Part shown: piece after piece, positions 1-33,491 of the stretch
Position numbering within the stretch: position 1 is the stretch's first letter
Layout: the number at the start of each line of letters is the position of its first letter
Assembly (NCBI GenBank): GCA_029553545.1
Contig: JAKPKU010000149.1
Coordinates: 1-33,491 of the forward strand
Reading direction: 5' to 3'
DNA from: Candidatus Cloacimonadota bacterium
GTDB lineage: Bacteria > Cloacimonadota > Cloacimonadia > Cloacimonadales > WRIO01
Length of the DNA: 33,491 nucleotides
Made by a program: the position numbers and the translations under genes
Notes under the pieces: generated by a model
The model's input: the letters and a program-made list of their open reading frames with translations, nothing else
The model's database searches: none
Told to the model about the DNA's origin: nothing

Positions 1-32
1 TCTATTTCTGAATCGATAAAGCTACCTGACAT
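1..32 (-). CDS. 5' end of an unidentified CDS (MSGSFIDSEI...), truncated by the window edge
   Basis: Reverse complement reads AAAGAGGTGTTCAATGTCAGGTAGCTTTATCGATTCAGAAATAGA: RBS-like GAGGTG, ATG, open frame to the edge; consensus promoter upstream at 64-91. Confidence 0.5.
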   Translation of the reverse strand, partial: MSGSFIDSEI

Positions 33-63
33 TGAACACCTCTTTTATTCTTTAATTAATGCC

Positions 64-91
64 ATTATATGATACCCTATATTATTGTCAA
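64..91 (-). promoter_or_regulatory. sigma70-type promoter, TTGACA-N16-TATAAT, for the left-edge CDS
   Basis: Minus strand TTGACA (86-91), 16-nt spacer, TATAAT (64-69); exact consensus boxes. Confidence 0.7.
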
Positions 92-123
92 GTAATATTT
101 TAACTATATTTTTTGTCTGCTTT

Positions 124-225
124 CTAATTCAAAGCTCTCAAACCACTAATTAAAAGCATGATAACTATGACGATTGAGAAACCAAATAGTAGCTTTGTCT
201 TTACGTTTAAATTGTCAAATTTCAT
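124..225 (-). CDS. 33-aa single-TM ORF MKFDNLNVKTKLLFGFSIVIVIMLLISGLRALN, like a truncated methyl-accepting chemotaxis protein N-terminus
   Basis: Translated by hand; RBS AGAAGGAGAG 5' of ATG; promoter at 262-293; ends in TAG. Not in the supplied ORF track (too short). Confidence 0.5.
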   Translation of the reverse strand: MKFDNLNVKTKLLFGFSIVIVIMLLISGLRALN

Positions 226-267
226 ATTTACTCTCCTTCTATTTTTAAATATAACTCCATATAATAG

Positions 268-295
268 TATAATATAATTCTTGCTATTGTCAAGC
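268..295 (-). promoter_or_regulatory. sigma70-type promoter, TTGACA-N16-TATACT, upstream of the 33-aa ORF (coordinates approximate)
   Basis: Minus strand reads TTGACAATAGCAAGAATTATATTATACT. Confidence 0.6.
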
Positions 296-481
296 AATAA
301 TTTTGAGTTTCATCTAAAAATATACAACAACTTATAAGGGAGGTATCGTTTTACTCTGAAACAGCCTCATATAATATATAGCTGAGTTATTAATAGATGT
401 CTTTTGCGGTTCTCATTCTATCTTTGGTATAATAAGAAAATTTTATGAGAAAATATATTAAGGCTCATGGATTATTTGGCT

Positions 482-1099
482 TTAAAATTCTAAATAGTGC
501 TTTTCCATTGATTCTTCTATTTCCACAATCTTTAGTTGAATTTCTTCTTTTGTTTCAATATAAATTGGTGGTAAATAATGTATATCAACTCTGGAAAAGG
601 GTTTTGGTAAAATAAACTTGTCCCATGAATTGAACTGCCATTTTCTTTGAACATTGACTACCAGCGGTACAATTGGCATTTTGGACATATAAGCAAGAAA
701 TAATGCGCCATCTTTTAATTTATGAGCAGGACCCTTTGGCCCATCTGGAGTTAATGCAATGGAGTTGGTCTTGAGAGCTGCAAGCATTTCTCGAAGAGCA
801 GGAACTGCTTTTTTTGAAGAAGACCCCCTAATCATTTTGTAACCGAGTAATTGCAGAGGAGCAGCAATTAGCTCACCGTCAAATGAAGAACTTGCAAGCA
901 GAGATATATTATCATATGCCCTACTCAAAGCAACAGGAATAATGTTTTGATGCCATAAAATATAGATTACGCTTTTATCTTTCTGTGGGTCTCCAGTTAC
1001 CTTAAATCTAAGTGTAATTTTTATTGTAATAAGCAAAAGCCAAGCTATATACTTTTCAATAAATATTACTATTTTCCCTTGAATGGAGCTTATTTTCAT
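482..1099 (-). CDS. DUF374 lysophospholipid acyltransferase family protein
   Basis: LWHQN...SSSFDGELIA...RGSSSKKAVPALREML...TPDGPKGPAHKLKDG motifs; last gene after lpxB with 4-nt overlap. Confidence 0.85.
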   Translation of the reverse strand: MKISSIQGKIVIFIEKYIAWLLLITIKITLRFKVTGDPQKDKSVIYILWHQNIIPVALSRAYDNISLLASSSFDGELIAAPLQLLGYKMIRGSSSKKAVPALREMLAALKTNSIALTPDGPKGPAHKLKDGALFLAYMSKMPIVPLVVNVQRKWQFNSWDKFILPKPFSRVDIHYLPPIYIETKEEIQLKIVEIEESMEKHYLEF

Positions 1100-2232
1100 G
1101 ATTTTCTATTTAAAAAATCAATTATCAGAGAGGCGGTTTCTTTGCTCGCAGACTTTTTTCCCAATAAATCTCTAATTGCCGATAAATTCTCTTTAATGCT
1201 TTGATATTGGGCTTCATTTGCCAAGATTGAATGTATCTTTTCTTTAAGAATTCGTGGGCTTACATCTCCTTGAATTAATTCAGGAATAATAAGCCTATTC
1301 AATAAAATATTCGGTAATCCAATATACTTTATTTTAACTATTTTACGTGCTATCCAATAGGAAATAGGATTAGCTTTGTAACACAAAAGAAAAGGCGTGC
1401 CTATATATGCCGCTTCCAAAGAAGCCGTGCCAGATTTCACCACACAAAAATCACTGTGCTTCATCATTTCATAATTATTGGAGACTATTATTTTTAGTTG
1501 ATCTGTTTCTTTATAATTTCTATTTAGAATATCCATAAAGTCTTTTTCTTTAATTGTCGGAGCGCGCGAGATTAAAAACTCATATTCTTTATAATCAAGC
1601 TGTTTAATTGTATTAAGAAAGATTGGAAGTAGCTTTGATACTTCATCGAAGCGGCTGCCAGGAAAAAATGAAAGCCATTTTTTGTTTGTATCTAAATGGA
1701 TCATCTCAGCAAATTTATTTCGATCAACCTTAATATCAACCTCTTCGACAATCGGGTGCCCAACATATTCTGCATCAACCTGATGAATGTGTAGCAGGTC
1801 TGGTTCAAATGGTAAAATACAGGCGACTTTACCCGTATAATCAGCTAATTGCTTGACTCTATGATGCTTCCATGCCCAAAATTGGGGGCAAATATAATAA
1901 AAGACAGGAATGCCCAGCTCGCTTGCATATTTCGCAATACGTAAATTCAAGCCAGGATAATCGACCAGTATAAGTATATCTGGTTTGTTTTTGATAAAGT
2001 ATTCTTTAATTGTTTTTTCAACTTTCGAGAAGAATCTGAGATGTTTTATTACCTCTAAAAAGCCCATTACATTAAATTTATTAAAAGGAAATAATGGCTT
2101 CAAACCCATTCTTTGCATTTGATAGCCACCTATGCCGATATGATTATAACCATACTGCCCAAGCTCTTTCATCACATAAGAAGCATGTAAGTCGCCTGAG
2201 TTTTCGCCTGCTATCCAAAAAAATGTCGGCAT
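1096..2232 (-). CDS. lpxB: Lipid-A-disaccharide synthase
   Basis: AGENSGDLHA, GIGGYQMQRMG, FNVMGFLEVIKHL, PQFWAWKHHRVKQLA, FFPGSR, KSGTASLEAA. Confidence 0.95.
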   Translation of the reverse strand: MPTFFWIAGENSGDLHASYVMKELGQYGYNHIGIGGYQMQRMGLKPLFPFNKFNVMGFLEVIKHLRFFSKVEKTIKEYFIKNKPDILILVDYPGLNLRIAKYASELGIPVFYYICPQFWAWKHHRVKQLADYTGKVACILPFEPDLLHIHQVDAEYVGHPIVEEVDIKVDRNKFAEMIHLDTNKKWLSFFPGSRFDEVSKLLPIFLNTIKQLDYKEYEFLISRAPTIKEKDFMDILNRNYKETDQLKIIVSNNYEMMKHSDFCVVKSGTASLEAAYIGTPFLLCYKANPISYWIARKIVKIKYIGLPNILLNRLIIPELIQGDVSPRILKEKIHSILANEAQYQSIKENLSAIRDLLGKKSASKETASLIIDFLNRKS

Positions 2233-2245
2233 AATTCCTTCTTTC

Positions 2246-3298
2246 TCAAATATCTCTGTTTTCGATTATAACTGCTAATTTATCAACCTCATGTTTTACT
2301 ATCCCAGCCATATCATAATAATGCATCAAATCCATACTAAATGGGTCCTCAATATTTGTATTTGTACCTGTAATTTCTCCTAAAAAGAATATTTTATCCT
2401 GTGCAGTAGGAAATAACTTTAATAGAACCTCTTTAATCTCTTTTGTTAGAGCAAAAATATAGTCATTCTCTTGTAAAATCTCTTTTGTTAACTGCCGTGA
2501 AAGGTGATCACTGGCGTCTATACCCCAGGCTAAGAGCACAATTGCTGAATTTTTAGAAACAGGTTTGCCTTCTTTTAAATATCCACAGGAGGAGAAAACT
2601 AAATTCCTATCTGGAATGTTCATTGAATACCGTGCATAATACTCAGCAACAGGGCTACGACAGACATTTGCTACACAAGCAAAACATATTTTGACTTCAT
2701 TCCAAACAGATTCAATTATGCTTTGGGAGACGCTACCTGGGCGAACAATTGTTAAAGAATTTTGCGAAATGTCTATAATAGTCGATTGAGCATTACTTGC
2801 TCTTTGAAAGTTCAAAGGTAGAATAGCATAATCAAACTCATTAGCAAACACACTTTCTATCTCCTGAACTGTATCTATGGGTTTGCTATTTGCCTTGTTT
2901 ACGCTTGTGCTGACTATTGGACCATGATATTCTAAAAAATGCCTAAGTAATTTATCAGTTGGTATTCTAACAGCAAGCTTGCCTTCAATTGCTAAATGGT
3001 CGTATTTAGCATTATTATTTGGCAAGATGATTGTCGTATTTGAGGGCCAAATATTCTTCAAAAACCGATAAATATTCTTTTTAGATATGTCTAATTCCAA
3101 TTCATTTATGATGGTAGAAAGTGAATCAAAAAGTAAAATCATGCTCTTTGAGTCAGGACGCTCTTTAATGATATTTATCTTATTTATACCCTCTTGATTA
3201 GTCGCTTTGCAAGCTATCCCCAGCATTGAGCCTGTATAATGAATAAATAGCTCGTCTGATAATTGTCTGACTTCTGAAATATTATTAATTATCTTCAT
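2246..3298 (-). CDS. Fusion: YrdC/Sua5-like domain (N) and low-molecular-weight protein tyrosine phosphatase-like domain (C)
   Basis: STSVNKANSKP and RPGSVS are YrdC-like; CVANVCRSPVAEYYA is a CX5R LMW-PTP P-loop; later HLSRQLT and DPFSMD. Confidence 0.8.
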   Translation of the reverse strand: MKIINNISEVRQLSDELFIHYTGSMLGIACKATNQEGINKINIIKERPDSKSMILLFDSLSTIINELELDISKKNIYRFLKNIWPSNTTIILPNNNAKYDHLAIEGKLAVRIPTDKLLRHFLEYHGPIVSTSVNKANSKPIDTVQEIESVFANEFDYAILPLNFQRASNAQSTIIDISQNSLTIVRPGSVSQSIIESVWNEVKICFACVANVCRSPVAEYYARYSMNIPDRNLVFSSCGYLKEGKPVSKNSAIVLLAWGIDASDHLSRQLTKEILQENDYIFALTKEIKEVLLKLFPTAQDKIFFLGEITGTNTNIEDPFSMDLMHYYDMAGIVKHEVDKLAVIIENRDI

Positions 3299-4407
3299 TT
3301 TAGATACGAGGCGGGGTCTACGGGTTTACCATTTTTACGTAATTCAAAATGCAAGCATGCCTCATCCAGAGAGCTGCTTGTGCCTGATTGAGCAATTATT
3401 TGACCTTTTGTCACGTTTGTTCCTTTTGCAACTAATAGTTGGCTATTATTGCCATAAACCGTATGAAAGCCATTTTTATGATCAACAATAATCATCAAGC
3501 CTGAACCGGAAAATCTCTCTGCAAAGACAACTTCACCTGATGCAGATGCTTTGACAGACGAACCAAGATCAGCCGCAATATCGAGTCCATTATTCATCGT
3601 AGACACATTGTATTTCTCATGTGTTTGCGTGCCATATGAGCGTAATATTCGACCTCTGAGGGGCCAATCCAAGCCACCTCCTGGAAAGGTATATGTATAT
3701 TTGGGTTTATCTTCTGGTTTGGGAGTTAATTTTGCAATTAATGACTGCAGAGCTTGTGCATCTTTCTTCAGCTTAGCCACTTTTTGCTGATATTGCTTCT
3801 TTTCTCTTTCATACTTAGCAATGTCTTTATCAATATTGCTTGATTGTTGAGCGTAATTAGCTATCTTTTTATTCTCTTGAGCAGTTTGATAACTGACATT
3901 TTTAACCTTATTCTGAGTTTTTAAGTCTTGGTCAATCAACTTATTTTTTTTAGAAGAGAGTTCTTTATATTTTTCATTAGAATTACTGATCACGATAGCC
4001 AGAGGGTATCGGTATTCACAAAAATCAGACAGTAACTCATGCCTATTATCCATATATAAGAGTTCATTTAACGATTTATTGGTTGAATTTACGGTGTTTG
4101 CGATCTCTTTATTAGTTGCATCAATCTGTGATTTGGTGACATTTAAATCTTTTTTTAAGAGGGACTCTGTTCGTTGTAATTCTTGTGCTTTCTTTTTTGT
4201 TTGAGTTAATTGGTTTGTAATAGTCTTTTTTGAGCTGACAGCCTTTTTTCTTTTTGCTTCGGATTCTGCTGCTTTTTTTTGCGCTTGATTTAGTTCTTTA
4301 TTCACATTCTCGAGCTCTTTTTTCTTTTCAGTAGCTGTCTGAGAAAAAGCAATGCCTGAAAAGATTCCAAGCATTAATATCACAAAAAAAAGTTTTTTGG
4401 GCAGCAT
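3295..4407 (-). CDS. Murein hydrolase activator EnvC-like: signal peptide, coiled coil, degenerate M23/LytM domain
   Basis: Long Lys/Gln/Glu coiled coil, then LDWPLRGRILRSYG...LDIAADLGSSVKASASGEVVFAERFSGSGLMIIVDHKNGFHTVYGNNSQLLVAKG...LHFELRKNGKPVDPASYL. Confidence 0.85.
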   Translation of the reverse strand: MLPKKLFFVILMLGIFSGIAFSQTATEKKKELENVNKELNQAQKKAAESEAKRKKAVSSKKTITNQLTQTKKKAQELQRTESLLKKDLNVTKSQIDATNKEIANTVNSTNKSLNELLYMDNRHELLSDFCEYRYPLAIVISNSNEKYKELSSKKNKLIDQDLKTQNKVKNVSYQTAQENKKIANYAQQSSNIDKDIAKYEREKKQYQQKVAKLKKDAQALQSLIAKLTPKPEDKPKYTYTFPGGGLDWPLRGRILRSYGTQTHEKYNVSTMNNGLDIAADLGSSVKASASGEVVFAERFSGSGLMIIVDHKNGFHTVYGNNSQLLVAKGTNVTKGQIIAQSGTSSSLDEACLHFELRKNGKPVDPASYLK

Positions 4408-4411
4408 ATTA

Positions 4412-4861
4412 CTAATTATCTACTAATACAAATACCTGATATATTTCTTCGAATAACTGTTTATGCATTTCTTCTTCATTTGCTAAGAGAAGAAATAAAT
4501 CACGTGTATCTTCATCGTTATTGCTTGCCAATTCTTGATAAAGTCGTCTGGATTGATCTTCTCGCTTAATAGCAATCCTAAGCAGGTCGATATAGTCGAG
4601 ATTATCATAGCTAATTTTCTCTTCATAATAGTCGATTAGGTTAATTGGTTTTGTTTCTTTTAAATTTTTAACATTAGGTATGTTTTTTTTAAAGAACTCA
4701 AGCTTATTAATATGCCCTCTTTCCATATCTATAATATCTCCGAGCACCTTGATAATATTGGGCATCTTTTCTCTCTCTTGAATAGATGTGTAAAAATCAA
4801 TTGCCTCTTGCTCTTTGTCGATAGCAAAGTCAATTACTTCAATAAAATCATTAGCTTTCAT
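4412..4861 (-). CDS. Ferritin-like/rubrerythrin-type diiron protein (start moved to MKANDFIEV)
   Basis: EQEAIDFYTSIQE, MERGHI, REDQSRRLYQELA, NEEEMHKQLFEE (E/ExxH four-helix pattern). The listed start at 4912 overlaps trxB by 62 nt; the Met at 4861 leaves 11 nt. Confidence 0.8.
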   Translation of the reverse strand: MKANDFIEVIDFAIDKEQEAIDFYTSIQEREKMPNIIKVLGDIIDMERGHINKLEFFKKNIPNVKNLKETKPINLIDYYEEKISYDNLDYIDLLRIAIKREDQSRRLYQELASNNDEDTRDLFLLLANEEEMHKQLFEEIYQVFVLVDN

Positions 4862-5810
4862 AGTGTCCTGCAAAGCTTTCTTCGTTTTCTTCAATCCATT
4901 TCTCTGCAGCAAATGCGGCTATTGCGCCATCAGATGTAGCAGTCACAACTTGTCTTAGTAGCTTTTGACGAATATCACCTGCTGCATATACGCCAGGGAT
5001 ATTTGTTTCCATATATTCATTTGTCACAATAAAGCCCTGAGTATCGAGCTCTATGCGTGATTCAAACAAGTGATTATTTGGTATAATTCCAATATATACA
5101 AAGAGTCCATCAACTTGCAAAGCACTGATTGTCTCTGTTTTTTTATTAAATAATGTCAGGCTTTTTACTTGATCTGTTCCATTTACTTCATGAATAACAG
5201 TGTCCCAAATAATCTTGATTTTAGGATTATTAAAAGCCCTTTGTTGAATAGCGTGTACGGCACGCAATGCATCACGACGATGAATAATATAAACTTTTTC
5301 TGCAAATCTGGTCAAAAACAGTGCTTCTTCCACTGCAGAGTCTCCCCCACCATTTACCGCCACTATTTTATTTCTATAGAGTGCGCCATCGCATGTTGCA
5401 CAATAAGAAACGCCACGTCCAATAAATCTATCTTCACCAGGCACATTTAATTTACGAGGATGTGCGCCAGTAGCCAAAATAATTGATTTTACTCGATATT
5501 GATTCTCATCAGTTTCAATAATCTTGCACAAGCCTTCAAATCCGATGCCCGTAACCTGTTCTTCTTTTATAACAGCATCAAACTTCAAAGCTTGCAATCT
5601 CATTTTCTCCATAATTTCAAAACCTGATAGATTTTCATTAAAGCCTGGATAATTTTCTACATCTGCTGTAACAATTATCTGTCCGCCAATTAAGCCCTTT
5701 TCAAATACAATAGTTTTCAGACCGCCTCTTGCAGCATAGATAGCTGCACTCAGTCCTGCAGGTCCCGTGCCAATAATTGCTATATCATATCTTTCCATCA
5801 ATTCTCCCAT
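4851..5810 (-). CDS. trxB: Thioredoxin-disulfide reductase
   Basis: GTGPAGLSAAIYAARGGL, CATCDGALYRNK (CxxC), GGGDSAVEEALFLTRFA, GVYAAGDIRQKLLRQVVTATSDGAIAA. Confidence 0.95.
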   Translation of the reverse strand: MGELMERYDIAIIGTGPAGLSAAIYAARGGLKTIVFEKGLIGGQIIVTADVENYPGFNENLSGFEIMEKMRLQALKFDAVIKEEQVTGIGFEGLCKIIETDENQYRVKSIILATGAHPRKLNVPGEDRFIGRGVSYCATCDGALYRNKIVAVNGGGDSAVEEALFLTRFAEKVYIIHRRDALRAVHAIQQRAFNNPKIKIIWDTVIHEVNGTDQVKSLTLFNKKTETISALQVDGLFVYIGIIPNNHLFESRIELDTQGFIVTNEYMETNIPGVYAAGDIRQKLLRQVVTATSDGAIAAFAAEKWIEENEESFAGHYES

Positions 5811-5861
5811 TTATAAAAAAAAAGAAAAGGTGAGCTATTGCTAGCTCACCTATATTTCATA

Positions 5862-6887
5862 TTAGAATGCTAATTTAACAGAGATACGGTGTGCTGATTT
5901 TAAAAAGCTTTCTGCTAATCTTCCCATATCTGTATAAGCATAATCAACGTTAAATGTACCCATTCTGGTAGGCATTTTAACACCAAAACCCATTGACCAG
6001 TTTGCAGCGTCTAAATTAATCTGCTTTCCTGCTCTTAAGTAAAGGTTGTTGATATTATATTCTGTACCTAAGTTCCATGTTTCTTTTCTATCAACGCAGT
6101 TATCTAATTGTGCAGAAACAATCCAATAGCTATTATCTTCTCTAAAAACGTCCATTGCAACACCAAGAGAGAAGTTCATCGGAATCTTGAATTCTGTTTC
6201 TGGACCATCTTCGTCAACAACACCGTCGCCATCGTTGTCAAACAAGTCAAATGGATCTTCGTCAATATGTCCATCTTCATCATTGTCAATTTCATATTTT
6301 ACATCTGGACCGAAGTTTCTCAATGCCATACCGATTGTCAAGTTTTTGTAACCTGTATTATAAAGGGTACCCAAATCGACAGCAAAGCTATTGATATTGT
6401 CATCCCAAATATCTTCTCTAAGATATTTTGCAGTAATACCAAAAGAGAATTTATCTGTAAATGCCTGAGCATAAGTAAGTCCCACTGAAACGTCGCTTGA
6501 CGTAAACTTTTCGCCTGTAGGTCCAAACAGATACTCTTCTGTTACTTCCATATCATCCATATGAAGGATTGATGCGTGAATACCAAAGATACCATATTCA
6601 GTCTCTTGGCTATAAGCTACATATTCATGCATAATGTCTGCGGGCCAATTAGTATGTGAAAACATGATTTGTTTATCGAAGTTTTGAGCAATACCAGCTG
6701 GGTTCCAATAAACAGAAGAAATATCGTTAGTTACCGCTGTATATGCTTCACCCATACCAATTGCACGAGCGTCAACACCGAGCTTTAAGAACTGTAAGGA
6801 GGCAGTACCTGTTTTCCCGAAAATAGATGCTGAAAGCAGTACAGGAAACAGTGAAATCACGATTAAAGGTATAAGTATCTTTTTCAT
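5862..6887 (-). CDS. PorV/PorQ (UPF0164)-like outer-membrane beta-barrel protein
   Basis: Signal peptide; LQFLKLGVDARAIGMGEAYTAVTNDISSVYWNPAGIA hallmark; acidic DNDEDGHIDEDPFDLFDNDGDGVVDEDG insertion. Confidence 0.85.
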   Translation of the reverse strand: MKKILIPLIVISLFPVLLSASIFGKTGTASLQFLKLGVDARAIGMGEAYTAVTNDISSVYWNPAGIAQNFDKQIMFSHTNWPADIMHEYVAYSQETEYGIFGIHASILHMDDMEVTEEYLFGPTGEKFTSSDVSVGLTYAQAFTDKFSFGITAKYLREDIWDDNINSFAVDLGTLYNTGYKNLTIGMALRNFGPDVKYEIDNDEDGHIDEDPFDLFDNDGDGVVDEDGPETEFKIPMNFSLGVAMDVFREDNSYWIVSAQLDNCVDRKETWNLGTEYNINNLYLRAGKQINLDAANWSMGFGVKMPTRMGTFNVDYAYTDMGRLAESFLKSAHRISVKLAF

Positions 6888-6896
6888 TTTTCCTCC

Positions 6897-9800
6897 TTAT
6901 CTAATAACCGCAAACTTACCGACTTTAACGTCGCCAGAAGCCTTATCTTTAACTGAGTAGAGATAGACACCGCTTGCAAGGATTTGGTTGTTTTTGGTTA
7001 ATAAGTTCCATGAATGGATACCGCTTGCAGCGATACCTGTGCCAATAGCTTTCGAAATTGAGATAATATCTTCTGGATACTCGCCATCATGATCAAATTC
7101 TGCTACGAGGTCACCAGCTAAGGTGTATATTTGAATATTACATCTTTCTGGTAGATTTACAAACCAGAGTCTTCTACTCTTATCACCTTTTTCGTCTTTA
7201 TCACGTCTGCCATCAAATTTACTTGTTCCACGATATGGGTTTGGCACTACATAAATATTATCCATATTAGATTTTGCAGATGGTCCTGGGAAGAATACCT
7301 TCATATTAGCATCACGAGCTGATTCAAGAGCTTGTAATTGCTTTGATGGCATACCACGATCCCACGCTGTTACTGCGCTGTAGTGTTCAATACCGCGACG
7401 TACATTTTGAATAGTTGCATGATAATATCTTCTTGCAAGACGATCAGCTCTGTGGCTATCTTCTTCAATATAATTATCATCGATATAGTTTTGTCCTAAA
7501 TGACCTCTCAAAGGTATCAAAGAGCTATCGTATAAAGCTAAGAACATTTCGTCAGAAATATCTGGATGCTTAAAGTAAAGTGCTTCTTGTTTTGCTCGTG
7601 CTTCGCTCAATGGAGGGATAAATGAGTTAAAGTCTGGAATTTCATTTCTAACTTGGTCAGCTGTTTTTAAGTTATAAAGTGGTTTTCCATAAACAACATC
7701 ACCTATTTCGATATCTCGTGGGAAGTAATTATCGTCGAATATCATATAACCAGCATAATAATCATAATTCTCAGCTGTAATTAATTCTTCATTTGGTAAA
7801 CCTTTATCAATTCCTGTGTCGCCACCAAAGTCGATAAATTCTTCGTGACCAGCATTCACCTGATAATCTTGATGATCTTGTTCTGTATCGATTTTATCCC
7901 AACGATCAACAAGCATCCATCTGTCTGCTCGACCATTACCAGATCTCTGCCAAATACTATAGCCTTGGAAGTCATGTCTTAAGCGCCATGCGGTCAATGG
8001 GTTGACTTTACCCAGTGCATTTGGCCAATAATGGAATTGTTCAGGGATCGCACTCCAGTCAACAACAGCTGTTGAGTCACTGTCAAGACCAGTTTTGTCA
8101 TTCCAACCAATTTGTTCACTACCGACAGTAATGAAGTCAACTGTAAATTCACTTCTATTATCCCAGAATACTTCGATATTAGTACCACCAACGGCATTAT
8201 CAACCATTTTTGAGTATGATTTTGGTATTTCTGGTGGCTCAGGTGGATTATAGTGAGAAACAGTATCAGGCATGATAACAGTTGTCAAGTTTTGAGCTTC
8301 ACCGTAAACTTCTTTTGCCCAACGAGCTGATTCTTTCAATTCTTCAATTGTATCGCCAGGGAAAACTGCAATAACGATTTTCATTGTTTTCTTTGGTGCA
8401 AGGTTCCAGTTTGCAGGATTACTTGGTTCAGAAATACCTGTACCATGTCCATAGAAAGCAAATAAGTAACGTGTATCAGCAGCTTCTTCTTGAATAAAAG
8501 TATAACTTTCACCGTCAGATTGTGGAGGTATTCTCAATGGGGTATATTTCGAATCATTTGGTTGTTTACCAGTCAAGAGCCAATACTTTTCATTTGCGGT
8601 TTTTCTGGATAAATTCCAATATTTTTGAGCATCAAAGTCATCTGGTCCATCGCCGACTTTCCAATACCAGCAAGCAAATTCAAGTTGTTCTGGGTCTGGA
8701 GTACAAACACGTGAACCAACATAACCAGGAGTTTGGCCGCCGTCAAAGTCAGCATCAAAAGTAAATGCAAATTCTGCACCTTTACCGCTTACATAGCCAG
8801 ACTTATCGTCAGCCGCTTTTTCTCTACCCCATGCTTGAGGTCCTACGTCTGAGTCCATATAAATACCCATTGCGCAGTCAAACAAAGTATCTCTTGGGTT
8901 CATATTGGTAATGTTAAATTCTACATAAACAAGATTTTTAATAAATTCATATGACCATTGATAGCTCATTTGTCTAACACGAACATTTAGTGGAACGTGT
9001 TTATTAGTGCCTGCTGAGCTACCAAAGTCGCGTTCGCCAGTTCTACCAAACGGACTATAGTCATAATAGTATGAAATATAGTCTTGCTCTGATACTGGTG
9101 CGCCGTCTTCATCAATAAGTCCGTCATTATCGTCATCATGAGGTTGAGCAAAAACAAATGTTTCACCTGGGTCTGTCCAGCTTAAATCAGTAAAACCTAA
9201 AGGGAACCAGATTTCTGAGTTTGCAATAATTGTTTCAGCTGAGTGTGATATTTCATGTAAGAATCCAGGGCTAACGTCACTACCAAAGCGAGCAAAAGCT
9301 TCTGGCAATTCATGTGATTTTCTAAATGGGAATGCATAACCAACAGGGTCTTCATCGATAAGTCCATCACCATCATCATCTTCACCGCGTCTATGATTAC
9401 GAATAGATGCGCTTGCGATTTGGTCGTCTGGGTTATAAGCTGCATAGCCAGATTGACTGAATTCGAGTGGATTATATGCAGGAAGGAATTCATAAAGGTC
9501 TTTATCTCCGTCAAATCCAACAGTAACTAATGTATCGATCACAGGCACATAAACTTTGCCAGGGATCCAATCATCAGAGCCTTCGGTAATAAGCTGATTA
9601 TTTTCAGAAGTAAGAGCTGCTATACCATTCCAATTTTTCCAATAGTACTGTTTACCAGCATCATTTTTTCTAAATTTCTTTGCTCCAAACCAAAGAGCTC
9701 CCTGATATAGATAATCTACTCCGCTACCACCAGGATATTCAAGTGATGGCCAAGGTGGAGTGATATCATCACCAGAGCCGAAAAAGCCATAGTTACTTAC

Positions 9801-9950
9801 ACGCAACCAGATATTACCGACATTATGATACTTCGTCAAATCGAGTTTTTTAGAAGGACCTGTCGGAACAGCTTTTGCTGCATAAAGTATTCCAGTTGAC
9901 AAAAACATCAGCAAGATTATGACAAGAATTGTCGTTCTGGATAATTTCAT
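6897..9950 (-). CDS. Large secreted protein with a C-terminal sorting/FlgD-Ig-like domain
   Basis: Signal peptide; DxDxDG loops (EDDDGDGLIDEDP, HDDDNDGLIDEDG); C-terminus IYVVPNPYRG...NIQIYTLAGDLVAEF...HSWNLLTKNNQILASGVYLYSVKD...GKFAVIR. Confidence 0.8.
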   Translation of the reverse strand: MKLSRTTILVIILLMFLSTGILYAAKAVPTGPSKKLDLTKYHNVGNIWLRVSNYGFFGSGDDITPPWPSLEYPGGSGVDYLYQGALWFGAKKFRKNDAGKQYYWKNWNGIAALTSENNQLITEGSDDWIPGKVYVPVIDTLVTVGFDGDKDLYEFLPAYNPLEFSQSGYAAYNPDDQIASASIRNHRRGEDDDGDGLIDEDPVGYAFPFRKSHELPEAFARFGSDVSPGFLHEISHSAETIIANSEIWFPLGFTDLSWTDPGETFVFAQPHDDDNDGLIDEDGAPVSEQDYISYYYDYSPFGRTGERDFGSSAGTNKHVPLNVRVRQMSYQWSYEFIKNLVYVEFNITNMNPRDTLFDCAMGIYMDSDVGPQAWGREKAADDKSGYVSGKGAEFAFTFDADFDGGQTPGYVGSRVCTPDPEQLEFACWYWKVGDGPDDFDAQKYWNLSRKTANEKYWLLTGKQPNDSKYTPLRIPPQSDGESYTFIQEEAADTRYLFAFYGHGTGISEPSNPANWNLAPKKTMKIVIAVFPGDTIEELKESARWAKEVYGEAQNLTTVIMPDTVSHYNPPEPPEIPKSYSKMVDNAVGGTNIEVFWDNRSEFTVDFITVGSEQIGWNDKTGLDSDSTAVVDWSAIPEQFHYWPNALGKVNPLTAWRLRHDFQGYSIWQRSGNGRADRWMLVDRWDKIDTEQDHQDYQVNAGHEEFIDFGGDTGIDKGLPNEELITAENYDYYAGYMIFDDNYFPRDIEIGDVVYGKPLYNLKTADQVRNEIPDFNSFIPPLSEARAKQEALYFKHPDISDEMFLALYDSSLIPLRGHLGQNYIDDNYIEEDSHRADRLARRYYHATIQNVRRGIEHYSAVTAWDRGMPSKQLQALESARDANMKVFFPGPSAKSNMDNIYVVPNPYRGTSKFDGRRDKDEKGDKSRRLWFVNLPERCNIQIYTLAGDLVAEFDHDGEYPEDIISISKAIGTGIAASGIHSWNLLTKNNQILASGVYLYSVKDKASGDVKVGKFAVIR

Positions 9951-9969
9951 ATTTTATTCCTCCGCATAT

Positions 9970-10611
9970 TTATTTACTTAAACTAAAGTTGATTGGAAGT
10001 GTAATCCACACAGCGATAGGCTGACCGCCATTTTTTGCAGGTTGAAATCTACTTTTTCTAATAGCTGCAATAGCTGCTTCATCGAGTCCACCAGCACCAG
10101 GTAGTACTGATTTTTTGACTTCAATGGCGCCAACAGTTCCATCAGCCAAGATTTCTACGTCGAGAATCACTGTACCTTGAATCTTTGATTTTTTAGCAAA
10201 TGCTGGATATTCAGGGCTTATTTGCACTGCAAAAACAGGTGGTTCTTCATAAATAGTAAACTTTGAGGTGGTTCCAACTTCCTGAGTAGGTGGGGCAATA
10301 GCGACTTCATTAACGAGTATAGACTTTTCGATTGTTTCGATCACTTCAATACTCTCATCATCTTCATCGCTGCCTTCTACGATTTCGATATTTACAATAG
10401 GCTTAGCTACTTCTTGCGGCTGCTCTATCTTTTCTTGAATTTCATCTAAGATTTCTATAGTTTCCAAAACCTTTTCTTTTGCTCTAATAACTTTTGTTTC
10501 AAAGTTTGGAAATACTATAAAAGTAAACAGTATGATTAATATAGTCAAAGCCAGACATTTATCATAAAAGCTATTGGCTATATCTTTCCAATCAATAAAT
10601 TGCATTTCCAT
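9970..10611 (-). CDS. tonB: Energy transducer TonB
   Basis: N-terminal TM, Glu/Pro-rich linker, C-terminal PEYPAFAKKSKIQGTVILDVEILADGTVGAIEVKKSVLPGAGGLDEAAIAAIRKSRFQPAKNGGQPIAVWITLPINF. Confidence 0.93.
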   Translation of the reverse strand: MEMQFIDWKDIANSFYDKCLALTILIILFTFIVFPNFETKVIRAKEKVLETIEILDEIQEKIEQPQEVAKPIVNIEIVEGSDEDDESIEVIETIEKSILVNEVAIAPPTQEVGTTSKFTIYEEPPVFAVQISPEYPAFAKKSKIQGTVILDVEILADGTVGAIEVKKSVLPGAGGLDEAAIAAIRKSRFQPAKNGGQPIAVWITLPINFSLSK

Positions 10612-10618
10612 AATCTAC

Positions 10619-11026
10619 CTACAACTTTCTCTTTGCTTCAAAGGAGACGCGTAGTGCATTGGCTTTTCTAAGCTGATTCATAATATCAGCCATTACGCCA
10701 TAGCTCACCTCTCTATCGGTTCTAAAGCAAGTTATCAAATTGAAATCTTCTTGCAATTTTTTGATCATAATATATTCAACTTGTGGTATTTGAATAGAAT
10801 AATCATCAATAGTGATATTTCCCATGCGATCTACATATAAGGTAGCGGCGTGTGAGCGTGGTATCTTATCGATACTTTCTGCTTTTGGCATTGCTACTTT
10901 TATCATTTTACCTTTGACAAACACGGTTGAAACGATAAAGAATATTAGAAGCAAAAAGGCAATATCAGACATTGATGCTGTTGGGATTTCACCTTTTGGG
11001 CGTTCTGCTTTTTTAATCTTTGCCAT
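10619..11026 (-). CDS. exbD: ExbD/TolR-type biopolymer transporter (paralog 2)
   Basis: GEIPTASMSDIAFLLLIFFIVSTVF TM segment and periplasmic domain. Confidence 0.92.
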   Translation of the reverse strand: MAKIKKAERPKGEIPTASMSDIAFLLLIFFIVSTVFVKGKMIKVAMPKAESIDKIPRSHAATLYVDRMGNITIDDYSIQIPQVEYIMIKKLQEDFNLITCFRTDREVSYGVMADIMNQLRKANALRVSFEAKRKL

Positions 11027-11035
11027 CTTATACTC

Positions 11036-11443
11036 CTAGTTAGTTGAGAGGTTTATCTTTTCAGCGCCTGCTAATCTAAGCTGATCCAAAACAATAATCA
11101 TATTATTGTAATTACTTTGGCGATCTGTTTTTAAGCTAATAACCATATCTGGATTGTCTTTAACAAGCTTTCTGATGATATCCCTTACTTGATCAAAAGG
11201 AACAATATCCTCATTAATTGCAATACGGCCATCTTTATCGATCATAACTTTGGTCAAGTTGTCTTGTTTTAATCTTACCTTAACTGTTTCTTCAGTTGAT
11301 GGTGCAGGCAAAACGAGACCAAGTCCGTATTTCATGTCAAATTTCGTTGTTGATAAAAAGAATATAAGTAGTAGAAATGCCACATCCGACATTGATGCCG
11401 TTGGGATTCCACCCATATCTCTTTTTTTACGAGGACGTAACAT
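11036..11443 (-). CDS. exbD: ExbD/TolR-type biopolymer transporter (paralog 1)
   Basis: GGIPTASMSDVAFLLLIFFLSTTKF; DGRIAINEDIVPFDQVRDIIRKLV. Confidence 0.92.
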   Translation of the reverse strand: MLRPRKKRDMGGIPTASMSDVAFLLLIFFLSTTKFDMKYGLGLVLPAPSTEETVKVRLKQDNLTKVMIDKDGRIAINEDIVPFDQVRDIIRKLVKDNPDMVISLKTDRQSNYNNMIIVLDQLRLAGAEKINLSTN

Positions 11444-11452
11444 TAATCCTCC

Positions 11453-12256
11453 TTATTTCTTTTCAACATATGTTTCAACTATTTTATCTGCTACTCTTTG
11501 CATATCGATTACGAGACCATCTACCATTGTTAATAATACGTTATTGATAAACTGAACAGGAATAGCAATAGCAAGACCTGCAAGAGTTGTGATCAATGCA
11601 ACTTTAATACCGTCAGCAACGATAGTTGGGTCAACTTCACCAGCTTTTGCGATTGCGTCAAATGCTTCAATCATACCAAGAATAGTTCCAAAGAAACCAA
11701 ACATTGGTGCCAAGTTAATGGTTGTATTAATATGAATAAAACCTTTTTCAAGAAATGCCATTTCAACTGTAGATGAGTTTTCAATAGCGGTCTCAAGTTG
11801 TTCAGTGCCTTTATCTGCTTTTAAAAGACCTGCATGAGCAACTTTTGCTACTGGACCTCTAATTTTTTGTGAATATTCTGCTGCTTCTTTATATTTCTTT
11901 TGTTCAATAAGAGGAATAATTGTTGTTAAAAAGTTATTCAAATTAATTTTTGCATATGATAATTGAACAAGTTTCCAGATACAAATTGCAACGCCCCAGA
12001 TAGCCAAAATAAGCATAGGCCACATTACCCAGCCACCATCGATCATCAAGTCAACTAAATAACTACCTGCAACTTTACGAGCATAATACTCTAAACCAGA
12101 TTTTTGAACAGCTTCATCTGCCTCAACATTAGTAGCCGCTTCAACAACTTGAGTTGTATCGGTAGCAGTTTCTGCATCCTGTGCAAACAATGCAGCTGAA
12201 AGGAAGATATTCATTGAGAATATCACTATCAAAGTTAGTAAGAGATTTTTTTTCAT
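11453..12256 (-). CDS. exbB: MotA/TolQ/ExbB proton channel family protein with N-terminal signal-like extension
   Basis: VMWPMLILAIWGVAICIWKL, PMFGFFGTILGMIEAFDAIAKAGEVDPTIVADGIKVALITTLAGLAIAIPVQFINN. Confidence 0.93.
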   Translation of the reverse strand: MKKNLLLTLIVIFSMNIFLSAALFAQDAETATDTTQVVEAATNVEADEAVQKSGLEYYARKVAGSYLVDLMIDGGWVMWPMLILAIWGVAICIWKLVQLSYAKINLNNFLTTIIPLIEQKKYKEAAEYSQKIRGPVAKVAHAGLLKADKGTEQLETAIENSSTVEMAFLEKGFIHINTTINLAPMFGFFGTILGMIEAFDAIAKAGEVDPTIVADGIKVALITTLAGLAIAIPVQFINNVLLTMVDGLVIDMQRVADKIVETYVEKK

Positions 12257-12272
12257 TTTTTCCTCCTATTTA

Positions 12273-15173
12273 TTAGAAATTATAAGAAACACCCAATACG
12301 AATTTTCTATTGTTATTGGTGTTTGATGGGTCTTTTGTTATACAATCGTGTATAAATTGTGTCTCTTCAAATGTGTATCCTTGGGTTGCATCTGCTAAAT
12401 CTGCGCCGTCATAATATGGTGAACCTGTCTTTGGATATACATAATTGATGGTCCTTTTCTTGAAAAGATTTTCAATTGAAAAATTGAATCTAAAGAATGA
12501 GCTTTCTGTAACAAATACGCGCTTTGAAAGTTTTAAGTCTGCGTTTGTTGAGTAGTCTTGACGTTTACCATTGGTGTCTAATGATACATCAGAAACAGGG
12601 TCAATACCTGTATAAGGTTGTCCTGATGCGATATTATAGTTGAGTGATGCGGTAAAGTCATCTAATGGTAAAATCCAGTCTGTAAATGGCACAAAGAACT
12701 CTTCGTCTTTATCGATCTTAAAGGTGATGCTAAAGTTGAAGTTATGTCTAATATCCCAATCAAGAGGGAACTCGCGAAGGTTTGTTGCTTCGTCTTGAAT
12801 TACTGTACTTGAATTATTACCTTGAGCCCATGCTAAAGAGTATGAAGCGTCTGCACCGATAAAGTTAAACATTCTTCTTGATAGGTTCAAGTCAATACCA
12901 CGTGCTGAGCCGTAGTCTTGTGATATGTAATTATACCAATATACAGTTGCTTCTGTTTGTGATAGCTCTTTTGCTGTACTTACATAGTTGTAGAAGTTTT
13001 TGTAATAAGCTGTAATAGTTCCTACATAATCTTCACTAATCTGATGTTGCAAACCAACTTCATAGGTGATGGTGATTTGTGGTTCAAGTGCAGGATTACC
13101 AACAGTTACAGCGCCACCGCTACTATAAGCGTCGAGGGTATCTTTAGAGGTAAAGATATATCTCATTGGAGGTAATTGGTTTTGGTAATTATATGCAAAG
13201 TGAACAACGTCACGATCTGAAATTGGGTGTGAGATACCCAAACGTGGTGATACCATCATTTGCAAACGATCTTCAGATTTGAAATCTCTTTTACGGAATG
13301 TATTATCATCTTGCAAGATTGAGTATTCTTTACCTAAATACCAAAAGTCAAGGCGAACACCTGCATTAACAATCATGCCTTCCCATTCCATTTTATCTTG
13401 TAAGTAGTATGCAAATTGCCATGGCTCTGCTTTATAACCATCTCTTGATCCTGATGATGCTTTTGCTGCTGCGGTGTAGCTTTCAGCTGTATAGTAAGTT
13501 ACTGGATTGCCATCTTCGTCTTCTACAATATCATAAACCTGACCATAACTTAAGAGGTAATTATTAAAACGATTCATATCAATTGATAAAAAACCACCCA
13601 ATTGATTCTTTTCAATATTATATTTAATTGCTTCAAAGCCTGATTTAAAGCCGATTATCTCATTCATTTGATATTCATAGTCAGCGCGGAAGCTTGTGGT
13701 TCCTGTTTTATCATCAATAAAGTTATCCCAAACGCGACCAGGTGCTGTAAAGCCAGAGATAAAGACGTCATCATCAAGACCTTCGATTGAATATACCCAA
13801 GAATTTGATTCATGGAAACCATAATCATAGATACCATCGCCATTCATATCAATAGTGCTATAACCCAATCTACCTGAGCCTGGATCAAAATTACTATCAT
13901 CTCTCCAAATATATGAATCTTTATGGACTCCTCTTGGATTCTGAGTTGTAGTCTTTTCAAATTTACTTAACTTCATTTTTAAGTTACTTTTTGTACCGAT
14001 TGTTAAATCATAAGTCAACATCACTTGTTGTTGTTCGGTCTCTGATTCTGCATAGTGTTGCAATGCATATTTCCAACCATGTGAAAATGGTGTATTATAT
14101 GAACGATCGCCACGAACAGCCAATGTAATATTTTGCATTGGAGAGATTACATACTTTGCTTTCAAGTTTACATTATAATCATTATAATTTCTATTACCAA
14201 TCTCAAAGCCTAAGACCTTATCTCTATCGCTGTATGGGTTATATGATTCATAAATAGCTGAAGAAATGTAATGCAAATCATCATTTGGATTATTCTTGTA
14301 ATACTTTCTATAGCGTGAATCTGTCCATGAACCTGCACCATTAATAAAGAAGGTAAGATTTCGTTTAAGTTCTTCTCCTGCAAATGGTATAATTGGACCA
14401 CCGAGTGCAAATTTTAATTCATCATAATTAGCTTGAAACGCTCCAGGAATAACGTGATCAGAAATGCCTTCTATTTTTCCTTCATAGATTGCTGAGCCAT
14501 CTTTACTCACGATATTAACCATACCTGATTGAGCATTACCATACTCTGCGGTTAAACCACCAGTGATAACTTTCATGTCTGCTACAGCGTCCATATCGAC
14601 TGTCAAAGCGCTACCGCCGTCAACTGGGTCTGATACCGACATACCGTCAACGGTAAAATTGACTTCATTTGAACGACCACCACGCACAAACAACTCGCCG
14701 CCCTTTTGGGTTACGCCTGCTTGCATAGCGATTACGCCTTCAATATCTGTCACAGCAATATCACTTATCTGATCTGCAGATAAAGATTTACTTGAGCCTG
14801 CACGGTCTTTGGTTATCATCTCTTCTTGTGCTTTTACCTTTACTGCTTCCATTTGAATAGTTTGCTTGACAAGCTTAATATTCACAGTTCGGGTTTCGTC
14901 AACATTAATTCTTACACCAGAAATCTCATATGCTGCATAGCCCATTAATTGACAAACTACAGTATAAGTACCTGGTGGAATATTAATAATCATAAATCTA
15001 CCACGATCATCTGTCATACCGCCTATAGTTGTACCTTTTAAGATGACGTTTGCATAGGCAACAGCACCTTTATCATCGGTAACACGGCCAGCAAGCTTAC
15101 CTGTTGTTGCAGAGAAAAGTGAAACGCTTACTAACATTATTATTGAGATGAGTATAAGCAGTTTCTTTTGCAT
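12273..15173 (-). CDS. TonB-dependent receptor with carboxypeptidase-regulatory-like N-terminal domain
   Basis: GKLAGRVTDDKGAVAYANVILKGTTIGGMTDDRGRFMIINIPPGTYTV; plug GGELFVRGGRSNEVNFTVDGMSVSDPV...GGLTAEYGNAQSGMVNIVSKDG; C-terminal beta-barrel strand VLGVSYNF. Confidence 0.93.
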   Translation of the reverse strand: MQKKLLILISIIMLVSVSLFSATTGKLAGRVTDDKGAVAYANVILKGTTIGGMTDDRGRFMIINIPPGTYTVVCQLMGYAAYEISGVRINVDETRTVNIKLVKQTIQMEAVKVKAQEEMITKDRAGSSKSLSADQISDIAVTDIEGVIAMQAGVTQKGGELFVRGGRSNEVNFTVDGMSVSDPVDGGSALTVDMDAVADMKVITGGLTAEYGNAQSGMVNIVSKDGSAIYEGKIEGISDHVIPGAFQANYDELKFALGGPIIPFAGEELKRNLTFFINGAGSWTDSRYRKYYKNNPNDDLHYISSAIYESYNPYSDRDKVLGFEIGNRNYNDYNVNLKAKYVISPMQNITLAVRGDRSYNTPFSHGWKYALQHYAESETEQQQVMLTYDLTIGTKSNLKMKLSKFEKTTTQNPRGVHKDSYIWRDDSNFDPGSGRLGYSTIDMNGDGIYDYGFHESNSWVYSIEGLDDDVFISGFTAPGRVWDNFIDDKTGTTSFRADYEYQMNEIIGFKSGFEAIKYNIEKNQLGGFLSIDMNRFNNYLLSYGQVYDIVEDEDGNPVTYYTAESYTAAAKASSGSRDGYKAEPWQFAYYLQDKMEWEGMIVNAGVRLDFWYLGKEYSILQDDNTFRKRDFKSEDRLQMMVSPRLGISHPISDRDVVHFAYNYQNQLPPMRYIFTSKDTLDAYSSGGAVTVGNPALEPQITITYEVGLQHQISEDYVGTITAYYKNFYNYVSTAKELSQTEATVYWYNYISQDYGSARGIDLNLSRRMFNFIGADASYSLAWAQGNNSSTVIQDEATNLREFPLDWDIRHNFNFSITFKIDKDEEFFVPFTDWILPLDDFTASLNYNIASGQPYTGIDPVSDVSLDTNGKRQDYSTNADLKLSKRVFVTESSFFRFNFSIENLFKKRTINYVYPKTGSPYYDGADLADATQGYTFEETQFIHDCITKDPSNTNNNRKFVLGVSYNF

Positions 15174-15258
15174 TAATTATCCTCCCTTTATGGATTTTTC
15201 TTTTTTAATATTAATAACACTACTATACTATATAATTAATATATAGCTCAATATCCAA

Positions 15259-15286
15259 AAAATATAGCAATATGTACTCTTGTCAA
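15259..15286 (-). promoter_or_regulatory. Candidate promoter for the TonB receptor operon, TTGACA-N16-TATTTT
   Basis: TTGACA on minus at 15281-15286, AT-rich -10-like TATTTT at 15259-15264; same N16 spacing as the two left-edge promoters. Confidence 0.4.
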
Positions 15287-15410
15287 TTTTTTTAATACTT
15301 TTTTCATAAATAGTTTTTATTTATGCCATATTTATATAGATATCAATGTATTACAGAAGTCATTTAGGTCAATATTTCTCCTCTCTTTTTTTGCCTTTTT
15401 CTTATATTAT

Positions 15411-16430
15411 TTATAAAATTCTTACTTTTTGTGAATTTTCACCTTTAATTATTCGTCCAATTTGAATACCTTTTGTATCTTCACACAATTTTTCTGCATA
15501 ACTTGGATCAATTATTACCACATATCCAATACCCATATTAAATGCCTTAAACATCTCTTCTGTTTTGATCTGTGCTGCTGATTGCATCAAATTGAAAATA
15601 TCAGGTACTACCCAGCTTGATGAATCAATCTCTGCACAAAGCCCATCTGGCATCACTCTCTTCACATTGCCTGGCAAACCGCCGCCTGTAATATGAGCCA
15701 TACCGTGATTAATCTTGGGATCAACCCAATTTCTTAATAATGGAAAATATGATGGATGAACTTTTAACAAAGCTTCTGCGACTGTCATCTGCAGCTCTGG
15801 CACAAGATCATCAACCTTTTTACCCATAATATCAAAGAAAACTTTTCTTGCCAAAGAATAACCGTTAGTATGCAGACCATTGCCTTTAAAGCCTACAACA
15901 ATATCACCTTCTTGAATAGCTTCACCAGTGATAATTTTGCTCTTTTCGATCAGGCCAACAATGGTACCTGCCAAATCAAAATCATCATCATGATAAATAC
16001 CTGGCATCTCTGCCATTTCACCACCAATCAAAGACATTTGATTCTCGCTACAGGCTTTCGTCATGCCGCTAATTATCAACTCAACTCTCTCTGGTAAAAG
16101 TTTGCTACAACCAATATAGTCCATGAAGTATTGAGGTTCTGCTCCTTGCACAAAAATATCATTAACACAATGATTCACCAAACACTGCCCTACTGTATCA
16201 TATACACCTGCCATCGCAGCGACAATCAACTTAGTACCTACGCCGTCTGTACTTGCTACCATCACAGGTTCTTTCCACTTGCTCAAGTCAACTTGATACA
16301 GTCCACCAAACGAGCCAAGCTCAGTTAATACATTATTATTATATGTCTTCCGTACAAGAGACTTAATGCGGTTTACTGCATTTTCTCCTGCTTCAATATC
16401 CACACCAGATTTTTTGTAATCCATAATCAC
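15411..16430 (-). CDS. purM: Phosphoribosylformylglycinamidine cyclo-ligase (AIR synthetase)
   Basis: DYKKSGVDIEAGENAVNRIK, STDGVGTKL, MVNDI-like CVNDIFVQGAEPQYFMDY, GGEMAEMPGIY, HITGGGLPGNVKRVMP, FNMGIGYV. Confidence 0.96.
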   Translation of the reverse strand: MIMDYKKSGVDIEAGENAVNRIKSLVRKTYNNNVLTELGSFGGLYQVDLSKWKEPVMVASTDGVGTKLIVAAMAGVYDTVGQCLVNHCVNDIFVQGAEPQYFMDYIGCSKLLPERVELIISGMTKACSENQMSLIGGEMAEMPGIYHDDDFDLAGTIVGLIEKSKIITGEAIQEGDIVVGFKGNGLHTNGYSLARKVFFDIMGKKVDDLVPELQMTVAEALLKVHPSYFPLLRNWVDPKINHGMAHITGGGLPGNVKRVMPDGLCAEIDSSSWVVPDIFNLMQSAAQIKTEEMFKAFNMGIGYVVIIDPSYAEKLCEDTKGIQIGRIIKGENSQKVRIL

Positions 16431-16646
16431 CTACAATCCCATATACTTTTTTAATTGTTGTTTTCTTGCACTAATATTCACCAAATCTGCTGGCATATTC
16501 AATACCTTTGGTAACAGTTTGCTGATTTTGTTCACATTTTTATTTAAAGTATCACCTACAAAGCCCGCGATCTGCGAGTACGCAACCGCACTGACTGGCG
16601 TCTTCAAATCATCATAAGCAATTGAACCTAATATCAACAAACTCAT
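16431..16646 (-). CDS. Small 71-aa protein; N-terminus MSLLILGSIAYDDLKTP resembles PfkB-family sugar kinases
   Basis: ORF abutting purM start; N-terminal 17 aa resemble the PfkB first strand; remainder not recognised. Confidence 0.5.
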   Translation of the reverse strand: MSLLILGSIAYDDLKTPVSAVAYSQIAGFVGDTLNKNVNKISKLLPKVLNMPADLVNISARKQQLKKYMGL

Positions 16647-16669
16647 TAATTATTCCTTAACAGATTATT

Positions 16670-16927
16670 TCATTCTAAATTAGCGTCACTGCCTTCGCTG
16701 TGAATGCCTGCATATTCTCTATTGCCTCCAGAGATAAACCACAAGATACTTTGCCCACTTGATTTATCGAAAGACAAAAAGAAATATATCAAAAGCGCCA
16801 ATAGAAGGATCTTAATAATAAGACCCTTCCATCCGCCATATCTATGGCTGCGATTACGCTCATAGCGATATTGCAGCTCTTCCTTTAAAACTCTTCTTTT
16901 CGACACGCTCAGCTCGCTAATACCCAT
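16670..16927 (-). CDS. Small single-TM hypothetical protein (85 aa)
   Basis: ORF in operon context; basic N-terminus then IIKILLLALLIYFFLSF TM. Confidence 0.55.
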   Translation of the reverse strand: MGISELSVSKRRVLKEELQYRYERNRSHRYGGWKGLIIKILLLALLIYFFLSFDKSSGQSILWFISGGNREYAGIHSEGSDANLE

Positions 16928-16930
16928 TGA

Positions 16931-18136
16931 TCAAATTAGAGATTTCAAGCCTTTTTCAAAGCGCTCAACGCCTTTGACCAAGTTTTCCATACTATTTGCA
17001 TATGAAAAACGTATGATATCATTCAAGCCAAATGAGTCACCCGCCACGCATGCAATGTGATAATTCTCAAGTAAATAGAGAGAAATCTCACTTGAAGTGG
17101 TAAAGCCTTTTGTATTATTCTTAATATAATAAGAAATATTTGGCACAGCATAAAAAGCACCATGAGGCACGATACAAGTCACATTTTCAATCTTATTAAG
17201 AGCATCTATCAAAAAGTCTTTTCTCTTAGCAAATTCTAATCTCATCTTTTCAATAGAGCCGTCATCTTGGGTCAGCGCAGCAACTGCAGCCTTTTGTGTA
17301 ATCGAGTTGGTATTCGAGCTTGCATGTTCTTGCACTCTACCTGCTGATTTAGCGATATTCAGTGGTGCTGCCAAATAGCCGAGTCTCCAGCCTGTCATTG
17401 CATAGACTTTTGACACGCCATTGATGATGATTGTTAAATCTTTAATTTCAGGAGAAATAGTCGCTATAGAGATATGAGTTTCGCCATCATAAATCAATTT
17501 CTCATAAATCTCATCTGAAATCACCATAATATTATGCTTCACGCATACTGCTGCGATCTTAGTCAATTCTTCTTTATTATACACAGCGCCTGTTGGGTTA
17601 TTTGGTGAATTGAGGAAAAACGCCTTAATCACGCCTTCTTTTTTCACACAATCTTCAATCTGCTCTGCTGTAATTTTGAAATTATTAGATTCGAGAGTCT
17701 CAACATAAACGCACTGACCGCCTGCAAGCTCTACTTGTGATGGGTAAGAAACCCAATATGGAGCTGGTACAAGCACCTTATCGCCAGGATTAATAGTTGC
17801 CAAAAGTGCAAAGACTATCGAAGCTTTAGCACCAGGAGAAACAAGAATCTGTTCTGGAGAGTATTCAAGACCATTATCTTTCTTAAATTTCTCACAGATT
17901 GCCTTTCTCAGTTCAGGAATACCAGCATTAGCTGTATAACGGGTAAAGTTATCATCAATTGCCTTCTTCGCTGACTCTTTGATATAATCAGGGGTATTAA
18001 AATCTGGCTCACCAACGCCAAAGTTCACAACATCAATACCTTGAGCCATCATTTCCTTTGCCTTGTTAGAAATAGTCAATGTTGGAGAAGGTGGAATTGC
18101 CTTCACGCGGTTTGATAAATTAATCGCCATGTTCAA
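16931..18136 (-). CDS. Class I/II pyridoxal phosphate aminotransferase (aspartate aminotransferase-like)
   Basis: VNFGVGEPDFNTPDYIKE, NSPNNPTGAVY, SDEIYEKLIYDG, GVSKVYAMTGWRLGYLAAP. Confidence 0.93.
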   Translation of the reverse strand: MNMAINLSNRVKAIPPSPTLTISNKAKEMMAQGIDVVNFGVGEPDFNTPDYIKESAKKAIDDNFTRYTANAGIPELRKAICEKFKKDNGLEYSPEQILVSPGAKASIVFALLATINPGDKVLVPAPYWVSYPSQVELAGGQCVYVETLESNNFKITAEQIEDCVKKEGVIKAFFLNSPNNPTGAVYNKEELTKIAAVCVKHNIMVISDEIYEKLIYDGETHISIATISPEIKDLTIIINGVSKVYAMTGWRLGYLAAPLNIAKSAGRVQEHASSNTNSITQKAAVAALTQDDGSIEKMRLEFAKRKDFLIDALNKIENVTCIVPHGAFYAVPNISYYIKNNTKGFTTSSEISLYLLENYHIACVAGDSFGLNDIIRFSYANSMENLVKGVERFEKGLKSLI

Positions 18137-18147
18137 CCTCTCTATTT

Positions 18148-19140
18148 TTATTTTTGTGAAATCAATAATACTAAAGCTGTCGTATTGATAATATCTTCAA
18201 CCGAACAGCCACGTGATAAATCACATACTGGTGCAGCCAAACCCTGAATTATAGGTCCTACTGCTTCAGCATTAGCAAATCTCTGCACGAGTTTATAACC
18301 AATATTTCCTGATTGCAAGTCTGGGAAAATCAATACATTAGCATTACCTGCCACCTTTGAATTAGGCGCTTTGCTCGCTCCAACCTTTGGCACAATCGCT
18401 GCATCCGCTTGCAATTCACCATCATAATCAAAGTCTACCTTTCTCTCTGCCAATATCTTACAGGTCTCTCTCACTTTGTCAACAAGCTCATGTTCAGCAC
18501 TACCCTTTGTAGAGAAAGATAATAATGCCACTTTTGGCTCATCGCCCAATAATGCACTACGTGTAGTCGCTGTTGAGATTGCGATGTCTGCCAATTGCTC
18601 AGCGGTTGGATTAGGCACCACTGCGCAGTCGCCAAATAAGAAGACTCTATCTTCGCCCATAAAATTAGGTGTTACCATGATAAATGAGCTCGACACTGTC
18701 TTCAAGCCAGCTTTTACGCCAATCACCTGCAATGCTGATTTTAAAACATCGCCTGTGGTATTCAACGCGCCTGCCACCATGCCATTTACAACTTTAAACT
18801 GGACTAATAAAGCACCAAAAAAAAGCGGATTGAGTACGATTTCTTTTGTCTGTTCTTGGGTCACGCCTTTAGCTTTTCTTTTTTCATAAAAGAAGTCTGC
18901 AAATTCGCCAATACGTTTATAATCAGCAGGGTTAATGATCTCAGCCTCGCAAATATTCACGCCAAGTCTCTTTGCATCGGCATTCACCTCATCAGCCTTA
19001 CCGATCAAAACCACTTTAGCCAATTTTTCTTTGAGTATTTGTTCAGTCGCCTTCAGCATTCTTTCATCTTTCGCTTCTGGCAATACAATCGTACCATTCA
19101 AAGCCTTGGCTTTATCTTTAAAAAGCTTGATAATATCCAT
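18148..19140 (-). CDS. pta: Phosphate acetyltransferase
   Basis: LPEAKDERMLKATEQIL, GMVAGALNTTGDVLKSALQVIG, ALLSFSTKGSAEHELVDKVRE, GNANVLIFPDLQSGNIGYKLVQRFANAEAVGPIIQGLAAPVCDLSRGCSVEDI. Confidence 0.93.
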   Translation of the reverse strand: MDIIKLFKDKAKALNGTIVLPEAKDERMLKATEQILKEKLAKVVLIGKADEVNADAKRLGVNICEAEIINPADYKRIGEFADFFYEKRKAKGVTQEQTKEIVLNPLFFGALLVQFKVVNGMVAGALNTTGDVLKSALQVIGVKAGLKTVSSSFIMVTPNFMGEDRVFLFGDCAVVPNPTAEQLADIAISTATTRSALLGDEPKVALLSFSTKGSAEHELVDKVRETCKILAERKVDFDYDGELQADAAIVPKVGASKAPNSKVAGNANVLIFPDLQSGNIGYKLVQRFANAEAVGPIIQGLAAPVCDLSRGCSVEDIINTTALVLLISQK

Positions 19141-19150
19141 AATCTATCTC

Positions 19151-21244
19151 CTAATCATTTTCTATTACAATTTTACTAATATCGGCAATGTCCAAAAAAC
19201 TCATTCTAATCGCCTTTAGTAACGCATAGCGGTTTGTTTTTACCTGTTCATATTCACAATTTACCAATACATCATCAAAAAACTTATCGATATACTGACT
19301 AAATGGCAAAAGCTCTGCCAATGCATTACGATATTCTTTTGTCTTTAAATAAGCTTGCAATTTATCCTTCAAAGTAATAAAGTTCTGATAAAGCTCTTTC
19401 TCTGCGCCTGCTTGCAATAAAGCCTCATCAATCTTATTCTCCGCTTTATCCTTTTCTATAATATTTGATACACGCTTAAAGCCCAAGACCAGCTTGATAA
19501 AGTCATCTTTTTGCCTAAATTCTTGCAAGTCTTCCAATCTTCTCTTTATATCCAAAATATTCGTCCACTCAATATGGCTCAAACTATCGATCAAGTCATA
19601 AGCAAAGCCATTTTGCTCCATCAACCAGTGCATCCTCTGCTGCACAAAATCTTTCACAATATTTATATTATGGTCTCTTTCTTTCAATTTATCAGTCAAA
19701 AGAGCAAAAACAAAATCTACCAACTCAATGACATTTATATCCATCTGCCTATCTTGAATAATCTGCACAACACCGTTAGCAGAGCGTCTTAAAGCAAATG
19801 GATCTTGCGAACCTGTGGGTATCATATCAGCACCAATTATCCCACAAACTGTATCGATCTTATCGGCAATAGCCACAATAGCACCAATCTGGCTGGTCGG
19901 CAAAGCATCATTCTGTCCACGCGGGCTATAATGTTCATAAATTGCCAATGCCACAGCCTCATCTTCACCTGAATGCAAGGCATAGTGCATACCGATATAG
20001 CCCTGTAATTTAGTAAATTCTTTTTCACCCAGCATCAGGCTCACCAAATCTGCCTTGCATAAATACGCAGCTTGCATTACTCGCCTTTTTTCAGTGCTTT
20101 CAAGCGCGAGCTTCTCGCAGATATATTGGCAAATAGCCCCTATACGCTCCGTCTTTTCAAAAACTGTTCCCAATTGCGCTTGAAATACGACATCTTTCAA
20201 CTTTTCTACATAAGTGTCCAGGCTCTTTTTTACATCTTCCGCATAATAGAAAGAAGCGTCTTCAAGGCGTGCCTGCACAACTTTTTCATTACCTTTACGT
20301 ATAATATCAGAGTGCTGAGGATCGCCATTTGAGATAAAGACAAAGTTATTACTCAATTTATTATCTTTATCCAGCACGGCAAAGTACTTTTGGTTTTGAC
20401 TCAAAGTCGAGGTGATAATCTTTTCTGGCAAGCTCAAATACTTCTCATTAAATGAGGCAATCACCGCTGTAGGATATTCCACTAAGTCTGTCACCTGCTC
20501 CAATAGCCGCAAATCTTCCATAATCTGATGATCATTATTCTGATAAAGTGCCACCATTTGCTCGCTAATCATCTGCTTTCGTTCATCACGCTCAGCAATC
20601 ACAAAATTCTCTCTCAAGATCTCCAAATATCTTTTCAAATCATCGATCAGCAATGCCTCTTTTTGTTGATAAAAGCGATTACCATAGCTCTGATTGCTCG
20701 CCTTTACCCCTGCATATTCTATATCCAAAATCTTATTATCTAAGAGACAAAGCATCCAGCGTATTGGTCTGGCAAAATAAGTTTTCCCTGCGCCCCATTT
20801 CATCGACTTTGGATAATTGGTCTTACTGATAGCAGTTTTAATAATCTCTGGCAATAATTCTTCTGCACTTTTACCTTTGATCTCCATGCGTACAGCGATA
20901 TACTCACCCTTTGGTGTCTCTTTAAAAAACACATCATCTTGGCTTGCTTTCGCTCCTTGCACAAAGCCCATACCAGGTTTGGTCAAATTACCCTCTGCAT
21001 CAACGGCAATCTTCTTCGCTGGACCAACTTTTTCGATAATCTCATCAGTTTGTCGCGTTTGCAGTGCTTTTATCATAATCGCCATCCGCCGTGGCGTAGA
21101 ATATTTATCTATTTTTTCATAGCTTAATTTATATTCACTGAGAGCCTGTGTAATGACCTCTTCCAGCTTCTGTACAGCGTTTCCAATATATCCTGCTGGT
21201 ATTTCTTCTGTGCCAAGCTCAAACAAAAAGTCTTTATTATTCAC
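19151..21244 (-). CDS. glyS: Glycyl-tRNA synthetase beta subunit
   Basis: FLFELGTEEIPAGYI, TPRRMAI, GPAKKIAVD, PIRWMLCLLD, EYPTAVIASFNEKYLSLPEKIITSTLSQNQKYFAV, HYSPRGQNDALPTSQIGAIVAIADKIDTVCGI. Confidence 0.96.
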   Translation of the reverse strand: MNNKDFLFELGTEEIPAGYIGNAVQKLEEVITQALSEYKLSYEKIDKYSTPRRMAIMIKALQTRQTDEIIEKVGPAKKIAVDAEGNLTKPGMGFVQGAKASQDDVFFKETPKGEYIAVRMEIKGKSAEELLPEIIKTAISKTNYPKSMKWGAGKTYFARPIRWMLCLLDNKILDIEYAGVKASNQSYGNRFYQQKEALLIDDLKRYLEILRENFVIAERDERKQMISEQMVALYQNNDHQIMEDLRLLEQVTDLVEYPTAVIASFNEKYLSLPEKIITSTLSQNQKYFAVLDKDNKLSNNFVFISNGDPQHSDIIRKGNEKVVQARLEDASFYYAEDVKKSLDTYVEKLKDVVFQAQLGTVFEKTERIGAICQYICEKLALESTEKRRVMQAAYLCKADLVSLMLGEKEFTKLQGYIGMHYALHSGEDEAVALAIYEHYSPRGQNDALPTSQIGAIVAIADKIDTVCGIIGADMIPTGSQDPFALRRSANGVVQIIQDRQMDINVIELVDFVFALLTDKLKERDHNINIVKDFVQQRMHWLMEQNGFAYDLIDSLSHIEWTNILDIKRRLEDLQEFRQKDDFIKLVLGFKRVSNIIEKDKAENKIDEALLQAGAEKELYQNFITLKDKLQAYLKTKEYRNALAELLPFSQYIDKFFDDVLVNCEYEQVKTNRYALLKAIRMSFLDIADISKIVIEND

Positions 21245-21510
21245 AAAACCTCACTTTAAAATTAATATTTCTCTTATAAATACCAAAAAAACATTTGTCT
21301 ATAAATTGTCTATCTTTTTTTTTGCTTTTTACAACTTTATGCATATAATCAGCAATATTTCCATATTTTTCTTTAAAAAGCGTATTTTTCAATACAAAAA
21401 GAGAGAAAGCACTTCACTTTTTGATAAGTGATGAATAATTTCATTACAGAAGATAAGACACAAAACCATTTTTTTGAGATTTGTAGGAGTTTTCATTTCA
21501 GCTGTTCAAA

Positions 21511-21623
21511 AAAAAATAACACCCTCTATATATATTGGCAGGACAAAATGGGGTTTTTCGAAAACTATTTTTACCTTTATCAGCAGATGCCTACTACAAG
21601 CGGGCTTATAGATGATTTTTTTT
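21511..21623. repeat. 113-bp dispersed intergenic repeat, copy A
   Basis: Direct alignment with 33009-33121: 12 mismatches, no gaps; core ACAAAATGGGGTTTTTCGAAAACTATTTT and TCAGCAGATGCCTACTAC identical. Confidence 0.9.
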
Positions 21624-21757
21624 AACAACACACGGCAACTCACTTCAACGCACTTAGGATTTATGGCCTTTGACAAACAGTTCCATGGCACACAAAGTAA
21701 ATAATCAATTTCAGACAGTTAAATTACCAGTCAACTCAGTTTTCAGATCTCAGATCT

Positions 21758-21784
21758 AAACATGCACTACCTTAGTGCATGTTT
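21758..21784. promoter_or_regulatory. Perfect 12-bp inverted repeat AAACATGCACTA-CCT-TAGTGCATGTTT, candidate operator upstream of fic
   Basis: Exact palindrome; two further TGCACT/AGTGCA hexamers at 21793-21798 and 21814-21819. Confidence 0.65.
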
Positions 21785-21909
21785 CTAATACGTGCACTGA
21801 TTTTCTCATTTTTAGTGCATATGCTGGTTTTTAATGAGGCTCTTTGCTGGAATTGGAGAGACTATAACTGCCTTCTTTTCTGCTGATTACCTAATATGAG
21901 AATTATTTA

Positions 21910-21938
21910 TTGACATATAATCAGTTTTGTAATATTGT
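21910..21938 (+). promoter_or_regulatory. Candidate promoter for fic, TTGACA-N17-TATTGT
   Basis: TTGACA at 21910-21915, TATTGT at 21933-21938, ORF start at 21961. Confidence 0.5.
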
Positions 21939-21960
21939 CAAGTTTAATTAGAGAGTAGAG

Positions 21961-23061
21961 GTGAATATGAAAAAAATCAAGCCAGACCAAGCACATAACT
22001 CACTGCCATTATTGCCTCCTGATTACTCTTTTAATAGCGAACACATTAACAAACAATTAATAAAGACTCATAAAGCTCTTGCTGAATTGAAGGGCTATGC
22101 TCGAAACTTGCCTAATATGTCTATTCTTCTCAACTTAATACTTCTTCAAGAGGCAAAAGACAGCTCTGAGATTGAAAACATCATCACTTCTCATGATGAT
22201 TTATACAAAGCTATTTCCATTAAAAATTACAAGGCTCCCCCCCAAATAAAAGAAGTTTTGAATTATCGTCAAGCGCTTTATACAGGTTATGAAATGATCA
22301 AAGATAAGCAAATGATCACAAACAACATGATTATCAAGATTCAAGAGATCATCGAAAACAATAGTGCTGGCTTTAGAAAGTTGCCTGGTACAGTTTTGAA
22401 AAGAGCAAATGCTGATGAAATCATGTTTACCCCACCTGATAATGAGGAAGATATTATTCGCTTGATGAAGAACTATGAAGCCTTTTTAAACGATGATACC
22501 GAAGAAATTGACCCACTAATAAAGCTCGCAATCCAGCACTATCAATTCGAGGCTATTCATCCATTTTACGACGGCAATGGTAGAACAGGCAGAATTATAA
22601 ATATGCTCTATTTAGTTTTGAAAGGCATTTTAAATGAACCTTTTCTCTACCTCAGTAGCTTTATTATCAAAAACAAATCTGAGTATTATCGCCTACTCAG
22701 AAACGTAACATATAATAATGAATGGGAAGATTGGATATTATTCATCTTAGCAGGAATTGAAGAAACCGCATTGAATACTCTCAATATAAGCTACAAAATC
22801 ATAGATTCAATTGAAAAAAGCATCGACATGATGAAAGTAAATTATCCAAAAATCTACTCAAGAGAGCTTGTAGAGCTGCTATATTCAAATATGTATACAA
22901 AAATATCTGACTTAGTAAATAACGGAATTGCCTCAAGAAATATTGCCTCTCAATACCTGAAGCAGTTAGAACCAAGATTACTAACAAGTGAAAAAGTAGG
23001 CAGAGAAGTCCTTTTTGTCAATAAAGAAATAAGAAAGCTGCTAAGTACTAACTTAAAATAA
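21961..23061 (+). CDS. Fic family protein (class II, N-terminal inhibitory helix, C-terminal winged helix); start GTG 21961 or ATG 21967
   Basis: Fic motif HPFYDGNGRTGR; inhibitory motif SSEIEN = (S/T)xxxE(G/N); C-terminal HTH-like ISDLVNNGIASRNIASQYLKQLEPRLLTSEKVGREVLFVN. Confidence 0.95.
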   Translation: MNMKKIKPDQAHNSLPLLPPDYSFNSEHINKQLIKTHKALAELKGYARNLPNMSILLNLILLQEAKDSSEIENIITSHDDLYKAISIKNYKAPPQIKEVLNYRQALYTGYEMIKDKQMITNNMIIKIQEIIENNSAGFRKLPGTVLKRANADEIMFTPPDNEEDIIRLMKNYEAFLNDDTEEIDPLIKLAIQHYQFEAIHPFYDGNGRTGRIINMLYLVLKGILNEPFLYLSSFIIKNKSEYYRLLRNVTYNNEWEDWILFILAGIEETALNTLNISYKIIDSIEKSIDMMKVNYPKIYSRELVELLYSNMYTKISDLVNNGIASRNIASQYLKQLEPRLLTSEKVGREVLFVNKEIRKLLSTNLK

Positions 23062-23163
23062 AGATCTCACAAAACAAAGGCTGTAATACAAGATCTTAAT
23101 ATTATCAGTCCAGCTCACTGAGCGGTTTGGTAAATATTGCTAATTATTAGTCTATTAAATACT

Positions 23164-23186
23164 GGCGCATCCGTCTCGGACACGCC
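23164..23186. repeat. Hairpin GGCG-CA-TCCG-TCT-CGGA-CA-CGCC
   Basis: Perfect symmetry apart from a CA/CA internal loop; between convergent fic and the membrane-protein gene. Confidence 0.6.
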
Positions 23187-23192
23187 TAATAC

Positions 23193-23237
23193 AAAAATCT
23201 TAGATTTTTTACCTCACTTTTCACTAGTGAAAATACC
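23193..23237. repeat. Two hairpin-TACC elements (AAAAATC-TTA-GATTTTT-TACC; TTTTCAC-TA-GTGAAAA-TACC)
   Basis: Read directly: perfect 7-bp stems each immediately followed by TACC. Confidence 0.75.
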
Positions 23238-23264
23238 TCTTACAAAAACAATGAATTGTTTTAT

Positions 23265-24149
23265 TTAAAATGTTATAGAGAAGATATTTTTGAAATTTAT
23301 GTTTACTCGTTTCCTACTTTCTCTCAATCTTTTTCTAATTATTGAATTTCTACTCCCTTTTTCTTTATCTAAGATATTCTTCATCTTATTTAATAAATGA
23401 TTATGTATTAGCTTTCCCAGACAGCAAAGTAATAAAACAATAAGTATCCAACTGAAAATCATAAAGAAGCAGCACGTAGGTTGGACATTTGTTGTATGAC
23501 CAATCGTAGTTCGACAACACGTAGCAGGAGCACAAGTAGGCTGTGCATACGTTGTATGACCAATCGTAGTTCGACAACACATAGCAGGAGCGCAAGTAGG
23601 CTGGGCACACGTTGTATGACCAAACGTAGTTCGACAACACGTAGCGGGAGTGCAAGCAGGCTGGACATACGTTGTATGACAACATAATTTATCTGCACAG
23701 ATAATATGATTTTTGCAAGCATATACAGTAGAAATAAGTATTACTAATACTGAAAATACAATATAAGCCTTTTGAAATACTTGAACAATATTAGGAGGTT
23801 TTATAGATACTTCAAATGAACAATATTTTGGCCAATCTGAAAGGGTATAACTTGTAATACCTAATTTTTCCTCAATTTTTAACAATTGGAGTAGATCGCA
23901 ACGATATTGATATCCTGTATACGTTCCAATAATATAGATAAAACCATTCAACAATAATGTGCCTACTGTAACAAAAAACAATACCCAAATATCCGTAAAT
24001 TTGCCTGACACAAGAGTTGCAAAATATCCTCCGACCCCTGTAATTAAAAATGCTAACTGAGAAAAAAAGTTTTCTTCTCTCTTTATCAAAGAATTTCGAA
24101 ATGATATATGTAATGCGCTTACCTCTGAATGTAAATCTTTATCTGACAT
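23265..24149 (-). CDS. Hypothetical multi-TM membrane protein with Cys-rich 20-aa tandem repeats
   Basis: TM segments (LAFLITGVGGYFATLV, IWVLFFVTVGTLLLNGFIYIIG, AYIVFSVLVILISTVYA, CFFMIFSWILIVLLLCCLG); RBS AAGGAG upstream; repeat HTTYAQPTCAPATCCRTTIG. Confidence 0.75.
   Translation of the reverse strand: MSDKDLHSEVSALHISFRNSLIKREENFFSQLAFLITGVGGYFATLVSGKFTDIWVLFFVTVGTLLLNGFIYIIGTYTGYQYRCDLLQLLKIEEKLGITSYTLSDWPKYCSFEVSIKPPNIVQVFQKAYIVFSVLVILISTVYACKNHIICADKLCCHTTYVQPACTPATCCRTTFGHTTCAQPTCAPAMCCRTTIGHTTYAQPTCAPATCCRTTIGHTTNVQPTCCFFMIFSWILIVLLLCCLGKLIHNHLLNKMKNILDKEKGSRNSIIRKRLRESRKRVNINFKNIFSITF
23471..23690. repeat. 60-bp tandem repeat, about 3.5 units, containing GTAG-flanked palindromes
   Basis: GTTGTATGAC recurs at 23491, 23551, 23611, 23671 (exact 60-nt spacing); inside the membrane-protein CDS. 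Confidence 0.95.
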
Positions 24150-24243
24150 TTTAACTCCTTATTCAATTGATTTGTAATAATTAATATTTCTTGGCTCATA
24201 ATACGCATATACGTAATTTATTTGTCTTCCTTTTTCTCTTTCC

Positions 24244-24465
24244 CTATATCCTCCATCTATGTCCGCAATTTTGACATACAGCTTCAGTATGTGTTTCTGA
24301 TTCGGTTTTGCTATTGGTTATAAGTGGTATAATAAGAATTATCCCTGCTGTACAGATTGCAAGGAGAATCCACAAGAGCCAACCTCCACAGCCACGATGC
24401 TTTGTCTTAATATCAGTTATTGCTTGCATAACAACATTTTCACTGCCACATTTAATACATTGCAT
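24244..24465 (-). CDS. Small split zinc-ribbon membrane protein (73 aa)
   Basis: CIKC...TM WLLWILLAICTAGIILIIPLI...CQNCGHRWRI; RBS AAAGGAG. Confidence 0.75.
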   Translation of the reverse strand: MQCIKCGSENVVMQAITDIKTKHRGCGGWLLWILLAICTAGIILIIPLITNSKTESETHTEAVCQNCGHRWRI

Positions 24466-24666
24466 AATATATCTCCTTTTTTTTTGTAGTTATATATAGC
24501 AGATAAAGAATCATCTGTCAAACAATTATTTTAATTTTTTTTGTAAAACTTTAAAACATTTGATTGAAGGTATTGTATAATACTTTCTAAGATATTTACA
24601 TCATTCAATCCCTCTATCAGAGCGGTTTGGTAAGCTTGGTAAAATTAATTGCTTGATAGTACGAGA

Positions 24667-25749
24667 CTACCTTTTCACAGAATAATATTGTTGGCTTGGG
24701 CTTGTTGGTTTTGTTGGTAAGGTAAGCTTTAAGAGTCCTTCTTTTACTAAAGGGCTTAGTACTTTGTTTCTGAATTGATCCCTATTTTTATACCCTAAAT
24801 ACTCTTGCATCTCATTGCGTGATCGTGGTGTGACGCAATAATCAAGCAGTTTTTCTTTCACAGTATGTTCCCTAAAAGGCTCGGAGTATTCGCTTGGTCT
24901 GTCTTTTTCTTCACCTGCGGCAACTAATGGGATTATTGTTTTAAATATGTCTTCATCGATAAAAACAGGGTCTGCGCCCGAATATTCCCTATTGTATTTA
25001 TACATAAATCTTACGCCAGATCCAAGCTCATCTACCCAACCTATTTCTTTAAAAAACTTCGCAATCTTTGGATTCTTGGGGAATGGTGAGAAGTTATGCA
25101 AATCGATTATTCCATTTACATGGGCTTTATTGGCATTTTCAATATAAACTCTATCTCTTTCAATGATGAATTTCGCTGGAAATGGATTAGCAAATTCTCT
25201 ATGAATCAACGTGTTCGAAATAGCTTCCCTTAAAATCTTATCTCTCACACTAATTCTCTGAATACCTTCAAGATAAAACTTGTCATTTAAATGCTTTCTC
25301 ACAAATTCCAATAATCTTTCATAACTACGCATAAGATTTACTCTGATATCATCCCTGTCATCGTATCTATCAAGGTTGATTTTTCGCATAATAGCATCTG
25401 TTTTATAATGAGGAAGTGCTGCCTGAATTAATTGTTCATTGCCAAAGATGAGAATACCTGCCAGAGTAATTCCCTCTTTCCCTGTGTTTGTGTCCTTTAA
25501 ATACAAACCTGCACTCTTTAATAGCTCCAAATCAGACATATCAACCCAAGGGTGTTTAGGCTTTTGAAAGTTTGCCAACTTACAAACTCTTATTAATAAA
25601 TCTTTATCTAACTCATCAATGGTTGCATAGGGAAATATCTTATTCTCTGTATAAGCACTTTGTTTTCTTAGATACAACCCCGCCACAAGGTTTGTATTGC
25701 TGCTAATATCAATATCTTCATTTTCATCGTATATCTTACCATTACACAT
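24667..25749 (-). CDS. ATP-binding (HATPase_c_4-type) protein of the AlbA_2 family, N-terminally truncated, C-terminal winged helix
   Basis: LREAISNTLIHREFANPFPAKFIIERDRVYIENANK...NFSPFPKNPKIAKFFKEIGWVDELGSGVRFMYKY; starts mid-domain at GKIYDENED, with no AlbA_2 domain. Confidence 0.8.
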   Translation of the reverse strand: MCNGKIYDENEDIDISSNTNLVAGLYLRKQSAYTENKIFPYATIDELDKDLLIRVCKLANFQKPKHPWVDMSDLELLKSAGLYLKDTNTGKEGITLAGILIFGNEQLIQAALPHYKTDAIMRKINLDRYDDRDDIRVNLMRSYERLLEFVRKHLNDKFYLEGIQRISVRDKILREAISNTLIHREFANPFPAKFIIERDRVYIENANKAHVNGIIDLHNFSPFPKNPKIAKFFKEIGWVDELGSGVRFMYKYNREYSGADPVFIDEDIFKTIIPLVAAGEEKDRPSEYSEPFREHTVKEKLLDYCVTPRSRNEMQEYLGYKNRDQFRNKVLSPLVKEGLLKLTLPTKPTSPSQQYYSVKR

Positions 25750-25833
25750 ATGAACCTCTAATATTCTTACATAAAGTGTCTTTCATTTTTGATTTTCTTA
25801 AGAGTATCTTTAGTTGCTCCAGATCGATCATCA

Positions 25834-25956
25834 ATTTCACGAAGTGAAATTACCTTATTATCAACAAAAATCGACTGATTTTTTACCTAACCTTTGCGAA
25901 GCAAAGTACCTAACCTTTACGAAGTAAAGTACCTAACCCGCAGCGTAGCGAGGACC
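25834..25956. repeat. Cluster of hairpin-TACC elements, including three 23-nt tandem units
   Basis: ATTTCAC-GAA-GTGAAAT-TACC; AAAAATC-GACT-GATTTTT-TACC; TAAC-CTTTGC-GAA-GCAAAG-TACC; TAAC-CTTTAC-GAA-GTAAAG-TACC; TAACCCGCAGCGTAGCGAGGACC. Confidence 0.9.
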
Positions 25957-25997
25957 CAAAAGTGTGTTGTTAAAAAAAGTTGATTGTTGCATACACT

Positions 25998-27530
25998 CTA
26001 TTCCCATTCAATCGTTGCAGGCGGCTTTGAGCTGATATCATAGCAAACGCGATTGACGCCTTTGACTTCATTGATAATACGTGAGCTGACCTTTTTCAAG
26101 AAGTCGTATGGCAGTTCTGCCCAATCGGCGGTCATTCCGTCTATCGAGTTTACAGCGCGCAAGGCACAGACTTGGTCATAGGTTCTTTCATCGCCCATCA
26201 CGCCCACAGTATGTATTGGTAGTAGTACAGAGAATGCCTGCCAGACCTGATCATACAGTCCAGATTTGTGTAATTCTTCGATAAAGATAGCGTCGATATT
26301 TTGCAAGAGAGTCACCTTTTCAGCAGTGATATCGCCGATAATACGAATTGCCAAGCCAGGTCCTGGGAATGGATGTCTCTGCACCATATGATGTGGCAAG
26401 CCGAGTTCTTCGCCGATCAAGCGCACTTCATCTTTAAAGAGTTCTCTAAGCGGCTCAATTAATTTGAGGTTCATTTTTTCAGGCAAACCGCCCACATTGT
26501 GATGAGATTTGATAGTCGCTGAAGGACCTTTAAAAGACACAGATTCAATCACATCTGGATAGACAGTTCCCTGTGCAAGCCACTTTGCATTTGCATATTT
26601 CTTTGCTTCTTGTTCAAATATATCGATAAAAGTCGCACCAATAATCTTACGTTTACGTTCAGGATCACTGACGCCTTTCAAATTTCCCAAGAAAACCTCT
26701 TCTGCATGCACAGTGATCAAATTCATACCAAACTCTTTATTAAAGAAGCTTTCAACCTCATCCACCTCATTCTTTCGCAAGAGTCCTGTATTTACAAAAA
26801 TAGGGATAAGTTGCTTGCCAATAGCCTTAAAAATCAGTGCAGCAACAACTGAGGAGTCCACCCCACCGCTGAGCCCAAGAATCACTTGATCCTCGCCCAC
26901 TTGCTCTCTAATGCGCTTGATAGCAGACTCGATGAAAGATTCTGTCGTCCAATCTCGTGTAAAGCCTGCTATATTTACCAAGAGATTTTCAAATATCTGC
27001 TTACCATTAGGTGTATGTGCCACTTCTGGGTGAAATTGCAACCCATAGATCTGCTTACTTTTATGTGCTATTACAGCATAAGGAGAATTATCTGTAAAAG
27101 CGATGCACTCAAACTCATCAGAAATATCAGCTACTGCGTCTCCATGGCTCATCCAAACCTGCTCCACGCTTCTCAAACCCTGTAAAAGCGGATGATCGGA
27201 GGTGTTCAACTGCGCATTGCCAAACTCTTTTTTATCAAAATTCTCCACTTTGCCGCCAAGCATATCCACGATTAACTGCATCCCATAGCAAATACCAAGC
27301 ACAGGAATAGAGCCATCTAAAAGCCTTTGATCGATTCTTGGCGCTTCAGGATTCTTTACGCTAAAGGGGCTACCAGACAAGATAATTGCCTTTGGCTTTT
27401 TAGCGATAATCTCCTCATAAGATGCGGTACAAGGGATGATTTCACTGTAAATCTTAAGTTTTCTTATTTCTTTTGCAATTAATTGTGTATATTGAGAGCC
27501 AAAGTCCAGTATTAAAGCGAGTTCGTGCAT
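25998..27530 (-). CDS. guaA: GMP synthase (glutamine-hydrolysing)
   Basis: [79 protein letters not shown]-terminus. Confidence 0.98.
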
Positions 27531-27555
27531 ATTATTCTCCTATAATTAAATTTAA

Positions 27556-28509
27556 TCATTTGTTTTCAAGTTTTTCTATCAAGTCCGCTACATCTTGCCC
27601 TTTACCCATAGTGAAGAAGTGCAAGCCGGGCACACCGTAATCCAATAGCTTTCTGCAAAGCTTTGCCATATAGTCAATTCCTGCTTGATATGCCTCTTTG
27701 GGTGTTTCAGCCTTTTCCATTGCATCACGCAGCTCAGCTGGTATGCTCAAATGGAAGTTCTCTGTAAAAAGCTCTACCTGTTTTTTCTTGGTTAAAGGTT
27801 TTAAACCAGGGATAATCGGCACTGTAATACCTGCCTGACGGCACATTTTCTCCCACTTGACAAAGAGGTCAAAGTCAAAGAACATCTGTGTGACAATAAA
27901 ATCAGCCCCAGAATCGACCTTATGCTTTAGCCATGCGACATCATCTTCCAAAGACTTGGCACTGTAATGCTTCTCTGGATAAGCGCCCACGCCTACACAA
28001 AAGTCTATCGGCACTTCTGGGCTATCACTCTGAATATAAACGCTCTGATTCATCGCTTTAATTTGCTGAACAAGCTCAGCAGCGTTCTTATTTCCCATTT
28101 CTTCAGGAACGAAGTCATCCTGCCCACGGCGTGGGTCACCACGCAAGGCAAGTATATTTTCAATACCCATAAACATCAGGTCAAAAAGCGTATCTTCAGT
28201 GGTAATTTTATCCACACCGCCACAGAGTAAATGCGGCACAGCCTCGATATTATACTTGTATTTGATAGCGGAACAGACACCGACAGTATTCGCATGCTTT
28301 TGATAAATAACTTTTCTCATTTGCCCATTTACTTCTTCATAAGCGCTAGACTTTTGATGATAAGTAATGTTCACAAAGCTAAGATTATAAGGCAGTATTT
28401 TATCAATTACACTAAATATTTGTTCAATTGACTTTGTCTTCAAAGGAGGTGATATTTCCAATGAATAGAACGGTTTATTTTGGTTTTTAATCAAATCTGT
28501 TACTTTCAC
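27556..28509 (-). CDS. metF: Methylenetetrahydrofolate reductase
   Basis: YSLEISPPLKTKSIEQIF, SFVNITYH, HLLCGG, NILALRGDPRRGQDDF, GVGAYPEKH, KVDSGADFIVTQMFFD, PIIPGLKPL, GLHFFTM. Confidence 0.95.
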   Translation of the reverse strand: MKVTDLIKNQNKPFYSLEISPPLKTKSIEQIFSVIDKILPYNLSFVNITYHQKSSAYEEVNGQMRKVIYQKHANTVGVCSAIKYKYNIEAVPHLLCGGVDKITTEDTLFDLMFMGIENILALRGDPRRGQDDFVPEEMGNKNAAELVQQIKAMNQSVYIQSDSPEVPIDFCVGVGAYPEKHYSAKSLEDDVAWLKHKVDSGADFIVTQMFFDFDLFVKWEKMCRQAGITVPIIPGLKPLTKKKQVELFTENFHLSIPAELRDAMEKAETPKEAYQAGIDYMAKLCRKLLDYGVPGLHFFTMGKGQDVADLIEKLENK

Positions 28510-28553
28510 TTTTCCTCCTTTTTATTAATGTAAAGCTTGGAATAGGTTATTAT

Positions 28554-30818
28554 TTAGCACTTCGACCAACCACATGAATTACACTTCATGCAGCCTTCAG
28601 CAAATTCAATCGCAGAGCCACAATCAGGGCAAATTGATTTTATTTTACCACTGGAAATGATAGTGCTTGGATTGTCAGGCATTTTAACACTCTCTGTCAA
28701 CTGTTCTGTATTATCCACATGTAAATAAGTTTCTAAAGAATAAGCAATTGCATCTGCACAAGAGGTGATCAATCTGCCCTTACTCCACATTGGCGATAAG
28801 CAGCGAATGCTCTTGAGCTGTCTGATAATCGATTCAAGCTTCACATTTGCACGCAGAGAAAGAGATGCCAGTCGTGCAATCGCTTCTAATTGAGCTGATG
28901 CACAGCCGCCAACCTTGCCCATCTGTGTAAATACCTCGCAAGGTCCGTTGTCGTCTGAATTTATCGTCACATAGAGGTGCCCGCAGCCTGTTTCAACTCT
29001 CTGGGTAATGCCTCTGGTGATTTCTGGTCTATTACGTGGTGAGACGCGTGTCTCGCCATCTTTTTTCTCTTCATTGGTCTTAGATCCGACGTGTAAAACC
29101 TGATTCTCACGAGAGCCATCACGATAGACGGTAACGCCCTTGCAGCCCAATTTCCATGCAGATTCAAATGCTATTCTAATATCATCTTTTGTTGCATCGC
29201 GTGAGAAGTTGATTGTCTTTGATACAGCATTATCAGTGTACTTCTGGAATGCTGCCTGCATCTTGATATGCCATTCTGGGCTAATATCGTGAGAAGTAAC
29301 ATAAACACGCTTCAAATCTTCTGGCAAGTCTAAATCATGTAAGGATCCACTCTCTGCGATCTTCTCCATCAATTCTGTAGAATAAAGCCCGCGATTCTTC
29401 AACTCTTCTTCAAAATATGGATTGATATAATAGAGCTTTTCGCCATCGAGCACTTGCTTGATATATACCAGTGAAAACTGTGGTTCGACGCCGCTTGAAG
29501 CATTGAGAATCATACTAATCGTGCCTGTGGGTGCAATCGTAGAAACAGTTGCATTACGCAAGCCATTTTTCTTAATATCTTTTGCCAAGGAGTTCCAATT
29601 GATCTTACCTTTTTCTCTCAGCAATTCACCTTTTTCATAAATACTTCCAACAAAATTAGGGAAAGAACCCTTTTCTTTCGCCAATTCCATCGACTTCACT
29701 TTACCATGATAATCAAGAAATTCCATCACTTCTTCAGCTAATTTGACCGCTTCATCGCTGTCATAGGGAATGCCCAAACGGAACAATACATCTGCCCAAC
29801 CCATATAACCAAGTCCGATTTTTCTATTAGCTTTGACCATTTTATCTATCTCATCTAATGGAAAAGCAGAGCGATCGATCACATTATCAAGAAACTCAAC
29901 GCTATCATAAATGACGCTCTTTAATTTGTCCCAATTAATTTTCTTATCTTCCACAACTGCATTGAGGTTAATCGAACCAAGATTACATGCCTCATTAGCC
30001 AACAGAGGCTGCTCGCCGCATGGATTAGTTGACTCGATCATCCCAATATGAGGAGTAGGATTATAGCGGTTTATTCTATCAATAAAGACAATACCAGGTT
30101 CGCCATTCTTATGCGCCATTTCTACCATCAGGGCAAAAACATCTTGCGCCTTCAAGCGATTTACCACTTCCTTTGTGTGTGGAGAAATCAGCTCATATTC
30201 AGTATCTTGGCTGACAGCTTGCATAAATTCTTCGGTCAGCGCAACAGAGAGATTGAAGTTGGTCAATTCTGTTGTATTCTCTTTACAGGTGATAAATTCA
30301 AGGATTTGAGGGTGATCAACACTGAGGATTGCCATGTTTGCGCCACGTCTTGTGCCGCCTTGTTTTACTGCATCAGTAGCAGAGTTAAACACCTTTAAAA
30401 ATGAAAGAGGTCCACTTGAAACGCCATTAGTTGTCTTCACTTTTGAGTTTGCTTCGCGTAGTTTGCTAAAAGAAAAGCCTGTACCACCACCGCTTTTATG
30501 GATTAATGCTGCATTCTTAATCGAGGTAAAAATGCTTTCCATGCTATCTTCAATTGGCAAAACAAAACATGCTGAAAGCTGTTGTAAATCATTTCCCGCA
30601 TTCATTAATGTAGGTGAATTTGGTAAAAAAGCCCCTGAGTGCATTAAGTCAAAATACTTCTGCTTTTTCGCTGGGTCATAGTCCTCGACAATATTTTCTC
30701 CGCTTATATTTGATGCGACGCGATTGAGCAAAGCCTCCCAATCTTCCATAATTCCATTTTCATCTTTTTTAAAATATCTCTTCTCTAAAACAGTGATAGC
30801 GTTTGGTGACAGTTTCAT
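28554..30818 (-). CDS. nrdJ: Vitamin B12-dependent (class II) ribonucleoside-diphosphate reductase
   Basis: FLPNSPTLMNAG, LSACFVLPIEDSMESIF, HKSGGGTGFSFSKLR, GGTRRGANMAIL, NPCGEQPLLANEACNLGSINL, APTGTISMI, GCKGVTVYRDGSR; C-terminal CPDCGS...CMKCNSCGWSKC. Confidence 0.95.
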   Translation of the reverse strand: MKLSPNAITVLEKRYFKKDENGIMEDWEALLNRVASNISGENIVEDYDPAKKQKYFDLMHSGAFLPNSPTLMNAGNDLQQLSACFVLPIEDSMESIFTSIKNAALIHKSGGGTGFSFSKLREANSKVKTTNGVSSGPLSFLKVFNSATDAVKQGGTRRGANMAILSVDHPQILEFITCKENTTELTNFNLSVALTEEFMQAVSQDTEYELISPHTKEVVNRLKAQDVFALMVEMAHKNGEPGIVFIDRINRYNPTPHIGMIESTNPCGEQPLLANEACNLGSINLNAVVEDKKINWDKLKSVIYDSVEFLDNVIDRSAFPLDEIDKMVKANRKIGLGYMGWADVLFRLGIPYDSDEAVKLAEEVMEFLDYHGKVKSMELAKEKGSFPNFVGSIYEKGELLREKGKINWNSLAKDIKKNGLRNATVSTIAPTGTISMILNASSGVEPQFSLVYIKQVLDGEKLYYINPYFEEELKNRGLYSTELMEKIAESGSLHDLDLPEDLKRVYVTSHDISPEWHIKMQAAFQKYTDNAVSKTINFSRDATKDDIRIAFESAWKLGCKGVTVYRDGSRENQVLHVGSKTNEEKKDGETRVSPRNRPEITRGITQRVETGCGHLYVTINSDDNGPCEVFTQMGKVGGCASAQLEAIARLASLSLRANVKLESIIRQLKSIRCLSPMWSKGRLITSCADAIAYSLETYLHVDNTEQLTESVKMPDNPSTIISSGKIKSICPDCGSAIEFAEGCMKCNSCGWSKC

Positions 30819-30828
30819 ACCCTCTCCT

Positions 30829-32733
30829 CTAATTTTTATTTATTTCTAATTTTTTATTCTTTTTTAGATAGATCATAATTGCCTGTGCATCAGTATAATT
30901 CACGCCAGGCACACGCACAGCTTGCCCCAATGAGACAGGCTGAATCTTGTTTAATTTCTCGCGTGCTTCAATGGCAACGCCCTCAATTTGTAGATAGTCA
31001 ATCTCATGACTAATCTTAAAGTTTTCTAAATAGGCAAACTTCTCAATATCCTCTTGCTGACGCTTTAAATAGCCTTCATATTTGCAATTGATACTGATTT
31101 TATCTTCAATGCTCTTGGTAATATCTGCTGGCTTTTGATAACCAAACTTTTCCAAATCTTGATACTCAATCTCTGGTCTCTTTAAAAGCGTATAAAGCCG
31201 CTGTGGTTGTGATAAATCTGGGTGTTGATGTGAGTTTGTTTGCTTTAAAAACTCTGTCTCACGTGCCACAATCTCTCCTTGCTTCAAAAACCTCTGCCAC
31301 TTGACATCAGAGACCAAGCCCAACTCATAACCAATCGGCATCAAACGCTCATCTGCATTATCTTGCCGCAGTGAAAGACGATGCTCAGCACGTGAAGTAA
31401 AGAGGCGATAAGGCTCATTGGTACCTTTGGTGACCAGATCATCGATCAATACGCCAAGATAAGACTGCGACCGATCAAAGACATACATCTCTTTATTATC
31501 CAGGGCTCGCACAGCATTAATCCCTGCACATATACCCTGAGCAGCAGCCTCTTCATAACCAGAAGTGCCATTGATTTGCCCTGCCAAATATAGCCCGCTC
31601 ACCCGCTTGGTTTCCATGCTCGGCAATAATTCATCTGGCACAATATAATCATACTCAATAGCATAAGCATAGCGCATGATTTTTGCCTTTTCTAAAGCTG
31701 GCACGCTGCGTATCACCTGCTCTTGAATATGTGCTGGCAAACTATTGGAAATGCCATTTACATATGCCTCAACAGTATGCAAACCCTCTGGCTCAATAAA
31801 AACATGGTGCTGATCTTTATCTGCAAACTTAACAATCTTATCCTCAACCGATGGGCAGTAGCGCGGACCAATTCCCTCAATAAAGCCACCATATAGTGAA
31901 GAGAGCTTTAGATTATCACGGATTATTTGATGCGTAACAGACGTCGTATGAGTGATATAGCAAGAGATCTTATTTTGTAAACTTAGGTCTGAGAAAAAGG
32001 AAAAGCCCTGAGGATCATCATCACCAGCTTGAGTTTCCAACTTATTAAAATCAACTGTTCGTAAGTCAATGCGCGGCGGTGTACCCGTCTTGAAGCGTGC
32101 AAGCTGAAAGCCGAGCTTTATCAAGCTATTACTCATATAATCATCTGCAGGTTCACCAGAACGCCCACCCGCATAGGAGACATTGCCCACATGGATCTTA
32201 CCCTTGAGGAACGTACCATTGCAGAGAATAACTTTTGCAGCAAAATACTCTTTACCCAAGATAGAGCGCACACCCTTGACAACAAGTCTCTCATTTTCAT
32301 ACTCTGTGATCAAGTCAACAATCATATCTTCGATCAATTCAAGATTATCTTGTTTCTCGACGATATTACGAATCTCCAATGAATATGCTTGGCGATCATT
32401 CTGTGTACGTGGTGCCCAGACAGCGGGTCCCTTCTTTTTATTAAGCATGCGGAAGTGGATACCTGTCAGATCTGCTACATAGCCTATCACCCCGCCCAAA
32501 GCGTCTATTTCACGCGCCAGATGCCCCTTTGCAGGACCTCCAATACTTGGATTGCATGAAAGCCTACCCACTGCCTCGAGCTTGATGGTGAAAAGTGCTG
32601 TTTTTGCTCCTATTTTTGCAGTAGCCATAGCTGCTTCAATTCCAGCATTACCCGCACCAACTACGATAATATCATAGTTTTGTGTGCTGTTTTTGCTGAC
32701 AATTGAAATGCCCTTTTCTTGACTACCTTTCAT
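30829..32733 (-). CDS. mnmG: tRNA uridine-5-carboxymethylaminomethyl modification enzyme MnmG/GidA (start corrected to Met at 32733)
   Basis: YDIIVVGAGNAGIEAAMATAKIGA, SCNPSIGGPAKGHLAREIDALGG, FKTGTPPRID, GLYLAGQINGTSGYEEAAAQGI, LFTSRAEHRLSLRQDNAD; RBS AAGGAG just 5' of ATG 32733. Confidence 0.97.
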   Translation of the reverse strand: MKGSQEKGISIVSKNSTQNYDIIVVGAGNAGIEAAMATAKIGAKTALFTIKLEAVGRLSCNPSIGGPAKGHLAREIDALGGVIGYVADLTGIHFRMLNKKKGPAVWAPRTQNDRQAYSLEIRNIVEKQDNLELIEDMIVDLITEYENERLVVKGVRSILGKEYFAAKVILCNGTFLKGKIHVGNVSYAGGRSGEPADDYMSNSLIKLGFQLARFKTGTPPRIDLRTVDFNKLETQAGDDDPQGFSFFSDLSLQNKISCYITHTTSVTHQIIRDNLKLSSLYGGFIEGIGPRYCPSVEDKIVKFADKDQHHVFIEPEGLHTVEAYVNGISNSLPAHIQEQVIRSVPALEKAKIMRYAYAIEYDYIVPDELLPSMETKRVSGLYLAGQINGTSGYEEAAAQGICAGINAVRALDNKEMYVFDRSQSYLGVLIDDLVTKGTNEPYRLFTSRAEHRLSLRQDNADERLMPIGYELGLVSDVKWQRFLKQGEIVARETEFLKQTNSHQHPDLSQPQRLYTLLKRPEIEYQDLEKFGYQKPADITKSIEDKISINCKYEGYLKRQQEDIEKFAYLENFKISHEIDYLQIEGVAIEAREKLNKIQPVSLGQAVRVPGVNYTDAQAIMIYLKKNKKLEINKN

Positions 32734-33008
32734 GCTAACTCCTTCATATAAATAACAATAGGTACATTTACCTATTAAAACAATTAAAAAGTTTTGAGAT
32801 AAATAGTCAATCAAAAAGTTATTATTTTTTTATTCATAGAAAAATAATATACCCTTAAAAACTATTTTCAATAGCATATTAAAAATCTTAAAATTTACAT
32901 TTAAAATCATCATTTTCTTTTGAAATATACTGATTTGAGCAAGTAAATTTTGAGGCTGTTGCATACTAACCAAAATAGCTTATAAAAGAATAAAGCAGTA
33001 TCATAAAT

Positions 33009-33121
33009 AAAAAACAACACCCTCTATATATATAGGGCTTACAAAATGGGGTTTTTCGAAAACTATTTTCACCTAAATCAGCAGATGCCTACTACGAGCG
33101 GGTTTAGAGATGATTTTTTTT
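33009..33121. repeat. 113-bp dispersed intergenic repeat, copy B
   Basis: Aligned with 21511-21623, same orientation, 101/113 identical. Confidence 0.9.
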
Positions 33122-33237
33122 GTAAGAACAATTATCATTAGCTGATCCAAATCAATTACCTTTCATCTCTTAATTCTCATATTTCAATATTCTTCGAGTC
33201 TGAAAACCAAGTTTGTGCATTAATCAACTCCCTCAAT

Positions 33238-33491
33238 TAGCCTTATTTGTATAACGACCACTGACTGCCTTCGATCAGCTAATAGATTCCATCACTCGAT
33301 TTCACGCAGTGAAATTACCTTTTCCCAAAACCTATCATTTACAATAATATAAATTTGTATATACAAATAGCCTTATTTGTATAACGACCACTGGCTGCCC
33401 TCGAGTACATAAACAAGATTCCATAACTCGATTTCACGCAGTGAAATTACCTTTTCCCAAAAACCTATCATTTACAATAACATAGCTTTGT
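33238..33491. repeat. ~130-bp tandem repeat, two units, the second cut by the window edge
   Basis: TAGCCTTATTTGTATAACGACCACTG at 33238 and 33368; CTCGATTTCACGCAGTGAAATTACCTTTTCCCAAAA...CCTATCATTTACAATAA in both. Confidence 0.9.

What the first reader, a model, noticed from the sequence alone, without database searches (positions are those of the whole stretch)
25834..25956. Hairpin-TACC array: stems change, the abutting tetranucleotide does not
Downstream of guaA, successive perfect hairpins each run straight into TACC: ATTTCAC-GAA-GTGAAAT, AAAAATC-GACT-GATTTTT, CTTTGC-GAA-GCAAAG, CTTTAC-GAA-GTAAAG. The last two are exact 23-nt units (TAAC-stem-loop-stem-TACC) differing by a compensatory G:C to A:T pair. 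A third 23-nt unit, TAACCCGCAGCGTAGCGAGGACC, has a wholly different GC-rich stem. Keeping pairing and the TACC foot while the stem sequence varies points to selection or processing of structure, not simple duplication. On the minus strand the layout is GGTA-hairpin-GTTA. A tetranucleotide 5' of a small hairpin is the architecture of REP elements recognised by RAYT (TnpA-REP, Y1 HUH) transposases, which use GTAG/GGAG; the parallel is inference.
Basis: partly seen in the sequence, partly recalled or inferred. Interest (0 to 1): 0.8.

Follow-up and report, generated by a model that had tools for sequence, protein, structure and literature searches.

The report
REP-like tandem hairpin repeat element
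The strip after guaA is one of several dozen copies of a species-specific dispersed repeat made of four to seven small DNA hairpins in a fixed order, each with the same short foot, and it looks like an unusual tandem version of the REP repeats that single-strand RAYT transposases handle.

Summary
On the minus strand 25956-25834 reads cap, GGTA-hairpin-GTTA twice, GGTA-AAAAATC hairpin, GGTA-ATTTCAC hairpin. It is one copy of a dispersed element: a unit pattern has 60 genome-wide matches against 0 for a reversed control; about 40 distinct arrays were read. Arrays follow a fixed unit order (95% concordance, 60% shuffled). Stems vary by compensatory changes with few G.U pairs while the foot stays. 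Copies are intergenic with no consistent direction relative to genes, so a DNA role fits better than an RNA one.

The RAYT/REP parallel is largely supported. The genome has three RAYT loci of two kinds; arrays lie 0.24 and 0.68 kb from two of them. RAYT loci across the phylum carry GTAN-footed hairpins and dense hairpin arrays. In a same-family genome a RAYT sits inside same-direction tandem GTAG-hairpin arrays; the same-genus genome shows neither RAYT nor (in 200 kb) arrays.

Differences: GTA abuts the stem (GGTA), all units point one way, stems are position-specific, and the RAYT genes are immediately flanked by other repeats (a three-way-junction element; a canonical GTAG REP). Which enzyme handles the arrays, and whether they move, is not shown. 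New variant of a known kind.

The parts
25934..25956 (-). Cap unit K (GGTCCTCGCTACGCTGCGG-GTTA), left end of the array in its reading direction; weak imperfect stem
   Evidence: K is first in nearly all cap-first arrays
25911..25933 (-). Unit a: GGTA-CTTTAC-TTC-GTAAAG-GTTA
25888..25910 (-). Unit a, compensatory variant: GGTA-CTTTGC-TTC-GCAAAG-GTTA
25866..25887 (-). Unit P: GGTA-AAAAATC-AGTC-GATTTTT
25855..25865 (-). Linker GTTGATAATAA between units P and Q
25834..25854 (-). Unit Q: GGTA-ATTTCAC-TTC-GTGAAAT, right end of the array
23193..23237 (-). Second, shortened and decayed array in the window: GGTA-TTTTCAC-TA-GTGAAAA-GTGA | GGTA-AAAAATC-TAA-GATTTTT (units b and P)
33424..33451 (-). Lone unit Q (GGTA-ATTTCAC-TGC-GTGAAAT) inside a roughly 132-bp tandem repeat
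33292..33319 (-). Lone unit Q in the second copy of the same tandem repeat

Best explanation
The strip is one copy of a non-autonomous composite REP-type DNA element (related in kind to BIMEs). Each unit is a short hairpin with a GTA-containing foot 5' of it on one strand (GGTA; in the usual RAYT register GTAN, with N being the first stem base). The element acts as single-stranded DNA: when that strand is exposed, for example at the replication fork, the hairpins fold, and a RAYT-type Y1 HUH transposase encoded elsewhere in the genome recognises foot plus hairpin, cuts nearby and joins the strand elsewhere, spreading whole arrays and sometimes single units. Shown: the repeat family, conserved foot and pairing, fixed unit order, RAYT genes in the genome and near two arrays, and RAYT-linked foot-tagged hairpin arrays in relatives. 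Inferred: recognition by a RAYT, cleavage, mobility, and which RAYT acts.
For: Dispersed family. Fixed order. Double-sided changes in 4 of 7 and 4 of 6 stem pairs, about 93% of cells paired, 3 G.U cells. RAYT genes: C113 reaches the NCBIfam REP-associated transposase cut-off and matches E. coli TnpA-REP 4er8, keeping W94, Q95, H101, R104 with E100 as D (positions from PMC6006769). Arrays 0.68 kb from the C113 gene and 0.24 kb from the C62 copy. The cap module is shared with element B, which brackets the C113 RAYT. In the phylum: RAYT homologs in 58 of 125 genomes, GTA feet on 149 of 419 hairpin strands at 29 RAYT loci, 13 dense hairpin arrays in 89 kb of RAYT loci against 0 in 200 kb of the same-genus genome and 0 in 284 kb of array-free own contigs. 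In the same-family genome G002 a RAYT lies inside same-direction tandem GTAGCA-hairpin arrays. Intergenic, no direction relative to genes.
Against: No RAYT gene is directly bracketed by these arrays; B and D occupy those places. The foot register differs from the phylum's usual GTAN-stem. No filled/empty insertion pair was found. Proximity to two RAYT loci could reflect clustering of repeats in long intergenic regions.
Confidence: 0.62

Rival explanations
1. Passive repeat: the composite spreads and changes only by recombination, slippage between the GTTAGGTA junctions, and template switching inside palindromes that copies one arm onto the other and so creates the compensatory changes. No dedicated enzyme acts on it now.
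For: Unit junctions are identical 8-mers, ideal for slippage; unit-number variants such as KaaPQ, KabcPQ, KKacPQ exist; no empty site seen; perfect pairing also follows from palindrome correction.
Against: The foot outside the stem is conserved as well, in units with unrelated stems; the order of units is kept; the arrays sit in many different contexts; dense arrays in the phylum go with RAYT genes.
Confidence: 0.25
2. RNA element: the array is transcribed from the upstream gene and acts as a 3'-end stabiliser, terminator or protein-binding RNA.
For: In the window it follows guaA in sense, 41 nt after the stop; P and R units end in T-rich tails like terminators.
Against: Across 41 arrays the upstream gene is antisense more often than sense and many arrays lie over 300 nt from genes; only 3 of 264 stem-pair cells counted are G.U; no Rfam family in the window.
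Confidence: 0.08
3. Integron-type recombination sites: the junction GTTAGGT fits the attC core GTTRRRY, and each hairpin would be a minimal folded site.
For: The junction matches the core consensus (general knowledge); integron sites also act as folded single strands.
Against: All cores point the same way, 23-25 nt apart, with no inverse core on the same strand and no cassette between them; no integron integrase above cut-off, best 79.9 against 265 bits, and all 14 control genomes ring equally.
Confidence: 0.01

Closest known systems
GTAG-tagged REP elements and RAYT/TnpA-REP (PMC3733652, PMC2817692, PMC6006769, PMC8266576)
   Same: Short extragenic palindromes in many copies with a conserved tetranucleotide 5' of the hairpin, found with RAYT genes; stem variation by complementary changes
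   Different: Foot is GGTA with GTA touching the stem rather than GTAG or GTAN before it; no RAYT directly bracketed by the element; several different stems in one element
BIMEs, bacterial interspersed mosaic elements (PMC2817692)
   Same: Composite of several REP-like units and other modules, intergenic, mosaic
   Different: BIMEs have REPs in alternating orientation; here all units point the same way, and PMC3733652 reports head-tail dimers absent or rare in most genomes
REPINs (PMC3116915)
   Same: Proposed non-autonomous mobile DNA handled by a RAYT in trans; ordered tandem REP arrays are reported there too
   Different: A REPIN is an inverted pair of REPs; here there is no inverted partner at the other end
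Tandem GTAGCA-GAAATC-TCC-GATTTC arrays around the RAYT of genome G002
   Same: Same-direction tandem foot-tagged hairpins, same taxonomic family, RAYT embedded in them
   Different: One stem sequence throughout, canonical GTAG foot, no fixed order of different units
Ends of IS200/IS605 insertion sequences
   Same: Same-direction hairpins with a 5' guide sequence, acting as single strands (PMC8266576)
   Different: No transposase gene inside; the genome's IS200-type copy with IscB at C186 shows no GGTA hairpin among those found around it

Membership tests
REP element | Short palindrome in many copies in one genome, mostly extragenic | tested here: met
   60 pattern matches and over 100 model matches genome-wide; 40 of 41 arrays outside predicted genes
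REP element | Conserved tetranucleotide (GTAG type) unpaired at the 5' foot | tested here: inconclusive
   Foot strictly conserved but GGTA; GTA core shared with RAYT-flanking hairpins of the phylum, in a register shifted by one base
REP element | Cognate RAYT gene flanked by the same repeat (REPtron) | tested here: inconclusive
   Two of three RAYT loci have an array within 0.7 kb, but the immediate flanks are elements B and D
REP element | Cleavage of the folded single strand by the cognate RAYT | not testable with these tools
   Needs purified protein
BIME | REP units in alternating orientation | tested here: not met
   All units in an array point the same way
REPIN | Two inverted REPs bordering a short spacer | tested here: not met
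   No inverted unit at either end
RAYT protein (C113) | Membership in the REP-associated Y1/HUH transposase family with guide-contact residues | tested here: met
   NF047646 80.5 bits, cut-off 80; 4er8 match with W94, Q95, H101, R104 kept and E100 as D; HVH motif in the sequence
Integron attC array | Integron integrase in the genome, core and inverse core around each site | tested here: not met
Rfam RNA families | Match above gathering score | tested here: not met
   No match in the window

The most novel reading that the evidence does not exclude
Each GTTA/GGTA junction is a cut-and-join site for a HUH enzyme, so that single hairpin cassettes with different stems but one shared guide foot are exchanged and ordered within arrays: a modular mode of REP assembly not described before.
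Probability: 0.12. Interest if true: 0.65.

Novelty: new variant of a known kind. Interest (0 to 1): 0.42.

Why it matters
If confirmed it widens the known forms of REP: same-direction composites with position-specific stems and a shifted foot. Because foot and stem vary independently here, and the same genome holds two kinds of RAYT with two other flanking elements, it is a natural test set for how RAYT enzymes read foot versus hairpin and which of them spreads which repeat. RAYT-linked hairpin arrays look common in this phylum, and the few papers found on its presumed identity did not deal with them.

Tried and rejected
Integron attC reading: rejected. RNA 3'-end or terminator reading: no consistent orientation and few G.U pairs, no Rfam family in the window. 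Phage or plasmid origin: no match in phage or plasmid records, and no exact match of one unit in viral contigs. Search for filled/empty site pairs by joining array flanks gave only self or neighbouring-array matches. A strict regular expression for element B found nothing because it was too narrow; BLAST then found 15 full copies. A multi-species RAYT alignment failed on wrong coordinates and was not repeated; residue conservation was read instead. A named-genome scan with the RAYT protein returned distant phyla only and did not name the organism.

Full report
What is there. On the minus strand the strip 25956-25834 reads GGTCCTCGCTACGCTGCGG-GTTA | GGTA-CTTTAC-TTC-GTAAAG-GTTA | GGTA-CTTTGC-TTC-GCAAAG-GTTA | GGTA-AAAAATC-AGTC-GATTTTT-linker | GGTA-ATTTCAC-TTC-GTGAAAT. 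It starts 41 nt after the stop of guaA, in the guaA direction. As single-stranded DNA it folds into the row of hairpins, z -4.7. The first unit in this direction is a cap with only a weak stem.

It is a dispersed family. The strip has 71 matches in its own genome, several over the full length. The unit pattern GGTACN{4,6}CTNCGN{4,6}GGTTAGGT occurs 60 times against 0 for the reversed control. A covariance model of the 7-bp unit finds over 100 units in the genome and only isolated borderline hits in two other genomes. A DNA search of 40 genomes (the own one among them) found no array in the same-genus genome and one 21-nt match in a same-family genome. A second, decayed array lies in the window at 23237-23193, and two lone ATTTCAC units lie in a tandem repeat at 33292-33451.

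It has a grammar. Tokenising gave about 40 arrays in the cap-first direction, with strings such as KabcPQ, KadcPQ, KacP, KabcR and KacKR. Here K is the cap, a a 6-bp stem (CTTTAC, CTTTTC, CTTTGC, CATTGC), b TTTTCAC, c CTTCGAC, d CTCTGAC, e CTTTCAC, P AAAAATC, Q ATTTCAC, and R CTTTCAC with a longer loop or a T-run tail. Pairwise order concordance is 95% against 60% for shuffles; for internal units alone 96% against 62%, reached by 0 of 5000 shuffles. The array is an ordered composite, not a random heap of hairpins.

Structure is kept while sequence varies. For 25 distinct 7-bp units 93.7% of cells pair and 4 of 7 pairs have changes on both sides; for 18 distinct 6-bp units 92.6% and 4 of 6. Only 3 cells are G.U. 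In array-rich stretches GGTA precedes 115 of 956 perfect hairpins against 0.8 expected; contigs without arrays show no such excess. Selection on a DNA hairpin and self-correction of palindromes both explain the pairing; they were not separated. The low G.U count and the lack of a consistent direction relative to genes speak against an RNA role.

Link to RAYT transposases. The genome has a RAYT at C113 (216 aa; NF047646 80.5 bits, cut-off 80), a second kind at C20 (200 aa; 60.3 bits, below cut-off), and a copy of the second kind at C62 that breaks off at residue 159; a matching remainder begins near the start of contig C130. The C113 protein matches E. coli TnpA-REP (4er8, E 6e-8) and keeps W94, Q95, H101 and R104, with E100 as D; PMC6006769 names these guide-contact positions and reports E-to-D in its subclasses 2.5 and 2.7. 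An array lies 0.68 kb from the C113 gene and another 0.24 kb upstream of the C62 copy. With roughly 50 arrays in 2.88 Mb a random point has a chance of about 2% of an array so near (own estimate), but repeats cluster in long intergenic regions, so two of three loci is suggestive only.

The immediate flanks of the RAYT genes are other elements. C113 is bracketed by inverted copies of element B, about 90 nt, which folds into a near-perfect three-way junction (z -12.8) and has 15 full copies in 526 kb. C20 is bracketed by inverted runs of element D, a canonical GTAG REP (GTAGGGGCGAGC-TNT-GCTCGTC). B shares the cap module with the array: cap-B fusions occur at L042 and L074.

Comparison within the phylum. 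RAYT homologs occur in 58 of 125 genomes. At 29 of those loci GTA stands within a few bases 5' of the stem in 149 of 419 hairpin strands, most often as GTAN abutting the stem, with tags GTAA, GTAG, GTAC and GTAT. Runs of three or more hairpins at most 16 nt apart: 13 in 89 kb of RAYT loci, 0 in 200 kb of the same-genus genome, 0 in 284 kb of array-free own contigs, 6 in 200 kb of the same-family genome G002. The same-genus genome has no RAYT match; G002 has one at C9:10597-10854, inside same-direction tandem arrays of GTAGCA-GAAATC-TCC-GATTTC. Multi-stem composites with outward GTAT feet lie around a RAYT in G028 (L112). Same-direction tandem arrays and multi-stem composites thus each have RAYT-linked precedents in the phylum; distinctive here are their combination, the fixed order and the foot register.

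How it most likely works. In the guide model (PMC8266576) the tetranucleotide 5' of the hairpin helps choose the cleavage dinucleotide; in one system changing GTAG to GTAC gave cleavage at GA and GT. Here GTA plus the first stem base gives GTAC in units a, c, d and e, and GTTA or GTGA follows the stem. That fits cutting at the unit junctions, but it is inference. Most left ends follow a run of T, which may be a target preference or part of the element. Mobility itself is not shown: no filled/empty pair was found.

Membership. The element meets the general REP features (extragenic, multi-copy, foot-tagged palindromes). The tag register and the cognate RAYT are inconclusive. It fails the REPIN definition (inverted pair) and the BIME definition (alternating orientation, PMC2817692). 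It works like a REP; filing it as a REP variant is reasonable but provisional.

A C-terminal sorting-type domain in a protein next to the C20 RAYT and the size of the held phylum suggest Cloacimonadota; this is inference only.

Noticed in passing
L014:14-105 and about 1120-1210 (contig C113); further copies in L029, L030, L031, L039, L042: Element B, about 90 nt, folds as single-stranded DNA into a near-perfect three-way junction (z -12.8); 15 full copies in 526 kb, inverted copies bracket the C113 RAYT.
   Followed up: partly
L034:600-985 and 1560-1800 (contig C20): Runs of a canonical GTAG REP (GTAGGGGCGAGC-TNT-GCTCGTC) in opposite orientation on the two sides of the second RAYT gene.
   Followed up: partly
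L009:1854-2330 (contig C62) and L026:110-264 (contig C130): A second copy of the C20-type RAYT breaks off at residue 159 next to GAGGGTGTTG, and the remainder begins next to CAACACCCTC, as if an insertion sequence with inverted ends split it.
   Followed up: no
L021:254-1869 (contig C186): IscB (NF040563, 337.5 bits) directly followed by an IS200/IS605 tnpA.
   Followed up: no
window 33252-33491 (- strand): Roughly 132-bp tandem repeat carrying a lone Q unit and the palindrome ATACAAATAAGGCTATTTGTAT; the same repeat recurs in L007, L030 and L042.
   Followed up: no
window 23265-24149 (- strand): ORF with about 20-residue Cys-rich repeats (TTYAQPTCAPATCCR type; Pfam Keratin_B2_2 weak match) between likely membrane segments.
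   Followed up: no
L168:10132-11420 (genome G002, contig C9): RAYT gene set inside long same-direction tandem arrays of GTAGCA-GAAATC-TCC-GATTTC, unit about 30 bp.
   Followed up: partly
L014:1580-1950 and many array left flanks: Runs of AGTGTGTTGT and AAAAAAGTTGATTGTCTTG segments form another repeat that often lies just outside the cap end of arrays.
   Followed up: no
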